Assembly (NCBI RefSeq): GCF_011045195.1
Contig: NZ_CP049199.1
Coordinates: forward strand, 620,001-684,000
DNA: 64,000 nucleotides
Source: Caulobacter soli
GTDB taxonomy: Bacteria; Pseudomonadota; Alphaproteobacteria; Caulobacterales; Caulobacteraceae
Reading direction: 5' to 3'
The position numbers were made by a program, and so were the translations under genes. Shown in pieces: positions 1 to 64,000 of the stretch (position 1 is the stretch's first letter; every line of letters begins with the position of its first letter). The notes beneath the pieces were generated by a model. That model was not told the origin of the DNA. It searched no databases and saw only the letters and a program-made list of their open reading frames with translations.

Positions 1-459
1 CACCACCATCTGGTCGACGGCGGCCTGGACCACGCCGTCCAGCGCGCCGCGCCAGCCGGCATGGGCGGCCGCGACGATGCGGGCGACCGGATCGGCGATC
101 AGCACCGGGGCGCAGTCGGCGTGCAGGGCCCCGCAGACCACGCCCGGCGTCTTGGTGACGACCGCGTCGCCCTCGGGCCGCACGTCGCCCCACGAGCCGT
201 CGGCGACGATGGCGATGGTCGAGTGGATCTGGAAGCAGGTGTTGAGGTCTTCCGGCGCGGCCCCGAACCAGGCGGCGGCCCGGGCGCGGTTCTCGGCCAC
301 GTCGGCCGGCTCGTCCTTGCTGCCCCGACCGACGTTGAGGCTGGAATAGAGCCCGGTCGACACCCCGCCCTGGCGCGTGAAGAACGCATGCTTCACCCCG
401 GCGACGGCGGCCAGCAGCGGCGACTGGACGGTGGGAAGCTCGGGGGGCAGGTCGGTCAT
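1..459 (-). CDS. pgeF: Polyphenol oxidase / laccase-domain protein PgeF (YfiH family), 3' end cut by window edge
   Basis: The first 153 codons are present; the C-terminus lies beyond base 1. The translation starts MTDLPPELPTVQSPLL and carries the family hallmarks HADCAPVLIADP and AAAHAGWRGAL, whose Cys and His residues form the zinc/copper site. Members of the family act as purine nucleoside phosphorylase/adenosine deaminase-type enzymes and have also been described as multicopper oxidase-like and as peptidoglycan-editing factors, so the physiological role is not fixed. The ATG at 459-457 lies 2 bases after the stop of midA, so pgeF is the last visible gene of the lgt-midA-pgeF operon, an order common in alphaproteobacteria. 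Confidence 0.9.
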   Translation of the reverse strand, partial: MTDLPPELPTVQSPLLAAVAGVKHAFFTRQGGVSTGLYSSLNVGRGSKDEPADVAENRARAAAWFGAAPEDLNTCFQIHSTIAIVADGSWGDVRPEGDAVVTKTPGVVCGALHADCAPVLIADPVARIVAAAHAGWRGALDGVVQAAVDQMVV

Positions 460-461
460 GG

Positions 462-1634
462 TCAGAGGTCCTCGAAGAGCGGAGGAGACAGGTCGGGGGC
501 GGACAGGCAGGCGACCTTGAACAGTTCGCCCATCTGCGCCGCTCCGGTCAGGCGATCAAGCTGTCTGGCCAGCTTTTCGGCGTGGTCAGGGCGTGAAGCG
601 GCCAGGGCCTGGGCGCGGGCCTCGATCCCCAGGCCTTGCAGGAACGCGCCCTGGGTCAGGATGGGTCCCACGCGGGCGCCGGCCTCGGCGGCCGCGGCGG
701 CCACGGCGGGAAAGTCGGCCCAGACGGTCAGGTCGGCCTGGCCCGGCTCGGCCAGGGGCGAGACCTTGGCGTGAGCCTTGAGCGCTTGCAGGGTGTCGCC
801 CGGTCCGGGCGCGTCGCGGCCGTAGTCGATCAGCAGAGCGGCGCCGCCGTCACGGGCGACACGGTGGCCGATCTCCGCACCTAGGGCGGCCTGGGCGGGG
901 GAGGATTCCACGAGCATTCCGGGCTCCAAAGCCTCCCCCTGTGGGGGAGGTGTCGCCAAAGGCGACGGAGGGGGGAGTTGGCCAAGGTGGGTCTGCTCCC
1001 CCCACCGGCCCATTCGGGCCGCCTCCCCCACGGGGGGAGGGGCTAGGGCTTTGAGACCGAACGCCAGGTTCCCGCTGTCATCCAGTCCCACCATCCGTTC
1101 CGCCCAGCCGTTCTCCGTCCGCACGAACTGGTGCGCCGGCAGGCAGTCCAGGACCTCGTTGGCGACCAGGATCAGCGGCGCGCCGGCCGGCACGGCGTCC
1201 AGGCGGTCGGCCCAGCTCGGCGTCAGCGGCGCGCCCTCCAGCCTGGCGGCCTGGGCCGAGCGCAGCGGCGGCGACACCTCGACCAGCCACAGGTCGGCGG
1301 CGGCCAGGAAGCCGGGCAGCAACCGCGCCGCGCGCAGGATGTCGGAGATCAGCGTCCCGTCGCCGGGTCCCATCTCGACCAGCCGCACCGGCGAGGGGCG
1401 GCCCATGCGGGTCCAGGTCTCCAGGATCCACAGGCCGATCAGTTCGCCGAACATCTGGCTGACGCCGGGGGCGGTCAGGAAGTCGCCGCCTTCTCCCCCA
1501 TTCATGCCCGCGAGAGCAGGTCGGGTGGCGTAGTAGCCGTCGCGCGGGTCGTGCAGGCAGCGGGTGAAGTACTCGGCGACGCTGATCGGGCCATCCTGGG
1601 CGATCTGCGCCTTCAGGCGATCAAGCAGGCTCAT
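462..1634 (-). CDS. SAM-dependent methyltransferase, MidA/NDUFAF7 family, with an in-frame palindromic repeat
   Basis: 390 residues, class I methyltransferase of the COG1565/DUF185 family. The N-terminus (GPISVAEYFTRCLHDPRDGYY) and the SAM loop VEMGPGDGTL are typical; LLIDYG comes near residue 265. Eukaryotic NDUFAF7 methylates an arginine of complex I subunit NDUFS2, and a similar role is plausible here but is inference. It overlaps the 3' end of lgt by 14 bases, so it is probably translationally coupled. Odd feature: about 39 residues rich in Pro and Gly (around 197-235, ending PPPQGEAL) are encoded by a copy of the family A palindromic repeat at 931-1045. The frame stays open through it, so the gene should still be functional. 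Confidence 0.9.
   Translation of the reverse strand: MSLLDRLKAQIAQDGPISVAEYFTRCLHDPRDGYYATRPALAGMNGGEGGDFLTAPGVSQMFGELIGLWILETWTRMGRPSPVRLVEMGPGDGTLISDILRAARLLPGFLAAADLWLVEVSPPLRSAQAARLEGAPLTPSWADRLDAVPAGAPLILVANEVLDCLPAHQFVRTENGWAERMVGLDDSGNLAFGLKALAPPPVGEAARMGRWGEQTHLGQLPPPSPLATPPPQGEALEPGMLVESSPAQAALGAEIGHRVARDGGAALLIDYGRDAPGPGDTLQALKAHAKVSPLAEPGQADLTVWADFPAVAAAAAEAGARVGPILTQGAFLQGLGIEARAQALAASRPDHAEKLARQLDRLTGAAQMGELFKVACLSAPDLSPPLFEDL
931..1045. repeat. Family A palindromic repeat, copy 1 (inside midA)
   Basis: Two-armed palindrome. The left arm has a CCTCCCCC...GGGGGAGG hairpin followed by a GTCGCC-AAA-GGCGAC stem. The right arm has a GGCCC...GGGCC stem and a CCTCCCCC/GGGGGAGG type hairpin. 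Other copies are at 3536-3679, 17250-17382, 36113-36250 and 47275-47408. This one sits wholly inside the midA reading frame. Confidence 0.9.
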
Positions 1635-2520
1635 GGGTTTCCGTGGCGACCGGCTCGCGCAGGGCGCGCCACAGCAGCCAGATGCCGACCAGCAGCATCG
1701 GGATCGACAGGATCATCCCCATGGTCAGGCCGAACGGGAAGTCGGGCATGCCGTGGTCGGGATTGCGCACGTTCTCGAGCGAGGCGCGGAACAGGCCGTA
1801 GCAGATCAGGAAGGTCGCCACGAGCGCGCCCCGGCGTTGCAGCCATTTGAACTGGTGGGTGGCCAGACGCAGGATCAGGAACAGCACCACGCCCTCCAGC
1901 GCCGCCTCGTACAGCTGGCTGGGATGGCGCGGGTCCGGGCCGGCGGGGCAGGAGCCGCCGTTCGCGGCCTGGATCGTGCGGTTGCAGAAGATCATGCCGA
2001 ACGGATGGTCGGTGACCCGGCCCCACAGCTCGCCGTTGATGAAGTTGGCGCAGCGGCCGAAGAACAGGCCGATGGGCACGACCGGCGCGACCAGATCGCC
2101 CAGCTTCAGCATGTCGATCTTCTGCTGGCGGGCGAACAGGGCGATCGCGGCGCACACGCCCAGGAAGCCGCCATGGAACGACATGCCGCCTTCCCAGATC
2201 TTGAAGACGGTCAGCGGGTTTTCCGCCAGCCCGGCGCGCTGGCCGTCGTTCATCAGCATGTAGAACAGCACATAGCCGATCCGGCCGCCCAGGATGATGC
2301 CCAGGGTGATCCACAGCACCAGGTCGTCGATCTGCACCGAGGTGGCGGTCGGCTTCTGGCCGCCCCACAGCTTGGCGTCGCGGACCAGCCGGATCGCGTA
2401 CTGCCAGCCCAGCAGGATGCCGGCGACATAGGCCAGGGCGTACCAGCGCAGGGCCAGCGGCCCCCATTGCAGCGCCCAGGGGCCGATGTGAACGATGGGG
2501 TCGATGTCGGGGAAGATCAC
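1621..2520 (-). CDS. lgt: Prolipoprotein diacylglyceryl transferase Lgt
   Basis: 299 residues. Inner-membrane enzyme that moves diacylglycerol from phosphatidylglycerol to the lipobox cysteine of prolipoproteins, the first step of lipoprotein maturation. The sequence shows about seven hydrophobic segments and the Lgt signature FGRCANFINGELWGR, including the essential Arg and Asn/Glu. I chose the GTG at 2520-2518 (MIFPDIDPIVHIGP) because the family starts here; the upstream open frame is arginine-rich and unlike Lgt. The stop overlaps the midA start. lgt is the first gene of the minus-strand operon and is divergent from the ubiK-like gene. Confidence 0.96.
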   Translation of the reverse strand: MIFPDIDPIVHIGPWALQWGPLALRWYALAYVAGILLGWQYAIRLVRDAKLWGGQKPTATSVQIDDLVLWITLGIILGGRIGYVLFYMLMNDGQRAGLAENPLTVFKIWEGGMSFHGGFLGVCAAIALFARQQKIDMLKLGDLVAPVVPIGLFFGRCANFINGELWGRVTDHPFGMIFCNRTIQAANGGSCPAGPDPRHPSQLYEAALEGVVLFLILRLATHQFKWLQRRGALVATFLICYGLFRASLENVRNPDHGMPDFPFGLTMGMILSIPMLLVGIWLLWRALREPVATETHEPA

Positions 2521-2636
2521 GCCGCGAGCGCTCCGGACGGACAGATGGTCGCAGGCATACCGTGCTTCCTCTTCGCTTTCATCCCTCGTTTCCCATATAA
2601 GCCTCGCGACGAACCGCGCCGCGCCCTGGAATCTCG

Positions 2637-2891
2637 ATGCACAGCCAAAACCCCTTCCTCGACGAATTCGCCAAGCTGACCCAGGCCGCCATGGGCATCG
2701 CCCAGACCGCCGGCGAGGAAGCCAAGACCGCGATGCGGGCCCAGGCCGACCGCCTGGCCGCCGAGTTCGACCTGATCCGGCGCGACGATTTCGAGGCCCT
2801 GAAGGCCGAGGTGGCGGCGCTCCGCGCGGAAGTCGCCGAGCTGAAGGCCAAAAAGGCGCCCGCCAAGAAGACCGGTAACGCGGCCGAATAG
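2637..2891 (+). CDS. UbiK-like accessory factor (BMFP/DUF526 family)
   Basis: 84 residues. The first half (MHSQNPFLDEFAKLTQAAMG) is an amphipathic helix. The second half is a coiled coil with heptad Leu/Val (LKAEVAALRAEVAELKAKK) and a Lys/Ala-rich tail, the layout of the BMFP family. In enterobacteria the homologue UbiK assists the Ubi complex in ubiquinone synthesis, and a Brucella homologue has membrane-fusogenic activity in vitro. It starts 116 bases from the divergent lgt. The family is clear from length and pattern; the role in this organism is inferred. Confidence 0.85.
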   Translation: MHSQNPFLDEFAKLTQAAMGIAQTAGEEAKTAMRAQADRLAAEFDLIRRDDFEALKAEVAALRAEVAELKAKKAPAKKTGNAAE

Positions 2892-3017
2892 GCGAGTTTC
2901 GTTCCCGCTTAACGTGAACGCGGTTGTGACGACGACCGCGAAGCAGATTAGAGTCCCTCGAGTGGGTGATTTGGTCGGGTCCCACGACCCGTCTCTCCCC
3001 GGGGGCCAAAGGTTCTT

Positions 3018-3524
3018 ATGGACACCCAACCGGAAGAAGACGACGTCCTGCTGGCGATGGATCCCCTGGAGGTCGTCGAGCACGTTCTCGCGGCCGAAAA
3101 CCTGACCTTCGACCGCACCGAGGACGGCGATCTGGCCTTCGCCCTGACCGGCGACTGGAAGGATTACGAGCTGTGGTTCGCCTGGCGGCCCGAGGCCGAC
3201 TGCCTGCAGCTGTGCCTGTCGCTGGACCTGCGCGCCTCCAAGACCAAGCGCCCCGCCGCCTATGAACTGCTGTCGATGATCAACCAGCGCGTCTGGCTGG
3301 GCCATTTCGAGGTCTGGACCGACGACGGCGAGGTGGTCTTCCGCCACGCCCTGGCCCTGCCGGCCGGCGAGCGCCCGACCATGGCCCAGGCCGCCTCGAT
3401 GATCGACGCGGCCGTCGAAGCCGCCGACCGCTTCTATCCCGCCTTCGACTTCCTGCTGCATGGCGCCAAGACCCCGGACGAGGCCATGGCCGCCTGCATG
3501 TTCGAGACGGTCGGCCAGGCTTAG
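3018..3524 (+). CDS. YbjN domain-containing protein
   Basis: 168 residues, acidic and soluble, no signal peptide. The pattern DPLEVVEHVLAAENLTFDR ... WKDYELWFAWRPEADCLQLCLSLDL ... RVWLGHFEVWTDDGEVVFRH matches the alphaproteobacterial YbjN (sensory transduction regulator) family, which adopts a secretion-chaperone-like fold. No catalytic residues are evident. It is monocistronic-looking, between the ubiK-like gene and proC. The molecular function of the family is unknown. Confidence 0.85.
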   Translation: MDTQPEEDDVLLAMDPLEVVEHVLAAENLTFDRTEDGDLAFALTGDWKDYELWFAWRPEADCLQLCLSLDLRASKTKRPAAYELLSMINQRVWLGHFEVWTDDGEVVFRHALALPAGERPTMAQAASMIDAAVEAADRFYPAFDFLLHGAKTPDEAMAACMFETVGQA

Positions 3525-3535
3525 GACTGGACTTT

Positions 3536-3679
3536 CCTTCTCCCCTTGTGGGGGAAGGTGTCAGCGAAGCTGACGGATGAGGGGTCGATGAACGCGCCCG
3601 CGTTCTCCCTCGTATAGGCAGGTGCGACCTCTCATCCGACCTGCTACGCAGGCCACCTTCTCCCGCAAGGGGAGAAGGA
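3536..3679. repeat. Family A palindromic repeat, copy 2 (divergent), upstream of proC
   Basis: Begins CCTTCTCCCC and ends GGGGAGAAGG. The inner left stem GTCAGC-GAA-GCTGAC differs from the other copies but keeps pairing. Its right end supplies the purine-rich stretch just upstream of proC and may serve as the ribosome binding site. Confidence 0.8.
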
Positions 3680-3702
3680 CGATGTTTCGGGAGCCTTCTC
3701 TC

Positions 3703-4485
3703 ATGACCCCCATCCTCCTCCTCGGCGCCGGACGCATGGGCGGGGCCCTGATCGAGGGCTGGACCAAGGCGGGCGCGTTTTCCGCCGGCGACCTGATCAT
3801 CCGCGATCCGAATGTCGACGCCGCCGCCTTTCCGGGCGCGAGCGTCAATCCGCCCCTAGACGCCCTGGCCGCCGCCAAGACCGTGCTGCTGGCCGTCAAG
3901 CCGCAGATCTGGCGCGAGGCCGTGGCCGACGTCGTTCCGCACCTGGCGCCCGACGCCATCATCGTCTCGATCGCCGCCGGGGTGCGCGCGGCCGACATCT
4001 CGACCGTGTTCGGCGGCCGCGCCGTGGCTCGGGTGATGCCGACCACGGCTGTCGCCATCGGCCTGGGCACGGCCAGCCTTTACGCGGACACCGCCGAGGC
4101 GCGCGCCCGCGCTCACGCCCTGCTCGATCCGGTCGCCACAACGGTGGATCTCGACGACGAGGCGCTGATGCACGCGGCGACCGCCGTGTCGGGCTCGGCC
4201 CCGGCCTATCTCTACGCCTTCATCGAGGCGCTGGAGGCGGCGGGCGCCGGCCAGGGGCTCGACCCAGCGGCCTCGGCCAAGCTGGCCCGGGCCACGATCG
4301 TCGGCGCGGCGGCCTTGCTGGGCCAGGGCGGCGAGGAGCCGGCCGAACTGCGCAGGCAGGTGACCTCGCCCGGCGGCACCACGGCCGCGGCGCTCGGCGT
4401 GCTGATGGGCGAGAGCGGGTTCGGCGATTTGCTGCCCAAGGCGCTCGAGGCGGCGGTGAAGCGGTCGGTGGAGCTGGGGGGCTAA
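3703..4485 (+). CDS. proC: Pyrroline-5-carboxylate reductase ProC
   Basis: 260 residues. NAD(P)H-dependent reduction of 1-pyrroline-5-carboxylate to L-proline, the last step of proline synthesis, in the cytoplasm. The Rossmann glycine motif LLGAGRMGGAL is at the N-terminus. AVKPQIW, HAATAVSGSAPAYLYAFIEAL and the signature VTSPGGTTAAALGVL in the C-terminal dimerisation domain are all present. I start at ATG 3703 (MTPILLLGAGRMG). An in-frame ATG at 3682 would add seven residues and lies in the end of the family A repeat. Confidence 0.95.
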   Translation: MTPILLLGAGRMGGALIEGWTKAGAFSAGDLIIRDPNVDAAAFPGASVNPPLDALAAAKTVLLAVKPQIWREAVADVVPHLAPDAIIVSIAAGVRAADISTVFGGRAVARVMPTTAVAIGLGTASLYADTAEARARAHALLDPVATTVDLDDEALMHAATAVSGSAPAYLYAFIEALEAAGAGQGLDPAASAKLARATIVGAAALLGQGGEEPAELRRQVTSPGGTTAAALGVLMGESGFGDLLPKALEAAVKRSVELGG

Positions 4486-4546
4486 GGATTCCCCTGCGGC
4501 GCGCCAACCCTTGTCTTGCAAGGCCCGAACCGCCATTTCAGCGGGC

Positions 4547-5089
4547 ATGACCGCCGCTGAAGACATCCTCGATCGCGCCGCCGCCGCGGCCCTGTCCCTG
4601 GCCGCCGACCGGCCATGGACCCAGATCACCCTGCGCGACATCGCCCTGAAGGCCGAGATCCCGTTCGCCGAGCTCTACGCCCGGGCCGACGGCAAGGGCG
4701 CGGTGCTGAACCACCTGGCGACTCGCTTCGATCGCGCCGCCCTGGCCACCGTCTCGGCCGACGACGCCTCGACGCACGACCGCCTGTTCGACGCCGCCAT
4801 GGCCCGGATCGAGGCGATGGAGCCGCATCGCGCCGCCCTGGTGGCCATCAGCCGCTCCGAAAGCGTGGTGGTCTCGGCCCTGCGCTTTCCCCGGACGGCC
4901 CGCGCCATCCTGGAAGCCGCCGGCGTCGACGCCACGCCGGCCCGGCTGACGGCGATGTCGGCGGTCTGGGGCCGCACCCTGCAGGTCTGGCGTGATGACG
5001 AGGGCGCCCTGAACCGCACCATGGCCGAGCTGGACAAGCGCCTGAAGCAGATGACCTCGGGCCTGGAGAAGGTCGGGGCCGGTTTATAA
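4547..5089 (+). CDS. TetR family transcriptional regulator
   Basis: 180 residues from ATG 4547. The N-terminal helix-turn-helix reads WTQITLRDIALKAEIPFAELYARADGKGAVLNHL, a typical TetR pattern, followed by an all-helical ligand/dimer domain. It resembles COQ9-like TetR proteins of alphaproteobacteria. It is 61 bases downstream of proC on the same strand, so co-transcription is possible. Target genes and ligand cannot be read from the sequence. Confidence 0.82.
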   Translation: MTAAEDILDRAAAAALSLAADRPWTQITLRDIALKAEIPFAELYARADGKGAVLNHLATRFDRAALATVSADDASTHDRLFDAAMARIEAMEPHRAALVAISRSESVVVSALRFPRTARAILEAAGVDATPARLTAMSAVWGRTLQVWRDDEGALNRTMAELDKRLKQMTSGLEKVGAGL

Positions 5090-5091
5090 AT

Positions 5092-5218
5092 CCGTTCATC
5101 CCGGCGAATGCCGGGACCCAGATGGAATGGCTTTGAGGCGGACGCCAAAAGCTCTGAGCTCTTCCAATCAGCCATACCGCTAAGGGATTTGGGTCCCGGC
5201 ATTCGCCGGGATGAGCGG
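5092..5218. repeat. Family B palindromic repeat, copy 1
   Basis: Ends are the inverted repeat TCATCCCGGCGAATGCCGGG / CCCGGCATTCGCCGGGATGA, with a central part of about 65 bases. The second copy at 15041-15166 lies in the opposite orientation; by eye its centre matches the reverse complement of this one at roughly four in five positions. Confidence 0.9.
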
Positions 5219-5228
5219 TGTGAAGGAA

Positions 5229-5265
5229 CAAAAAAAGCCCGCCGGGATCGCTCCCGGCGGGCTTG
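5229..5265 (-). terminator. Intrinsic terminator of the cysteine-module gene
   Basis: Read on the minus strand, a GCCCGCCGGG / CCCGGCGGGC stem with a short loop is followed by a run of seven T. It sits 23 bases after the stop at 5288. Confidence 0.9.
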
Positions 5266-5287
5266 CTGTTTTCAGGCTTAGGCCCGA

Positions 5288-6628
5288 TCAGCCTTTGGTC
5301 GTGTTGGTCGGCAGCTTGCAGCCGCCGCCCACGCCCTTGGCCTGCAGGCACGAAAGCAGTTCGGCCGGCTTCGGCGCGGCGGTGGCCAGCGGATAGGCCA
5401 TCACCCAGCCTGGCAGGCCGTCCGAGCAGGCGACTTCGACGAAGCCCTGGGTCGGGGTCTGGCCGATGATGCGCGCGCCCGAGACGGTGCAGCTGCCCTT
5501 GCCCAGGCCCTTCAGGTCGGCGGTCAGGCGGGGGAAGGCGGCGTCCTGCTTGGTGAAGCTGCAGCGGTAGCCGTTCATTTCCGAGGTGATGCAGTCGTAG
5601 ACGGTGTTGCCGGTGGCGGTGAAGATGCCGATGCCGCCGTCCGGACGGTTGGAGCACTTCAGCTCGACGATCTCCTTGCGGGGGTCGTTGCTGGGCAGCA
5701 TGCCGTATTTCTCGACCTTGCAGTCGAAGCCGGCCTTGGTGGCCAGCTTGCTGTAGAGGCCGGCCTGTTCGGTCTGGGCCGCCACGGCGTCGCTCAGGGT
5801 GCAGCCGCCGCCGACGAAGCCGGCCTGGGCGCAGTCGATGGCCTTGGCGAAGGCGCCGGTGCTGGCGGTCTGCTGCAGCACGTAGCCCTTGCCGTCCTGG
5901 CAGGCGACTTCGAAGTAGTTGTCGGTCTTGGTGCTGAGAACGTAGCGCTTGTCCTTGATCGCGCAGTTCTTGCCCGAGGCCGCGTTCAGGGTGTCGACCA
6001 CGGCCAGTTGGCTGGCCTTGTCGGTCAGCTTGCAGCTGACATTGCCGCCGTCTTCATACAGCAGGCAGCTGTTGGCGGTGACTTCCTGGTCCAGGGTGAC
6101 CGGGCTGGCGGTCTGGACGATGTAGCCGACGCCGCCCTTACAGGCGACTTCGAAATAGGCGTTCTTGGCGCCGGCGCCGATGGCGCGGGCGTTTTCGATG
6201 TCGCACTTGGTGTTGGCCTTGGCCAGGTACGGCGCGAGGCCGGCCTTGGGATCGGCGTTGCCGGGCAGGACGCAGGCCAGGGCGCTGGGCTTGCCGTCGG
6301 CGCCGACCTGGGCGGTTTCCAGGCAGCTATAGGCCTGCGGCGCGGCGTCCTTCTTGGCCAGCAAGGCGAAGCCCAGGCCTTGCTGACAGGCGACTTCGTA
6401 ATAGTCGGTCGAGGTCTTCTTGTCCGAACCGATCAGGCGCGCGTCCGAGACGGTGCACGAAATGCCCGCGGCCTTGGCGACGTCGGGCGCGGCCTTCATG
6501 CCGGCCTCGCGGGCCTTGGCGTCGACGGCGGCCGGCTTTTCCTTTTCCTTCGCCGCCGAGATCACGGTGGCCGGAATAAGCGCGGCGAGCGCGAGGGCGG
6601 CCGTCAAGCCGATCGCGATAGGCCTCAT
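5288..6628 (-). CDS. Secreted cysteine-rich protein with five repeated four-Cys modules
   Basis: 446 residues from ATG 6628, preceded by AGGAG. The signal peptide is MRPIAIGLTAALALAALIPA. After a Lys/Ala-rich linker come five modules of about 75-85 residues, starting near residues 53, 138, 218, 300 and 375. Each has the pattern C-x-V/I ... ARxIG ... Y-F/Y-E-V-A-C-xx-G-x-G-Y/F ... C ... C, hence four cysteines, which suggests two disulfides per module in the periplasm or outside. A two-module relative is encoded at 29581-30279. I do not recognise the family or its function. The gene has its own terminator and no obvious operon partner. Confidence 0.8.
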   Translation of the reverse strand: MRPIAIGLTAALALAALIPATVISAAKEKEKPAAVDAKAREAGMKAAPDVAKAAGISCTVSDARLIGSDKKTSTDYYEVACQQGLGFALLAKKDAAPQAYSCLETAQVGADGKPSALACVLPGNADPKAGLAPYLAKANTKCDIENARAIGAGAKNAYFEVACKGGVGYIVQTASPVTLDQEVTANSCLLYEDGGNVSCKLTDKASQLAVVDTLNAASGKNCAIKDKRYVLSTKTDNYFEVACQDGKGYVLQQTASTGAFAKAIDCAQAGFVGGGCTLSDAVAAQTEQAGLYSKLATKAGFDCKVEKYGMLPSNDPRKEIVELKCSNRPDGGIGIFTATGNTVYDCITSEMNGYRCSFTKQDAAFPRLTADLKGLGKGSCTVSGARIIGQTPTQGFVEVACSDGLPGWVMAYPLATAAPKPAELLSCLQAKGVGGGCKLPTNTTKG

Positions 6629-6769
6629 GGGTAGGTCTCCTGGGGGTAAATTCCTCGCGGCGGACTTAAGGCCCGCTTGCATCAAGGGTCAAGATGTCGT
6701 CCGACAGGGGCGCAATCATGACGGCAGGCGGGATCGAGCCAAGTCGCCGAGTGGGACGGAGGGCGCGAC

Positions 6770-7867
6770 ATGCGCGACGGGATCGAGGACAGCGCCAGGG
6801 AAGGCGCCGGCGGAGACAGCGCCGAGCCGCGCCGCCCGCGTCTGGTCTATCCGTTCGAGACCGCTCCCGAAGCCGGATCGGGCCAGGCCGTCGAGGTCGC
6901 GCCCGGCGTGCTGTGGCTGCGCCAGCCCCTGGACGGGTCGCTGGGCTTCATCAATGTCTGGGCCATCGCCGACGACGAGGGCTGGGCGGTGGTCGACACC
7001 GGCGTGCAGACCAAGGAGACCGCCCAGGCCTGGCGGGCGGCGTTCGCCGGCGCGCTGCAAGGTCGGCCGATCACCCGGATGATCGTCACCCATCTTCACC
7101 CCGACCATGTCGGGCTCGCTGGGTGGATTGCACGCAAGTTCGGCGCGCGGCTGTGGATGACGCGGCTGGAGTATTTCCAGTGCCGGATGCTGGTGGCCGA
7201 CACGGGCCGCGAAGCGCCCGAGGACGGGGTGCAGTTCTTCCACGCCGCCGGCTGGGACGAGGAAGGGATCGACGGCTACAAGGCCAAGTTCGGCGGCTTC
7301 GGCAAGGCGATCTACCAGCTGCCCGACAGCTATCGCCGGATGACCGACGGCGAAGTCTTCCGGATCGGCGACCACGACTGGCGCGTGGTGACGGGGCAAG
7401 GCCATTCGCCCGACCACGCCTGCCTGTGGTGCCAGGACCTGGGCCTGCTGATCTCGGGCGACCAGGTGCTGCCCCGGATCTCGTCCAACGTCTCGGTGTT
7501 TCCCACCGAGCCGGACGCCGATCCGCTGACCGACTGGCTGACCTCGCTGGCCAAGGTCAAGGCGACGGTGCCGGACGAGGTGCTGGTCCTGCCGGCCCAC
7601 AACGACCCATTCCATGGGCTGCACGCCCGTATCGACGGCCTGATCTCGGGGCATGAACGCGCCATGGCCCGCCTGGCCGGCAAGCTGGCCGAGCCCAAGC
7701 GCGTGGTCGACGTGTTCGGCGCCCTGTTCGCCCGCCCGATTGGACCCGACTTGCTGGGCATGGCCACCGGCGAGGCCCTGGCGCACCTGAATTGCCTGAT
7801 CGGCCGGGGGCTGGCGACCCGTGAGGCGGATGCGGACGGGGTGAACTGGTATCGGGCCGCGGGCTGA
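6770..7867 (+). CDS. MBL-fold metallo-hydrolase
   Basis: 365 residues. The metal-binding motif THLHPDHVG (His108, His110, Asp112, His113) is followed by GQGHSPDHACLW and LISGDQVLPRISSN, and by a further metal-ligand His in LPAHNDPF. This is a metallo-beta-lactamase-fold hydrolase with two metal ions. A C-terminal winged-helix-like segment after residue 290 is typical of the LACTB2/glyoxalase II-like branch. The start is supported by GGAGGG 6-11 bases upstream. The natural substrate (thioester, lactone or other) cannot be decided. It is divergent from the cysteine-module gene. Confidence 0.85.
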   Translation: MRDGIEDSAREGAGGDSAEPRRPRLVYPFETAPEAGSGQAVEVAPGVLWLRQPLDGSLGFINVWAIADDEGWAVVDTGVQTKETAQAWRAAFAGALQGRPITRMIVTHLHPDHVGLAGWIARKFGARLWMTRLEYFQCRMLVADTGREAPEDGVQFFHAAGWDEEGIDGYKAKFGGFGKAIYQLPDSYRRMTDGEVFRIGDHDWRVVTGQGHSPDHACLWCQDLGLLISGDQVLPRISSNVSVFPTEPDADPLTDWLTSLAKVKATVPDEVLVLPAHNDPFHGLHARIDGLISGHERAMARLAGKLAEPKRVVDVFGALFARPIGPDLLGMATGEALAHLNCLIGRGLATREADADGVNWYRAAG

Positions 7868-7917
7868 GCGAGGTCCCTGCGCGTAATTGCCGGATTACGG
7901 CGATTTCACGGGCATCC

Positions 7918-7932
7918 TTAAGCTGGACTTTA
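7918..7932. promoter_or_regulatory. Candidate CtrA box upstream of the chemoreceptor gene
   Basis: TTAA-N7-TTTA, one mismatch from the CtrA consensus TTAA-N7-TTAA, 66 bases before the GTG of the chemoreceptor. Many chemotaxis and motility genes in Caulobacter are under CtrA control. This is a motif match only. Confidence 0.45.
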
Positions 7933-7998
7933 CGGGTCTGGGCGATTTTGCGTCCGCATCCGCCGCGGTGGCGGAACGACAGTTGGTAGAGCGCCCCC

Positions 7999-9984
7999 GT
8001 GCTGGATAATTTGAAGATCGCCACCAAGGTGATGTTGCCCGCCATCATCCTCACCCTGGTCGCCCTGGCCAGCGTCGGCGTGGGTGTCTGGCAAGCCAAG
8101 CGGATCGAAGCTTCCGCCCAGGTGCTGGTGGACCAGCGCGCGCCCACCGAACTGGCCACGGCGCGGTTCAACCGGCAGGTCGCGACCATCGGTTACGCCG
8201 CCTATCGGACCGTCGCCAACGAAGGATCGTCCCAGTCGGCCCTGGAGGCCTCGCAGGATCTGGACACCGCCTTCGCGGCCGGCAACAAGTTTCTCGACAA
8301 GGCCATCGCCGCCGACCCCTCGTCGGCGGGTCAGCTGAAGACCTTCCGCGAACGCTTCAAGAAGCTCCATGACAACGCCCGCCAGGGCGCGGACCTGGGC
8401 CTGCAGAACATCGACGAAGCCGCCGTCATGATGATGGGCGTGATCGATCCCGACATCACCAGCCTGACCAAGGACACCGCGTCCTGGATCGACAAGCACA
8501 GCGACGCGACCCAGGCGATGGTCGCAAAGGCCAAGGCCGACGCCGCCCGGGGCTCGCTGATCTCGATCGTCTTCGGCCTGGTCTCGGCCGGCGCGGCGCT
8601 GCTCTACGCGATGTGGATCGGCGGCAGCAAGATCGCCAAGCCCCTGAATAGCCTCTCGCGGACGATGGAAGTGCTGGCGCAGGGTTCGGTGGAGGTTGAG
8701 GTTGTGGGGGCCCAGCGCAAGGACGAGGTGGGGGCGATGGCCCGCTCGGTGCAGGTGTTCAAGGACAACGCCCTGGCCCTGCGCACGGCCGAGGCGGCCC
8801 AGCAGCGCCTGAGCGCCGAGACCGAGGCCGAACGGGTGCGCAACCAGGAGGCCGCCGACGCGGCCGCCCGCGAGCAGGCCTTCGTCATGGAGCACATCGC
8901 CACGGGCCTGACCCGTCTGGCCGAGGGCGACCTGACCTATCGCGTCGACATCCAGTTCCCCCAGGCCTACCAGCGCCTGCAGAACGACTTCAACGGCGCC
9001 ATCACCCAGATGGAAGAGGCGATGCGCACCATCGTCCACGCCGCCAACAGCATCGGCTCGGGGTCGGACGAGATCGCCTCGGCCGCCGACGACCTGTCGC
9101 GCCGCAGCGAGCAGCAGGCCGCCAGCCTGGAAGAGACCGCCGCGGCCCTGGACGAGATCACCGCCACGGTGAAGCGCTCGTCGGCCGGGGCGGTGGAAGC
9201 CTCGCGCGTGGTCACCTCGACCCGTTCGGACGCCGAACGCTCGGCCGTGGTGGTGCGCGGCGCCGTGGACGCCATGAACCAGATCGAGAAGTCGTCGCAG
9301 GAGATCAGCCAGATCATCGGCGTGATCGACGAGATCGCCTTCCAGACCAACCTCCTGGCCCTGAACGCCGGCGTGGAAGCGGCTCGCGCCGGTGACGCCG
9401 GCCGCGGCTTCGCGGTGGTGGCCCAGGAAGTGCGGGCCCTGGCCCAGCGCTCGGCCGACGCGGCCAAGGAGATCAAGACCCTGATCTCGTCCTCGACCCA
9501 GCAGGTCAGCCAGGGCGTGTCGATGGTGGGCCAGACCGGCGAGGCCCTGCAGGCCATCGTCAGCAAGGTCAGCGAGATCGACGGCCTGGTCAGCGAGATC
9601 GCCGCCTCGGGGGCCGAGCAGGCCACGGGCCTGAACGAGGTCAACGCCGCGGTCAACCAGATGGACCAGACCGTCCAGCAGAACGCGGCCATGGTCGAGC
9701 AGTCGACCGCCGCCAGCCACGCCCTGAAGGGCGAGGCCAACGGCCTGATGCAGATGATCGGCAGGTTCCAGGTCGCCGGCGCGCAAGCCGCCGTGGGCTC
9801 CACGACCCGCCGTGCGTCCGCCCCGGCCACCCAGGTCAGCCGTCCGGCTCCGCGTCCGGCTGTCGCCCCGGCCACCGCCGCCAGCCGTCCCGGCGCCAAC
9901 CCGGTCAAGGCCGCCCAGGCCAAGCTGGCCGCCTTCGCCGGCGGCTCGGCCCAGCCCAAGAGCGACGACTGGGAAGAGTTCTAG
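7999..9984 (+). CDS. Methyl-accepting chemotaxis protein
   Basis: 661 residues, GTG start. TM1 is around residues 10-30 (MLPAIILTLVALASVGVGVW). A helical periplasmic sensor domain runs to about 185, and TM2 is around 190-212. HAMP segments follow (AKPLNSLSRTMEVLAQGSVEVEV, then a second one near 300-330). The signalling domain contains the conserved hairpin tip EIAFQTNLLALNAGVEAARAG, which binds CheA and CheW. The protein ends DWEEF, matching the xWxxF type of CheR/CheB tethering pentapeptide. A Pro/Ala-rich linker (about 600-640) precedes that tail. The ligand is unknown. A strong terminator follows. Confidence 0.95.
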   Translation: MLDNLKIATKVMLPAIILTLVALASVGVGVWQAKRIEASAQVLVDQRAPTELATARFNRQVATIGYAAYRTVANEGSSQSALEASQDLDTAFAAGNKFLDKAIAADPSSAGQLKTFRERFKKLHDNARQGADLGLQNIDEAAVMMMGVIDPDITSLTKDTASWIDKHSDATQAMVAKAKADAARGSLISIVFGLVSAGAALLYAMWIGGSKIAKPLNSLSRTMEVLAQGSVEVEVVGAQRKDEVGAMARSVQVFKDNALALRTAEAAQQRLSAETEAERVRNQEAADAAAREQAFVMEHIATGLTRLAEGDLTYRVDIQFPQAYQRLQNDFNGAITQMEEAMRTIVHAANSIGSGSDEIASAADDLSRRSEQQAASLEETAAALDEITATVKRSSAGAVEASRVVTSTRSDAERSAVVVRGAVDAMNQIEKSSQEISQIIGVIDEIAFQTNLLALNAGVEAARAGDAGRGFAVVAQEVRALAQRSADAAKEIKTLISSSTQQVSQGVSMVGQTGEALQAIVSKVSEIDGLVSEIAASGAEQATGLNEVNAAVNQMDQTVQQNAAMVEQSTAASHALKGEANGLMQMIGRFQVAGAQAAVGSTTRRASAPATQVSRPAPRPAVAPATAASRPGANPVKAAQAKLAAFAGGSAQPKSDDWEEF

Positions 9985-10052
9985 GGTTCAGTAAGCGTAT
10001 CGCCCTGGCGTCACCACCAGGGCGTCTCCTCCCCTCGAGGACCTAGCGTACA

Positions 10053-10088
10053 AGCCCCGCCGGTTGCCCCCGGCGGGGCTTTCTTTTC
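10053..10088 (+). terminator. Intrinsic terminator after the chemoreceptor gene
   Basis: AGCCCCGCCG / CGGCGGGGCT stem followed by TTCTTTTC, 68 bases after the stop. Confidence 0.88.
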
Positions 10089-10113
10089 TAGGTCTGCGCC
10101 GAAACATTCGTTT

Positions 10114-10135
10114 GATATTTCGTGCGCGAACTATA
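10114..10135. promoter_or_regulatory. Candidate MarR operator overlapping a TATAAT box
   Basis: GATATTTCG-TGCG-CGAACTATA is an imperfect inverted repeat (7 of 9 arm positions match). It partly overlaps TATAAT at 10132-10137, only 10 bases before the marR-like start, so binding would block transcription and suggests autoregulation. No well-spaced -35 hexamer is visible. Confidence 0.5.
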
Positions 10136-10147
10136 ATCTCCCGCGCC

Positions 10148-10588
10148 ATGACCACGCCCGACCGTCGCCTCGTCTTCCTGCTGAATGTCGCGCACCGCCG
10201 GGTGCAGCGTTATATCGAGGCCAAGATGGCCGCCAAGGGCGGGTTGACGGCCGCCCAGTCCGGAGCCCTGTTCGTGCTGGGCCAGAAGGACGGCGCCCTG
10301 ATCGGCGAGGCGGCCGAGGCGCTGGACCTGGCCCCCTCGGCCATGACCGGCCTGGTCGACCGCATGGTCCGGGCCGAGCTGGTCGAGCGCCGCCCCGACC
10401 CCAAGGATGGCCGCGCCTTCCGCCTGCACCTGACGCCCCATGGCGAGACGGCCCGCGAGGAGGCCAAGGCCGGGGTCGAGGGTCTCAACGCCCATCTCAC
10501 CGAGGGCTTCACGGACGAGGAGATCGCCGTGGTGTCCCGCTGGCTGGTCAGCCTGCAATCGAAATTCCCCAAAGGAGACCCTGCATGA
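10148..10588 (+). CDS. MarR family transcriptional regulator
   Basis: 146 residues from ATG 10148. The winged helix-turn-helix is seen in LTAAQSGALFVLGQKDGALIGEAAEALDLAPSAMTGLVDRM, with the wing VERRPDPKDGRAFRLHLTPHG. It is the first gene of a tightly packed run (10148-14164) and shares a 4-base ATGA overlap with the next gene, so it probably controls this acyl-CoA/SDR operon. The longer open frame upstream has no ribosome binding site and runs into the preceding terminator. Confidence 0.9.
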   Translation: MTTPDRRLVFLLNVAHRRVQRYIEAKMAAKGGLTAAQSGALFVLGQKDGALIGEAAEALDLAPSAMTGLVDRMVRAELVERRPDPKDGRAFRLHLTPHGETAREEAKAGVEGLNAHLTEGFTDEEIAVVSRWLVSLQSKFPKGDPA

Positions 10589-11355
10589 CCGATCTCGTTC
10601 AGGTCGCCGTCGACGCCGGCGTGATGACCATCACCCTGGCCCGTCCGGACAAGAAGAACGCCCTCAGCAACGCCATGTACGGCGTGCTGGCCGACAGCCT
10701 GGAGCGGGCCGAGAGCGACGCCTCCATCCGCGTGGTGGTGTTTCAGGCCGACGGCGACAGCTTCAGCGCGGGCAACGACCTGCAGGACTTCGCCGCCCAG
10801 GCCACCGGCGCCTTCACCGGCGAGCGCCACGTGATGCGGTTCCTGAAGAACCTGGCCAAGGCCACCCGGCCACTTGTCGCCGCCGTCCAGGGCCAGGCCG
10901 TGGGCGTGGGCACGACCATGCTGCTGCACTGCGACCTGGTGTTCACCAGCCCCGACGCCAGGCTTACCGTGCCGTTCGTCAACCTGGCCCTGGTGCCGGA
11001 GGCGGCGTCCAGCCTGCTGCTGCCGGCCCGCATCGGTCACGCCCGCGCCTACGCCATGTTCGCCCTCGGCGAGGCGGTCGGCGGCGAGACGGCTGCGGCC
11101 TGGGGGATCGCCAACGCCTGCGTGCCGCTGGACGAGCTGCGCGCCAAGGCCCGCGCCGCCGCCGATCAACTGGCCAAGCGTCCGCTGGGCGCTCTGACGG
11201 TGACCAAGAGCCTGATGCGCGACGCCGAGGCGATCGCCGCCCTGATGGACAAGGAGGGCGAGCTGTTCGCCGCCCGCCTGCAGACCGCCGAGGCTCGCGA
11301 GGCGTTCATGGCGTTCGCGGAGCGCCGCGCGCCGGACTTCAGCAAGGTCGGCTGA
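10585..11355 (+). CDS. Enoyl-CoA hydratase/isomerase family protein (crotonase fold)
   Basis: 256 residues. Crotonase-fold features: the oxyanion-hole segment SFSAGNDLQDF, then RPLVAAVQGQAVGVGTTMLLHCDLVFTSPDARLTVPFVNLALVPEAASSLLLP. The second oxyanion-hole glycine region (GVGTTM) is intact. The Glu expected in true hydratases is not clearly placed, so isomerase or another crotonase chemistry on an acyl-CoA is equally possible. It is coupled to marR by a 4-base overlap and followed directly by a small membrane protein gene. The likely pathway is fatty-acid or other acyl-CoA degradation. Confidence 0.88.
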   Translation: MTDLVQVAVDAGVMTITLARPDKKNALSNAMYGVLADSLERAESDASIRVVVFQADGDSFSAGNDLQDFAAQATGAFTGERHVMRFLKNLAKATRPLVAAVQGQAVGVGTTMLLHCDLVFTSPDARLTVPFVNLALVPEAASSLLLPARIGHARAYAMFALGEAVGGETAAAWGIANACVPLDELRAKARAAADQLAKRPLGALTVTKSLMRDAEAIAALMDKEGELFAARLQTAEAREAFMAFAERRAPDFSKVG

Positions 11356-11769
11356 GTGGCCCTGGCCCTGGTCCTGGCGGCCGCGCTGTTCGCCCTGGCG
11401 GGGATCCATCTCTACTGGGGCTTCGGCGGCCGCTGGCCGGGTCATGACGAGGCTTCGATGGTCGAGCACGTGGTGGGCCGCACGCGCGGCATGCGCGCGC
11501 CCGGTCTGCTGACCTCGGCGGCGGTCGCCCTGGCGCTGGCGGCCGGCGGCGTCCTGGTGCTGGCGACCTTGGCGGCCACGCCCTGGGACGGCTGGTTGCA
11601 AGCCGCGCGCTGGGTCCTGTTCGTGGTCTTCGCCGGGCGCGGCCTGGCGACCTATTTCCCGCCGGCGTTCCGTTACGCCGAGGGCACGCCGTTCGCGACG
11701 TTGAACCGCCGCGCCTACGGGCCGCTGTGCCTGTCGATCGCCCTGGGACTTCTGATCCTGCAGCTGTAG
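11356..11769 (+). CDS. DUF3995 family membrane protein
   Basis: 137 residues with a GTG start immediately after the preceding stop. Four hydrophobic segments are visible (about 3-20, 51-72, 83-99 and 120-136), and the N-terminal GIHLYWGFGGRWPG motif with FRYAEGTPFATLNRRAYGPLC is typical of DUF3995. Integral inner-membrane protein of unknown function, probably co-expressed with the operon's enzymes. Confidence 0.82.
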   Translation: MALALVLAAALFALAGIHLYWGFGGRWPGHDEASMVEHVVGRTRGMRAPGLLTSAAVALALAAGGVLVLATLAATPWDGWLQAARWVLFVVFAGRGLATYFPPAFRYAEGTPFATLNRRAYGPLCLSIALGLLILQL

Positions 11770-11808
11770 CGTCAATCTCAACGACAAGATCAAAGGGAGC
11801 GAGACATC

Positions 11809-12777
11809 ATGGCCGATCGCATCAAATCCGCCTTCGGGCCCTATACCGACGCCCGAGACGTGGTCGCTGGCCAGGACCTGACCGGCAAGGTCGCCATCGT
11901 CACCGGCGGGGCCACCGGCATCGGGATCGAGACCGCCAAGGCGCTGGCCGGGGCCGGCGCCGAGGTCGTCATCGCCGTGCGCAAGCCCGACCTGGCCGAG
12001 GCCGCCGTCGCCGAGATCAACGCTGTCGCCAAGGGGGCCAAGGCCTCGTGGTCGATGCTGGATCTCTCCAGCTTCAAGTCGATCCGCGCCTTCGCCGAGC
12101 GTTGGGGCGACCGGCCGCTGAACCTGCTGATCAACAACGCCGGGGTCATGGCCTGCCCGCTCGCCTATACCGAGGACGGGCTGGAGATGCAGATCGGCAC
12201 CAACCACTTCGGCCATTTCCTGCTGTCGGTGCTGCTGGCCCCGAACCTGGTGGCGGGCGCCCAGTCGGGCTGGGGCTCGCGCCTGGTGTCGCTGTCGTCG
12301 ATCGGCCACCGTCGCAGCCCGGTGCATTTCGAGGATCCCAATTTCCGCCACCGCCCCTACGACAAGTGGGAGGCCTATGGTCAGGCCAAGACCGCCAACG
12401 CCCTGTTCGCCGTCGGCTTCGATCAGCGCTTCAAGGACCGGAACGTGCGCGCCTTCTCGGTGATGCCCGGCGGCATCATGACGCCGCTGCAGCGCCACCT
12501 GCCGCTGGAAGAGCAGAAGGCGATGGGCTGGATCGACGACGACGGCAAGGTGCGCGAGGGCTTCAAGACGCCCGCCCAGGGCGCCTCGACCAGCGTCTGG
12601 GCGGCCGTGGGCGGCGAGCTGGACGGCGTCGGCGGCCTCTATCTGGAAGACCTTCACGAGGCCGCGCCGTGGACCAAGGAGTCCGGCTGGTCGGGCGTCA
12701 TGCCCTACGCCCTGGATCCTGAGCAGGCCGACCGCCTGTGGGCGCTGTCGGTGAAGACCACCGGGGCCGGCGCCTGA
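11809..12777 (+). CDS. Short-chain dehydrogenase/reductase (retinol dehydrogenase-like)
   Basis: 322 residues. Classical SDR with the cofactor motif TGGATGIG near residue 32, NNAG in LLINNAGVMACP, the catalytic Ser in VSLSSIGHRR and the YGQAK form of YxxxK. The long form with PVHFEDPNF and a variable C-terminal substrate loop is like retinol/WW-domain oxidoreductases. It oxidises or reduces an alcohol/carbonyl with NAD(P); the substrate is unknown. It is 39 bases after the DUF3995 gene with a clear AAAGGGAG ribosome binding site, and its stop overlaps the next start by one base. Confidence 0.9.
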   Translation: MADRIKSAFGPYTDARDVVAGQDLTGKVAIVTGGATGIGIETAKALAGAGAEVVIAVRKPDLAEAAVAEINAVAKGAKASWSMLDLSSFKSIRAFAERWGDRPLNLLINNAGVMACPLAYTEDGLEMQIGTNHFGHFLLSVLLAPNLVAGAQSGWGSRLVSLSSIGHRRSPVHFEDPNFRHRPYDKWEAYGQAKTANALFAVGFDQRFKDRNVRAFSVMPGGIMTPLQRHLPLEEQKAMGWIDDDGKVREGFKTPAQGASTSVWAAVGGELDGVGGLYLEDLHEAAPWTKESGWSGVMPYALDPEQADRLWALSVKTTGAGA

Positions 12778-13295
12778 TGCGGCAGCAGACCGTCTGGCGC
12801 CTGGCCGGCGCCGCCGCCGTCGTGGGCGGACTGATCGACCTGGTCGGGCCGCTGCTTTATCCGCACCTCTCCGAGCCGATGCGCCTGTCGACCTATGTGC
12901 TGATCGACGTGCTGCTGCTGTTCGGCATGCTGGGCGTGCAGTGGCTGGCCGGCCAGGCGATGGGCTGGCCGGGCCTGTTCGGCTTCGTGATCGCGGTCAG
13001 CGGCGTGCTGCTGGTCCGCACCTCGGCGGCGGGGATCTGGGGTGCGGCGTCCTACACCGTGGCCTCGGCGATCTGGTCGATTGGCATGGTCGTGATCGGC
13101 GCGACCTTGCTGGCCAAGCGCGGACCCTTCCGCATGGCCGCGGCGCTATGGATCGCCGCCTTCGTCATCGGCCTTGCCGGTCTGGCCTTGAAGGATCAGG
13201 GTCTGGCCCATCGCCTGGCCGCCTGGTGCTTCGCCCTCGGCTTCGTCGCCGCCGGCGTCATCCTGGCCAGAACCGCATCGAGAGCAGAAGCATGA
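12777..13295 (+). CDS. Small hydrophobic membrane protein
   Basis: 172 residues from ATG 12777 (MRQQTVWRLAGAAAVVGGL), overlapping the stop of the SDR gene as TGATG. Five to six transmembrane segments fill almost the whole protein. I do not recognise a named family. The tight overlaps on both sides (1 base upstream, 4 bases downstream) show that it belongs to the MarR-led operon. Confidence 0.78.
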   Translation: MRQQTVWRLAGAAAVVGGLIDLVGPLLYPHLSEPMRLSTYVLIDVLLLFGMLGVQWLAGQAMGWPGLFGFVIAVSGVLLVRTSAAGIWGAASYTVASAIWSIGMVVIGATLLAKRGPFRMAAALWIAAFVIGLAGLALKDQGLAHRLAAWCFALGFVAAGVILARTASRAEA

Positions 13296-14164
13296 GCACG
13301 CAAGACAAGACCTTGGCCGGAAAAACCCTCTTCATCACCGGCGCCTCGCGCGGCATCGGCCTGGCCATCGCCCTGCGCGCCGCCCGCGACGGGGCCAATA
13401 TCGTCATCGCCGCCAAGACCGCCGAGGCCCATCCCAAGCTGCCCGGCACCATCTACACCGCCGCCGCCGAGATCGAGGCGGCCGGCGGAAAGGCCCTGCC
13501 GCTGATCGTCGACGTGCGCGACGAGGCCAGCGTCCAGTCCGCCGTCGACAAGGCGGTCGAGACCTTCGGCGGCATCGACATCTGCGTGAACAATGCGTCG
13601 GCGATCTCGCTCACGGGCACGCTGTCGACCGACATGAAGCGCTACGACCTGATGCATCAGATCAACGGGCGCGGCACGTTCCTGACCTCGAAGATCTGCC
13701 TGCCGCACCTGAAGAAGGCGGCCAATCCGCATATCCTGGCCCTGTCGCCGCCGCTGGACATCAAGCCCAAGTGGTTCGCGCCGCACGTCGCCTATTCGAT
13801 GGCCAAGTACAATATGAGCCTGTGCATGCTGGGCATGGCCGAGGAGTTCCGCGCCGACGGCGTGGCCTGCAACGCCCTGTGGCCGCGCACCGCCATCGCC
13901 ACCGCCGCCATCCAGTTCGCCCTGACCGGCGAGGAAGGCCTCAAGCACTGCCGCACCGTCGAGATCATGGCCGACGCGGCCCACGCGATGTTCCTCAAGC
14001 CCTCGCGCGAGTTCACCGGCCAGTTCGTGATCGACGACACGTTCCTGTACGCCGAGGGCGTGCGCGACTTCGACAAGTACCGCGTGGACCCGACCGCCAG
14101 CCTGCTGCCGGACTTCTTCGTGCCCGACGACAGCGTCCCGCCGCCGGGCGTGGTGATCGGGTAG
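13292..14164 (+). CDS. NAD(P)-dependent oxidoreductase, HSDL2-like SDR
   Basis: 290 residues from ATG 13292. Cofactor motif TGASRGIGLAIALRAARDGANIVIAAKTAEAHPKLPGTIYTAA, then CVNNASAISLTGT, LALSPPLDIKPKWFAPHVAYSMAKYNMSLCMLGMAEEF with YxxxK, and NALWPRTAIATAA. This is the hydroxysteroid dehydrogenase-like 2 branch, without the SCP2 sterol-carrier domain found at the C-terminus of animal HSDL2. The context with a crotonase suggests lipid or acyl-CoA metabolism. It is the last gene of the operon and is followed by a palindrome at 14181. Confidence 0.9.
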   Translation: MSTQDKTLAGKTLFITGASRGIGLAIALRAARDGANIVIAAKTAEAHPKLPGTIYTAAAEIEAAGGKALPLIVDVRDEASVQSAVDKAVETFGGIDICVNNASAISLTGTLSTDMKRYDLMHQINGRGTFLTSKICLPHLKKAANPHILALSPPLDIKPKWFAPHVAYSMAKYNMSLCMLGMAEEFRADGVACNALWPRTAIATAAIQFALTGEEGLKHCRTVEIMADAAHAMFLKPSREFTGQFVIDDTFLYAEGVRDFDKYRVDPTASLLPDFFVPDDSVPPPGVVIG

Positions 14165-14180
14165 AGCTGCGATTGGGATT

Positions 14181-14206
14181 GGGGACAGGCACATGTGCCT
14201 GTCCCC
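14181..14206. repeat. Perfect 26-base palindrome between convergent genes
   Basis: GGGGACAGGCACA followed by its exact reverse complement, 16 bases after the HSDL2-like stop and 15 bases before the tfoX-like stop. It could end transcription from both sides. The GGGGACAGGC core also resembles repeats associated with RAYT transposases in other genomes, but no such gene is nearby. Confidence 0.75.
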
Positions 14207-14221
14207 GACCAAGCCTGCGGC

Positions 14222-14557
14222 CTATTTCACCTTCCGCGTCTTGCGCGCCGCCGCCACGGCGATCGATCGCTGGGCCCACGCGACCATCAGCTCGGGCTCG
14301 TCCAGCGCCTCGGCGGGCGCGGACCAGTAGGCCATGGGGCTCATGCCGAACGGGGCGAACTGAACGCCGCCGGCCGCCTCGAAATCGGGGCGCAGGGTCT
14401 CGTCGCCCTTGAGGTAGAGGGTGTCGTCGTCGATCAGGGCGAAGAACAGGCCTTGGGCGTAGAGCCCGACTCCGCCGAACATCTTGCGCGAGGTCAGCGG
14501 CCCGACCGGCGCCAGCTGTTCGAGCACGAAATCCAGATAGTCCGAAGAGACCGCCAT
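14222..14557 (-). CDS. TfoX/Sxy N-terminal domain protein
   Basis: 111 residues from ATG 14557. The pattern SSDYLDFVLEQLAPVGPLTSRKMFGGVGLYAQGLFFALIDDDTLYLKGDE matches the TfoX N-terminal domain. The C-terminal TfoX domain of gammaproteobacterial competence regulators is absent, as in most alphaproteobacterial members. A Lys/Arg-rich tail (AAARKTRKVK) is present. The start codon abuts that of the divergent GNAT gene with no base between. Function unknown; a competence role cannot be assumed. Confidence 0.88.
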   Translation of the reverse strand: MAVSSDYLDFVLEQLAPVGPLTSRKMFGGVGLYAQGLFFALIDDDTLYLKGDETLRPDFEAAGGVQFAPFGMSPMAYWSAPAEALDEPELMVAWAQRSIAVAAARKTRKVK

Positions 14558-15037
14558 ATGCCCGTCGCCATTCGCCCCGCCGTCCCCGAGGACAGCGCCT
14601 TGATCCTGCAGTTCATCCGCAACCTGGCCGAATACGAGAAGCTGCTCGACGACGTGCGGGCCACTGAAGGCGACGTCACGGTGGCGTTGTTTGGCGAAAA
14701 CCCCAAGGCCTTCTGCGACATCGCCGAGATCGACGGCCAGCCCGTGGGCTTCGCGGTGTGGTTCTACAACTACTCGACCTTCGTGGGCCGGCACGGGATC
14801 TATCTGGAGGACCTGTTCGTGCGGCCGTCGGCGCGGGGTTCGGGCGCGGGCAAGGCCCTGCTGGCCAATCTGGCGCGGCGCTGCGTGGACGAGAACCTGG
14901 GCCGGCTGGAATGGTCGGTGCTGGACTGGAACGCCCCGTCGATCGCCTTCTATGACAGCCTGGGCGCGGCGGCGATGGACGAGTGGATCGTGCGGCGGAT
15001 GACGGGGGATGCGCTGGCGAAGCTGGCCAATCTTTAA
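14558..15037 (+). CDS. GNAT family N-acetyltransferase
   Basis: 159 residues. IRPAVPEDSALILQFIRNLAEYEKL ... GFAVWFYNYSTFVGRHGIYLEDLFVRPSARGSGAGKALLANLARRC carries the acetyl-CoA pyrophosphate loop (RPSARGSGAGKAL), followed by WSVLDWNAPSIAFYDSLGA. This matches the diamine/spermidine N-acetyltransferase-like subgroup. The ATG forms the palindrome CATATG with the tfoX-like start on the other strand. Substrate unproven. Confidence 0.9.
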   Translation: MPVAIRPAVPEDSALILQFIRNLAEYEKLLDDVRATEGDVTVALFGENPKAFCDIAEIDGQPVGFAVWFYNYSTFVGRHGIYLEDLFVRPSARGSGAGKALLANLARRCVDENLGRLEWSVLDWNAPSIAFYDSLGAAAMDEWIVRRMTGDALAKLANL

Positions 15038-15040
15038 TTC

Positions 15041-15166
15041 CGCTCATCCCGGCGAACGCCGGGACCCAGATCCTATAGCGGTGTATCGGGCTGGAAGGGC
15101 TCAGCGCTTATGGCGTCAGCCCCAAAGCCATTCCATCTGGGTCCCGGCATTCGCCGGGATGAGCGG
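15041..15166. repeat. Family B palindromic repeat, copy 2 (inverted relative to copy 1)
   Basis: Same terminal inverted repeats as 5092-5218. The central segment matches copy 1 only after reverse complementation. It fills the gap between the convergent GNAT and MFS genes and could act as a bidirectional terminator. Confidence 0.9.
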
Positions 15167-15176
15167 ATTTTAGAGC

Positions 15177-16463
15177 CTACTCCAGCCGGTCGGCTTTCCG
15201 CAGTTCCGGGAACATCTTGGCCCAGGCGCCCGTGACGACCAGCGCCCCGACGCCGCCGAACACCGCCGCGCCGACCGGGCCCAGGAACCGCGCCGCCACG
15301 CCGCTTTCGAACTCGCCCAGCTCGTTGGAGGCGCTGATGAACAGGCCCGAGACGGCGGCGACGCGGCCGCGCATCGGGTCGGGCGTGACCAGCTGCACCA
15401 GGGTCTGGCGGATGTAGACCGAGACCATGTCGGCCCCGCCCAGGATCGCCAGGGCCGCCACCGACAGCCAGGTCCATTGCGACAGGCCGAACACCACCGT
15501 CGCCGCGCCGAACACCGCCACGGCGCTGAACATCAGCAGGCCCGCGCGACGGCGGATCGTGTGGCTGGCCAGGAAGATCGCCACCAGGGTGGCGCCCACG
15601 GCCGGGGCGGCGCGCAGGATCCCGAAGCCCTCGGCCCCGACATGCAGCACGTCGCGGGCGAACACCGGCAGCAGGGCGGTGGCCCCGCCCAGCAGCACGG
15701 CGAACAGGTCCAGCGAGATCGAGCCGAAGACGATCTTGTTGCGCCAGGTATAGACCAGGCCTTCCTTGATCAGGGTCCAGCGCGAGCCCGGCTGCACGAC
15801 CGGCTTGGTCGACTGACGGATGCCCAGCAGGAACAGTCCGCCGACCAGGAACAGGCCCGCCGACGAGCCGAACGCCACGGCCGGCGAGATCGCGCACAGC
15901 AGGCCGCCCAGGGCCGGGCCGATGATCGAGCCGCTCTGCCAGGACAGCGAGTTCCAGGCGATGGCGCGCGGCAGCAGCGGGCGCGGCACCAGCATCGGTC
16001 CCATGGCGCTGGAGGCCGGCGACAGGAAGGCGCGGCCGGCGCCGAAGAACACGGCGATGGCGAAGATCGGCCACAGAGCCGTGTGTCCCGACCAGGCCAG
16101 CAGGCCCAGGCCCGCGGCGCACAGGATGTCGACGCCGATCGCGGCGGTCATGATCATCTTGCGGTCGTGGCGGTCGGCGGTCTCGCCGGCCGTGAGCGTC
16201 AGGAAGAACAGCGGGATGAACTGGGCCAGGCCCACCATGCCCAGCAGGAAGGCCCCCTGGCCCTCGTTGTGTCCGGTCTCGCGGGCCAGCGTGTAGACCT
16301 GCCAGCCGATCGTCACGCCCTGGATCTGCACCGCCAGGGTGGCCAGGAACCGCGCGCCCCAGAAGAACAGGAAGTCGCGCTGCTTGAGCAGGGCGCGCAT
16401 GGACGTGTCCGCCACTTCGAGAGCCGAGGGGACGGAGTCGGGATCAGGGGGGAGGTCGGTCAT
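15177..16463 (-). CDS. MFS transporter, DHA3/EntS-like
   Basis: 428 residues from ATG 16463 (MTDLPPDPDSVPSAL). About twelve transmembrane helices, with the loop 2-3 motif GETADRHDRKMIM. The sequence RQTLVQLVTPDPMRGRVAAVSGLFISASNELGEFESGVAARFLGP is typical of the enterobactin exporter/drug:H+ antiporter-3 group. Inner-membrane proton-driven exporter; the substrate is not evident and no siderophore genes are nearby. It ends next to the family B repeat and is divergent from a GNAT gene with 257 bases between. Confidence 0.88.
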   Translation of the reverse strand: MTDLPPDPDSVPSALEVADTSMRALLKQRDFLFFWGARFLATLAVQIQGVTIGWQVYTLARETGHNEGQGAFLLGMVGLAQFIPLFFLTLTAGETADRHDRKMIMTAAIGVDILCAAGLGLLAWSGHTALWPIFAIAVFFGAGRAFLSPASSAMGPMLVPRPLLPRAIAWNSLSWQSGSIIGPALGGLLCAISPAVAFGSSAGLFLVGGLFLLGIRQSTKPVVQPGSRWTLIKEGLVYTWRNKIVFGSISLDLFAVLLGGATALLPVFARDVLHVGAEGFGILRAAPAVGATLVAIFLASHTIRRRAGLLMFSAVAVFGAATVVFGLSQWTWLSVAALAILGGADMVSVYIRQTLVQLVTPDPMRGRVAAVSGLFISASNELGEFESGVAARFLGPVGAAVFGGVGALVVTGAWAKMFPELRKADRLE

Positions 16464-16720
16464 CGGCGCGGACCATGTCCTTGACCGAGCGTCACCGCAA
16501 TCGCGTTTCTTTGATAGGACAGTTGATTTCGTTGACGCCAAGCGCCCCAGGCCCTATTTCGCGCCCCTCGAATGGAAGGGAGCGCCGCTATGCGACGCCT
16601 GCGACGAACCTGCGCCGCGCGGACCGGAGTCCGCGTCTGAACGCCCCGGAAGCGGCCGTCTCGGCCGCGTCACGATCCGGGGCTATGTCCCCTTTTCGTG
16701 TTCCGGATCGTTTAGCGCCC

Positions 16721-17239
16721 ATGTCGTCTTCCGCCGTCGCTCCTTCGCCGCATCTCCCTGTCGTCATCGTCGAGCGGCCCGAGCACGCTCGCGCCGTCGA
16801 AGTTCTCGTCGATCGCGCCTTCGGCCCCGGCCGCTTCGCCAAGTCGTCCGAACGCCTGCGCGAGGGCAACCACAAGCTGGACGACTGCTCGTTCGTGGCC
16901 CTGCTCGAAGGCCGGGTGATCGGCAGCGTGCGGCTGTGGCCAGTCGTGGTCGGGGATGCGCCGGTCGCCTTCCTCGGCCCGCTGGCGGTCGACGCCGACG
17001 AGCGCAGCCACGGCCTGGGCCAGGCCCTGGTCGAGGCCGCTTGTGACGCGGCGGCCAAGGCCGGTTGGCGCGCGGTGCTGCTGGTCGGCGACGCCCCCTA
17101 TTTCGGCCGGGTAGGCTTCTCGGCCGCGCCGGTGTCCCAGGCCGTCATGCCGGGACCGGCCGATCAGCGCCGAGTGCTGGTCAAGGCGCTGGTCGACGGC
17201 GGTGACGCCGGCTTGGTCGGGCCGATCCGCATCGGCTGA
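16721..17239 (+). CDS. GNAT family N-acetyltransferase, YhbS-like
   Basis: 172 residues from ATG 16721 (MSSSAVAPSPHLPVV). The segment VAFLGPLAVDADERSHGLGQALVEAACDAAAKAGWRAVLLVGDAPYFGRVGFS is the YhbS/COG3153 pattern with the acetyl-CoA loop. An open frame extends to 16475, but that part is Arg-rich and unlike the family. Acceptor unknown. The 257 bases upstream, shared with the divergent MFS gene, show no motif I trust. Confidence 0.86.
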   Translation: MSSSAVAPSPHLPVVIVERPEHARAVEVLVDRAFGPGRFAKSSERLREGNHKLDDCSFVALLEGRVIGSVRLWPVVVGDAPVAFLGPLAVDADERSHGLGQALVEAACDAAAKAGWRAVLLVGDAPYFGRVGFSAAPVSQAVMPGPADQRRVLVKALVDGGDAGLVGPIRIG

Positions 17240-17249
17240 AGGTCCTAAA

Positions 17250-17382
17250 GCCTCCCCCTGTGGGGGAGGTGTCGGCGAAGCCGACGGTGGGGGGATCGGC
17301 AGATGGCCGGACCTATGATCAAGGCCCCCCAAAACTCCCCCCACCGATCGCTTCGCGATCACCTTCCCCCACAGGGGGAGGC
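17250..17382. repeat. Family A palindromic repeat, copy 3
   Basis: Left half has CCTCCCCC-TGT-GGGGGAGG and the stem GTCGGC-GAA-GCCGAC. Right half has GATCG-CTT-CGATC and a C5/G5 hairpin. It lies between the GNAT gene and the DUF1285 gene. Confidence 0.92.
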
Positions 17383-17427
17383 TTGGCGAGCCTTGAGCCC
17401 AAGGCCGGCTTGCCCTACCTGAAACCC

Positions 17428-18003
17428 ATGACCGCCGATCCCGCCCCCTCCGGCCTCGCAGGCGTCACCGCCGCCGCCAAGGTCGCGGGCGAGCGCGGTC
17501 TGCCGCCGGTGCATCTGTGGCATCCCGACCATTGCGGCGAGATCGACATCCGCATCCGCAAGGACGGGGTGTGGTTCCACGAGGGCACGCCGATCGGCCG
17601 CGAGGCGCTGGTGCGCCTGTTCTCGACCGTGCTGCGGCTGGACCCGGACGGCTATCACCTGGTCACCCCGGTCGAGAAGCTGAAGATCCAGGTCGAGGAC
17701 GCCCCCTTCATCGCCACGCGGGTGGACCAGATCGGCGGCGCCCTGCGCTTCGAGACCAATGTCGGCGACGTGGTCGAGGCCGGTCCCGACAACGCCGTTC
17801 GTGTCGAGACCGACCCGGCGACCGGCGAGCCCCGACCCTATCTGCACGTGCGGCGCGGGCTGGAGGCCCTGATCGCCCGGTCGGTGTTCTACGAGCTGGC
17901 CGAGCTGGCCGCCGAGCGCGACACGCCCGAGGGACCGCGCCTGGGCGTGGCTTCGAACGGCGCCTGGTTCGCGATCGCTCCGGCCGGGGCGCATCGCGGA
18001 TGA
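17428..18003 (+). CDS. DUF1285 domain-containing protein
   Basis: 191 residues from ATG 17428. The core LPPVHLWHPDHCGEIDIRIRKDGVWFHEGTPIGREALVRLFSTVLRLDPDGYHLVTPVEKLKIQVEDAPF is the DUF1285 signature, a small beta-rich two-domain fold of unknown function. The stop overlaps the NUDIX start (ATGA), and DUF1285-NUDIX-CCA transferase is a conserved alphaproteobacterial order, hinting at a housekeeping role in nucleotide or RNA metabolism. Confidence 0.9.
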   Translation: MTADPAPSGLAGVTAAAKVAGERGLPPVHLWHPDHCGEIDIRIRKDGVWFHEGTPIGREALVRLFSTVLRLDPDGYHLVTPVEKLKIQVEDAPFIATRVDQIGGALRFETNVGDVVEAGPDNAVRVETDPATGEPRPYLHVRRGLEALIARSVFYELAELAAERDTPEGPRLGVASNGAWFAIAPAGAHRG

Positions 18004-18641
18004 CGATGACCAGGGAAGAGCGCCGGGCCTGGATCACCAGCAAGCTCGACCCGATCAGCGACTATGATCCGAGCCTGGACGCGGCGCGGTCGGACTTCGA
18101 TCTCAATCCGACCTTGCGGCCCGACAATCCCCACGCCCTGCGGCCGGCCGCCGTGCTGGTGGGCCTGGTCGAGCGCGAGGCGGGCATGACCGTGCTGCTG
18201 ACCCGCCGGTCCGACACCCTGCGCAGCCACACCGGCCAGATCGCCTTTCCCGGCGGCCGCTGCGATCCCGGCGAGACGCCCTGGGAGACCGCCCTGCGCG
18301 AAGCCCAGGAAGAGGTCAATCTCGACCCGAAGTTCGTGACCTTGGCCGGCCTGCTGCACGGCTATCGCACGGTGACCGGCTTCCATGTCACCCCGGTGGT
18401 GGGCTTCATCGATCCGGCCGCCACCTTCGAGGCCAGCCCGGATGAGGTGGCCGACGTGTTCGAGACGCCGTTCGCGTTCCTGATGGATCCGGGCAACCAC
18501 CAGCGCCAGCACCGCGACCTGCCCGACGGCGAGCGGCGCTTCTTCTACGCCATGCCATGGAACGAGCGGTTCATCTGGGGCGCCACCGCGGGCATGCTGC
18601 GCGGACTATACGAGCGCCTCCACGCGCCGGATGAAACCTAG
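18000..18641 (+). CDS. CoA pyrophosphatase-like NUDIX hydrolase
   Basis: 213 residues. The NUDIX box starts GGRCDPGETPWETALREAQE (residues 85-107, continuing EVNL), and the upstream LLTRRSDTLRSHTGQIAFPGG is the UPF0035 motif of CoA diphosphatases. The expected reaction is hydrolysis of CoA or a related nucleoside diphosphate derivative using Mg or Mn. Overlaps DUF1285 by 4 bases and precedes the CCA transferase by 139 bases. Confidence 0.9.
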   Translation: MTMTREERRAWITSKLDPISDYDPSLDAARSDFDLNPTLRPDNPHALRPAAVLVGLVEREAGMTVLLTRRSDTLRSHTGQIAFPGGRCDPGETPWETALREAQEEVNLDPKFVTLAGLLHGYRTVTGFHVTPVVGFIDPAATFEASPDEVADVFETPFAFLMDPGNHQRQHRDLPDGERRFFYAMPWNERFIWGATAGMLRGLYERLHAPDET

Positions 18642-18780
18642 GGCGCCCAAAGGCTCCCTTACGTAAACCTCTGAACAATCTATGGTTAAGCTTATCTAGA
18701 GGCTTGTCCGCCCGGGATATTCGTCTGAAATGCGTCGCCCTCGCGTAGCGGGGGCTTGTTGCGTGTCCTGGGGGAGTAGC

Positions 18781-20034
18781 GTGAACACCGAGACGATAGG
18801 CGTGGCGCCATGGATGGCGCTGCCGGAAACGCAGGCCGTGATCGCGGCGCTCGAGGCCCGGGGCTTTCCGGGCTGCGCGCGCTTCGTGGGCGGCTGCGTG
18901 CGCAACACCCTGATGGGCAAGCCCATCGACGATATCGACATCGCCACCACCCTGACCCCGGACCAAGTGATCGAAGCGCTGGGCGAGGCGGGTCTGCGCG
19001 CCATCCCCACCGGCGTCGATCACGGCACGGTCACGGCCATCTCGAAGGGCCGCCCCTACGAGATCACCACCCTGCGCCGCGACGTCTCGACCGACGGCCG
19101 CCGGGCGGTGGTGTCGTTCACCCAGGACTGGGACCAGGACGCCGAGCGTCGCGATTTCCGTTTCAACGCCCTCTACGCCGACATCCATGGCCGCCTCTAC
19201 GACCCGACCGGCGAGGGGGTGAACGACGCCCGCGAGGGCCGGGTGGTGTTCGTCGGCGATCCGATGACCCGCATCCGCGAGGACTATCTGCGCATCCTGC
19301 GGTTCTTCCGTTTCCATGCCTGGTACGGCAAGGGCGACGCCGACCAGAAGGCCCTGGCCGCCTGCAAGGCGCTGAAGGGCATGGTCGAGGGCCGCGCCGC
19401 CGAACGCACCCAGAAGGAGCTGCTGAAGCTGCTGGCGGCCGAGGACCCGCGCCCGGCCCTGCGCCTGATGGCGGCGACCAGCGTGCTGTCCTCGATCCTG
19501 CCGTTCGTGAAGTCGCTGGCCCGGTTCGAGGGGCTGATGACCATCGAGACCGAGCAGTTGTTCGAGAACGACGCCGAGCTGCGCCTGGCGGCCCTGATCC
19601 CCGACGATCCCAAGATCGCCGAGCAGATGGCCGAGCGCCTGCGGCTGTCCAACGCCCTCAAGGAGCGACTGGTCGAGGCGGTGGGCAAGTCGCCGCGCAT
19701 CGTCAGTTGGATGAGCCCGCGCGAGACGCGCCGGGCGGTCTACGCCCTGGGCGTCAAGACCTTCAGCGACCGGGTCAAGCTGGCCTGGGCCGGCGCGGGG
19801 CGCACCGCCACCACGCCGCAGTGGCGCGGCCTGCTGGCCCTGGGCGAAAGCTGGACGCCCCCGGCCTTCCCCCTGACCGGCGAGGAGATCCTCAAGGCCG
19901 GCGTGCCCAAGGGCCCGATGGTCGGCGAAGTGATGCGCGAGGTCGAGATCTGGTGGATCGACCAGGACTTCATCGAGGACAAGTTCTCGGCCATCGAGCG
20001 GCTGAAGGCCGTGGCGCAGGGGATGGTGTTCTAG
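18781..20034 (+). CDS. cca: CCA tRNA nucleotidyltransferase
   Basis: 417 residues from GTG 18781. The class II nucleotidyltransferase head shows RFVGGCVRNTLMGKPIDDIDIATTLTPDQV (G-G-x-V-R and catalytic DxD). The RNA-binding part DRRDFRFNALY equivalent reads ERRDFRFNALYADIHGRLYDPTGEG, followed by RIREDYLRILRFFRFHAWYGK. The enzyme adds or repairs the 3' CCA of tRNAs in the cytoplasm. The upstream ATG at 18730 would add 17 residues without conservation. It follows the NUDIX gene on the same strand. Confidence 0.94.
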   Translation: MNTETIGVAPWMALPETQAVIAALEARGFPGCARFVGGCVRNTLMGKPIDDIDIATTLTPDQVIEALGEAGLRAIPTGVDHGTVTAISKGRPYEITTLRRDVSTDGRRAVVSFTQDWDQDAERRDFRFNALYADIHGRLYDPTGEGVNDAREGRVVFVGDPMTRIREDYLRILRFFRFHAWYGKGDADQKALAACKALKGMVEGRAAERTQKELLKLLAAEDPRPALRLMAATSVLSSILPFVKSLARFEGLMTIETEQLFENDAELRLAALIPDDPKIAEQMAERLRLSNALKERLVEAVGKSPRIVSWMSPRETRRAVYALGVKTFSDRVKLAWAGAGRTATTPQWRGLLALGESWTPPAFPLTGEEILKAGVPKGPMVGEVMREVEIWWIDQDFIEDKFSAIERLKAVAQGMVF

Positions 20035-20048
20035 GGGGCAAAACCGCT

Positions 20049-20148
20049 GTCATCCCGGACAAGCGCGCAGCGCGCCGATCCGGGACCGACGCGTGAACTC
20101 GGCGCTTCCGGCGGTCCCGGATCTGCGCTTCGCTTGTCCGGGATGACA
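20049..20148. repeat. Family C palindromic repeat, copy 1
   Basis: Terminal inverted repeat GTCATCCCGGACAAGCG / CGCTTGTCCGGGATGAC with an inner inverted repeat GGTCCCGGATC-like. The first 75 bases are almost identical to the copy at 44162-44272. Confidence 0.92.
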
Positions 20149-20211
20149 AGCTTGGGTGGGAAGCGAAGCTCCCTATATCGAGACAGCGCCCCTCTCCCGG
20201 AGACCCCGCCC

Positions 20212-20907
20212 ATGAAGATCGGCCTGCTCGAGACCGGCGAACCGCCCGAGCCCCTGCTGCCGACCTTCGGCCGCTACGGCGGCATGTTTCAGGATCTGCT
20301 GGGGCCCGAGCACACCTATGTCACCTACGACGTCCAGGCCGGCGTCCTGCCCGCCGACCCGGCCGAGTGCGACGCCTATGTCGTCACGGGCTCGGCGGCC
20401 GGGGTCTATGACGACCTGCCGTGGATCGAGCCGCTGAAGGCCTTTCTGGTGCAAACCCGCGACCAGCCGCTGGTCGGGGTGTGTTTCGGTCACCAGGTCA
20501 TGGCCGAGGCGTTCGGCGGCAAGGTGACGAAGTCCGACAAGGGCTGGGGCGTGGGTCTGCACCGCTACGACGTGGCCGAGGCCCAGGCCTGGATGGGCGT
20601 CGACGCCACGGTCGCCGTGCCGGCCTCGCACCAGGACCAGGTGATCGCCATCCCGCCCAACGCCCGCGCGGTGGCCGGCAGCGCTTTCACCCCCGCCGGG
20701 ATCCTGGTCTATGATGACCGGCCGGCCATCTCGATGCAATTCCACCCCGAGTTCGACCCCGCCTATGCCGAGGCCCTGATCGAGGCCCGGCGCGGCAGCC
20801 GCTTCACCGACGCCCAGGCCGACGCGGCGGTCGCCAGCCTGCGAGGCGCGAATGACCGCCTGCGGGTCGGCGGTTGGATCCAGGCCTTTCTCTCGCGGAA
20901 CACCTGA
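20212..20907 (+). CDS. Glutamine amidotransferase-like protein (class I GATase fold)
   Basis: 231 residues. Nucleophile elbow PLVGVCFGHQVMAEAFGG with Cys91, and His178/Glu180 in SMQFHPEF, complete the triad. It resembles the GMP synthase glutaminase domain but lacks the synthetase part, as in gamma-glutamyl hydrolase-like or stand-alone amidotransferases (YfeJ group). The substrate is open. The start is fixed by a GGAG-type site and the family N-terminus MKIGLLETGEPPE. The upstream open frame is repeat-derived. Confidence 0.88.
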   Translation: MKIGLLETGEPPEPLLPTFGRYGGMFQDLLGPEHTYVTYDVQAGVLPADPAECDAYVVTGSAAGVYDDLPWIEPLKAFLVQTRDQPLVGVCFGHQVMAEAFGGKVTKSDKGWGVGLHRYDVAEAQAWMGVDATVAVPASHQDQVIAIPPNARAVAGSAFTPAGILVYDDRPAISMQFHPEFDPAYAEALIEARRGSRFTDAQADAAVASLRGANDRLRVGGWIQAFLSRNT

Positions 20908-20965
20908 AATCAGGCAACCTTGACCGCGCCTCGGCCGTTCCGGCTGAAACGCGGGAGATCAGATC

Positions 20966-21613
20966 ATGAGAGCTGCTGCCATCGTGCTGGCCGCCGGTTC
21001 GCTGATGGTCGGCGGGGCGCTGCTGTCCAGCGTCGGCGCGGCCGCGCCCGCCGCACCGCCTGCGGCGCCCGCTGAAACGCTCAAGAGCGCCGCCGACTTC
21101 GTGTCGATCAAGGACCCGGCCGTCCGCTCGGTGGCCCTGTTCACCGAGGCCGGCAAGGTGATCAACAGTCCGCGCTGCATGAACTGTCACCCGGTCCAGC
21201 GCGCCCCCACCCAGGGCGACGACCGCCATCCGCACAATCCACCGATGGTGGCCGGCCAGAGCGGTCACGGGCCGGTGGGCATGCCGTGCTCGTCGTGCCA
21301 TGGCCCCGCCAACGTCCCGACCTGGGGGCAGGACATCAAGTCGATCCCCGGCGATCCGAAATGGGCCCTGGCCCCGGTCGAGATGGCCTGGCAGGGCAAG
21401 TCGCTGGGCGCGATCTGCGCCCAGATCAAGGATCCGGCGCGCAACGGCGGGCGCGGCCTGGCTGAACTGCACCACCACATGGCCGAGGATCATCTGGTTG
21501 GCTGGGCCTGGAACCCGGGCGAGGGGCGCAAGCCGGCGCCAGGCACGCAGGCGCGGTTCGGCGAGTTGGTGCGGGCCTGGATCGACACCGGGGCGAAGTG
21601 CCCGAAAGCGTGA
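20966..21613 (+). CDS. Secreted dihaem cytochrome c
   Basis: 215 residues. Signal peptide of about 25 residues (AAAIVLAAGSLMVGGALLSSVGAAA), Pro/Ala-rich linker, then two haem c motifs, CMNCH near residue 72 and CSSCH near 109. HHHMAEDHLVGWAWNPGEGRKPAPG in the C-terminal half may provide distal ligands. It resembles the cytochrome c domains that accompany isoquinoline 1-oxidoreductase-type molybdenum enzymes, but no such enzyme is adjacent. Periplasmic electron carrier by inference. Confidence 0.85.
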   Translation: MRAAAIVLAAGSLMVGGALLSSVGAAAPAAPPAAPAETLKSAADFVSIKDPAVRSVALFTEAGKVINSPRCMNCHPVQRAPTQGDDRHPHNPPMVAGQSGHGPVGMPCSSCHGPANVPTWGQDIKSIPGDPKWALAPVEMAWQGKSLGAICAQIKDPARNGGRGLAELHHHMAEDHLVGWAWNPGEGRKPAPGTQARFGELVRAWIDTGAKCPKA

Positions 21614-21641
21614 TGAGTCGATCTTAAAAAGAGAGTGAAAT

Positions 21642-21656
21642 TAGGTTAACAACCTA
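21642..21656. promoter_or_regulatory. Inverted repeat in an AT-rich promoter region
   Basis: TAGGTT-AAC-AACCTA, 6-base perfect arms, about 55 bases before the membrane protein gene, in a stretch much richer in A and T than its surroundings. Candidate operator for the two-gene unit downstream. Confidence 0.4.
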
Positions 21657-21711
21657 TAGCATATTTCGCGTGACCGGCGTACGATCCATGCATCCTTGAG
21701 GGGGAAGGGGC

Positions 21712-22383
21712 ATGACGAATTTCAACACGCTCATCGCGATCATTCTCGCGGTCGGTGGTCTGGGCATGGCCGCCATGAGTCTCGTGGACGCGCTCAAGGC
21801 CGTGCCGGGCGGCGGCGTCTCGCGCATCGGCTTTGGTCACATCCGCAAGGTGCTGCGGCTTTTCGACAAGGTGCTGGCCCGCGCGGCCGGCGACCAGTGG
21901 GAAGCGGTGATCATGGCGCACTGGATCAACGGGCGGCCAAGGGACGAGCAGATCGGCGTGATCCGATCGCTGCTGCGGCTGGGGCTGTCGGCGGACACCG
22001 CCCCCCAGCTGGCCGAAATCGGCAATGTCGATCCCGTCGCGCTCGGCAAGGCCGCCGCGATGCTGGTCGAGGGCGCGCCCTTGGGCGAGGACGAGATCAA
22101 CCTGATCGGTCGCGTCGAGACCGCGGTCGTGGCCCGCCTGGACGCGGGCTTCGACCTGGCCGAACAGGCCTATCGCAACATCGCGCGGGTCATGGCCGGC
22201 CTGATCGCCGTGGGTTTGGCGGTCTGGGCGGCGGATCTCCTGTCCACCCCGCAGGCGCGGATCGATCCCTGGATGGCGGTGTTCGTCGGCGTGCTGGCGG
22301 TGCCGATCGCGCCGATCGCCAAGGACCTTGTCAGCGCGCTCACGGCGGCCGCCCAGGCGGTCAAGTCGACGCGCGGCGTCTGA
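21712..22383 (+). CDS. Hypothetical membrane protein with N- and C-terminal TM segments
   Basis: 223 residues. A first hydrophobic helix at about 6-25 (TLIAIILAVGGLGMAAMSLVD), a soluble helical middle (about 30-160) with QWEAVIMAHWINGRPRDEQIGVIRSLLRLGL, then two hydrophobic segments at about 160-178 and 185-202. No family recognised. The next gene begins 7 bases after the stop, so the two are almost certainly co-transcribed. The middle domain looks like a cytoplasmic helical sensor or scaffold, but this is only impression. Confidence 0.72.
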   Translation: MTNFNTLIAIILAVGGLGMAAMSLVDALKAVPGGGVSRIGFGHIRKVLRLFDKVLARAAGDQWEAVIMAHWINGRPRDEQIGVIRSLLRLGLSADTAPQLAEIGNVDPVALGKAAAMLVEGAPLGEDEINLIGRVETAVVARLDAGFDLAEQAYRNIARVMAGLIAVGLAVWAADLLSTPQARIDPWMAVFVGVLAVPIAPIAKDLVSALTAAAQAVKSTRGV

Positions 22384-22390
22384 GGCGGCC

Positions 22391-23242
22391 ATGGGCCTCT
22401 ATGTCAATCTGCGCTACGCCTCGGTGGGCGGCGGCCTCAGGAGCGACCCCTACCTGATCGAGGGTGCCGTCGGGGACGCCGCGCCCCGGATGGTGTCGTT
22501 GAACAGCCGGGAGGCGGCCCAGCGGGTGGCGGGGCGAAGCCTGGTGTTCACCGTCCACGGCTTCAACGTCTCGTACGACAAGGGCTTGCGGTCGCTGGCG
22601 CGGCTGGAGACGCAACTGGCCTTGCCCCCGAATTTCCTGTGCGTGGGGGTGCTGTGGCCGGGCGACTTCTTCATCCCGGCGATCAACTATCCCGGCGAAT
22701 GGCGCGACGCGGTCAACGGCGGCAAGGCCCTGGCCCGGTTCGTCAACACCACCCTGGGCGGGGCGACAGACGTCAGTTTCGTGGCCCACAGCCTGGGCTG
22801 CCGGCTGGCGCTGGAGGCGGTGGCCGGCCTCCAGCGCAAGGCGGCCCGTGTGTGCCTGATGGCGTCGGCGACCGACGACAATTGTCTGGAAAAGCCCTAC
22901 GACGTCTCGGTCGCCAACAGCCAGTTGCTGACCTGGCTGGCCTCCAAGAAGGACAAGGTGCTGAAGCTGGCCTATCCGATCGGCGACTGGGCGGGCGATA
23001 TCTTCTTCGGGGACCGTGACAGCCCCTGGCATGGAGCCCTGGGGCGTTACGGCCCCAAGTGGTCGCGTACGATTCCAGACAATGCGAGGGGCTTTCCGAT
23101 CGCCGACGGCCTCGGCTACGACCATGGCGACTACTTCCCGCCGAGCGCCCCGGGCGCGGGCGGCGCCATCCAGCCGCGCCAGCAGGCGGCGGCAGGGTTC
23201 GCGGCCAACGTCCTGAAAGGCGGCGCGCCGACCTGGCCCTAG
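22391..23242 (+). CDS. Alpha/beta hydrolase, DUF900-like
   Basis: 283 residues from ATG 22391 (MGLYVNLRYASVGGG). Features: SLVFTVHGFNVSYDKGLRSLARLE (strand plus oxyanion region), CVGVLWPGDF, and the nucleophile elbow VSFVAHSLGCRLALEAV with Ser in AHSLG. The late GYDHGDYFPP could hold the catalytic His. No signal peptide is visible. Partner of the upstream membrane protein. Lipase/esterase chemistry is inferred from the fold; substrate unknown. Convergent with hemF with only 4 bases between the stops. Confidence 0.8.
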   Translation: MGLYVNLRYASVGGGLRSDPYLIEGAVGDAAPRMVSLNSREAAQRVAGRSLVFTVHGFNVSYDKGLRSLARLETQLALPPNFLCVGVLWPGDFFIPAINYPGEWRDAVNGGKALARFVNTTLGGATDVSFVAHSLGCRLALEAVAGLQRKAARVCLMASATDDNCLEKPYDVSVANSQLLTWLASKKDKVLKLAYPIGDWAGDIFFGDRDSPWHGALGRYGPKWSRTIPDNARGFPIADGLGYDHGDYFPPSAPGAGGAIQPRQQAAAGFAANVLKGGAPTWP

Positions 23243-23246
23243 GCCG

Positions 23247-24119
23247 CTACGGCCACTTCACCGCGGGCGGCATCGAGCTGAGGATGGACTCGACGTTGCC
23301 ACCGGTCTTCAGGCCGAACATCGTGCCGCGGTCGTAGAGCAGGTTGAACTCCACATAGCGACCGCGCTGGATCAGCTGCTGCTCGCGCTCCTCGGGCGTC
23401 CAGGCCTCGCCCATCCGGCGACGGACCAGCCGCGGATAGATCTCCAGGAACGCCTTGCCGACGTCCTGCGTGAAGGCGAAGTCCTTGTCCCAGCTGCCGC
23501 TGTCGTGGTGGTCGTAGAAGATCCCGCCGATCCCGCGCGGCTCGTTGCGGTGGGGCAGGAAGAAGTACTCGTCGCACCAGGCCTTGTACTTGGCGTGCCA
23601 GGTCGGGTCGTGGGCGTCGCAGGCGCGCTGGTAGGCGGCGTGGAAGTCGATGGCGTCCGGGAAGTCCTGCTGGCGCTGGTAGCCGAGCAGGGGGGTCAGG
23701 TCGCCGCCGCCGCCGAACCAGCTTTTCGTGGTGGCGATGAATCGCGTGTTCATGTGCACGGCCGGCACGCGCGGATTGGTCATGTGCGCGATCAGGCTGA
23801 TGCCGGTGGCGAAGAAGCGCGGATCCTCGTCGGCCCCGGGCATGTTCTTGGCCATTTCCGGCGTGAAGGTTCCGAACACCGTCGAGCAGTGCACGCCGAC
23901 CTTCTCGAACAGACGGCCGTGCATCATCGACATCACCCCGCCGCCGCCGGCCTCGCGGTCCCAGGGCTTGCGCGCGAAGCGGCCGGGCTCTCCGGCGTAG
24001 AGGTCGGCCGGAGCCTCGTCCTCCAGGCGCTCGAATTCCGCGCAGATCTGGTCGCGCAGGCTTTCGAACCAGGCGCGGGCGGTGGCTTTCTTCTGGTCGA
24101 GGGAGAGAGCGTCGGTCAT
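23247..24119 (-). CDS. hemF: Oxygen-dependent coproporphyrinogen III oxidase HemF
   Basis: 290 residues from ATG 24119 ([21 protein letters not shown]); the TTG two codons upstream is less likely. Oxidative decarboxylation of coproporphyrinogen III to protoporphyrinogen IX with O2, a haem synthesis step in the cytoplasm. Conserved blocks: [65 protein letters not shown] and [34 protein letters not shown]. Length is normal. Confidence 0.96.
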
Positions 24120-24200
24120 GGTCAAGCCGATTACGAGGTTGGCGCGCGCCGCGCAAATCCGCAGCGCCGCCTAAGGGGTTTTGCGGAGGGCGGCGCGACT

Positions 24201-24236
24201 AGGATGGGCGACCAGGATGGGGGCGACCAGGATGGA
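24201..24236. repeat. Short direct repeat GCGACCAGGATGG
   Basis: Two adjacent units of about 15 bases with a partial third, just after the stop of the small secreted protein gene. Probably replication slippage; no function seen. Confidence 0.6.
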
Positions 24237-24239
24237 CGA

Positions 24240-24560
24240 TCAGCAGTCGTCCTCCTCCGGCGGGGCCAGGGTCTGTTTGGGGACGTTCAGCCAGACATGG
24301 CAGACATATTCGCCGTCGTCGCCTTTCGAGCACGAGATCTTGCCGCCGCCCTTGAGCAGGCCGACCGCCGCGCACTCGTCCCTCTGGCCCTTGCCCGGCA
24401 GGCGGTCATAGAGCTGCCTGGCCGCTGGCCCGGTGACCATCAGGTCGACGACGCCCGCCTCGTGCGGGAAGGCGCGGGCGACGCCGTCGGTCGTGGGGGC
24501 CGGCCTGGGCGCCGCGCCGAGGCCGGCGATCGCGGCCAGGACCGTCAGGAAGATGCGCAT
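24240..24560 (-). CDS. Small secreted hypothetical protein
   Basis: 106 residues. Signal peptide MRIFLTVLAAIAGLGA, then a compact domain with RQLYDRLPGKGQRDECAAVGLLKGGGKISCSKGDDGEYVCHVWLNVPKQTL. Three Cys lie in the core and one is the last residue, so disulfides are likely in the periplasm. I do not recognise the family. It lies between trmL and hemF on the same strand, 46 bases after the trmL stop. Confidence 0.75.
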   Translation of the reverse strand: MRIFLTVLAAIAGLGAAPRPAPTTDGVARAFPHEAGVVDLMVTGPAARQLYDRLPGKGQRDECAAVGLLKGGGKISCSKGDDGEYVCHVWLNVPKQTLAPPEEDDC

Positions 24561-24606
24561 GGGTCGTCTCCGTCGTTCTGGGCGCCCGGGATCGAGCGCC
24601 GGGCGA

Positions 24607-25068
24607 TCAGTCGCCCGGAAAACCGTCCGTCTGCCGCAGGGCCTCGCCCAGGGCCATGGCCGCCGTCGTCGCCAGATTCATCGAGCGGGCCTCCGGCCGC
24701 AAGGGAATCGTCAGGCGCGAGAAGGCCTCCGCGTGCACCTCCGGTGGCGCCCCGCGGCTCTCATTGCCGAACAACAAGGTATCGCCTGCCTGAAAGGTGA
24801 ACTTGTGGAACGGCGTGGTCGACTTGGTGGTGAACAGCAGCAAGCGACCCTCGCGACGTTCGGGCGCGGCGAGAAACGCCTCCCACGAGGCGTGGCGGAT
24901 CATGTGCGTCAACGGACCATAATCCAGCGCCGCGCGCTTCAAGCTCTTGTCGTCCAAGGGGAAACTGCAAGGCTCGATGATGTCCAGGCCCACCCCCAGG
25001 CAGGCGCCCAGGCGAATGGCCGCCCCCACGTTTTGAGGAATGCCGGGTTGAAAAAGCGCGAGCCGCAT
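24607..25068 (-). CDS. trmL: tRNA (cytidine(34)-2'-O)-methyltransferase TrmL
   Basis: 153 residues, SPOUT methyltransferase. IPQNVGAAIRLGACLGVGLDIIEP, DYGPL, TLLFGNESRGAPPEV and LRPEARSMNLATTAAMALGEALRQ are the SpoU/TrmL motifs, with the trefoil knot at the C-terminus. It 2'-O-methylates the wobble base of certain leucine tRNAs. Divergent from petA with 203 bases between, which contain a small GCGGA-CTTCG-TCCGC-type hairpin and nothing else I can name. Confidence 0.93.
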   Translation of the reverse strand: MRLALFQPGIPQNVGAAIRLGACLGVGLDIIEPCSFPLDDKSLKRAALDYGPLTHMIRHASWEAFLAAPERREGRLLLFTTKSTTPFHKFTFQAGDTLLFGNESRGAPPEVHAEAFSRLTIPLRPEARSMNLATTAAMALGEALRQTDGFPGD

Positions 25069-25271
25069 TCTAAGCGAACCACCATAGAGCCAGCAGGGGT
25101 ATTGGCTGCGAATCGAAAGGGCTTGCGGACTTCGTCCGCGCGTCCGATAGGACGATCCGCTTTGCCCCTTGTGGCGAAGACCCGTTCGCGGGTCCAGACA
25201 GTATGCGCCGACAGGCGTTTCTCCAGGCCGGGCCGCTTATGGCGGCGCGGCGGCATCGAAGGGTGACTTGG

Positions 25272-25823
25272 GTGGCCGACACCGCCGTGGGCGCAAAGAC
25301 TGATCCGGCGCATGGGGAAGACCCCAGCCGCCGGGATTTCATTTACATCGCATCGATGGCGGTCGCCGCTGGCGGCGCCGCCGCGATCGCGTGGCCGTTC
25401 ATCGATCAGATGAACCCCTCCGCCGACACGCGGGCCTTGGCGTCGATCGAGTTCGACGTGACCAAGGTCGGCGAAGGCCAGCAGGTCGTCGTCAAGTGGC
25501 GCGGCAAGCCCCTGTTCGTGCGTAACCGCACCAAGGCGGAAATCGCCAAGGCGGTCGCGGACGACAGCGCCTCGATGAAGGATCCCGAAAAGGATTCGGC
25601 GCGCGTGAAGCCGGGCAAGGCCCAATGGCTGATCGTCGGCGGCAACTGCACCCACCTCGGCTGCGTCCCGACCTTCGGCGGCGGCGAGTACGGCGGCTGG
25701 TTCTGCCCGTGCCACGGCTCGGTCTACGACACCTCGGGTCGTATCCGTAAGGGTCCGGCTCCGAAGAACCTGATCGTTCCGGAGTACGCCTTCCTGTCCG
25801 ACACCAAGGTCAAGATCGGTTAA
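25272..25823 (+). CDS. petA: Ubiquinol-cytochrome c reductase, Rieske iron-sulfur subunit PetA
   Basis: 183 residues from GTG 25272 ([15 protein letters not shown]), with AAGGG 8 bases upstream. Twin-arginine signal anchor [23 protein letters not shown] at 20-42. [2Fe-2S] ligands in CTHLGC (Cys126, His128) and CPCHGS (Cys145, His148). The cluster accepts electrons from ubiquinol at the Qo site and passes them to cytochrome c1. First gene of petABC, with 5 bases to petB. A GTG at 25263 is a weaker alternative start. Confidence 0.96.
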
Positions 25824-25828
25824 GCGAG

Positions 25829-27148
25829 ATGAGCGGACATTCGACCTACGAACCCAAGACCGGTTTCGAGCGCTGGCTCGACGCCCGTCTGCCGATCGTG
25901 CGCCTGGGCTACGACAGCTTCGTCGACTACCCCACGCCGCGTAACCTGAACTACTGGTGGACCTTCGGCGGCATCCTGTCGCTGTGCCTGGCCTCGCAGC
26001 TGATCACCGGCATCATCCTGGTGATGCACTACACGCCGAGCGCCGACCACGCCTTCGCCTCCGTCGAGCACATCATGCGCGACGTGAACTACGGCTGGCT
26101 GATCCGCTACATGCACGCCAACGGCGCGTCGATGTTCTTCATCGCCGTCTACATCCACATGCTCCGCGGCCTCTACTACGGCTCCTACAAGGCGCCGCGC
26201 GAAGTGCTGTGGCTGCTGGGTTGCGTGATCTACCTGCTGATGATGGCCACCGCCTTCATGGGCTACGTCCTGCCCTGGGGCCAGATGTCCTTCCACGGCG
26301 CGGTCGTGATCACCAACCTGTTCGGCGCCCTGCCGCTGGTCGGCGAGAGCATCACCACCTGGCTGTGGGGCGGCTTCGCGGTCGACAACCCCACCCTGAA
26401 CCGCTTCTTCTCGCTGCACTACCTGCTGCCCTTCATGATCGCGGGCGTCGTGATCCTGCACATCTGGGCCCTGCACGTGGTCGGCCAGAACAACCCGACC
26501 GGCGTCGAGCCGAAGTCGAAGGCCGACACCCTTCCCTTCACCCCGTACGCGACGGTGAAGGACGGGTTCGCGATGAGCGTCTTCATGATCCTCTTCGCCT
26601 GGTTCGTCTTCTTCATGCCCAACGCCCTGGGTCACGCCGACAACTACATCCCGGCCAACCCGCTGGTGACGCCGTCGCACATCGTTCCAGAATGGTACTT
26701 CCTGCCGTTCTACGCGATCCTGCGCGCCGTTCCGGATAAGCTGATGGGCGTGCTGGCCATGTTCGGCGCCATCGCCTGCCTGTTCGCCCTGCCGTGGCTG
26801 GACACCTCCAAGGTGCGTTCGATGCGCTACCGCCCGACCGCGAAGATCCACTTCTTCATCTTCGTGGTGGCGTGCTGCATCCTGGGCGTCTGCGGCGCCA
26901 AGCTGCCGGACGATCAGGTCATCCCGCACCTGACCACCTTCCAGGTGATGTCGTCGGACCTGAACAGCTTCGTGTGGCTCAGCCGCGCGGCCGCGCTGTA
27001 CTACTTCGCTTTCTTCCTGGTGATCCTGCCGCTGCTGGGCCTGACCGAAAAGACCCTGCCGGTGCCGGATTCCATCGCCTCTCCCGCCCTGTCGCACCCG
27101 GCCACCGTGCCGGCCGAAGCGACCGCCGCGCCTGAAATGAAGGGCTGA
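25829..27148 (+). CDS. petB: Cytochrome b subunit PetB
   Basis: 439 residues. Cytochrome b of the bc1 complex with eight transmembrane helices. The haem-ligand region [57 protein letters not shown] and the Qo-site [18 protein letters not shown] are all present. It carries the low- and high-potential b haems across the inner membrane. The C-terminal Ala/Pro-rich tail after residue 420 is variable. It is 5 bases after petA and 5 before petC. Confidence 0.97.
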
Positions 27149-27153
27149 TCCCG

Positions 27154-28008
27154 ATGCTGCGCAAATTCTCCGTCATCGCAGCGGTCGCGGGTCTCCTGAC
27201 GGCCGGCGTCGCCGGCCCGGCCCTGGCCGCCCACGGCGCGCTTGAAGCCAAGGAAGTCCAGTATTCGTTCGACGGCGTGTTCGGCAAGTTCGACCAGGCC
27301 CAGCTGCAGCGCGGCTACAAGGTCTATCGCGAGGTCTGCTCGGCCTGCCACGCGATGAGCCTGGTCAGCTTCCGCAACCTCGGCGACAAGGGCGGTCCGT
27401 TCTACGACAAGAAGTACCCGAACTCGAACGACAACCCGTACGTCAAGGCGATCGCCAAGGACTACGAGGTCGCCGACATCGACAACGAGACTGGCGATGC
27501 GATCAAGCGTCCGGCCACCCCGGCCGACCGCTTCCCCTCGCCGTTCCCGAACGAAGCCGCGGCCCGCGCCAGCAACGGCGGCGCCCTGCCGCCAGACATG
27601 TCGCTGCTGGCCAAGGCCCGCGAAGCCGGCCCGGCCCACATCTACTCGATCGTCACCGGCTATTCGGCTCCGCCGGCCGGCCTGAAGATCACCGAGGCCC
27701 AGCACTACAATCCGTACATGACGGGTGACCTGAGCTCGTACTGGACCGGCCCCAAGGAACACACGCCCCCGGGCGGCTTCATCGCCATGGCTCCGCCGCT
27801 GAAGGCCGGCCAGGTGACCTTCGACGACGGCACGCCGTCGACGCTGGATCAGGAAGCCAAGGACGTGTCGGCCTTCCTGATGTGGGCCGCCGAGCCCAAG
27901 CTGGAAGAGCGCAAGCAGACCGGCTTCGCCGTCCTGCTGTACCTGGTGCTGTTCGCCGGGCTGCTCTACGCCAGCTACCGCAAGGTCTGGAAGAACGAGT
28001 CGCACTGA
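27154..28008 (+). CDS. petC: Cytochrome c1 PetC
   Basis: 284 residues. Cleavable signal peptide (VIAAVAGLLTAGVAGPALAA), haem c motif CSACH (Cys62, Cys65, His66), and FIAMAPPL near residue 210, whose Met is the likely axial ligand. A C-terminal membrane anchor, GFAVLLYLVLFAGLLYASYRKVW, is present. It receives electrons from the Rieske cluster and reduces soluble or membrane cytochromes c. Last gene of the operon, followed by a terminator. Confidence 0.96.
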   Translation: MLRKFSVIAAVAGLLTAGVAGPALAAHGALEAKEVQYSFDGVFGKFDQAQLQRGYKVYREVCSACHAMSLVSFRNLGDKGGPFYDKKYPNSNDNPYVKAIAKDYEVADIDNETGDAIKRPATPADRFPSPFPNEAAARASNGGALPPDMSLLAKAREAGPAHIYSIVTGYSAPPAGLKITEAQHYNPYMTGDLSSYWTGPKEHTPPGGFIAMAPPLKAGQVTFDDGTPSTLDQEAKDVSAFLMWAAEPKLEERKQTGFAVLLYLVLFAGLLYASYRKVWKNESH

Positions 28009-28032
28009 TCGGCTCTACAGCCTGAAGACAAG

Positions 28033-28068
28033 AGGGCCCGGCGGCGACGCCGGGCCCTTTTTCTTTGC
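28033..28068 (+). terminator. Intrinsic terminator of petABC
   Basis: AGGGCCCGGC / GCCGGGCCCT stem with a short loop and then TTTTTCTTT, 24 bases after petC. It may also stop transcription arriving from the convergent gene. Confidence 0.9.
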
Positions 28069-28072
28069 GCGC

Positions 28073-28852
28073 TTACCGACCAGCAGGGATGGGCGTCAGC
28101 CACAGGCGCAGGGCCGTGGGATCCAGGCGCAGGCGATAGCCGGCCAGCACCCGAACCCCGATCGCCCCGACCACGCCGGCGGGCAGGTCGCCCGCCACCA
28201 CGGCCGGCAGATCCTGGCGCAGGGCTCCGTTCAGCGACAGACCGCTGAGGGTTCCGACCGGCTTCTGGCGCGGTCCGTCGGCGGCGCCGCGCGCCCGCAC
28301 GCCGCCGGCCGAGGCCGTGTCCAGGGCGAAGGGGCCGGAGATGCCATGGAGGCCATTGGAGGCCGCCGCCAGGACCGTGGGAACCCCGCCGACGATCGTT
28401 ACAGGCAAGCCGCCCTTCCAGCCGCCACGGACCCGTCCAGGGCGCTCCAGGCGCAGGCGGCAGGGCGAGAAGTCCAGGGCCAGGCCGTAGCGGCCCAGGA
28501 TGTCGGCCCCGATCACCCCCATGATCGGCGTCGAGAAGCCCACGGCGCGGTAATCGAGGTTCTGGACGGCGATCGGCGCGGCGTCGACCTTCCGGCCGGC
28601 CACGCGCACGGGCAGGGTCAGGGCGGTGTCGGTGAAACCCGCGCCCTGGGCGACGTCGACATGCAGCAGGGTGTGGGGCGCCGACAGGTCGATCACATAG
28701 TCGCCGGCGATCCCCCCTATCGCGGCTGGGGCGACGACCGCGCCGTTCTCGAACCAGCAGGCCGTTTGGCCGGCCCCCCGCTCTTCAGCCATGGCGGGGC
28801 CGCCGCGCGTCGCCAGCAGGCTCAGGATCAGCAAGGGAACGACGCGACGCAT
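28073..28852 (-). CDS. Secreted retropepsin-like (aspartyl protease fold) protein
   Basis: 259 residues with a signal peptide (MRRVVPLLILSLLATRGGPAMAEE). Two half-domains each carry an Asp in a beta-strand context, YVIDLSAPHTLL near residue 55 and FALDTASAGG near 175, and MGVIGADILGRYGLALDF looks like the I/L-GADFL flap of clan AA proteins. The first site has DLS instead of the canonical D-T/S-G and the second has DTA, so catalysis is uncertain. Function unknown; convergent with petC. Confidence 0.65.
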   Translation of the reverse strand: MRRVVPLLILSLLATRGGPAMAEERGAGQTACWFENGAVVAPAAIGGIAGDYVIDLSAPHTLLHVDVAQGAGFTDTALTLPVRVAGRKVDAAPIAVQNLDYRAVGFSTPIMGVIGADILGRYGLALDFSPCRLRLERPGRVRGGWKGGLPVTIVGGVPTVLAAASNGLHGISGPFALDTASAGGVRARGAADGPRQKPVGTLSGLSLNGALRQDLPAVVAGDLPAGVVGAIGVRVLAGYRLRLDPTALRLWLTPIPAGR

Positions 28853-28897
28853 GGGCCGATCCTGCCAAGATTTAGTCCGTGGGCGAAAGCCGAAAGA

Positions 28898-29581
28898 TCA
28901 GGCCTCGCCCCGGCTTCCGCCCGCGCGTTGGAACAGTTGCAGCGTGCGCAGCATCGCCAGGCGCGCGCTGTCCTCGTGGCGACCATTCGGCGCGACGAAG
29001 GCGTGGCCGGCGTCGTACAGCCAGACGGGCAGATCGGGATGGGCGGCGGTGATCGTCTCGACGTCGGTCATCGGGATCATCGGGTCGGTGCGCCCGAAAT
29101 GCAGGATGGTCGGGACCTTGGGCTGCTCCTCGACATAAGCCGCGATGTCGCCGCCGTAGAAGCACGACACGGCCGTCAGACCCGTGCAGCGGGACGAGGC
29201 CAGCCAGGCCGTGGTGCCGCCGAAGCAGAAGCCCAGGGCGAAGACCTTGCCGGCGTCCGAAAGCGCGTCGATGGCCGCTTGCACGCGCGGCAGGGCCGCC
29301 GCGCCCCAACCACTGGCCAGACCCATGGCCATGCGGGCGTCCAGGTTCGGTGGATCCAGGTCGGCGACCGGGAAGGGCGTATCGGCGTCGTCCAGCAGGC
29401 TGGGGGCGATCACCTCGTAGCCCTGCTCGGCCAGGCTGTCGGAGAGGGCGCGGATATGCGGCGTCACTCCCCAGATAGCGTGCAGGATCACCAGCCCGCC
29501 CCGTCGCGCCTCGCCGGGCGGGGCGTGATAGGCGGCGACGGGCGAGCCGTCGGCCGCGTTCAAGGTGATCCTCTCGCTCAT
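28898..29581 (-). CDS. Dienelactone hydrolase family protein (1)
   Basis: 227 residues, cytoplasmic alpha/beta hydrolase. Cys119 in ALGFCFGG is the nucleophile, with the Asp in HFGRTDPMIP and the His in YDAGHAFVAP completing the Cys-Asp-His triad of dienelactone hydrolases. Its start overlaps the stop of the upstream cysteine-module gene by one base, so the two are translationally linked. A second member is encoded at 30354-31034. No ring-cleavage genes are nearby, so a role in aromatic degradation is not supported. Confidence 0.88.
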   Translation of the reverse strand: MSERITLNAADGSPVAAYHAPPGEARRGGLVILHAIWGVTPHIRALSDSLAEQGYEVIAPSLLDDADTPFPVADLDPPNLDARMAMGLASGWGAAALPRVQAAIDALSDAGKVFALGFCFGGTTAWLASSRCTGLTAVSCFYGGDIAAYVEEQPKVPTILHFGRTDPMIPMTDVETITAAHPDLPVWLYDAGHAFVAPNGRHEDSARLAMLRTLQLFQRAGGSRGEA

Positions 29582-30279
29582 CAGCCCTTCTTCTTGCCGG
29601 CCAGGGTGCAGGCCACGCCCGCCGCCTTGGCCTCGTCGCAGGTCAGCGACGACAGCGGCGCGGAAGAGCCCGGCGCGGGGCTGTCGACGATGTAGCCCTT
29701 GCCGTCCTTGCAGGCGATCTCGTAGCGCAGGATCGGCGGGTCGCCGCCGCCGCCCAGGAACGTGCCGTCGGACAGGGCGCAGCCGGGCGCGGCCTTGGCG
29801 GCGATCGGCTTCAGCCCGGCGACAGGGGCGGCGTTGCCGGGCAGCGAGCAGACCATGCCCTTGGGCCAGGCCTTGCCCGCGGCCAGGGCGCCGGCGTCCA
29901 GCGCCACGCAGTCGTTGAGCAGCGGCTTGCCGTTAGTCCCGAGGCTGATGATCCAGCCCAGGGCGTCCTTGCAGGCGATTTCGTATTCCGGCTTGCTGCT
30001 GGGACGGGTCGACAGCGGCGCGGCGTCGATCACGTCGCACGGGGCGTGCAGATCGGCGGCGACCTTGGCGGCCGAGCGCACCACCATCGGATTGCCGGAC
30101 TCGCGCGGGGTCAGCCGCGCGGTCGGCCGATTGACCGAGCCGTACTCGGTCATGTTGTACTGCTGGGTGCCCGAGCGCGCGGCCGGCGGCGGGGGCACGA
30201 CCCCCATCTGGGCGAACGCGGGCCCGACGAACGCCGTCAAGGCGGCGGTCAGGACGAACAGGCGGCCGATCTTATGCAT
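29581..30279 (-). CDS. Secreted protein with two four-Cys modules
   Basis: 232 residues, signal peptide (LFVLTAALTAFVGPAFAQ). Two modules start near residues 75 and 150, with PCDVIDAAPL...YEIACKDALGWIISL...DC...VC and GCALSDGTFLG...YEIACKDGKGYIVDS...TC...ACTL. This is the same C...YE(V/I)AC..G.G(Y/W)...C...C architecture as the five-module protein at 5288-6628, so they are paralogues. The region before the modules (PPPPAARSGTQQYNMTEYGSV) is low-complexity. It lies between the two dienelactone hydrolases and is joined by a 1-base overlap to one of them. Confidence 0.78.
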   Translation of the reverse strand: MHKIGRLFVLTAALTAFVGPAFAQMGVVPPPPAARSGTQQYNMTEYGSVNRPTARLTPRESGNPMVVRSAAKVAADLHAPCDVIDAAPLSTRPSSKPEYEIACKDALGWIISLGTNGKPLLNDCVALDAGALAAGKAWPKGMVCSLPGNAAPVAGLKPIAAKAAPGCALSDGTFLGGGGDPPILRYEIACKDGKGYIVDSPAPGSSAPLSSLTCDEAKAAGVACTLAGKKKG

Positions 30280-30353
30280 GGAAACCCCCGACAGGTATGG
30301 CTACGCCCTAGGTTGTATCGCCTTGCCGAAGGCCGCAAGCCCCCAGCGAGGCG

Positions 30354-31034
30354 TTAGCCCGCGCCGTGGGCCTGGAACAGGGCCAGCGACCGCTGGCGCG
30401 CCAGCTTGGCGTCGTCGAGGTCGGAGTCGGGACGGCCGTCGTTGTTGAAGCCGTGGCCGCTGTTCTCGTAGATGTGGACGGCGACGTCGGGGTGAGCCGC
30501 CTTGACCTTGGCGCTGACCTCGTCGGCCGGGATGTGGCCGTCCTTGCGGCCCAGGTGGACGACCACCGGGGCGTTCAGCGGCGCTTCGGCGTTGGCGGCG
30601 ATCATGCTGCCGTAATAGGCCGCGCCGGCCGCCAGGCCCTTCAGCTTGCCGGCCGCCAGCCAGACCAGCGAACCGCCCAGGCAGTAGCCGACCGCGAACA
30701 CCGGGCCGCGCGGGGCGAGGTGGTCGATGCAGGCCTGGATGTCCGACAGCATGGCGTCGACGCCGACCTTCTGCACGTAGCCGACGCCCGTCTGGAAGCC
30801 TTGCGGATCATGCTCGGCCACGAAGCCAGGCTCGGCGCGGTCGAAGATCGACGGGGCCAGCACTTCGAAGCCCAGGGCTGACCAGCGCTCGACGTCGGCG
30901 TGGACGTATTGATCAAGGCCGAAGATCTCCTGCACCACCACGATCCCGCCCTTGCGCTCGCCCCGAGGCAGGGCGTGGGCGGCGGTGAAGTCGAAGCCGT
31001 CGAGGGCGGAGGTGAGGGTGACGGTGTCGGTCAT
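30354..31034 (-). CDS. Dienelactone hydrolase family protein (2)
   Basis: 226 residues from ATG 31034. GGIVVVQEIFGLDQYVHADVERW gives the family Glu that activates the nucleophile. Cys118 lies in AVGYCLGGSLVW, Asp in HLGRKDGHIP and His in YENSGHGFNNDGR. This is the canonical carboxymethylenebutenolidase pattern, closer to the classic enzyme than its neighbour. It is 74 bases upstream of the two-module gene on the same strand. The natural substrate is unknown. Confidence 0.9.
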   Translation of the reverse strand: MTDTVTLTSALDGFDFTAAHALPRGERKGGIVVVQEIFGLDQYVHADVERWSALGFEVLAPSIFDRAEPGFVAEHDPQGFQTGVGYVQKVGVDAMLSDIQACIDHLAPRGPVFAVGYCLGGSLVWLAAGKLKGLAAGAAYYGSMIAANAEAPLNAPVVVHLGRKDGHIPADEVSAKVKAAHPDVAVHIYENSGHGFNNDGRPDSDLDDAKLARQRSLALFQAHGAG

Positions 31035-31097
31035 GAGAACGCTCAAACAGGAGGTGGATACGAAAACGGCCGGGGGTGAGCCCGGCCGCCTGTGGTT

Positions 31098-32198
31098 CTA
31101 GACGTTGAACCGGAAGTGCATCACGTCGCCGTCCTTGACGACGTAGTCCTTGCCTTCGGCCCGCATCTTGCCGGCTTCCTTGGCGCCGTTTTCGCCGCCC
31201 AGCTTGACGAAGTCCTCGAAGGCGATGGTTTCGGCGCGGATGTAGCCCTTCTCGAAGTCGGTGTGGATGACGCCGGCCGCTTGCGGGCCGGTGTCGCCCA
31301 CGTGGATGGTCCAGGCGCGGGCTTCCTTGGGGCCGACCGTGAAATAGGTCTGCAGGTCCAGCAGGCTGTAGGCCTCGCGGATCAGGCGGTTCAGGCCCGG
31401 CTCTTCCAGCCCCAGGGTCTCCAGGAACTCGGCGCGTTCCTCGGCGTCGAGCAGGGCGATCTCGCTCTCGATCTGGGCCGAGATGACCACGCTCTTGGCG
31501 TTGTCCTTGGCGGCGCGTTCGGCCACCAGGTCGCTGAACTTGTTGCCCTTGTCGGCGCTGCCTTCGTCGACATTGCAGACATAGAGGGCCGGCAGCGAGG
31601 TCAGCAGCTGCAGCATGTGCCAGGCTTTTTCGTCGTCGGCGTCGATCTTGGCGGCGCGGGCCGGGCGGCCTTCGCGCAGCAGGTTCAGCGCGATGGTCGC
31701 CAGACGCAGGGTGTTGGCGCTTTCCTTGTCGGCGCCGACCTTGGCGCGCTTTTCCAGGGCGGGGACGCGCTTTTCCAGGCTTTCCAGGTCGGCCAGCATC
31801 AGCTCCATCTCGATGATCTCGAGATCGCTGATCGGGTCGATGCGGCCTTCCACGTGGACGATGTCGCCGTCCTCGAAGCAGCGGGCCACGAAGGCCACGG
31901 CGTCGCAGTCGCGGATGTTGGCCAGGAACTGGTTGCCCAGGCCCTCGCCCTTCGACGCGCCGCGCACCAGGCCGGCGATGTCCACGAAGGTGATCCGGGC
32001 CGGGATGATCTCCTTGGAGCCGGCGATCTTGGCCAGGGCGTCCAGGCGCGGCTCGGGCACGGCCACTTCGCCGGTGTTGGGCTCGATCGTGCAGAACGGA
32101 TAGTTGGCGGCCTGGGCCGACGCCGTCTGGGTCAGGGCGTTGAACAGGGTGGACTTGCCGACATTGGGCAGGCCGACGATGGCGACTTTAAGGGCCAT
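31098..32198 (-). CDS. ychF: Redox-regulated ATPase/GTPase YchF
   Basis: 366 residues. Obg-family P-loop [15 protein letters not shown] at the N-terminus, switch motif [22 protein letters not shown], a coiled-coil insertion around 130-200, and a C-terminal TGS domain ([39 protein letters not shown]). YchF/OLA1 hydrolyses ATP in preference to GTP, binds ribosomes and takes part in stress responses. Universal gene, normal length. Confidence 0.96.
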
Positions 32199-32408
32199 GG
32201 AACTCTCATGAATTTCGTTGGCGCGCGCTTAGCATGGATCGGCGGGGAAGTCGCGCTTGCCCGGCGGCGCCCTGGGGCAGGTTTCGATCGGGCCTGTGAA
32301 AATGCACGAACCGTCGACCGGCGGACGGACAGGGCCGCGTTGTCGCGCTAGGGTTGGATTCGTGAAGGCGCGACCGTCGTGGTCGCTCTTCGTCCGGGGC
32401 GGGCGCGC

Positions 32409-32627
32409 ATGGGGCAGACCTACACCTTCGTCGGCCTGACCGCGGACGGCCGTTCGCCGTTCCTCGACATGCGGGTGCTGGGCGACGACGAGGATCCGGC
32501 GCTCCTGGCGCGCGACCTGCTGGGCGAGCATCTCAGCTGCACCCGGATCGAGGTCTGGGATGGTCAGGTGCGCCTGCTGGTGATCGGCCACGACCCCGGC
32601 GATCTGTACGGGGCCGTGGCGGAGTAG
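32409..32627 (+). CDS. Small hypothetical protein
   Basis: 72 residues from ATG 32409 (MGQTYTFVGLTADGRSPFLDM). Acidic, with predicted beta-alpha-beta character (MRVLGDDEDPALLARDLLGEH, then TRIEVWDGQVRLLVIG). No family recognised, but the codon pattern has strong third-position GC and the frame is clean. Convergent with the DUF2188 gene, 4 bases between stops. The 210 bases upstream to ychF hold nothing I can name. Confidence 0.65.
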   Translation: MGQTYTFVGLTADGRSPFLDMRVLGDDEDPALLARDLLGEHLSCTRIEVWDGQVRLLVIGHDPGDLYGAVAE

Positions 32628-32631
32628 GGCC

Positions 32632-32880
32632 TCAGCCCTTCTTGTCGACCACGTGGGTCGTGGGACGGTCGTCGCCGGCAGACAGCTCGTCGTGCCACTG
32701 GCCCTTGGCGTCCTCGTAGGAAATGCCGGTCTCCTCGCCCGCCACCCGCTGTTCGCCGGCGGCGCGCTGGGCGGCGTGCAGGGCCGCGTCGTGGGTCTTG
32801 AAGGTCTCGGAGAACACCGCGCCCACCTTGTAGGCCCAGCCGCCGTCGTGCTCGACGATGATGTAGGTGATGTCGGTCAT
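32632..32880 (-). CDS. DUF2188 domain-containing protein
   Basis: 82 residues. YIIVEHDGGWAYKVGAVFSETFKTHDAALHAAQRAAGEQ followed by SYEDAKGQWHDEL is the DUF2188 pattern (small, strand-strand-helix), often found in stress-related settings. A candidate EcfG-type promoter lies at 32913-32938. Function unknown. Confidence 0.85.
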   Translation of the reverse strand: MTDITYIIVEHDGGWAYKVGAVFSETFKTHDAALHAAQRAAGEQRVAGEETGISYEDAKGQWHDELSAGDDRPTTHVVDKKG

Positions 32881-32912
32881 GGGTGCGGCTCCGTTTGAAG
32901 GCTAGGTCGGGA

Positions 32913-32938
32913 AACTGCGCCTGGAAGGGCATGGTTCC
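32913..32938 (-). promoter_or_regulatory. Candidate general-stress (EcfG/SigT-type) promoter
   Basis: On the minus strand GGAAC-N17-AGTT, one base off the alphaproteobacterial EcfG consensus GGAAC-N16/17-CGTT. It lies 33 bases before the DUF2188 start, the correct distance and direction. Confidence 0.4.
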
Positions 32939-32972
32939 AAGCGGGAAGTCTTGAACGGAGCGGTTGAAATCC

Positions 32973-33671
32973 TCAGCGCGCCGCCTGGCGCACGGCGATC
33001 AGCCACGGATCGTCAGGACCGAACACTTCGGCATAGACCGGACCGCCCACTGGGGTTGTCTTTCCCATGAACAAGACGTCGACAGGCTGGCGCAGCAGTC
33101 GGCCGTCGGCGTCTCGGAAAACCAGGTAGCGCTTGCCGACCTGGCTGTAGAGGGCGGTGATGCACGAGCCGAACCCCTCCCACTCGGAAAGGTCGCGGGA
33201 CTCCAGGCGAAACTTCAGGGCCATCAGCGGCTGGGGTTTCGAGACGCGCTTCAACGGCGCCAGATCCATCCGGGCGCCATTCAGCGCGAAGGTCTCCGCG
33301 CCGGAGCCTTTCAGATGCTCGGCAACGCGGTAGTGAACCCGGGCCCCGTCGTCCCGCCACTCTTCCCGCAGCAGGGCCGAAAAGCTTTGCGGCGTTCGCG
33401 TCATGTCGGCTGTCGCCGGGGCGGTGGCGAGGGCCGCTCGGGCCGCCGCATACACCTGCGGGTCGGTTCCGACCTCATAGTCGTCGGTCATGTCCTCGGC
33501 CACGACCACGTCGACGGAGGTCGCAGCGGCGACTAGCGTGCGGGCCATGGTCGCCGGATCGAGTTGAACCTTGAACGGCCAGCCGGGCGCAGGCGTGCAG
33601 GCGGCGCTGGGCAACGCCGGGCTCAGACCCAGTCCGACGAAGGCGGCTGAAAGCAGCGCCGCCCACTTCAT
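32973..33671 (-). CDS. Secreted hypothetical protein
   Basis: 232 residues from ATG 33671 (MKWAALLSAAFVGLGLSPALPSAACTP). Cleavable signal peptide, then a mixed domain with VDVVVAEDMTDDYEVGTD, FSALLREEWRDDGARVHYRVAEHLKGSGAETFALNGARMDL and WEGFGSCITALYSQVGKRYLVFRDADGRLL. Two or three Cys suggest disulfides. The middle resembles netrin/TIMP-like secreted beta-barrels only in general impression. The start is 2 bases after the cobS stop, so it shares the transcript, in the place where cobT often sits. Confidence 0.75.
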   Translation of the reverse strand: MKWAALLSAAFVGLGLSPALPSAACTPAPGWPFKVQLDPATMARTLVAAATSVDVVVAEDMTDDYEVGTDPQVYAAARAALATAPATADMTRTPQSFSALLREEWRDDGARVHYRVAEHLKGSGAETFALNGARMDLAPLKRVSKPQPLMALKFRLESRDLSEWEGFGSCITALYSQVGKRYLVFRDADGRLLRQPVDVLFMGKTTPVGGPVYAEVFGPDDPWLIAVRQAAR

Positions 33672-33673
33672 CC

Positions 33674-34681
33674 TCAGGCCACTTTCACCCGCGCCGCGCT
33701 CTCGGGCAGATCGCTGCCGAACGCTCGCTGGAAGAACTCGGCCACGGTCGGCCGTTCCAGTTCGTCGCACTTGTTCAGGAAGGTCAGGCGGAAGGCCAGG
33801 CCGATGTCCTTGTCGAAGATCTCGGCGTTCTGGGCCCAGGTGATCACTGTGCGCGGGCTCATGACGGTGGAGATGTCGCCGTTCATGAAGGCGTTGCGGG
33901 TCATGTCGGCGACGCGGACCATGGCGGCGATCGTGCGCTTGCCCTCGGCGGTGTCGTAGGACGGGTTCTTGGCCAGGACGATGGCGGCCTCGACGTCGTG
34001 TTCCAGATAGTTGAGCGTCGTGACGATGCTCCAGCGGTCCATCTGGCCTTGGTTGATCTGCTGGGTGCCGTGATAGAGGCCCGTGGTGTCGCCCAGACCG
34101 ATGGTGTTGGTGGTCGAGAACAGCCGGAAATACGGATTGGCGCGGATCACCCGGTTCTGGTCGAGCAGGGTCAGCTTGCCGCCGGCCTCCAGCACGCGCT
34201 GGATGACGAACATCACGTCAGGACGGCCGGCGTCGTATTCGTCGAACACCAGGGCGATCGGGCGCTGCAGAGCCCAGGGCAGGATGCCTTCACGGAACTC
34301 GGTGACCTGCTTGCCTTCCTTCAGGACGATGGCGTCCTTGCCGACCAGGTCGATGCGGCTGACGTGGCTGTCGAGGTTCACCCGCACCAGAGGCCAGTTC
34401 AGCCGGGCGGCGATCTGCTCGATGTGGGTCGACTTGCCGGTGCCGTGATAGCCCTGGACCATCACCCGGCGATCGTTGGCGAAGCCCGCGCAGATGGCCT
34501 TGGTCGTCTGCGGGTCGAACTTGTAGGCCAGGTCGATCTCGGGGACGTGGCTGTCCCTGTGGCTGAAGGCGGGGACCTTCATGTCGCTGTCGACGCCGAA
34601 CGCGTCACGAAGCGTGACCCACTTGTCGGGGGCCAGGGTGATCAGGGGATCGGCGGCGTGGGCGTCGGTCAGGTCGGGCAT
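33674..34681 (-). CDS. cobS: Cobaltochelatase subunit CobS (AAA+ ATPase)
   Basis: 335 residues from ATG 34681 ([21 protein letters not shown]). Walker [12 protein letters not shown] at residues 76-85, Walker [12 protein letters not shown] near 146, and [36 protein letters not shown] with the arginine-finger region. CobS forms a ring with CobT and drives cobalt insertion into hydrogenobyrinic acid a,c-diamide by CobN in aerobic B12 synthesis. cobT is not adjacent here; the next gene is a secreted hypothetical. CobS-like ATPases also pair with other VWA proteins. Confidence 0.9.
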
Positions 34682-34767
34682 GCCTTTTCGATTACCGCCT
34701 TGACCCGGGGGAGGGGAAGGGGCGAGGCCCGTTTCTGGTCCGAAAAAAGCAAACGCCACACGCAAAC

Positions 34768-34794
34768 GCCCTGGGCAGGGAAACTGCCCAGGGC
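34768..34794 (-). terminator. Hairpin terminator after the RcnB-like gene
   Basis: GCCCTGGGCAG / CTGCCCAGGGC, an 11-base perfect stem with a 5-base loop, 27 bases after the stop at 34821. The minus-strand 3' side is only moderately T-rich. Confidence 0.65.
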
Positions 34795-34820
34795 GCTCGA
34801 TGAGGCTCTATGGAAGAACC

Positions 34821-35201
34821 TTAGTGGTTGGCGATGATCACCGAGGCGATCAGGCCGGTCGCGACGGCGGCCAGGACGTAGCTGTCGTCCACGCGCTGCC
34901 AGCGATAACCGCGGGGCGGGGCGCGAAGGCCGCGGGCGCGATAGTCGCTCACATAGTAGCGGTTGTCGCGATAGCGGGCGTCCAGGCGTTGGCCGCGTTC
35001 CCAGCGACGGTGATCGCGGCGGTCGTCGCGATGGTCACGACGATCATAGCGGCTGTCGTGGCGATTATCGTGGCGGTTGTCGTGACGTTGGTCGTAGCGA
35101 CCGTGGTCGTCATAGCGTTGGCCCGCGGCCATGGCCGTGCCCGACAAGGCCGTACCGGCCAGCAGGGTGGCTGCGAGGGTGGTAATGATCAGACGCTTCA
35201 T
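34821..35201 (-). CDS. RcnB-family-like periplasmic protein with RHDN repeats
   Basis: 126 residues from ATG 35201. Signal peptide MKRLIITTLAATLLAGTALSGTAMA, then a low-complexity stretch of RYD/RHDN/RRDHRD units (residues about 27-65). The C-terminal YRDNRYYVSDYRARGLRAPPRGYRWQRVDDSYVLAAVATGLI is the RcnB/DUF3617-like ending (PPRGYRW...V.DDYVL). RcnB in E. coli affects nickel/cobalt export, and here the His/Asp repeats could bind metal. The neighbour CobS handles cobalt, which is suggestive only. The spacing to cobS and the hairpin between argue for separate transcripts. Confidence 0.82.
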   Translation of the reverse strand: MKRLIITTLAATLLAGTALSGTAMAAGQRYDDHGRYDQRHDNRHDNRHDSRYDRRDHRDDRRDHRRWERGQRLDARYRDNRYYVSDYRARGLRAPPRGYRWQRVDDSYVLAAVATGLIASVIIANH

Positions 35202-35398
35202 AACGAGGTCCTTTCCTGTTGTGTGGCAGTCCGACACTGCCGAACCTCTTCGATAATCCGACACTAGCGAGAGTGGTTTGGACCGGACATGAACGGCGCT
35301 AGTCAGGTTTGGTTCATCTTGTTTCAGGTGCGAAACATTTCACTGCGCCTGGGAATACTGGATCGGCGCGAAATCGATTTTTGCGCGTTCATTTGCAC

Positions 35399-36172
35399 AT
35401 GACGCCGTTTTCCTATTTTCGACCTCGCCGGGATCTGCCCCGGCTGCTCGCCGCCGCGCGGAGCGAGCTGGGCGCGGTCGCCGCGCTGATGGTGGTCGCC
35501 GGCGGCCTGCTGGCCTTCCTGCACGTGTCGGAGGAGGTGGCCGAAGGCGACACCGGGGCCTTCGACCTGGCGGTGCTGAAGGCGCTGCGGCTACCGGGTG
35601 ATCCCAACAGCCTGATCGGACCCAAGTGGCTGCATGTCGCCGCCACCGACATCACGGCCCTGGGGTCGATCACGGTGCTGGGCCTGATCGTGCTGTTGGC
35701 CGTGGTGTTCCTGGCCAGCCTGCGCCGCTGGAGCGAGGCGCTGGTGGTGCTGGCCGGGGCGGGCGGCGGGGTGGCGATCAGCCAGAGCCTAAAGCAGCTG
35801 TTCGGGCGCGAGCGGCCGGACCTGGCCTACCGCGCGGTCGAAGCGGCCAATCCCAGCTTTCCGTCCGGCCACGCCATGTTGTCGGCCGTGGTGTTCCTGA
35901 CGCTGGGCGCGCTGGCGGCCCGGTTCTCGGACCGTCGCCGGATCAAGGCCCTGGCCCTGTCGTCCGGCGTCCTGCTCAGCGTGCTGGTCGGCCTGTCGCG
36001 GATCTATCTGGGCGTCCACTGGACCAGCGACGTCCTGGGCGGCTGGAGCCTGGGCGCGGCCTGGGCCATGGCCTGCTGGATGGCGGCCTGGGCGTGGGAG
36101 CGGAAATTCAGGCCCTCCCCCAATGGGGGAGGTGTCGGCGGAGCCGACGGAGGGGGGAGTTTTACGGGTTAG
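35399..36172 (+). CDS. PAP2 family phosphatase with repeat-derived C-terminus
   Basis: 257 residues from ATG 35399. Integral membrane phosphatase of the lipid phosphate phosphatase family. Motif C1 is KQLFGRERPD, C2 is PSFPSGHAM, and C3 is SRIYLGVHWTSDVLGG; all catalytic residues are present, including the nucleophilic His of C3. Six transmembrane helices. It could act on phosphatidate, undecaprenyl diphosphate or similar lipids. The last 20 residues (RPSPNGGGVGGADGGGSFTG) are encoded by family A repeat copy 4 and are unlikely to be ancestral. Confidence 0.9.
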   Translation: MTPFSYFRPRRDLPRLLAAARSELGAVAALMVVAGGLLAFLHVSEEVAEGDTGAFDLAVLKALRLPGDPNSLIGPKWLHVAATDITALGSITVLGLIVLLAVVFLASLRRWSEALVVLAGAGGGVAISQSLKQLFGRERPDLAYRAVEAANPSFPSGHAMLSAVVFLTLGALAARFSDRRRIKALALSSGVLLSVLVGLSRIYLGVHWTSDVLGGWSLGAAWAMACWMAAWAWERKFRPSPNGGGVGGADGGGSFTG

Positions 36173-36250
36173 CCCGGGGGGAGCCGCATAGCCTTCATAG
36201 CCACTCCCCCACCGGCCCTTCGGGCCGCCTCCCCCCATAGGGGGAGGGGC
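36113..36250. repeat. Family A palindromic repeat, copy 4 (overlaps PAP2 C-terminus)
   Basis: Left half CCTCCCCC-AAT-GGGGGAGG with GTCGGC-GGA-GCCGAC. Right half GGCCC-TTC-GGGCC and CCTCCCCCC-AT-GGGGGAGG. It ends 2 bases before the dnaJ-like stop. Confidence 0.92.
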
Positions 36251-36252
36251 GC

Positions 36253-36909
36253 CTACTTCGCCAGTCCCGACTTCTGCAGGGTCTTGTACGCCTTGATCAC
36301 CCGCTGGAGCTTGTGCTCGGCGCTGCGGTCGCCGCCGTTCATGTCGGGGTGGCAGCGCTTGAGCAGGTCCTTGTAGGCGGCGCGGATCGCCGCGCCGTCG
36401 GCGCCGGCTTCCAGGTCCAGGTCGGCCAGGGCCTGGCGTTCCAGCTTGCCCAGGTTACGGCCGGCCGCGGAGGCGGCCGCCTCGGCCTTGCGCTGCTGGG
36501 CGCGGAACAGGCCGAACGGGTCGTTGACGTGACGGGCGTCGCGCGCGGCGGCGGCGGCGGCCTCGCGAGAATTGGCGTCGGCCTTCATCGACCAGGTCGG
36601 GCGGCCGCCGGTCATCTTCTCTTTTTCCTGCGCGGCGCGGATCTGACCCTCGCTCATGCCGGCGTAGAAGTTCCAGTTCTTGTTGTACTCGGCCGCGTGG
36701 CGCTGGCAGAAGTTGTAATAGGCCCCCGGCATGTCGCGCGACTTGGGCGCCTTGGCCGTGGCGGCCGCTCGACACTCGGGGTGATCGCATCGCACTTCGC
36801 CCGGTTTCAGGGCGTAGACGTCGTTCTCCCGAGCCGCCTCCTCCGGCGATTTCGGGGGGCGGACACGGATGTCGAAAAATTTGGGGCGATATTCGAAGTC
36901 AGCGCTCAT
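36253..36909 (-). CDS. DnaJ-domain protein with C-terminal J domain
   Basis: 218 residues. The N-terminal part has a two-Cys element (CDHPECRAAA) and YYNFCQRHAAEYNKNWNFYAGMSEGQIRAAQ; the J domain sits at the C-terminus (ADGAAIRAAYKDLLKRCHPDMNGGDRSAEHKLQRVIKAYKTL) with the HPD tripeptide intact. This alphaproteobacterial J protein is usually found between bolA and cobS, and the same gene set occurs here with PAP2 and RcnB-like genes interposed. It should stimulate a DnaK ATPase; the client is unknown. Confidence 0.9.
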   Translation of the reverse strand: MSADFEYRPKFFDIRVRPPKSPEEAARENDVYALKPGEVRCDHPECRAAATAKAPKSRDMPGAYYNFCQRHAAEYNKNWNFYAGMSEGQIRAAQEKEKMTGGRPTWSMKADANSREAAAAAARDARHVNDPFGLFRAQQRKAEAAASAAGRNLGKLERQALADLDLEAGADGAAIRAAYKDLLKRCHPDMNGGDRSAEHKLQRVIKAYKTLQKSGLAK

Positions 36910-36968
36910 GGCGCTTAGAGTAAGCCGCAGCTATTTCCGTTCAAGGATTGACATGCAAGGAAGCCATC

Positions 36969-37241
36969 ATGGGCGCCGTCGCCGATGCCATCGCCGCCAA
37001 ACTAACCACCGCTTTTTCGCCCACGAGGCTGGAAATCGTCGACGATAGCCACCGCCATCACGGCCACGCCGGACACCGCGAGGGCGGCGAGAGTCATTTC
37101 AACCTGCTGATCGAGGCCCAGGCCTTTGTCGGCAAGGCCCGGGTGGCTCGCCAGCGACTGATTTTCCAGGCCCTGGCCGAGGAAATGGCGGGCCCCGTGC
37201 ACGCCCTGTCGATCGTCGCCAAGGCGCCGGGAGAAGCTTGA
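36969..37241 (+). CDS. BolA family protein
   Basis: 90 residues from ATG 36969. LTTAFSPTRLEIVDDSHRHHGHAGHREGGESHFNLLIEAQAFVGKARVARQRLIFQALAEEMAGPVHALSIVAKAP is a canonical BolA domain with the conserved RxR-Q-R-x-I-Y/F motif and the C-terminal HALS. BolA proteins partner monothiol glutaredoxins in iron-sulfur trafficking or regulation. Divergent from the dnaJ-like gene, 59 bases apart. Confidence 0.94.
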   Translation: MGAVADAIAAKLTTAFSPTRLEIVDDSHRHHGHAGHREGGESHFNLLIEAQAFVGKARVARQRLIFQALAEEMAGPVHALSIVAKAPGEA

Positions 37242-37346
37242 CCCTCGCCCGTGAAATCGGGCTTGCAAGCGGGCCCCGCGACTGATTGCCTCTCCGCCCG
37301 GCGCGACCCTGCAACGAGGCAGGTTCCGCCGGCGAAAGAGGCCGGC

Positions 37347-37790
37347 ATGAGCGCAACCGAGACTTCCACCCCGATTCCGATCTTCCTGGACGCCGATAGC
37401 GAGGCCGCCCTGGCGGCGGCCTTGCCGGCCCTGCTGGCGCGATCCTACGCCCGCTATTCGAATTTCACGGTCGCCGCCGCCGTGATCGACGCGGACGGCC
37501 GCGCCCACCTGGGGGTCAATGTCGAGAACGCGGCCTATCCGTCCGGCACCTGCGCCGAGCAGACCGCGATCGGGGCTATGGTCACCGCCGGCGGGTGGGG
37601 CATCGCCAAGGTGCTGATCGCGGCGGGCTCCGACGCCGTGGTCCAGCCCTGCGGCGCCTGCCGCCAGCGCATCGCCGAATTCGCGACCGACACCTGCGAG
37701 ATCGTCTCGGTCCAGGGCGGCAAGCCCACGCGGCGCACGCCGTTCTGGAGCCTGCTGCCCGACTCGTTCGGACCCCGCGACCTGGCCTAG
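37347..37790 (+). CDS. cdd: Cytidine deaminase
   Basis: 147 residues from ATG 37347, with a GAAAGAGG-type site upstream. Zinc site motifs: GTCAEQTAIGAM (Cys69, Glu71 as proton shuttle) and QPCGACRQRI (Cys102, Cys105). Deaminates cytidine and deoxycytidine for pyrimidine salvage; homotetrameric short form. The stop overlaps that of the convergent S9 peptidase by four bases. Confidence 0.93.
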   Translation: MSATETSTPIPIFLDADSEAALAAALPALLARSYARYSNFTVAAAVIDADGRAHLGVNVENAAYPSGTCAEQTAIGAMVTAGGWGIAKVLIAAGSDAVVQPCGACRQRIAEFATDTCEIVSVQGGKPTRRTPFWSLLPDSFGPRDLA

Positions 37791-39835
37791 AGGCCGCCCG
37801 GACCGCATTCCTTGGTCAGGAAGCTGTCGATCTCGGTCAGCTGCCGCACCGCCATGGCCGGGGTCCAGGTGTCGTAGGTGTGGCCCATGTCCTTGATCTC
37901 GAACATCCGATAGGGCTTGCCCGCCGCCTTGATGTCGGCGGCCACGTCCTTGAGTTCGCCGCCGTCGGACACCGCCTTGTTGGCGTCGCGATCGCCGCGA
38001 TAGAGCAACAGCGGGATCTTGACCTCGCTGGCGTGGGCCACGGCGTCCAGGCCCTCGACGGTCGGACGTTGCAGTTCGCGCAGCATGCGGTTGTTGAAGG
38101 TCTGGCGCTTGAAGCTGGCCAGCGAGCCCGGCGCGCCCGAGACCGCGCACTGATAGAGGCCGTTGGGGCGGATGGCGGCGACCAGGGCCGCGTAGCCGCC
38201 GTAGGAATAGCCGAACATGGCGATGCGGTCGGGCGCGGCGATCTTCTGGTCGATCAGCCACTTGGCGCCGTCGTCCTTGTCGTCCTGCATCTTCTGGCCC
38301 CACTCGCCGTCACCGGCCCGCCAGAGCTTCTGGCCCCAGCCCTCGGAACCCCGGAACTGCGGCTGCAGCACGGCGTAGCCGCGGCTGGCGAAATACTGGT
38401 TCCAGCCGGCCGGATCCCAGGCCAGATCGTCGCGCGCCCAGGGACCGCCGTGCGGGGCGATCAGGGCGGGGTAGGGCCCGGGCCCGAACTTGCCGGCCGG
38501 CGGCTTGGTCAGGAAGGCGGGGATCACCAGGCCGTCGCGCGCGGTGTATTCGACCAGGGTGGTGTCGCCCAGGACGCTCAGGTCCAGGTCCGGATAGGCC
38601 TTGCCGAGCAAGGTCAGCTGGCCCGAATCGGTCAGCATGTAGAACTCGGACGGCTGACGCGGGCCGCTCTTTTCGACGATCACGGTCTTCAGGTCGTCCG
38701 AGCGCGAGATCACCCCGACATTGGCGCCGGTCGGCACGCCGATCTTGACCTGGGCGTTGGTCCCCGGGTCGGTCCACGCCAGGGTGGCCGTCTGAATCCC
38801 CAGCGCGGCGCGCACGCCCTTGTCGAGGGCGGCCAGCTTGTCGTCGGCCCAGTAGATCGCGCCGCTGGGGCCCAGATAGGTGAAGCCCAGGATCTGCCCC
38901 AGCCGCGCCGGCGTGTGGTCGATCACCACCCGGTCGGCGTCGAACACCTTATGCTCGAACAAGGGCTCGGTGATCTTGCGCTGCTTGAGGTCGTATTCGT
39001 AGATCCCGGCCTTGTCGCGGCCCTTGGACGAGCGGACGAAGACGATGTTCGGATCGGTGGAGAAGCCGACCACGTCCATGTTCTCGCGGTCCTTGGCGTA
39101 GTTGCGATAGTGCTCGCTCCACTGGCCAGTCGCCGGGTCCTTGAACCATTGGGCGATATAGAGCTTGCCGTCCTCGAAGTCGGCCGACTGGCGCGCCCGG
39201 ATCTGGCCGGTCAGGTCGGTGCGATACGAGAAGAACTTCTCCGAGGCGCTTTCCACCTTGCTGGTCTGGCCGCTGTAGAGGTCGAGCTTGAGGATGTCGC
39301 CCGACGAGCGCATGCGCAGGTCCATGACGATGACGTGCGTGGGGTCCTGCGGCAGGGTGTCGATCAGATAGGCGTTGTCGAACTTGGCGGCGTAATCGTC
39401 GAGGGATGATCGGGCCTGCTGGTCGGGCAGCAGGCTGGTCCAGGCCTTGCCCTGCAGGTCGGACACGAAGGACCGGCGCAGGTGCCCGCGATCGTCGCCC
39501 TGGGTGAAGGTCTGGACGGTGTCGATCAGCAGGCGGTCGCTTTTCAGGAAGCGTACGCTCAAGATGCGGACCTTGCCGGCGGCGATCACCGCGGACGGTT
39601 TGCTCAGGTCGCTGGTGCTCCACACCGCAATGTTGATCGTGTCGCCGTCGGCCGAGGTCAGGGCGACCAGGTGCTTGCCGTCCGGGGCGATGCTGACATC
39701 GGAGATCGCGGGCGCGCGGACCAGCGCGAAGGCCGACGGCGGCTCGCCGGCTCGGGCGGCGAGGGGCGCGAACGAGAACGCCAGCAGGAACATCGCGGCC
39801 ATGACGCGCAGGCCGCCAACCATCGAAATCGGCAT
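37787..39835 (-). CDS. S9 family peptidase (prolyl oligopeptidase/acylaminoacyl-peptidase type)
   Basis: 682 residues. Signal peptide (MAAMFLLAFSFAPLAARAGEP), an N-terminal beta-propeller (about 40-420) and a C-terminal alpha/beta hydrolase domain. Ser around residue 540 lies in the elbow FGYSYGGYAAL, Asp in LLYRGDRDANKAV and His in IKDMGHTYDTW. The sequence YPALIAPHGGPWARDD precedes the catalytic core as usual. Expected to cleave short peptides or acylated amino acids in the periplasm. Its start is 329 bases from the divergent TonB receptor, so peptide uptake is a plausible link. Confidence 0.93.
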   Translation of the reverse strand: MPISMVGGLRVMAAMFLLAFSFAPLAARAGEPPSAFALVRAPAISDVSIAPDGKHLVALTSADGDTINIAVWSTSDLSKPSAVIAAGKVRILSVRFLKSDRLLIDTVQTFTQGDDRGHLRRSFVSDLQGKAWTSLLPDQQARSSLDDYAAKFDNAYLIDTLPQDPTHVIVMDLRMRSSGDILKLDLYSGQTSKVESASEKFFSYRTDLTGQIRARQSADFEDGKLYIAQWFKDPATGQWSEHYRNYAKDRENMDVVGFSTDPNIVFVRSSKGRDKAGIYEYDLKQRKITEPLFEHKVFDADRVVIDHTPARLGQILGFTYLGPSGAIYWADDKLAALDKGVRAALGIQTATLAWTDPGTNAQVKIGVPTGANVGVISRSDDLKTVIVEKSGPRQPSEFYMLTDSGQLTLLGKAYPDLDLSVLGDTTLVEYTARDGLVIPAFLTKPPAGKFGPGPYPALIAPHGGPWARDDLAWDPAGWNQYFASRGYAVLQPQFRGSEGWGQKLWRAGDGEWGQKMQDDKDDGAKWLIDQKIAAPDRIAMFGYSYGGYAALVAAIRPNGLYQCAVSGAPGSLASFKRQTFNNRMLRELQRPTVEGLDAVAHASEVKIPLLLYRGDRDANKAVSDGGELKDVAADIKAAGKPYRMFEIKDMGHTYDTWTPAMAVRQLTEIDSFLTKECGPGGL

Positions 39836-40164
39836 CTGTAGCTATTGCCCCAAAACGAATACGCCGCAGGACGAACGCCCCCTCAAGAGCGCCCACGAAG
39901 ACGCCTTCCGACGCCGAAAAACGACCTTAGCGAGCATTGTTTCAGCCAGAAAGGGGGCGAACGATGTTCTTTCTCGTCGAAAAGGGCCGGCTTTGCAGGG
40001 GTTTTGCCCAAAGTGAGGGCTGAACGACACACTTTGGCGCAAATGCGACAAAACGACGTCACTAATGTTGCGCGCCCTGATCAACGCATGATCAGACTAT
40101 CGCATACCGGCGGTCTGAGGGGACCGGCGGCCCACAAAAGTCGTGGTTATGGGGACCCAATTTC
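39836..40164. other. Divergent promoter region between S9 peptidase and TonB receptor, with a candidate operator at 40077-40095
   Basis: 329 bases without a gene, AT-richer than the neighbours. The only clear element is CTGATCA-ACGCA-TGATCAG (40077-40095), a 7-base perfect inverted repeat made of two TGATCA palindromes, 70 bases before the TonB receptor start. I see no riboswitch fold and no intrinsic terminator here. Confidence 0.6.
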
Positions 40165-43100
40165 ATGGTTATCAGCCGGAACTATCTGTTCAACACGACC
40201 GTGCTCGCCGGCATGGCCGTCGCGGCCGCCCTCGGCGCGCCCGCCGTGGCCCTGGCGCAGCAAGCGGTCTCCACCGCGAGCGAGGCCAAACCGCCCGCCG
40301 ATACCGAGGTGGAAGCCCTCGTCGTCACCGGCTCGCGCATCAAGCGTAATGAATTCACCAGCCCCGATCCCATCCAGGTGATCTCGGCCGACAAGGGCCA
40401 GATGGCCGGCATCTCGAGCACGGCGGCCCTGCTGCAGTCCTCGACGATCGCCTCGGGCTCGTCGCAGATCACCTCGGCGATCTCCAGCGCCTTCGTCACC
40501 GACGGCGGCCCCGGTTCGGAAACCATTTCGCTGCGGGGCCTTGGCGCCAACCGCACCCTGGTGCTGCTGAACGGCCGTCGCGCCGGTCCGGCCGGCGTGC
40601 GCGGCGGCGTGTCCGCCTTCGACCTGAACGTCCTGCCGCTGTCGGCGATCGACCGCGTCGAAATCCTGAAGGACGGCGCCTCGTCGATCTACGGCTCGGA
40701 CGCCGTGGCCGGCGTGGTCAACATCATCACCAAGCGCGACACCGACGGCGTCAATCTCGACATGTTCGTCACCCAGCCGCAGGACAAGGGCGGCGAGGAA
40801 TATCACGCCAGCGCCAACTGGGGTAAAACCTTCTCGCGCGGCTTCTTCAACATCACCTACGACTACTACAAGAAGCAGGAACAATCGAACGGCCAGCGCA
40901 AGTACACCAACTGCGGCCAGTCCTACATCTTCGACGCTCAAGGCAAGCGCAAGGACACGATCGATCCGCGCACGGGCAAGACCCAGTGCCGTGACCTGCT
41001 GTACGATCAGGTCTGGCTTTACGGCCTGCCGGACTTCGACGGCCGGAACGGCAAGATCCAGTACGACTATTCCGGCACGCTCGGACAATTCATTCCGCAA
41101 ACGCCGACCAGCCCGGTCGACGGCGCGACCTATCCCGGCCTGCCCCCGGGCTTCTTCATCGTCGGCGACAGCCTCGATCCGGCCAATCCCGACATGGGCG
41201 TGCTCGACTATAACAGCCCGTTCAACCTGGCCGCGTCACTGACGCCGCGCACCGAGCGCAACACGGTCTACGCCCAGGGCGCGTTCGAGATCAACAGCAG
41301 CGTCGAAGCCTATGGCGAAGTGCTGTTGAACCGCCGGGCCACCAAGACCAACGGCTATCGCCAGTTCTGGACCTATCTCTACACCGAGGATCTCGGCGAC
41401 CCCTTCAGCGCCGGCTTCACCGGCGACTTCGTGCTCAGCCCGACCCCGGTCACCAACCTCAGCCGTTCGGGCCAGAAGGTCGATTATCAACGCTATGTCG
41501 GCGGCCTGCGCGGCGACTTCGGTGGGGCCGAGTTCCTGAAGGGCTGGGACTGGGACATCTTCGCCCAATACAGCCACTCCAAGGGCGAATACTCGCAGGA
41601 CGTGCTGCTGGCCGACGCCGTCAACAGCGCCGACGGGCGGGTGGACGCCGCTGACCCGGCGGATCCCGACACCTGGGGCTACGGTCTGGGCAAGCCCAAC
41701 TCGATCCCGCGTCCGACCGCCTCGTGCGTCGGCTACAAGACGCCGATCAGCAACCGCGACTGCGTCGACGTGAACTGGATGTCGGCCGACTTCCTGGCCG
41801 GCAAGTACACCGACGCCGAGAAGGCCTTCCTGTTCGACACCGAAACGGGCCGGACCATCTACAAGCAGTTCTCGGTCGAAGGCTCGGTCTCGGGCAACCT
41901 GTTCACGCTGCCGGCCGGCCCGGTCGGCGCCGCCTTCGGCGCAGCCTATCGTCACGACGAGATCAACGACACCCCCGGCGCCATCACCCTGGCGGGCAAC
42001 ATCTGGGGCGCCTCGACCTCGGGCATCACCGCCGGCAAGGACAAGACCAAGGAAATCTACGGCGAACTGAGCGTGCCGATCTTCAAGGATCTGCCGTTCG
42101 CCCAGAAGGTCGACCTGTCGCTGTCGGGCCGCTACACCGACGTCGACTCCTATGGCAGCGACGAAACCTACAAGGTCGGCCTGAACTGGCAGCTGATCTC
42201 CTCGCTGCGCCTGCGGGCCACCAAGGGCACCTCGTTCCGGGCTCCGGCCCTGTTCGAGCTCTACAAGAACGCCGAGACGGGCTTCTTCGATCAGCGCACG
42301 ATCGATCCCTGCATCCGCTGGCAATCGAACCTGGCCGCCGGCAACATCACCCAGCGGGTCGCCGACAACTGCGCCGCCGACGGCATTCCGCCCGCCTATA
42401 CCGGCGGCGGCGCCCAGGCGACCGTCACGTCTGGCGGTGGCGCGGGCTCGCTGAAGGCCGAAACCTCGGACGCGATGACCTACGGCCTGATCTGGACGCC
42501 CAGCTTCGCCGACCTGAACGTCGCGCTGGACTACACCGAGATCAAGGTGAACAACGAAATCACCCAGCTGGGCGCGGACCGGATCATCGCCGGCTGCTAC
42601 AAGTCGACCACGTTCCCGACCGACCAGCTGTGCTCGCTGTTCGCGCGCGGTCCGTCGCACCTGATTACCACGGTCACCGACAACTACCTGAACATCGCCG
42701 AACAGAAGAACCGCGCCATCGACCTGACGGTCAACTACTCGCGCGACATGCCTTGGGACACCAAGCTGTCGGTCGAGCTGCAATCGACCTGGCAGTTGAA
42801 GGACACCACGGCCCTGTTCGCCGACACCGTGGTCGACACCAACGGCTTCGTGGGCGATCCGGACTGGACCGGTCAACTGACCTTCACTCTCGAGAAGGGC
42901 GACTGGACCGGCTACTGGGGCGTGGACATGATCGGCAAGGCGTCCGACGCCGAGACCGAGGCGGATCAGAACACGGCCGGCACGACCTTCTACAAGATCC
43001 ACACCGAGTTCACCGCCTACCACAACATCTCGCTGCTGAAGAAATTCGACAACTGGACGCTGATGGGCGGCGTGGCCAACCTGTTCGGCGAAGATCCGCC

Positions 43101-43212
43101 CCAGGTCACCCTGCAGCAGGGCAAGTACAACACGGTCGGCCGTTCGGTGCTGTCCTCGCAGTACGACTACATTGGTCGCCGCCTGTTCGTGCGGATGACG
43201 GCCAAGTTCTAG
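40165..43212 (+). CDS. TonB-dependent receptor
   Basis: 1015 residues. Signal peptide up to AVALAQ, TonB box-like [14 protein letters not shown] (52-65), plug domain with [20 protein letters not shown] and [30 protein letters not shown], then a 22-strand barrel ending [11 protein letters not shown] with the C-terminal Phe. The lack of siderophore genes nearby and the large size point to the peptide/carbohydrate-type TonB receptors abundant in Caulobacter, but the ligand is unproven. A strong terminator follows. The divergent neighbour is a secreted peptidase. Confidence 0.96.
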   Translation: [1015 protein letters not shown]

Positions 43213-43273
43213 GTCTGGTGGGACCGCGGACGCCAAAGGCGTTTCGCGGTCCCTCGCCAAGCGCTAGGTTTCG

Positions 43274-43302
43274 AGCGGCGGAGCGATCCGCCGCTTTTTT
43301 CT
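43274..43302 (+). terminator. Intrinsic terminator after the TonB receptor
   Basis: GCGGCGGA-GCGA-TCCGCCGC followed by TTTTTTCTT. A second long hairpin without a T run lies just before it at 43220-43253 (GGGACCGCG / CGCGGTCCC). Confidence 0.92.
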
Positions 43303-43361
43303 TGCGGTCGCATCCCCTCCATTCCAGGGGCGCTGCGGCCAGGTCACAGGACAGGTTTCGC

Positions 43362-44147
43362 GTGAACGCCGTCATCCGTGGAAAGCCGGACAATCTCGAC
43401 GCCGTGGGCGCCCGCTTCGACCGGGCCACGCTGCGCCAGCCGGTGCTGCTCAACAGCGTTCCCAAGGCCGGAACCCACCTGCTGCGCAACATCCTGCGGA
43501 TGTTCGTGGTCCAGGAGCAGCAGTGGCCCGGCGAATATATCCAGCACGCCCTGCTGCGCCGCAGCCTCGCGGCGTTCTCGCCCGACAAGCCGTTCCTCAG
43601 CTGGGGGCATCTGCTGTTCTCGGACGAGGCGACGATCGTGCTGCGCAAGGTCCGCCACATCGTGCTGGTCCGCGACCCCCACGACTGGGTGCTGGCCCGC
43701 GCGCGGTTCTACGTGTCCGACGAGTTCCAGGGCTCGCTGAACCACATCAAAGGCGGGGCGGTCGCGCCCGAGGACGTCATGAACATGATGATCCTGGGGG
43801 TGAACGGCCACGTTCCGACCCTGCTGGACATCTATACCTACAACGCCGCGGCCTGGATGGGCACGCACGCGACGATCGTGCGCTACGAGGACATCGTCGA
43901 GGCCATTGGCGACCTGGGCTCGCGGCGGGCCGAGGCGTTCTTCGCCAAGCTGCTGGGCGACTGCGGGCTGGACCTGCCGGCCGACTGGCGCGAGCGGGTC
44001 GAGGCCGGCGCCGACCGCCGCGAAAGCCGCACGGCCAGCGAGAACCTCAACCTGACAGCGGAATTTCCCAAGGTCTTGCCGGACATCCAGAAGCGCCTGG
44101 TCGAGTTCCACGCGCCGGGCCTGCGGGCGTTGTTGGGGTACGCTTAG
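43362..44147 (+). CDS. Sulfotransferase family protein
   Basis: 261 residues from GTG 43362. PAPS-binding 5'-phosphosulfate loop NSVPKAGTHLLRNIL (residues 31-45) and the 3'-phosphate site RHIVLVRDPHDWVLARARFY (Arg104, Asp105). A mid-region RYEDIVEAIGDLG corresponds to the conserved RYEDL motif. Transfers sulfate from PAPS to an acceptor, probably a carbohydrate, lipid or other small molecule. Expression from its own promoter is likely because a terminator separates it from the TonB receptor gene. No PAPS synthesis genes are in the window. Confidence 0.88.
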   Translation: MNAVIRGKPDNLDAVGARFDRATLRQPVLLNSVPKAGTHLLRNILRMFVVQEQQWPGEYIQHALLRRSLAAFSPDKPFLSWGHLLFSDEATIVLRKVRHIVLVRDPHDWVLARARFYVSDEFQGSLNHIKGGAVAPEDVMNMMILGVNGHVPTLLDIYTYNAAAWMGTHATIVRYEDIVEAIGDLGSRRAEAFFAKLLGDCGLDLPADWRERVEAGADRRESRTASENLNLTAEFPKVLPDIQKRLVEFHAPGLRALLGYA

Positions 44148-44161
44148 CGTCCACCAACGGT

Positions 44162-44272
44162 GTCATCCCGGACAAGCGCGCAGCGCGCCGATCCTGGACC
44201 GACGCGTGAACTCGGCGCTTCCGGCGGTCCCGGATCTTCACCCTGGCTGCGCCAGGGTTCGTCCGGGATGAC
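44162..44272. repeat. Family C palindromic repeat, copy 2
   Basis: First 75 bases match 20049-20148 with one mismatch. The right part differs, carrying an extra CCCTGG-CTGCG-CCAGGG hairpin before the terminal TCCGGGATGAC. It separates the convergent sulfotransferase and response-regulator genes. Confidence 0.9.
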
Positions 44273-44290
44273 CATCTATTTGAGCCGCCC

Positions 44291-44659
44291 TCAGACCACC
44301 TGCGCGGCCAGGCCTTCCAGCACCTTGCGCAGGTCGGCTTCGCGGAACGGCTTCTGCAGCACGGTCGCGCCCTTGTGGCCTTCCGACAGGCCGGCCTCGC
44401 CATAGCCGCTGGCGAAGGCGAACGGCACGCCGCGTTCCTTCAGGGCGTCGGCGACCGGGAAGATCGGGCGACCGCCCAGATTGACGTCCAGCAGAGCGGC
44501 GTCGATGTCGGCGCTGCCGGCCAGGCGCAAGGCCTCTTCAAGCTCGGCGGCGGGGCCCACGACGACGCAGCCGAGGTCGCTGAGCATGTCTTCCACCAAC
44601 ATGGAGACCAGCGCCTCGTCTTCGACCACCAGAACCTTAAGGGCGGCGAGGGTCTTCAT
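44291..44659 (-). CDS. Single-domain response regulator
   Basis: 122 residues, receiver domain only. VLVVEDEALVSMLVEDML holds the acidic pocket, the phospho-acceptor is Asp58 in AALLDVNLGG, and Lys near 103 in LQKPFR is conserved. The HWE kinase ends 3 bases upstream, so the two are a pair. Such single-domain receivers often relay phosphate or modulate kinases rather than bind DNA; this type is frequent next to HWE/HisKA2 kinases. Confidence 0.93.
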   Translation of the reverse strand: MKTLAALKVLVVEDEALVSMLVEDMLSDLGCVVVGPAAELEEALRLAGSADIDAALLDVNLGGRPIFPVADALKERGVPFAFASGYGEAGLSEGHKGATVLQKPFREADLRKVLEGLAAQVV

Positions 44660-44662
44660 TGT

Positions 44663-45784
44663 TCAGGGCTCCAGAGCACGGATCGGCAACCTCATGGTGC
44701 ACACGAGGCCAAGGCTATCATAGGCTAGGTTGACCTGGGCGGACAGTTCGCCCGCCAGGCCCTTTTCGAGAAGACGTGCGCCAAATCCGCGACGCGTCGG
44801 CGGCGTGACGGACGGGCCGCCCCGCTCGGTCCAGGTCAGGCGCAGGCTCTCGTCGACGGGGTCGGCGTCAGCGGGATCGGTGGACGGCTCGACCGTCCAG
44901 ACCACGCTCACCGCGCCGCCGGGAACCGATAGGGCGCCGTATTTCAGCGCGTTGGTCGCCAGTTCGTGGATCGCCATGCCCAGGGCCACGGTGGCCTTGG
45001 GGCTCAGTTGCAGGTCGCGAGCGTAGTCGAAGCCGATACGGTCGCGGGCCGCGAAGGCCTCCAGCTCGAAATCGAAGATCTCGCGCAGGCTGGCGCCTTC
45101 CCAGTTCTGCTCGGTCAGCAGGTCGTGGGTGTGCGACAGGGCCATGATCCGGCCCTCGAAGGCGTCGCGGAAGGCTTCCGGCGTGTCGGTGGTGCGCAGG
45201 GTCTGGGTGGCGATCGACTGCACCGAGACCAGGGTGTTCTTCACCCGGTGGTTCAGCTCGTTGACCAGCAGCTTCTGGCGCTCCTCGGCCCGCTTGCGCT
45301 CGGTGACGTCCAGCGACACCCCCGCCATGCGCCGGGCCCCGCCGTGGTCGGCGGTCTGGGCGGCGCGGCCCCGGGCGTGCACCCAGCGGGTGTCGCCGGC
45401 CGGCGTGCGCACGCGGTATTCGATGTCGTATTCCGAGCCGTGGCGGATGGCGTCCTCGATGGCGGTGGTCATCCGCTGGCGGTCGCCCGGATAGACCGAG
45501 GCCACCAGATCGGCGAATCCGAAGTCGTCGTCGGGCGCGCGACCGTAATTGGCCTTGCAGATATCGGACGCCAGGTAGTCGCGGGTCTCGACGTCCAGCT
45601 CCCACGAGCCCAGCCGGCCGGAGTCCAGCGCGAACTTCAGGCGCTCCTCGGTGTCACGCAGGGCGCGCGAGCGACCGATTTCCTCGGTCAGGGCGCGTTC
45701 AGCCACGGCGAGGCGCATGGCGAGGTCATCGACCTCGTCCTCCTCGGCGCGACTCGTCGCCTTGGCCAAACTTCTCACCCCCAC
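44663..45784 (-). CDS. PAS-containing HWE-family sensor histidine kinase
   Basis: 373 residues, no transmembrane segment. N-terminal coiled coil (about 15-45), PAS domain (about 45-165) ending in the PAC part GDTRWVHARGRA...MAGVSLDVTERKRAEE, then the H box LVNELNHRVKNTLVSVQSIATQTLR with His179 and the N box MAIHELATNALKYGAL (271-285) of the HWE group. PAS homology to LOV is possible, but the Cys of LOV (NCRFLQ) is absent, so light sensing is not supported. Partner of the receiver just downstream. Soluble cytoplasmic sensor. Confidence 0.92.
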   Translation of the reverse strand: MGVRSLAKATSRAEEDEVDDLAMRLAVAERALTEEIGRSRALRDTEERLKFALDSGRLGSWELDVETRDYLASDICKANYGRAPDDDFGFADLVASVYPGDRQRMTTAIEDAIRHGSEYDIEYRVRTPAGDTRWVHARGRAAQTADHGGARRMAGVSLDVTERKRAEERQKLLVNELNHRVKNTLVSVQSIATQTLRTTDTPEAFRDAFEGRIMALSHTHDLLTEQNWEGASLREIFDFELEAFAARDRIGFDYARDLQLSPKATVALGMAIHELATNALKYGALSVPGGAVSVVWTVEPSTDPADADPVDESLRLTWTERGGPSVTPPTRRGFGARLLEKGLAGELSAQVNLAYDSLGLVCTMRLPIRALEP

Positions 45785-45950
45785 TCGCCCCTGTCGCCCG
45801 TTCTCCCGGGTGCGGTCACAAACGCCCCGCTACGGTGATGGTTCCCCCGTCGACCATCCTGCGCCCGAGAGCGGCGCGCCTCAAACCAAATCAGCGCGGA
45901 AATCGCTCGAAATCAAGCGGTTGCGTCGGGTAGGCGACGAACCGCCTTGA

Positions 45951-47237
45951 TCAGCGAACGCTCTCGTCCAGCCGCCCGCTGATCCGCAAGCCGGTGACCT
46001 GGTTGCGCTGGCGACGCAACACCTGGAAGCGGTGGTGGTGGAAGATGAAGATCTGGCCGGGTTCGGGAATGGTCTGGGCCTCGTGGATCACCAGGCCGGC
46101 GATGGTCACCGCCTCGCCCTCGGGCAGTCGCCAGTCCATGGCGCGGTTCAGGTCGCGCACGGTGACGTGGCCGTCGACATGCACTGAACCATCCGCTTGC
46201 GGACGAAGCCCCTCGACCTTGGTGTCGTGCTCGTCCTCGATCTCGCCGACGATCTCCTCAAGGATGTCCTCCAGGGTCACCAGGCCTTGCAGCGCGCCAT
46301 ATTCGTCGACCACCAGGGCGAAGTGGCTGCGGCGCTTGAGGAAGGCGTTCAGCTGGTCCTTGAGGTTGGTGGTGTCGGGAATGAACCACGGCTCGCGCTG
46401 GATCGTGGCCACGTCGATGGCGTCGATGTCGCCGTTGGCGGCGGCCAGGGCCCGCAGCAGGTCGCGGGCGTGCAGCACGCCGACGATGTTGTCGGGGTTG
46501 TCGCGATAGAGCGGGATGCGGGTGTGCTGGGCCTCCAGGGCCTCGGCCACCAGGTCGCGGATCGGCAAGTCGGCGTCGATCAGGGTGATCGACTTGCGAT
46601 GGACCATGATCTCCGAGACGTCCATGTCCGACAGGTCCAGCACCCCGCCCAGCATCCGCCGGTCGCCGCTTTCGACGCCGCCTTCGGAGTGGTGGTACTC
46701 GACCGCGCCGCGGATCTCCTCGTGGGCGGCCAGCACGTCGACCTCCATGGTCAGCTTGACGCCGAACAGCCGCAGGGTGCGCCGCACCACCCACTGGATG
46801 GCGTAGATGATGGGCCCGAACAGGCGGACCACCAGCAGGGTCGGCCCCGACAGGAAGCGGGCCACGTCGTCGGACTTCAGGATCGCCAGGGTCTTGGGCA
46901 GCACCTCGGCGAACACCAGGACCAGCACCGTCATCACCCCGGTGGCGGCCGCCACGCCCCACGGGCCGGGGATGGCGGCGGTCAGCACCTGGGTGGTCAG
47001 GGCCGAGGCCAGGATGTTGATCAGGTTGTTGCCCAGCAGCACCGCCCCGATCATCGTCTCCTGGTCGGAGAGCAGCTTGTTGACCCGCTTGGCCGGCCGG
47101 TCGCCCTCGCGCTCCAGTTGGTGCATGCGGGCCCGCGAGGCGGCGGTCAGCGACGTCTCGGCGGCCGAGAACAGCGCCGAGGTGGCCAGCAGGACGATGA
47201 TGATGGGCGCCAGGCCCAGGATGGCGGTCAGGATCAT
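45951..47237 (-). CDS. HlyC/CorC family transporter-like protein (DUF21-CBS-CorC_HlyC)
   Basis: 428 residues from ATG 47237 (MILTAILGLAPIIIVLLATSALFSAAETSLTAASRARMHQL). The DUF21 membrane domain spans about 1-180 with four hydrophobic segments, a CBS pair runs about 200-330 (MVHRKSITLIDADLPIRDLV, FALVVDEYGALQGLVTLEDILEEIVGEIEDEHD), and the CorC_HlyC domain is at the end. Related proteins take part in Mg2+/Co2+ efflux. The open frame upstream of 47237 is repeat-encoded and should not be included. Confidence 0.92.
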   Translation of the reverse strand: MILTAILGLAPIIIVLLATSALFSAAETSLTAASRARMHQLEREGDRPAKRVNKLLSDQETMIGAVLLGNNLINILASALTTQVLTAAIPGPWGVAAATGVMTVLVLVFAEVLPKTLAILKSDDVARFLSGPTLLVVRLFGPIIYAIQWVVRRTLRLFGVKLTMEVDVLAAHEEIRGAVEYHHSEGGVESGDRRMLGGVLDLSDMDVSEIMVHRKSITLIDADLPIRDLVAEALEAQHTRIPLYRDNPDNIVGVLHARDLLRALAAANGDIDAIDVATIQREPWFIPDTTNLKDQLNAFLKRRSHFALVVDEYGALQGLVTLEDILEEIVGEIEDEHDTKVEGLRPQADGSVHVDGHVTVRDLNRAMDWRLPEGEAVTIAGLVIHEAQTIPEPGQIFIFHHHRFQVLRRQRNQVTGLRISGRLDESVR

Positions 47238-47274
47238 GGCGCGGTTGTACGCCAGGGATGGCTGACCCCCAAGG

Positions 47275-47408
47275 TCCTCCCCCTGTGGGGGAGGTGTCGG
47301 CGCAGCCGACGGAGGGGGGAGTGATAGGCCGACGGCCTCATCCAGGATCGACGACCCTAAAACTCCCCCACCGATCGCTACGCGATCGCCTCCCCCACGG
47401 GGGGGGGC
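47275..47408. repeat. Family A palindromic repeat, copy 5
   Basis: Left half CCTCCCCC-TGT-GGGGGAGG with GTCGGC-GCA-GCCGAC, right half GATCG-CTAC-GCGATC. It lies between the LamG gene stop and the CorC-family start, both on the minus strand. Confidence 0.92.
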
Positions 47409-47415
47409 TATGGGC

Positions 47416-50400
47416 CTACGGAACCCCAACCTCATCATTCAGCCCCGTGATCTGCGGCTGATCTGTCACGATCCGCACTCGCAGGCCCTTGGCTCCCGAC
47501 GGCGCCTTCAGCGACACCTTGGCTGTCTTCGGCAGCAGGTCCCGAGGCGCGGCCAGGGCCGGGATGGCGGCCGTCGACAGCACCTTGCCGCCCGCGTCCA
47601 CCAGCTCCAGCCGCGCGGGCTTGGCGTCCTGGGCGCCCAGGCTGTGCACGGTGACCGTGACGGTCCCGCCCTTCACCACGACGTCGCCGCGGCCGACGCC
47701 GAGGTCGGCGCGCAGCATCGGGTCGTCGCCGGTCGCCGTGCGAGTCATCTCCAGCACCGTGGTCTGGCGCGGGGCCAGGACCACCTCGAGCGACTTGCTG
47801 CGCTCGAAGGCCAGCGAGCGGCTCTCACCGGCGCCGTCGATCTTGTCGTCGCCGTCGCCATCCACGCCCTGGACGGCGCTCCAGGTTCCGGGCGCGACGC
47901 CCCAGCCGGTCATGGTCGCCGTCACTGGCTGGTCCGACAGGTTGTAGGCCAGCACCTTGAAGTGGGTCGCGCCGGCCGGGTCGAACTGGCCGTCGGCGAC
48001 CAGGATCGCCACGTCGCGGCCGTCGACCGGACCCTTGCCGAACCGCCAGCTGACCAGGTTGCCCGGCAGCATCTGGCCGCGCTTGTTGGCGATGCCGCCC
48101 AGGCGTGAGCGCTGCAGCATGTCGCTGGGGATCTCGACCCGGTCGGACCACCAGTGGCCCTCGGTGTGCATGTACATGTGCTGCGAGGCCGACTGGATCT
48201 CGTCGGCGTAGAGGTTTTCCAGATAGCGCTTGTCGCCGGTCAGCCGCCAGGCGGTGTACTGCTCGGCCCCGCCGCCCTTGGCCGCGGCCTTCAGCACGGT
48301 GTCGCGGTTCTTGTCGCCCAGGCCCAGCATGGCCACGGCGTCGTCGTTGATGTTGCTCAGCGACTTGAGGCTGTTCTTGCCCATCCGCCACTGGATCGGC
48401 GTCAGGTACTTGGGATCGTGCGTCCAGCGCCAGGCCGTCCAGAACACCTGGAACGGACCGTCCGCGCCCGAGCCCTGCAGCACCGTGCCGCCGCGCTCGG
48501 CGTCGGTGCGCCAGTTGATCTCGTTGGGGTACGAGCCGTCCTTGGCCACGTGGGCCAGGTAGCCGTCGGCCAGGCCGATCACCAAGTCGCGGGCGGTCTT
48601 GTCGCCGTTATAGCCGCCGATCAGGATAGCCGGGTGCGTCACGCCGAACGAATAGGGCTTCTGCCACTCCCACGGCCCTTCGCGGTACGACATCGCGCCG
48701 TTGTACCAGTTGGTGTTGAAGTGGACGTGGCCGGCCGGGTTCTTGTCGATGATACGGGGCAGGGCCTTCACCGTGGTGAACAGCCGCTCCACCGCTAGCG
48801 GATCGCCATAGTCGACGTACAGCGCCTCGCTGTTGGCGTTGATGCCCTCCTCGTAGGCGTGCAGCTCGTCGGTGACGATGGTCGACAGGCCGTCGGTGAA
48901 CATGCCGTTCTTGTAGACGGCGTCGGTCAGGCGGTTGAGCGAGGTGGTGATCTTGTCGGGCTGCACGCCCATCAGGGCCACGCCCGGCCATTGCTGGGTC
49001 AGGTCGGTGTCGTCCGAGATGCCGCCGCCGAAGTCGCCGTAGTCGGATTGGCGCTGGTCGATCCACCAGTCGACGAACTGGGTCACCAGCTTTAGGTCCT
49101 GCGTCTGGCGGAACGCCCACAGGGGCGTGCCGGCCGGGGCCTTGGGCTGGTCGAAGGCGGGCCAGCCCTGGCTGCCGAAGGTGATGTCGCCCCAGTATTC
49201 GCGGGCCAGCTGGTTGTCGGGATCCACCCGCAGCAGGTCGGAGATGTCGGCGTAGAGCCGGCGGTACAGGCCCTGACGCTTGGAGGTGGTGTGCTCCTCC
49301 ACCAGGAAGGCCCAGTTGTCCTTCACCTGGTTGAAGCGGTCGGCCACGTGCTCGGCCTTGGCGGCCTCGCGGTCCTTGAACACCAGGCGGATCTTGGTCC
49401 CGTCCAGCGCCTGGGGCCCGAAGTCGGGGCTGTCGGCGGCGATCGTCAGGTACAGGCTATCCGGCGTCAGGATGCGGTCGCGCAAGTCCAGCCACAGGGT
49501 GCGCGCCTCGCCCGGCTTCACCGAGACGCTGACGTCGATCATGTTGCGGCCCGGCCAGATCGGATCCTTGACCTGGATGTTCAGCGGCACGAGGGCGGCC
49601 GGGTCCTTGGCGCCGGCCGCGACCGGCAGGGCGGGCAGGTCGATGGCGATCCCGTCCAGGCCGTCGCGAACGTTCTCCCAGCCATAGGCCCAGTTGCGGG
49701 CCAGGGCCTGGGCGGCCGGGGCGTCACCGAAGCCCGACGGGATCATCACGTGGACGATCGGCAGGCCTTTGGTGATCGGCGCGGCGCGCTTGCGGACCGG
49801 CGCGCCCTCGGGCAGGGCCACCACCGTGGCGCGCTCGCCCGCCGGGAAGCGGCCGGCGACATAGGCGTTCAGGTCGGCCAGGTTCAGATAGTCCGGCGCG
49901 GCGTCGACCCGCACCGTGTAGTTCATCTTGAAGCTGCCCTTGGGCTCTTCGCCGGCGCCGACGTCATAGGCCCAGATCTCCTGGATCGGGGTCTCCTGGG
50001 CGACGTTGGTGAAGGTCAGGGTCCCGCCCTTCAGCGGCTGGGCCAAGGCCGAGAACGTACGGCCCTGGTCCTTGGGACGCGGGCTGAGCTTGACGGGCGC
50101 GCCACCGCCGGCTGGGGTCCAGCTGAGGTCGCCATAGGCCGGGCCCTGGATCTCCAGTTGGTTGATCGGCTCGTCGGGCAGGGACAGCTTCAGGGCCTTG
50201 CCGCCCTCGACATAGACGTTCCAATCCGGCAGCTGGAAATAGTCGTTACGGCCAGGCAGGCGCGAGCGGTTGTAGACGCCGGGCCAGGTGGTTTCGGAAA
50301 TGCCGTCGGTGGCCTTCCACATCCATTCCTTGATGTCCTTGGCGTCGGTGAACTCGACCTTGCGCACCCGGGTGGTCGGGGCGGCCAGATAGGGCGGCAG

Positions 50401-51237
50401 GTCGCCGGGGCGGTTCCAGCCGTAGCGCAGGCGCCAGGCGGCGCGGGCGGCCGGATCGTCCAGGCCGGGGTTCGAGGCGGCGACGGCCGGGGCTTCGTTG
50501 CGCGCCAGGGCGGCCACGGCGGTCGCGTCCAGCGCCTGGTCGTAGACGCGGATCTCGTCCAGCTCGCCGCCGCGCAGGAAGTTGTAGCGGCTCTGTACCT
50601 GGTGCGGGGCGATCACCCGGCCGGCGATGCCGAACTGGTCCAGACCGGCGTCGTAGATCGCCTTGGTCTCCTTCCTGGCCACGGCCTTGCCGTCGACGAA
50701 CAGCTGCACGCCCTTCGTCTCGTCCCAGGTGAAGGCCAGGTGGGTCCAGGCGTCGGCGGCCGGCGGCTTGTCCAGCTTGAACGACACGCGGGTGCGGGCC
50801 AGGCCGTTGTCGGTGACGAAGGCGTCGAAGCCGTGGCCGTTCCAGTCGATGCGCAGGAACGCCATGTCCCAGCTGGTGTGATCGGCGTAACCGACGCGGA
50901 AGATCACGAACGGCGCGACCCCGACCGGATAGCCCGAGCGCCAGAAGAACGACAGCGTCCCGCGCTGGGCCTGGATATTGCCGGGCGCGTTCCACGACAG
51001 CACCCCGTCGTCCTCGGCGTGCAGGCCCTTGCCGGCCTCGCCGGCCGGAACGACCGTGACCTTGTCGGCGAAGTTCGGAATGGCGTCGCCCACCGCGTAG
51101 TCGGCGGAGAGGCCCTTGTCGCCCGAGACGTGGAACAGCAGGGCGGGCTCTTTGACCATCGGAGCCGGGGCGGCCAGGGCCGCGCCCTGGATCAGCGCCC
51201 AGAAAGCCGGAGCCAGGAACAACAGGGACTTCTTCAC
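47416..51237 (-). CDS. Very large secreted LamG-domain protein, putative polysaccharide-active
   Basis: 1273 residues from GTG 51237, with GGGAG 8 bases upstream; the TTG at 51252 is a weaker start. Signal peptide (VKKSLLFLAPAFWALIQGAALA), then a LamG/jelly-roll domain of about 200 residues (HLAFTWDETKGVQLFVDGKAVARKE ... GELDEIRVYDQAL). A middle beta-rich part follows, then a large helical domain (about 690-1060) containing DYGDFGGGISDDTDLTQQWPGVALMG and HVHFNTNWYNGAMSYREGPWEWQKPYSFGVTHP, with an Ig-like C-terminus. The helical part recalls alpha/alpha toroid hydrolases and lyases, but I cannot assign a CAZy family. Periplasmic or extracellular. Confidence 0.75.
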   Translation of the reverse strand: MKKSLLFLAPAFWALIQGAALAAPAPMVKEPALLFHVSGDKGLSADYAVGDAIPNFADKVTVVPAGEAGKGLHAEDDGVLSWNAPGNIQAQRGTLSFFWRSGYPVGVAPFVIFRVGYADHTSWDMAFLRIDWNGHGFDAFVTDNGLARTRVSFKLDKPPAADAWTHLAFTWDETKGVQLFVDGKAVARKETKAIYDAGLDQFGIAGRVIAPHQVQSRYNFLRGGELDEIRVYDQALDATAVAALARNEAPAVAASNPGLDDPAARAAWRLRYGWNRPGDLPPYLAAPTTRVRKVEFTDAKDIKEWMWKATDGISETTWPGVYNRSRLPGRNDYFQLPDWNVYVEGGKALKLSLPDEPINQLEIQGPAYGDLSWTPAGGGAPVKLSPRPKDQGRTFSALAQPLKGGTLTFTNVAQETPIQEIWAYDVGAGEEPKGSFKMNYTVRVDAAPDYLNLADLNAYVAGRFPAGERATVVALPEGAPVRKRAAPITKGLPIVHVMIPSGFGDAPAAQALARNWAYGWENVRDGLDGIAIDLPALPVAAGAKDPAALVPLNIQVKDPIWPGRNMIDVSVSVKPGEARTLWLDLRDRILTPDSLYLTIAADSPDFGPQALDGTKIRLVFKDREAAKAEHVADRFNQVKDNWAFLVEEHTTSKRQGLYRRLYADISDLLRVDPDNQLAREYWGDITFGSQGWPAFDQPKAPAGTPLWAFRQTQDLKLVTQFVDWWIDQRQSDYGDFGGGISDDTDLTQQWPGVALMGVQPDKITTSLNRLTDAVYKNGMFTDGLSTIVTDELHAYEEGINANSEALYVDYGDPLAVERLFTTVKALPRIIDKNPAGHVHFNTNWYNGAMSYREGPWEWQKPYSFGVTHPAILIGGYNGDKTARDLVIGLADGYLAHVAKDGSYPNEINWRTDAERGGTVLQGSGADGPFQVFWTAWRWTHDPKYLTPIQWRMGKNSLKSLSNINDDAVAMLGLGDKNRDTVLKAAAKGGGAEQYTAWRLTGDKRYLENLYADEIQSASQHMYMHTEGHWWSDRVEIPSDMLQRSRLGGIANKRGQMLPGNLVSWRFGKGPVDGRDVAILVADGQFDPAGATHFKVLAYNLSDQPVTATMTGWGVAPGTWSAVQGVDGDGDDKIDGAGESRSLAFERSKSLEVVLAPRQTTVLEMTRTATGDDPMLRADLGVGRGDVVVKGGTVTVTVHSLGAQDAKPARLELVDAGGKVLSTAAIPALAAPRDLLPKTAKVSLKAPSGAKGLRVRIVTDQPQITGLNDEVGVP

Positions 51238-51352
51238 GCGCGCGTCTCCCAAGGCCTAATGGCGTCCGGCTTTTGGTAACCGGTGTCATGGAGGTTTAGC
51301 GCAGGGCGGAGAGCGGGGCAATAAAGCGGGCGTTGAGGAAGGGCTTTGTCGC

Positions 51353-52276
51353 TTAGGCCGCGGCCAGCGCCTGCCCGTCGTCATAGGCTTCCAGCGTCGA
51401 CCGTAGACGCGTCAGGTCCCGCTTGGGCGGCGCGCCGAACATGCGGGCGTATTCCCGGCTGAACTGGGATGGGCTTTCGTACCCGACCTCGAAGGCGGCC
51501 GCCTCGACGTTGAGCCCGCACGAAACCATCAGGCGGCGGGCCTCGAGCAGGCGCAACTGCTTCTGGTACTGCAACGGCGTCGACGCCGTCAGCGCCTTGA
51601 AGTGGCGATGAAAGGCCGAGGGGCTCATGTGGGCGATCGCCGCGAGATCCTCGATCCGGACCGTCTCCCGGAAGCGGCCTCTCAGGCTGTGCATCGCCTC
51701 GATGACGTGCTGCGAGGGGCTGGTCCGCAGCGCCAGCCTGGCGATCTCTCCGCCGTGCGGTCCGGTCAGCAGCCAGTAGCAGATCTCGCGGATGATCCCG
51801 GGGTGGAGCGCCGGGATGGCCTGCGGCGTGTCGAGCAACCGGACGAGGCGGAGCGCGCAATCGGCCAGCGGACCATCGAAGTTCGAGACGAAGACGCCCA
51901 GCCCCGCTTGGCCGCTCGGGATCGGCGGGGTCGGCAGGTCTTCGGCGACGCTGCGCATGATCGCGAAATCCAGTTCGAACATCAGGACCAGGCAGGGCTC
52001 GCCGGGACGGGCCTCGAAGACCTTGCCGATCGACGGAGTCTCCACGCCGATCACCAGCGCCTGGCCGGCGCGATATTCCAGCCGATTGCCGCCGAAGCTG
52101 CCCCACTTGGCGCCCTGGGCCACCAGGCAGACGGCCGGTCTCAGAAGGAGGTGGCTGGCGGGCTTGGGGTGGTCGGAGCGCATGATGGCCAGGCCGTCGA
52201 TCGGGGTCGAGAACAGGCTCTCTCCCCCTTGGCGTTCCGTGTAGCGCAGCAGCGCCTCGGCTAGCGGGCTCACCAT
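51353..52276 (-). CDS. AraC family transcriptional regulator (AraC_N type)
   Basis: 307 residues. N-terminal AraC_N cupin-like domain (SHLLLRPAVCLVAQGAKWGSFGGNRLEYRAGQALVIGVETPSIGKVFEARPGEPCLVLMFELD) and C-terminal double helix-turn-helix (IEDLAAIAHMSPSAFHRHFKALTASTPLQYQKQLRLLEARRLM ... AAFEVGYESPSQFSREYARMFG). Divergent from an SDR gene with 153 bases between, the usual arrangement for an AraC-type activator and its target. Probably an aldehyde- or alcohol-responsive regulator like YqhC; inference only. Confidence 0.93.
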   Translation of the reverse strand: MVSPLAEALLRYTERQGGESLFSTPIDGLAIMRSDHPKPASHLLLRPAVCLVAQGAKWGSFGGNRLEYRAGQALVIGVETPSIGKVFEARPGEPCLVLMFELDFAIMRSVAEDLPTPPIPSGQAGLGVFVSNFDGPLADCALRLVRLLDTPQAIPALHPGIIREICYWLLTGPHGGEIARLALRTSPSQHVIEAMHSLRGRFRETVRIEDLAAIAHMSPSAFHRHFKALTASTPLQYQKQLRLLEARRLMVSCGLNVEAAAFEVGYESPSQFSREYARMFGAPPKRDLTRLRSTLEAYDDGQALAAA

Positions 52277-52429
52277 GATCAGCCTCCGGCGTGAAGCTCC
52301 AAACTAGCTGAGGCGGCAGGAATAGGCAAGAAACCGGCCAGTCCCGGCATTCCGCCTGGCGGTGGCCGGCGCGATGATCTCCCCAGGCGTTCGAGGCCGC
52401 CCGCGCGGCGTCAAAAGGAAAGATCAGTC

Positions 52430-53188
52430 ATGTCAGACGGTAAGATCGCACTCGTCACCGGCGGTAGCCGGGGTATTGGCCGCGATGCGGTGCTGCGCTT
52501 GGCGGCGCGCGGCGTCAGCTCGATCATCACCTACAAGTCCAATCGGGCAGAAGCCGAGGCCGTCGTCGCCCTGGTCGAGCAGGCGGGCGCACGGGCGATC
52601 GCCCTGCGGCTCGACGTCGGCGAGGCGGCGTCGTTCGATGGCGTCGTCGAGCAGGTGCGCCAGGCCCTGGCCGATCTCGGCGCCTCGCGTTTCGATTATC
52701 TCGTCAACAACGCCGGCACCTCGTCCAGCGCCAGCCTGGAGACCATCACCGAGGCCGAGATGGACGCCCTCTACGCCGTGCACTTCAAGGGGCCGATGTT
52801 CCTGACCCAGAAGCTGCTGCCGCTGATCAACGATGGCGGGCGTATCGTGAACATCTCGTCCGGCCTGGCTCGCTTCGCCATGCCAGGCCGGATCGGCTAC
52901 GGCCCGATCAAGGCCGCGGTCGAATCCCTGACCCGCTACATGGCCGTCGAGCTGGCTCCGCGCCGGATCGCCGTGAACGTCGTCGCGCCGGGTCCGATCG
53001 CCACGGACTTCAGCGGCGGGATGGTTCGCGACAACCCGGAGGTCAACAAGGCGATCTCCGCGACCACGGCGCTGGGCCGCGCCGGCCTGCCCGAGGATGT
53101 CGGGCCGGTGATCGCGGGGCTGCTGTCCGACGACTTCGGCTGGGTCAACGCCCAGCGGATCGAAGTCGCCGGCGGCATTCACATCTGA
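52430..53188 (+). CDS. Short-chain dehydrogenase/reductase
   Basis: 252 residues, classical SDR. Cofactor site VTGGSRGIGRDAVLRLA, YLVNNAGTSSSA, catalytic Ser in IVNISSGLARFAM, and Tyr/Lys in YGPIK, with PGPIATDFSGG after it. The short N-terminus and ITYKSNRAEAE after the second strand favour NADPH. Divergent AraC gene suggests regulated expression. Ribosome binding site AAAGGAAAG. Convergent with aroG, 16 bases between stops. Confidence 0.92.
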   Translation: MSDGKIALVTGGSRGIGRDAVLRLAARGVSSIITYKSNRAEAEAVVALVEQAGARAIALRLDVGEAASFDGVVEQVRQALADLGASRFDYLVNNAGTSSSASLETITEAEMDALYAVHFKGPMFLTQKLLPLINDGGRIVNISSGLARFAMPGRIGYGPIKAAVESLTRYMAVELAPRRIAVNVVAPGPIATDFSGGMVRDNPEVNKAISATTALGRAGLPEDVGPVIAGLLSDDFGWVNAQRIEVAGGIHI

Positions 53189-53204
53189 GGCGGGCGGCGG
53201 GAGG

Positions 53205-54296
53205 CTAGCGCGCCGCCCGTCCCGCCCGCACCGCCGCGGCCAGTTCGTCCAGAACCCGCACCGACGTGTCCCAGTCGATGCAGGCGTCGGTGACGGACTG
53301 GCCGTAGGTCAGGGGCTGGCCGGGGACGATGTCCTGGCGGCCGGCCACGAGGTTGCTCTCGATCATCACGCCCATGACCGGCGAGGCGCCGGTGGCCACC
53401 TGGGCGGCGATGTCGGTGACGACGGCCGGCTGGTTCTCGTGGTTCTTGCCGCTGTTGGCGTGGCTGGCGTCGACCATGATGCGCGGCGGCAGGCCGGCCT
53501 TGGTCAGGGCGTCGGCTACCGCCGCGACGCTGGCGGCGTCGTAGTTGGGCGTCTTGCCGCCGCGCAGCACCACGTGGCAGTCGGCGTTGCCCGTCGTGGT
53601 GGCGATGGCGGCGCGGCCCTCCTTGGTCACGGCCAGGAAATGGTGCGGCTGGCTGGCGGCCAGCACCGCGTCGACCGCCACCTTGACGTCGCCGTTGGTG
53701 CCGTTCTTGAAGCCTACCGGGCAGGAGAGGCCGGACGCCATCTCGCGGTGGATCTGGCTTTCGGTGGTGCGGGCCCCGATCGCGCCCCAGGCCACCAGGT
53801 CGGCGATATATTGCGGCGTGGTGACGTCCAGGAATTCGCAGGCGGTCGGCAGGCCCTGGGCGCTGACGTCCAGCAGCACCCGGCGCGCCAGCCGCAGGCC
53901 CTCGTTGATCCGGAAGCCGCCGTCCAGGTCCGGGTCGTTGATCAGGCCCTTCCAGCCCACCGTGGTGCGGGGCTTCTCGAAATAGACCCGCATGATCACC
54001 TCCAGCTCGCCGGCGTGGCGTTCGCGCTCGACGGCCAGGCGGCGGGCGTATTCCAGGGCGGCCTTGGGATCGTGGATCGAGCAGGGGCCGATCACCACCA
54101 CCAGGCGGTCGTCACGGCCGTTCAGGATCTCATGCACGGCGCGGCGCGAATTGCCGACGATCTCGGCGATCGACGAGGTGGCCGGCGCCTCGCCGATAAC
54201 CTGGGCGGGCGGGCTGAGGGTCTGGAGTTTCTGGATCCGCAGGTCGTCGGTGGGGACGGGCAGCGAGACGAGGTGGGCGGTGGTCGAGGAAGGCAT
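53205..54296 (-). CDS. aroG: 3-deoxy-7-phosphoheptulonate synthase, class I (AroG)
   Basis: 363 residues from ATG 54296, with GGAG 8 bases upstream. Condenses phosphoenolpyruvate and erythrose 4-phosphate to DAHP, the first committed step to Phe, Tyr and Trp. Signatures: VVVIGPCSIHDP, MRVYFEKPRTTVGWKGLINDPDLDGGF, GARTTESQIHREMASGLSCPVGFKNGTNG and MVDASHANSGKNHENQP; metal and substrate residues are present. An in-frame ATG at 54350 would add 18 residues but directly follows a terminator T run. The leader at 54297-54492 looks like a ribosome-mediated attenuator sensing aromatic amino acids. aroK and aroB lie about 4 kb away. Confidence 0.96.
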   Translation of the reverse strand: MPSSTTAHLVSLPVPTDDLRIQKLQTLSPPAQVIGEAPATSSIAEIVGNSRRAVHEILNGRDDRLVVVIGPCSIHDPKAALEYARRLAVERERHAGELEVIMRVYFEKPRTTVGWKGLINDPDLDGGFRINEGLRLARRVLLDVSAQGLPTACEFLDVTTPQYIADLVAWGAIGARTTESQIHREMASGLSCPVGFKNGTNGDVKVAVDAVLAASQPHHFLAVTKEGRAAIATTTGNADCHVVLRGGKTPNYDAASVAAVADALTKAGLPPRIMVDASHANSGKNHENQPAVVTDIAAQVATGASPVMGVMIESNLVAGRQDIVPGQPLTYGQSVTDACIDWDTSVRVLDELAAAVRAGRAAR

Positions 54297-54306
54297 GGCG
54301 TGCTCC

Positions 54307-54338
54307 GGGAAATCTTGCGAGGGGGAAATCTTGCGAGG
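54307..54338. repeat. Perfect 16-base tandem duplication in the aroG 5' region
   Basis: GGGAAATCTTGCGAGG occurs twice in direct succession (plus-strand reading) between the attenuator hairpin and the aroG ribosome binding site. One copy would be enough for normal spacing; looks like a recent slippage event. Confidence 0.85.
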
Positions 54339-54351
54339 TCCGGCGGCCATG

Positions 54352-54381
54352 AAAAAAGCCGCCCGGGGAACCCCTGGCGGC
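54352..54381 (-). terminator. Attenuator terminator of aroG (3:4 hairpin)
   Basis: On the minus strand GCCGCC-A-GGGG-TT-CCCC-G-GGCGGC, then TTTTTT: ten pairs with one internal mismatch, followed by a run of six T. It lies 56 bases before the aroG start and 28 bases after the leader peptide stop, where readthrough would be required for aroG expression. Confidence 0.88.
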
Positions 54382-54481
54382 TGGTGAAAGGCGTTTGTGG
54401 CTCTGATTTCAGGCCAAACGATCCCCTCCCGGCGCCAGAGGCGTCGGATAGCTAAAATACCAAAACAGCTGTTGGCTGGCG
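54371..54481 (-). promoter_or_regulatory. Leader RNA with mutually exclusive 1:2, 2:3 pairings (antiterminator)
   Basis: Segment 1 CGCCAG (54476-54481), segment 2 CCTCTGGCG (54433-54441) and segment 3 CGCCAGGGG (54371-54379, the 5' arm of the terminator). Segments 1 and 3 share CGCCAG, and both are complementary to CTGGCG in segment 2. 2:3 gives nine pairs including one G-U and would break the terminator. Segment 1 overlaps leader codons 4-6, so a ribosome stalled on the aromatic codons would cover it and leave 2 free to pair with 3. A further hairpin CGTTTG / CAAACG (54392-54420) spans the leader stop. Confidence 0.75.
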
Positions 54482-54492
54482 GCGAGGATCAT
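54409..54492 (-). CDS. aroG leader peptide rich in aromatic residues (27 residues)
   Basis: ATG at 54492-54490, stop TGA at 54411-54409. The peptide begins MILAASQQLFWYFSYPTP and holds Phe-Trp-Tyr-Phe-Ser-Tyr at residues 10-15, i.e. all three end products of the pathway that aroG feeds. The predicted transcript starts at or within a base or two of the ATG, so translation would be leaderless. Slow translation of these codons when aromatic aminoacyl-tRNA is scarce would favour the antiterminator. Not reported as a family I can name; the assignment rests on position, composition and the paired RNA segments. Confidence 0.82.
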   Translation of the reverse strand: MILAASQQLFWYFSYPTPLAPGGDRLA

Positions 54493-54499
54493 GGCCGCG

Positions 54500-54528
54500 A
54501 CCCTAGAGCCAAGTTGACCGTCTGTCAC
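54500..54528 (-). promoter_or_regulatory. Candidate promoter of the aroG leader
   Basis: Minus-strand GTGACA (54528-54523), 17-base spacer, TAGGGT (54505-54500). The -10 ends 7 bases before the leader peptide ATG at 54492, which predicts a start of transcription on or near the A of that ATG. Confidence 0.6.
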
Positions 54529-54643
54529 GCGTCTTGGCGTCGCGCCCTGGACGGCATCGGCCCGGCGTCAATTCTTCCGATGACTGGCGATGTAGAAAAA
54601 CCGTCATCGAACCTGAATAGACGCGTCACCTGAAAACAAACCG

Positions 54644-54676
54644 GCGCCGCGGACGACCAGTCCCCGCGGCGCTTTT
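54644..54676 (+). terminator. Terminator-like hairpin in the 5' region of the second TonB receptor
   Basis: GCGCCGCGG / CCGCGGCGC, nine perfect pairs, then TTTT, ending 19 bases before the TonB receptor ATG. Nothing on the plus strand upstream needs termination (aroG is divergent), so it is either an attenuator of the receptor gene or the end of a small RNA starting around 54500-54600. Confidence 0.6.
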
Positions 54677-54695
54677 GATATCGGGGGATATCCGA

Positions 54696-57038
54696 ATGCT
54701 GCTGAAGTCCGCCAGCGTGGTGGCCATCGCCGCCTGCCTCATGTTCGCCACTCAGGTTCAAGCGGCCGACGCGCCGGCCGCCCCGGCGGACAGCAGCGAA
54801 GTCGACGCGCTCGTCGTCGTCGGCAGCGGCCAGACCCGCTCGGTCTCGACCCTGCTGCCGTCGAACCTCGAAACGCTGCCGCCCGGGACCAGCATCCAGA
54901 AGTCGCTAAACTTCCTGCCGGGCGTGAGCGCCCAATCGATCGACGCCCTGGGCGTCAACGAGCAGTCGCTGTCGCTGCAGGTGCGCGGCTTCAACACCAC
55001 CCACCTGGGCTACACGCTGGACGGCGTGCCGCTCGGCGACGGCGCCTATAACAACTACAACGGCCTGACCATCAGCCGCGCGCTGATCTCCGAGAACCTG
55101 GGCCGCGCCGATCTGGCGACCGGCATCGCGGGCCTGGGCATCGCCTCGACCAGCAACCTGGGCGGCGCTCTGCTCTACACCTCCAGCGATCCGCACAAGG
55201 ACTTCGGGGTCTCGGTCAACGGCACGGTCGGCAGCGAAGACGCCGCGCGCACCTTCCTGCGTATCGACAGCGGCGAGCACGGCGGTCTTTCGGCCTACCT
55301 CTCGGGGCAGTACAGCCAGCAGGACCTGTTCGTGAACCAGGGCGCCTGGAACAAGTCCACCGGCAAGCAGATCAACGGCAAGCTGGTCTATCGGATCGGC
55401 GACGTCGGCAAGATCACGGCCTTCGCCGACGTGTCGCGCACCAACCAGGCCGACGACGCCTATCTGTCCAAGGACATGCAGTCGCGTCTCGGCTGGGATT
55501 GGGGCGGCTATGCGCCCAACTGGCAGTCCTATCTGGGCGTCGCCTACTGCTCGGTGACCGCCCCGACCGCGCCGACCAAGTGCGTCCCCGCGCCGTCGCC
55601 GCAGAAGAACGCCGACGTGACCTTCACCAACGGCCAGATCCTGCGTAACGACGAGCTGTACTATCTGGCCGGCGACTTCAACGTCACCCCGTCGGTCCTC
55701 GCCCATGTCCAAGTCTACAACCACACCGACAAGGGCGCTGGTAACAACTGGATCGCCGGCTGGTCCACCCAGGGCACGACGTCCACGGCCGACGACGTCC
55801 CGGTGCAGATCCGCGACACGCGCTACACCATCGACCGCACCGGCGTGGTCGCCAGCCTGGGCTGGACCGTCGGCGTCAACCACATCCAGGGCGGCGTCTG
55901 GCTGGAAGACAACACCAGCAGCGCCGCGCGCTACATCTGGACCAACGTCACCGGACCCTTCAGCCTGGCGCGATACCTGGACGGCACGCCGAACACCGCC
56001 CAGTGGGTGCAGAAGACCGACTGGACCACGCAGCAGTTCTACCTCCAGGACACGGTGTCTCTGCTGAACGACGCGCTGAGCATCGATTTCGGCTTCAAGA
56101 GCACCAACGCCAAGTCGGACGCCCAGGCCATCCCCGGCATCGCCAAGGCCGCCCCGCCGGCGTCCACCCAGTTCGCGTCCGGCGTGTTGAAGGCCAAGGA
56201 CAACTTCCTGCCGGAGGCCGGCGTGCGCTGGCGGATCGCCCCCGGGCACGAGGTGTTCGCCAGCTACGCCGAGAACATGGCGATGTTCCAGGGCGGCTTC
56301 AAACTGGGTCCGCAATCGGTGTCGCAATCGGTCTGGGACGCCCAGGGCAAGTACCTGAAGCCCGAGACGTCGAAGAGCTTCGACGCCGGCTACCGCTTCG
56401 TGAGCGGTCCGCTGCAGGTCTCGCTCGCCGCCTATGACGTGAAGTTCCAGAACCGCCTGCTGCAGTACAATCCCTGCCCGACCAACCAGCAGCAGAACCC
56501 CGGCTGCGGCAACTCCTTCCACAACGCCGGCGGCGTCACCAGCAAGGGCGCCGAGATCGGCGTGCTGTGGAAGCCGCTGGAGTGGCTGAGCTGGTACAAC
56601 TCGGCCTCGTACAACAAGTCGACCTACGACGAGAACCTGAACTGGTGCACGACCACCTGCGTGATCAAGGCCACGGCCGGCAAGCAGCAGGTGGACACGC
56701 CCAAGGAGATGGCGTCGAGCGTGGTGAGCCTGAACCGGGGCGGCTTCTCGGCCTCGCTGCAGGGCAAGTACACCGGCCGTCGCTACTATACCTACACCAA
56801 CGATCAGAGCTTCGGCGCCGTCACCACCTTCGATCTGGGCGTCGGCTACAAGTTCGACGCCGTCAGCTTCATGAAGGGCGCGAAGGTCGGGCTGAACGTC
56901 ACCAACCTGACCAACAAGCGCTACGCCTCGAACTTCGACAGCAGCGTGTTCGCGCCGGATGACGCGACCGGCAGCCTGCTGGTCTTCCACGCCTCGGCGC
57001 CGCGCCAGGTCTTCGCCACGGTCGGCTTCGACTTCTAA
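54696..57038 (+). CDS. TonB-dependent receptor (2)
   Basis: 780 residues from ATG 54696 (MLLKSASVVAIAACLMF), with GGGGAT upstream. Signal peptide to QVQAAD, TonB box-like EVDALVVVGSGQ, plug (LQVRGFNTTHLGYTLDGVPLGDGAYNNYNGLTISRALISENLGRADLATGIAGLGIASTSNLGG), then the barrel, ending RQVFATVGFDF. The shorter size and the plug are of the FecA/ferri-siderophore-like or phytate/phosphate type. The next gene encodes a phytase-like esterase, which supports uptake of an organophosphate or a related ligand; unproven. Confidence 0.95.
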   Translation: MLLKSASVVAIAACLMFATQVQAADAPAAPADSSEVDALVVVGSGQTRSVSTLLPSNLETLPPGTSIQKSLNFLPGVSAQSIDALGVNEQSLSLQVRGFNTTHLGYTLDGVPLGDGAYNNYNGLTISRALISENLGRADLATGIAGLGIASTSNLGGALLYTSSDPHKDFGVSVNGTVGSEDAARTFLRIDSGEHGGLSAYLSGQYSQQDLFVNQGAWNKSTGKQINGKLVYRIGDVGKITAFADVSRTNQADDAYLSKDMQSRLGWDWGGYAPNWQSYLGVAYCSVTAPTAPTKCVPAPSPQKNADVTFTNGQILRNDELYYLAGDFNVTPSVLAHVQVYNHTDKGAGNNWIAGWSTQGTTSTADDVPVQIRDTRYTIDRTGVVASLGWTVGVNHIQGGVWLEDNTSSAARYIWTNVTGPFSLARYLDGTPNTAQWVQKTDWTTQQFYLQDTVSLLNDALSIDFGFKSTNAKSDAQAIPGIAKAAPPASTQFASGVLKAKDNFLPEAGVRWRIAPGHEVFASYAENMAMFQGGFKLGPQSVSQSVWDAQGKYLKPETSKSFDAGYRFVSGPLQVSLAAYDVKFQNRLLQYNPCPTNQQQNPGCGNSFHNAGGVTSKGAEIGVLWKPLEWLSWYNSASYNKSTYDENLNWCTTTCVIKATAGKQQVDTPKEMASSVVSLNRGGFSASLQGKYTGRRYYTYTNDQSFGAVTTFDLGVGYKFDAVSFMKGAKVGLNVTNLTNKRYASNFDSSVFAPDDATGSLLVFHASAPRQVFATVGFDF

Positions 57039-57058
57039 GCGGACGCTCCCACGTTCGT

Positions 57059-57095
57059 GGATGGCGGGAGGGAACCTTGGTCCCTCCCGCCATCC
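57059..57095 (+). terminator. Long hairpin between TonB receptor and esterase genes
   Basis: GGATGGCGGGAGGGA / TCCCTCCCGCCATCC, a 15-base perfect stem with a short loop, no T run after it. It may stabilise the upstream mRNA end or cause partial termination, reducing expression of the esterase. Confidence 0.7.
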
Positions 57096-57122
57096 GCCGT
57101 GATTTTACGGGTAGGACACTCC

Positions 57123-58661
57123 ATGCCGCGCCGTCTCGCGATCCTGCTCGCCACCGCCTTGGTCAGCCTGACCGCCGGCGCGGCGCACGCCCAATCCCAG
57201 ACCTACAAGTCCCAGACCTATACGACCAAGCACTGGACCAACGCGGCGGGCGACGAGACGGCGACCCTGGACGGCCAGGTCTTCGTCAATCACGGCCTGG
57301 TCGGCGTCGGCCGGCTGCCGGCCGCCACGCGCGATTTCCGGGATGAAACCCTGGGGTCGTTCTCGAGCATGGCGCTCGACGCCAAGTCCTGGCGACGCCT
57401 GAAGGACGGGTCCTATACGGGCGTCTTCTGGACCCTGCCCGACCGGGGCCCCAACAATATCGGCGGCCTGGACACCACCGACTACGCCAACCGCATCCAC
57501 ACCCATCGGTTCACGTTCAAGCCCGCCGACTCCAAGGGCGGCGGCAAGCTGACCGTCACCCCCACCGGCGGCTTCCTGCTGCTGGACCAGACCGGCAAGC
57601 CGTTCACCGGCAAGGATCCGGGACCGGGAACCCTGACCCGCGACGGGATCACCTATCCGTCGCCGGCCTCGGGCGAGGGCGCGGGCCGCATCAGCCTGGA
57701 CTCGGAGGGCCTGGCCCGCCTGCCCGACGGCGGCTTCTATGTCTCCGACGAGTACGCCGCCGGCGTCTATCTGTTCGACCGCACTGGCCGGCAGGTCGGG
57801 GCGATCGCGGCCCCGCCGGCCCTGGCGCCGATGGCGGACGGCAAGCTGAACTTCTCGGCCGCCAAGCCGCCGGCCACCGGCCGCCGCAACAACCAGGGCC
57901 TGGAGGCCGCCGCCGTCACGCCCGACGGGACGCGGCTGATCACCATCCTGCAGAGCGCGACCGTGCAGGACACCGCCGGCGCCGACGCGGCCACCCGCAA
58001 CAACACCCGCATCCTGGTCTACGACATCACCAAGACCCGGACGCCCAAGGCGCCGATCGGCCACTACGTGCTGCAACTGCCCACCGTGCGCCAGAAGGCC
58101 GACGGACAACCGGCCGACGTGACCGCCGCCCAGTCCGAGATGGTGGCGCTGAACGATCACCAGTTCCTGGTGTTGTCGCGCGACGGCAACGGCCGAGGCA
58201 CGGGCAAGCCCTATGACGGGGTGTTCAAGAGCATCTTGCTGGTCGATACGCGCGGGGCGACCAACCTGGCCGGAACGCCCTACGAGCAGACCGCCAAGCC
58301 GGTCGCCAAGGCCGGCGCGCTGGTCGACGGCATCGCGCCGGTCAAGCAGGTCGAGCTGGTCAACTTCCTCAACCCCGTCCAGCTGGCCAGGTTCGGCATG
58401 AACCTGTCGACCACGCCGTCGACGCCCTACACTCTGTCGGAGAAGCTGGAGGCCCTGGCCCTGGCGCCCGCCCTGGATCCGAAGGCGCCCAACGACGTCT
58501 TCCTGTTCGTGGGCAACGACAACGATTTCGAGACCGCCAAGGGCCGGGTCAACGGCCAGGATTTCGACGCCAGCCTGACCAATGCCGACGGCTCCGGCGT
58601 GGGCGACAACGACAATGTCATCCTGGTCTATCGGCTGACGCTGCCGACGCGGCCTCGCTGA
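57123..58661 (+). CDS. Secreted esterase-like protein of the phytase family (PF13449 type)
   Basis: 512 residues from ATG 57123 (MPRRLAILLATALVSLTAGAAHAQ). Signal peptide, then a beta-propeller-like domain. GSFSSMALDAKSWRRLKDGSYTGVFWTLPDRGPNN, GRISLDSEGLARLPDGGFYVSDEYAAGVYLFDRTGRQV, NNQGLEAAAVTPDGTRLITILQSA and LFVGNDNDFETAKG fit the calcium-binding esterase-like-activity-of-phytase family. Exported to the periplasm or outside. It follows the TonB receptor by 84 bases and is likely co-transcribed. Substrate could be an organophosphate or a phosphodiester. Confidence 0.88.
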   Translation: MPRRLAILLATALVSLTAGAAHAQSQTYKSQTYTTKHWTNAAGDETATLDGQVFVNHGLVGVGRLPAATRDFRDETLGSFSSMALDAKSWRRLKDGSYTGVFWTLPDRGPNNIGGLDTTDYANRIHTHRFTFKPADSKGGGKLTVTPTGGFLLLDQTGKPFTGKDPGPGTLTRDGITYPSPASGEGAGRISLDSEGLARLPDGGFYVSDEYAAGVYLFDRTGRQVGAIAAPPALAPMADGKLNFSAAKPPATGRRNNQGLEAAAVTPDGTRLITILQSATVQDTAGADAATRNNTRILVYDITKTRTPKAPIGHYVLQLPTVRQKADGQPADVTAAQSEMVALNDHQFLVLSRDGNGRGTGKPYDGVFKSILLVDTRGATNLAGTPYEQTAKPVAKAGALVDGIAPVKQVELVNFLNPVQLARFGMNLSTTPSTPYTLSEKLEALALAPALDPKAPNDVFLFVGNDNDFETAKGRVNGQDFDASLTNADGSGVGDNDNVILVYRLTLPTRPR

Positions 58662-58671
58662 GACGGCCCGC

Positions 58672-59781
58672 CTAGACCGCGCCTTCCTCGATCAGGAAGT
58701 CCCGCAGCGCCGCGCGGTCCACGTCCTTGGCCACGAAGGCGTCGCCGATCCCGCGCACCAGGATGAAGGTCAAAAGGCCGCCCTCGGCCTTCTTGTCCTG
58801 GGCGCTGTGGGCGATCAGGGCGTCGGCGCTGAACGGCTCGGAGCGGATGTCCGACAGCTGGGTCGGCAGGCCGGCGGCCTTGATGGCGGCCTCGGCGCGG
58901 ACGGCGTCCTGGGCCGAGCACAGGCCCTGGCGGACCGAGAAGCGGAAGGCCTGCGCCATGCCCAAGCCCACGGCCTCGCCGTGCTTGAGCGCGTCGCCGA
59001 AGCCCATCTCGCCCTCGACCGCGTGACCGAAGGTGTGGCCGAGATTCAGCAGGGCGCGGCGGCCGGCCTCCTTCTCGTCCTCGGCGACGATCTCGGCCTT
59101 CATCTCGACCGAGCGGCCGACCGCACGGACCAGGGCGGCGGTGTCGCGCTCCAGCACGGCCTGGACGTGGGTCTCCAGCCACTCGAAGAAGGCGAAGTCG
59201 CCCAGCAGGCCGTACTTGATGATCTCGGCGTAGCCACAGGCCAGCTCGCGGGCGGGCAGGGTGGCCAGGATGTCCAGGTCCGCCAGCACCAGGCGCGGCT
59301 GGTGGAAGGCGCCGATCAGATTCTTGCCGCGCGGGGTGTCGATGGCGGTCTTTCCGCCGACGGACGAATCGACCTGGGCCAGCAGGGTGGTGGGGATCTG
59401 GATGAAGTCGATACCGCGCTTGTAGATCGCCGCGGCGAAGCCGGTCAGGTCGCCGACCACCCCGCCGCCGAACGCGATGACCATGTCGCCGCGCTCCAGG
59501 TTCAGGGCCAGCAGGCGGTCCGACAGGTCGGCCAGGCCTTCGAAGCTCTTGGTCTCCTCGCCGGGCGGCACCAGGATCACCTCGGTCGCGATCCCCGCGT
59601 GCTCCAGGGCGTTGGCCAGCCGCTCGCCATGGTGCTCGCCGACGATGGTGTCGGTGACGACCGCCACCCGCTTGCGCTTGAGCAGCGGCGCGATGAACTC
59701 GCCCGCGCGGTCGATCAGGCCCGTGCCGACGACCACGTCATAGGCGCGCGCGCCCAGGCCCACGGGGATGGTGGTGATCAC
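58672..59781 (-). CDS. aroB: 3-dehydroquinate synthase AroB
   Basis: 369 residues, GTG start sharing a 4-base overlap with the aroK stop. Converts DAHP to 3-dehydroquinate, the second shikimate-pathway step, using NAD and a divalent metal. [61 protein letters not shown] is the classic signature. Metal ligands fall in [12 protein letters not shown] (Glu), [13 protein letters not shown] (His) and [11 protein letters not shown] (His). Downstream gene of the aroK-aroB operon. Confidence 0.97.
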
Positions 59782-60377
59782 TCGAACTCGCTTTCTTGGG
59801 GCTCGCTTTCGGAAGGCGACAGGTGGCTCTTGAGGGCCTGGATCACGGCGTCGACCGCCACGCCGTGGGCGGTGTCGCCGGTCTCGACCGTCACGTGGGC
59901 TTCGCGATAGGCGGGATAGCGCAGGGTGGCGTGCTCGCGCAGCACGTCCATCGGGTCGCGGCCCTTCAGCAGCGGCCGGCCGTCCTTGCGGCCGACGCGG
60001 CGGGCCAGCAGCTCCAGATCGGCCTTCAGCCAGACGGCCACGGCCTTGGACTTAATCAGGGCGCGGGTCTCGGGATTGACGAAGGCCCCGCCGCCGGTGG
60101 CCAGCACGTGGGCCGGCTCGTCCAGCAGCCGGGCGATCACCCGCCGCTCGCCGTCGCGGAAGGCCGGCTCGCCCATCTCGGCGAAGATCTCGGGGATCGA
60201 GCGGCCGGCGGCGGCCTCGACCTCGTTGTCGGCGTCGCGGAACGGCAGGTCCAGCGCCGTGGCCAGGCGCCGGCCCACGCTGGACTTGCCCACGCCCATC
60301 AGCCCCACGAGCACGATGGTCTTGCGGCGCAAGGCGGCCCTCGGGTCGGGGCTGGAAAGGGCGGTGTCATCGTTCAT
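59778..60377 (-). CDS. aroK: Shikimate kinase AroK
   Basis: 199 residues from ATG 60377. ATP-dependent phosphorylation of shikimate. P-loop [10 protein letters not shown] (residues 24-32), shikimate-binding [47 protein letters not shown] and the lid [13 protein letters not shown] 15-residue N-terminal extension and an acidic SEPQESEFE tail are normal for alphaproteobacteria. Coupled to aroB by GTGA. No attenuator-like element precedes it. The open frame running to 60965 is not coding. Confidence 0.95.
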
Positions 60378-60498
60378 AGGCTGAAGGCGGTTTACACGAG
60401 GGCGAGGCGTCCCGCCAAGGTTTGGACCAAGACGACGTCCAGTGTGGCTTGAAGGGCGAAAAGTTTCACCAACCCCTGACCTGCGGCATAGTTGAACC

Positions 60499-61950
60499 AT
60501 GGCCTCTTCAAAGCGACTCACGAGCTGTTCGGCGATCGTCCTCGCGGCGGTGCTGTTTTCGCCAGCCCTGGCTCCGGCCTGGGCCCAGGTGCAGGTGCAA
60601 TCCCTGGCCGCGCCGGACCTGTTCTCGGCTCCCGCCGCCGAGACGGGCCTGTCGGGCGACCTGTGGAAGGACGCCTCGCCCGGTATCGTCAAGGAGGCCC
60701 TGCCCAAGCTGGCCGCCAAGCCGTTGTCGCCGGCCGCCGCCGGTCTGGCGCGACGGGTGCTGGCCACCGGCGCCCACGCCCCGGCCGGCATCGGCGACGA
60801 CCCGGAACTGGGCGCGACCCGAGCCCTGGCCTTGATCGCCCTGGGCGAGGCCAAGGGCGCCGACGCCGTTCTGGACCGCGCCCCCGGCGTGGCGAACAGC
60901 GCCCAGCTGTCGATGGCGGCGGCCGAGGCGGCCCTGATCACCGGCGCCGACGACAAGGCCTGCAAGATCGGCGAGGCGCTGAGCGTCGATCGCGGCGCGC
61001 CCTACTGGCTGCGGCTGCGGGCCTTCTGCCAGGTGCTGGCCGACCAGCACGACGCCGCCCAGTTGACCTTCACCCTGGCCGCCCAGCAGACCAAGGACGC
61101 CGACTACGCCCGGCTGATGAACGCCGTGCTGGCCGGCACGCCGGCCGGGGCGGCCAACTTGAAGAACGGCATCGACTACGCCCTGTCGCGCAAGCTGGGG
61201 CTGGACGTGACCTCGGCCGCCGCCCTCGCCACGGCCTCGCCGGCGCTGAAGGCCGTGGTCAAGCCGGCCGACGCGGCCGCGCCCAGCGACCTGACGGCCG
61301 CCCAGGCCGCGACGCTGGCGGCCCTGCGCGCGACCAAGGGCTTGGCCGCCTTCACCGACGCCGCCAAGGCCGGCCTGCCGGCGATCGCCGCCCTGGCCCA
61401 AGCGGGCGCGCCGCTGGAGGATCCGGTCCTGTTCGCCCGCGCCGCCCTGGCCGCCGGCGACCTGGCCACGGCCCAGGCCATCCGCGCCAAGCTGACCGGC
61501 GACACCATCCCCGGCGCCACGACCACCGACCTGGCCCTGCTCGACGCGACCCTGGCGGCGGCGGAAGGCAGGAAGGACAGCCAGATCCTCGACGGCCTGA
61601 TCGAGCGCGGCGTCCAGGGCGGCGCCAAGTCGCCCGCCCAGCCGGCGGCGCTGATCCTGGCTTCGTTCGGCGGCGCCGTCGGCCCCGAGGCTCGCGCTTC
61701 GCTGGCTGCGTTCGACCCCGGCAAGTCCGCCGCGCCGGCCGGCCGGCTGATCGTGCTGGACGATGCGGCGGCCGCCGGTCGCCAGGGCGAGGCGGCCCTG
61801 CTGGCCCTGTCGGTCGCCGCCGACGCCGGCCCGTCCGGTCCCGGGCCGGTCGACCGCGCCCACCTGGTCCGCGCCCTGCTGAAGGCCGGGCTGGAGACCG
61901 ACGCCCGCGCCTTCGCCGTGGAGGGGCTGCTGGCGCTGCAGGTGAAATGA
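60499..61950 (+). CDS. Secreted Ala-rich helical hypothetical protein upstream of xerD
   Basis: 483 residues. Signal peptide (CSAIVLAAVLFSPALAPAWAQ), then an Ala/Leu/Asp-rich series of helix pairs such as LGATRALALIALGEAKGADAVLDRAPG and AQLSMAAAEAALITGADDKACKIGEALSV, like a TPR/HEAT-type repeat without a clear consensus. Two Cys near 155 and 175 may form a disulfide. The gene overlaps xerD by 4 bases (ATGA), a pairing conserved in Caulobacterales as far as I recall. Function unknown. Confidence 0.78.
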   Translation: MASSKRLTSCSAIVLAAVLFSPALAPAWAQVQVQSLAAPDLFSAPAAETGLSGDLWKDASPGIVKEALPKLAAKPLSPAAAGLARRVLATGAHAPAGIGDDPELGATRALALIALGEAKGADAVLDRAPGVANSAQLSMAAAEAALITGADDKACKIGEALSVDRGAPYWLRLRAFCQVLADQHDAAQLTFTLAAQQTKDADYARLMNAVLAGTPAGAANLKNGIDYALSRKLGLDVTSAAALATASPALKAVVKPADAAAPSDLTAAQAATLAALRATKGLAAFTDAAKAGLPAIAALAQAGAPLEDPVLFARAALAAGDLATAQAIRAKLTGDTIPGATTTDLALLDATLAAAEGRKDSQILDGLIERGVQGGAKSPAQPAALILASFGGAVGPEARASLAAFDPGKSAAPAGRLIVLDDAAAAGRQGEAALLALSVAADAGPSGPGPVDRAHLVRALLKAGLETDARAFAVEGLLALQVK

Positions 61951-62861
61951 GCGCTTCCGCGCCAGGCTGGATCGACGCCTTCCTCGAGATGATGGCCGTC
62001 GAGCGCGCGGCCGCCCGCAACACCCTGACCGCCTACGAGAAGGACCTGGCCGACGCCCGGCTGTTCCTGGCCTCGCGCGGCGATCTGGACGGCGCGTCGG
62101 CGGAAGACGTCGAGGCCTATTTCGCCGATCTTGGCGCGCGCGGCCTGTCGCCGGCCACCGCCGCCCGTCGCCGCTCGGCCCTGCGCCAGTTCTATCGCTT
62201 CGTGCTGGGCGAGGGCTGGCGCGACGACGACCCCTCTCGCCGCGTCGAGGCCCCCAAGGCCGGACGGCCCCTGCCCAAGGTGCTGTCGCGCGACGCCGTC
62301 GAGCGGCTGATCGCGGCGGCCGCCGCCAAGGACGGCGCCCAGGGCCTGCGCCTGGCCTGCATGATCGAGCTGCTCTACGCCTCGGGCCTGCGAATCTCCG
62401 AACTGCTGAACCTGTCCCTGGCGGCCCTGGCTCGCGACCCGGCCTTCCTGATGGTCAAGGGCAAGGGCGGCAAGGAGCGGCTGGCGCCGCTCAATGACGC
62501 GGCCCGCACGGCCGTGAAGGCTTATTTGGAGGCAAGGCCGCAATTCCTGCCAAAGGGCTCCAAGGACAGCCCGTGGCTGTTTCCGTCGCGCGCCAAGAGC
62601 GGTCGGCTGACCGCGCGGCGGGTCTCGCAACTGCTGGAAGACGCCGCCATCGCCGCCGGCATCGACCGCGAGACCGTCAGCCCCCACGTCCTGCGCCACG
62701 CCTTCGCCACCCACCTGCTGGAAGGCGGCGCCGACCTGCGGGTCATCCAGACCCTGCTAGGCCACGCCGACATCGCCACGACCCAGATCTACACCCACGT
62801 GGCGGGCGATCACCTGGCGGCGGTGGTGAAGTCCAAGCATCCGTTGGGACGGAAGGGCTAG
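61947..62861 (+). CDS. xerD: Site-specific tyrosine recombinase XerD
   Basis: 304 residues. N-terminal SAM-like core-binding domain (FLEMMAVERAAARNTLTAYEKDLADARLF) and C-terminal catalytic domain with Arg149 in LYASGLRISELLNL, Lys173 in VKGKGGKERLAPL, His247/Arg250 in PHVLRHAFATHLLEGGADLRVIQTLLGH, His273 and nucleophile Tyr282 in TTQIYTHV. Resolves chromosome dimers at dif with XerC and FtsK. This is the housekeeping recombinase, not a phage integrase; no att repeats flank it. Confidence 0.94.
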   Translation: MSASAPGWIDAFLEMMAVERAAARNTLTAYEKDLADARLFLASRGDLDGASAEDVEAYFADLGARGLSPATAARRRSALRQFYRFVLGEGWRDDDPSRRVEAPKAGRPLPKVLSRDAVERLIAAAAAKDGAQGLRLACMIELLYASGLRISELLNLSLAALARDPAFLMVKGKGGKERLAPLNDAARTAVKAYLEARPQFLPKGSKDSPWLFPSRAKSGRLTARRVSQLLEDAAIAAGIDRETVSPHVLRHAFATHLLEGGADLRVIQTLLGHADIATTQIYTHVAGDHLAAVVKSKHPLGRKG

Positions 62862-62924
62862 GCCCGCCTTGCCTCGCGGGGCGGCGCTCTCTAGGAAGCC
62901 CCTATCAAATGTAAGGACTTCTCC

Positions 62925-63146
62925 ATGTCGGACGAAACCCGCGACAGCAACGGCAACATCCTGGCCGACGGCGACAACGTCACCCTGATCAAGGACCTGA
63001 AGGTCAAGGGCTCGGGCGGCGTGACGCTGAAGCGCGGGACCCTGGTCAAGAACATCCGCCTGACCGGCGACACCGACGAGATCGAAGCCAATGTCGAGAA
63101 GGTCCGCGGCCTGGTGCTGCGGGTGGAGTTCGTGAAGAAGGCCTAG
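62925..63146 (+). CDS. PhnA/YjdM-like protein lacking the zinc ribbon
   Basis: 73 residues. TRDSNGNILADGDNVTLIKDLKVKGSGGVTLKRGTLVKNIRLTGDTDEIEANVEKVRGLVLRVEFVKK is the KOW-like PhnA C-terminal domain. The N-terminal zinc-ribbon part of E. coli YjdM (CPxC...CxxC) is absent, as in many alphaproteobacterial members. Despite the name, a role in phosphonate metabolism is not established. It follows xerD by 63 bases. Confidence 0.9.
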   Translation: MSDETRDSNGNILADGDNVTLIKDLKVKGSGGVTLKRGTLVKNIRLTGDTDEIEANVEKVRGLVLRVEFVKKA

Positions 63147-63150
63147 GCGC

Positions 63151-63981
63151 CTACCGCGTGAAGTTCAGCGATCCGGGCGTGAGTTCGCCGCCAACGTCGC
63201 TGATCCGCGCGCTCTTGCCGTCGCCCGTCGCCGTCACCTTGAAGCGCACGCCCTGGACCTCGACCCAGGCCGAGCCCTGGGCGTCCAACGTGATCAGATG
63301 CTGCGAGGGATAGGAGACCTTTTCGCCGTCTCCGATGTAGACGAACAGCCGGGCCACGCCCTTGCCGCTCTGGTTCCAGTGCACGGCCAGACGTAGAGGC
63401 GGCAGGTCGACGGGGCCTTCGGCCAGTTGAGGCCGTTCGGTTAGAACCTGTTGTTCGAAGGAGGCGCCGGTGACCGTGGCGGTGGTCAGTTGGCGTGAGC
63501 TGTAGCCGAGATATTGGATCTTGGGATCGGGCTTGGTCAGGTAGACGCAGGTTCGGCACTTCTCCGCCTCCTTGAAGCAGACGGCGGCGCCGCCGAACGC
63601 GCCGGTCAGTTGGTTGGCCGGCGTGCACCAGACATCCAGGTCGTTGAGCCGCACGGCGTAGAACGGCGCGCCAGCGGCGGCGATCACCTTCTTGCCGCCG
63701 AAAGCGTAACGCTGGACGTCGGCCTCCAGGCGGGCGGTACGGTGGTGGCGGACGCCGAAGCTGAGGATTTCGTCACCGGTCGCGACCGGCCCGGTCGTCG
63801 TCTTCAGTGGACCCGCTGGATCGACGTCGTAGGGCGCGTAGTCGGTAACCCTGTGGGTGATGTCGATCAGCAGGCGGGCCGGTTGGGGCGCGCCGAGCGG
63901 TTGGAAGGTCTGCCGCGCCTGGCCCGGCCCCGCGCCCGCCAGGATTGCCGCCACGCCGATCATCACAAGAAAAGTCCGCAT
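63151..63981 (-). CDS. Secreted hypothetical protein
   Basis: 276 residues. Signal peptide MRTFLVMIGVAAILAGAGPGQARQ, then a beta-rich body with DITHRVTDYAPYDVDPAGPLKTTTGPVATGDEILSFGVRHHRTARLEADVQRY and a possible disulfide region WCTPANQLTGAFGGAAVCFKEAEKCRTCVYL (four Cys). No family recognised. Its stop is 4 bases from that of the PhnA-like gene. The upstream 19 bases reach the window edge, so the promoter is out of view. Confidence 0.75.
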   Translation of the reverse strand: MRTFLVMIGVAAILAGAGPGQARQTFQPLGAPQPARLLIDITHRVTDYAPYDVDPAGPLKTTTGPVATGDEILSFGVRHHRTARLEADVQRYAFGGKKVIAAAGAPFYAVRLNDLDVWCTPANQLTGAFGGAAVCFKEAEKCRTCVYLTKPDPKIQYLGYSSRQLTTATVTGASFEQQVLTERPQLAEGPVDLPPLRLAVHWNQSGKGVARLFVYIGDGEKVSYPSQHLITLDAQGSAWVEVQGVRFKVTATGDGKSARISDVGGELTPGSLNFTR

Positions 63982-64000
63982 CGATCCGTTCCCCCAGACG

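Follow-up and report, generated by a model that had tools for sequence, protein, structure and literature searches.

Attenuation of the trp and phe operons is classical, and the Trp codons of trpL are part of its segment 1. In rhizobia, the leader trpL/rnTrpL, located 5' of trpE, has a leaderless peptide and is concerned with Trp only. aroF of C. glutamicum has an upstream leader peptide that contains Phe-Tyr-Phe (PMC4046766); this leader, named aroR and containing a Tyr codon, is described in a review as responding to Phe limitation and not to Tyr (PMC11802643, citing Neshat 2014). Merino's database contains putative tyrA-linked attenuators, including one at Vibrio aroA-I-alpha-Y > tyrA (PMC1173090). 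For C. crescentus, an attenuator at ilv and a leader ORF at trpS have been described, and aroG is unmentioned in the main text of that paper (PMC4117421). No aroG leader appears in the available text of a premature-terminator survey (PMC2965389) or a regulon survey (PMC5343134), and searches of the open-licence PMC literature listed no paper on a proteobacterial aroG leader. Rfam, Pfam and NCBIfam hold no family for the aroG leader, so such leader peptides may go unannotated. The class of mechanism is known (trp, phe, aroR-aroF), and the distribution of the proteobacterial aroG leader is, as far as searched, undescribed in the literature.

In the window (the whole stretch of 64,000 nucleotides that was analysed) a putative attenuator precedes aroG. 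The Rfam models Phe_leader and Trp_leader gave no match in window positions 50000-60000 at E values up to 5, and among eight other loci Phe_leader matched only L118, with 24.9 bits compared to a gathering score of 55 (E 3.9). By its description, aroR-aroF of C. glutamicum is similar in having a peptide with aromatic codons 5' of a DAHP synthase gene and in being ascribed to attenuation; it differs in being actinobacterial and in its Phe-Tyr-Phe run, with Trp unmentioned. With E. coli trpL and pheL the aroG leader shares an ORF with regulatory codons, mutually exclusive 2:3 and 3:4 pairings and the same folding before segment 4 is made. It differs from them in the positions of segment 1, which is 5' of the regulatory codons, and of segment 2, which is within the ORF (68/68 leaders), in that the gene encodes the common first step, and in a run that combines up to three amino acids. 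The rhizobial trpL/rnTrpL resembles the aroG leader in being alphaproteobacterial and in its leaderless leader peptide, which for aroG is the most likely state (see below). The attenuators in Merino's database are, like the aroG leader, predicted 5' of a proteobacterial DAHP synthase gene, but they belong to another gene lineage and operon, and the available text describes no leader peptide for them (PMC1173090).

The leader and its gene neighbourhood

The gene 3' of the leader (53205..54296, minus strand) was identified as a type I DAHP synthase, aroG, by its matches to TIGR00034 (E 8.5e-159) and PF00793 (E 8.6e-96). The ATG at 54296, which has GGAG at 54306-54303, six bases 5' of it, is the likelier start and is separated by 55 bases from the end of the T-run of the leader. 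An in-frame ATG is also present at 54350, directly 3' of the T-run, and would extend AroG by 18 residues. On the other side of the leader a TonB-receptor-like gene (54675-57038, PF00593) is oriented divergently. aroB, encoding 3-dehydroquinate synthase, and a shikimate kinase gene are located next to each other at 58672-60365 (minus strand), some 4 kb away from aroG.

AroG is not the sole DAHP synthase, as a type II enzyme is also present in 26/26 sampled genomes of the genus. The type I family was found above the cut-off in 13/27 genus genomes, and C. vibrioides, a named control genome, has a member of it. At the type II DAHP synthase loci, read in 25 of the 26 genomes, no aromatic leader comparable to that of aroG was observed; the densest frames at these loci, with four F/W/Y in eight residues and starting with GTG or TTG, were rejected as leaders.

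The earlier note had reported a 27-codon frame with FWYFSY at codons 10-15, a stop codon at 54411-54409 and a terminator, and all of these coordinates were verified on the minus strand, on which all features of the leader are located. The leader peptide ORF (54492-54409) extends from the ATG at 54492-54490 over 27 sense codons, MILAASQQLFWYFSYPTPLAPGGDRLA, to the TGA, and its regulatory codons TTT TGG TAT TTT AGC TAT occupy 54465-54448. Segment 1, CTCGCCGCCAG (54476..54486, core CGCCAG at 54481-54476), can pair with segment 2, CCTCTGGCG (54441-54433), for which segment 3, CGCCAGGGG (54379-54371), is the other possible partner. Segment 3 forms the 5' arm and segment 4, CCGGGCGGC (54358..54366), the 3' arm of the intrinsic terminator (54352..54381), which consists of a hairpin (54381-54358, -20 kcal/mol) and six T (54357-54352). 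In the extended antiterminator (54371..54441), the 2:3 pairing is accompanied by pairs of 54432-54423 with 54381-54391 and by an inner hairpin (54420-54392). Segment 5, GCCGCCGG (54340..54347), follows 3' of the T-run and is complementary to segment 4.

A -35-like element, GTGACA (54523..54528), and a -10-like element, TAGGGT (54500..54505), are separated by a 17-base spacer, and the latter ends 7 bases 5' of the leader ATG. A simple consensus scan detected neither a promoter nor a terminator at the leader; the promoter-like boxes differ from the E. coli consensus, and the terminator stem contains an A-G mismatch. In relatives of the family in which the promoter-like box pair was recognised, it ends 6-10 bases 5' of the ATG. 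TGAC was found at -40 to -26 from the leader ATG in 34/68 distinct leaders, all but one of these being alphaproteobacterial, and a Shine-Dalgarno-like match in 3/68. Since the distance between boxes and ATG is nearly fixed, transcription most likely starts at the ATG or no more than about 2 bases from it, and the leader peptide mRNA would, judged from this spacing, most likely be leaderless. This fits the claim of a transcript start upstream of or at 54492, with the boxes as the observed element and the start itself deduced from them. Leaderless mRNAs are common in C. crescentus, in which 375 have been mapped (PMC4117421).

Distribution of the leader among aroG loci

The family of the window was taken as Caulobacteraceae and its class as Alphaproteobacteria. 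A match to this aroG was found in 33/149 genomes of the family, and the leader is located at the same place in all 30 aroG loci read (30 of the 33 matches), so that the leader peptide and the stem positions are conserved in relatives, as had been supposed. Among the 23 distinct leaders of the family, codon 10 is Phe in 23/23, codon 11 TGG in 23/23, codon 12 Tyr in 20/23 and codon 13 Phe in 22/23. When the 149 family genomes were searched for the FWYF pattern TTYTGGTWYTTYRGCTAYC with one mismatch allowed, matches were obtained in 80/149; the 24 exact matches were all at aroG leaders, and the one-mismatch matches away from aroG were mostly one recurring sequence.

A covariance model (R1), built from the 23 leaders of the window's family only, was run on 289 genomes of the class. 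Its best eight genomes (E 2.7e-41 to 1.6e-6) were exactly the eight of the 289 in which this aroG was identified by a protein search. In one of them (G352) leader and aroG are on different contigs, and in another (G442, locus L073) the peptide has a single Phe-Tyr pair and the gap to aroG is longer. With weaker matches included, 71/289 genomes have a match at E up to 0.1. Ten loci with such weaker matches (L074-L083) and four stretches (L183-L186, L186 repeating L074) were inspected and rejected as leaders, as none had a comparable aromatic run.

An aroG alignment scan of named genomes matched at least 589 stretches, 586 of which were confirmed, and the best 80 loci were kept, so that the sample leans to close relatives. 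The leader test asked for an ATG frame of 15-45 codons with at least three F/W/Y in seven residues, followed by a hairpin and a T-run, and was passed by 46/80 of these named loci (the best 80 of at least 586). Grouped by record title within these best 80 of at least 586 loci, the alphaproteobacteria (13/13) and Xanthomonadales (7/7) passed throughout, as did 25/30 of the Burkholderiales or unplaced betaproteobacteria and 1/30 of the remaining groups. Example leader peptides are MSAKFYFYFFWYLRPLADREG from Burkholderia, MNANRSFYFWYYGFPMPLAEEGVRSP from Xanthomonas and MITVATSYFWYFSYDSSLAAGGSRSI from Bradyrhizobium. Overall, 81/116 aroG loci passed compared to 3/580 dinucleotide shuffles and 0/116 reverse complements, which bears out that the layout is beyond chance. 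In a record titled Anaerolineae (L156), the frame MSRYFSFFSWYGYFAAGQVERAVVRPRDV is located 5' of aroG with no terminator by the rule of the test; this contig is possibly mis-binned.

A tree was calculated from 94 of the scanned aroG proteins (quick method, midpoint root). Its deepest split (support 82) separates a side with 61 rows with and 7 without a leader, two of the 61 labels having been set by hand, from a side with the leader in 0/26 rows, which contains enterics, Rhodocyclales and others. The alphaproteobacteria and Xanthomonadales form a 34-row clade (support 99) with the leader in 34/34, L096 being labelled by hand. On this tree the leader label changes 7 times, compared to a mean of 27.5 in shuffles. 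Sequence comparison thus shows the leader frame with its aromatic run, the terminator and the 2:3 pairing, as well as the place of the promoter-like boxes and the association with aroG. On the tree the leader marks one aroG lineage, which comprises alphaproteobacteria, Xanthomonadales and Burkholderiales, and it is absent on the enteric side. Its distribution extends far beyond the Caulobacterales, the order considered in the earlier note.

Alternative pairings of the leader RNA

In the 23 family leaders, 90% of the cells of the 2:3 pairing are paired compared to 37-60% for slid versions, and its covariation score was reached by 0/500 shuffles. Two of the nine pairs change on both sides, which 104/500 shuffles reach as well. 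As a bare duplex, 2:3 was better than shuffles (p below 0.05) in 32/68 leaders, and in the window alone it was no better than shuffles (p 0.24). When folded before segment 4 exists, the antiterminator beats shuffles (p below 0.05) in 33/68 leaders with a median z of -1.86, and in 67/68 half or more of segment 3 is paired with upstream bases. In the window, z was -3.41 for the antiterminator fold (100 shuffles) and -2.91 for the whole leader region (200 shuffles). The proven attenuators E. coli trpL and pheL, used as controls, gave at this stage 0.71 (z -2.15) and 0.88 (z -3.52) of segment 3 paired, respectively.

In a swap test, the pairing energy with the own partner was compared to that with partners from other loci, a comparison in which relatedness remains. 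For 2:3 this resulted in p 0.003 (60 leaders), with p 0.001 in beta and others and p 0.48 in alphaproteobacteria; for 1:2 the values were p 0.16 for all, p 0.03 for beta and others and p 0.86 for alphaproteobacteria. In the 23 family leaders 82.6% of the 1:2 cells are paired, and 1:2 and 3:4 taken jointly are 88.1% paired with no co-variation; 1:2 beats shuffles in only 17/68 leaders. Six of the eight counted pairs of the terminator stem never vary in the 23 family leaders, and the terminator shows no co-variation in the family because its stem hardly varies. It is concluded that both folding and phylum-wide co-variation speak for the antiterminator 2:3 and that 1:2 is without co-variation support in alphaproteobacteria. 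The earlier note had let segment 2 pair with both segments 1 and 3, and of this 2:3 stands, while 1:2 is mostly pairable without co-varying in the alphaproteobacteria. The comparison that it had proposed for Caulobacterales gave an intact aromatic run and a 2:3 pairing that, by the swap test, co-varies across the phylum and not within the alphaproteobacteria alone.

Equilibrium folds with segment 4 present kept the antiterminator in 19/68 leaders when a ribosome was placed at the first aromatic codon. The antiterminator was obtained at every aromatic codon in 3/68 leaders and at none in 41/68, and for the window only a ribosome at Phe10 preserves it. Among the controls, trpL fails at both Trp codons and pheL keeps the antiterminator at 5 of its 7 Phe codons. 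Since the proven trpL also fails, this test was given little weight, yet it was counted against the attenuator. With segment 4 present the fold mostly returns to the terminator, and the model therefore needs an antiterminator that forms first and persists, as is held for that of trp. In the window, 22 bases separate the segment 2 core from the stop codon; by the estimated footprint, a ribosome at the stop codon leaves this core just uncovered, so that termination under plenty would lean on 1:2. A link between a late stop codon and a stronger 1:2 hairpin was considered and found unsupported (Spearman -0.20, p 0.11, 66 leaders).

The complementarity of segment 5 was significant compared to shuffles in 24/68 leaders, comprising 19/38 from alphaproteobacteria and 5/30 others, four of which are from Xanthomonadales; for the window alone, p was 0.13. 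In the swap test, the own partner gave -14.88 and other partners -13.80 kcal/mol in alphaproteobacteria (p 0.001, 30 leaders), and no signal was obtained in betaproteobacteria and others (p 0.43, 23 leaders). By an energy rule, segment 5 is present in 28/33 scored rows of the 34-row clade and in 2/26 outside it. As RNA polymerase must read past the terminator before segment 5 is transcribed, this segment cannot decide termination. A guess is that, in many leaders of alphaproteobacteria and some of Xanthomonadales, its pairing with segment 4 may lock the leader in its open state.

Proposed mechanism and competing explanations

The leader is regarded with high confidence as a predicted ribosome-mediated, trp-type transcription attenuator of aroG. 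The same arrangement is found before such genes in many bacteria, and it is therefore very probably a real switch that senses aromatic shortage. Translation, stalling, read-through, the amino acids that count and the role of segment 5 are proposed from this arrangement as follows. Transcription would begin at the ATG of the leader, and translation of this leaderless frame would proceed while it emerges. With ample charged tRNA, the ribosome would pass the aromatic codons and reach the stop codon, segment 2 would be covered or paired with segment 1, and 3:4 would form, so that RNA polymerase halts at the T-run. Under a shortage of charged Phe-, Trp- or Tyr-tRNA, the ribosome would stall at codons 10-15 and keep segment 1 off segment 2, and the free segment 2 would catch segment 3 before segment 4 is made, so that transcription continues into aroG. 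Segment 5, made after read-through, could then pair with segment 4 in many leaders of alphaproteobacteria and in some of Xanthomonadales.

The aromatic run contains Phe in 68/68 distinct leaders, Tyr in 67/68 and Trp in 50/68. On the aroG tree, Trp is present in the run of 41/59 scored leaders and absent from 18/59, with 6 changes, which indicates that a three-way sensor is common and that Trp was lost or gained several times. The proposal that a single aroG leader reads all three end products thus holds for the anatomy: as such, a putative three-way Phe/Trp/Tyr sensor is real in the window and common elsewhere, and it does not extend to the 18 leaders in which Trp is absent. The Phe codons of the leader ORFs are 157 TTT and 39 TTC, compared to 56 TTT and 349 TTC in the aroG matches of these loci, counted over roughly their first 333 codons, a bias whose P value is not to be trusted since related leaders were counted apart. 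Five window genes contain 0 TTT and 104 TTC, and both regulatory Phe codons of the window (codons 10 and 13) are the rare TTT. TTT and TTC normally share one tRNA; the preference for TTT may slow reading or keep the loop unpaired. A more specific proposal is that of an inherited five-segment attenuator, which would mark the type I DAHP synthase lineage of alphaproteobacteria and Xanthomonadales, integrate Phe, Trp and Tyr, sense Phe via the rare TTT and use segment 5 as a lock; this is tentative and, taken as a whole, rather doubtful.

Among the competing explanations, a plain terminator, or an sRNA or peptide acting in trans, would make the control of aroG secondary. The short transcript rnTrpL of Sinorhizobium acts elsewhere in this way, and the predicted leaderless short transcript of about 141 bases resembles such RNAs. 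The leader, however, accompanies aroG across families, and the antiterminator pairing is kept and co-varies; moreover, the upstream gene is divergent, and the terminator therefore does not serve it. Such a role is considered unlikely.

Even less probable is nascent-chain arrest, as exhibited by TnaC, an arrest peptide that responds to a free compound. Here, the peptide FWYFSYPTPLA would stall the ribosome on a free aromatic compound, and codon starvation would not be the signal. In the family, the peptide is strongly conserved past the aromatic run and prolines follow, as might be expected for an arrest peptide, but the codons of PTPLA overlap segment 2, which can explain their conservation. 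Outside the family it is mainly the aromatic run that is kept, in varying order, and the residues after it differ. In L024 and L030, a single base is inserted 3' of the FWYFGY codons, so that the end of the peptide is shifted and PTPLA altered, whereas the bases of segment 2 are kept, which favours RNA pairing over peptide sequence, and L020 has lost YPT from the leader peptide. A conserved riboswitch or T-box, in which translation would have no role and with which the stable fold of the leader region would agree, can practically be dismissed, because window positions 50000-60000 gave no Rfam match at the leader (E up to 5), none of 12 weak Rfam matches in eight diverse loci attained the gathering score, and the aromatic codons are kept while their wobble positions vary.

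With trp-type attenuation as the preferred reading, a single RNA switch, which could sense up to three aromatic end products, appears to control the gene for the entry step of the shikimate pathway in several proteobacterial groups, and enteric relatives of the same aroG are without the leader. The leaders with and without Trp, and with and without segment 5, form a natural series for the integration of several amino acids by one leader.
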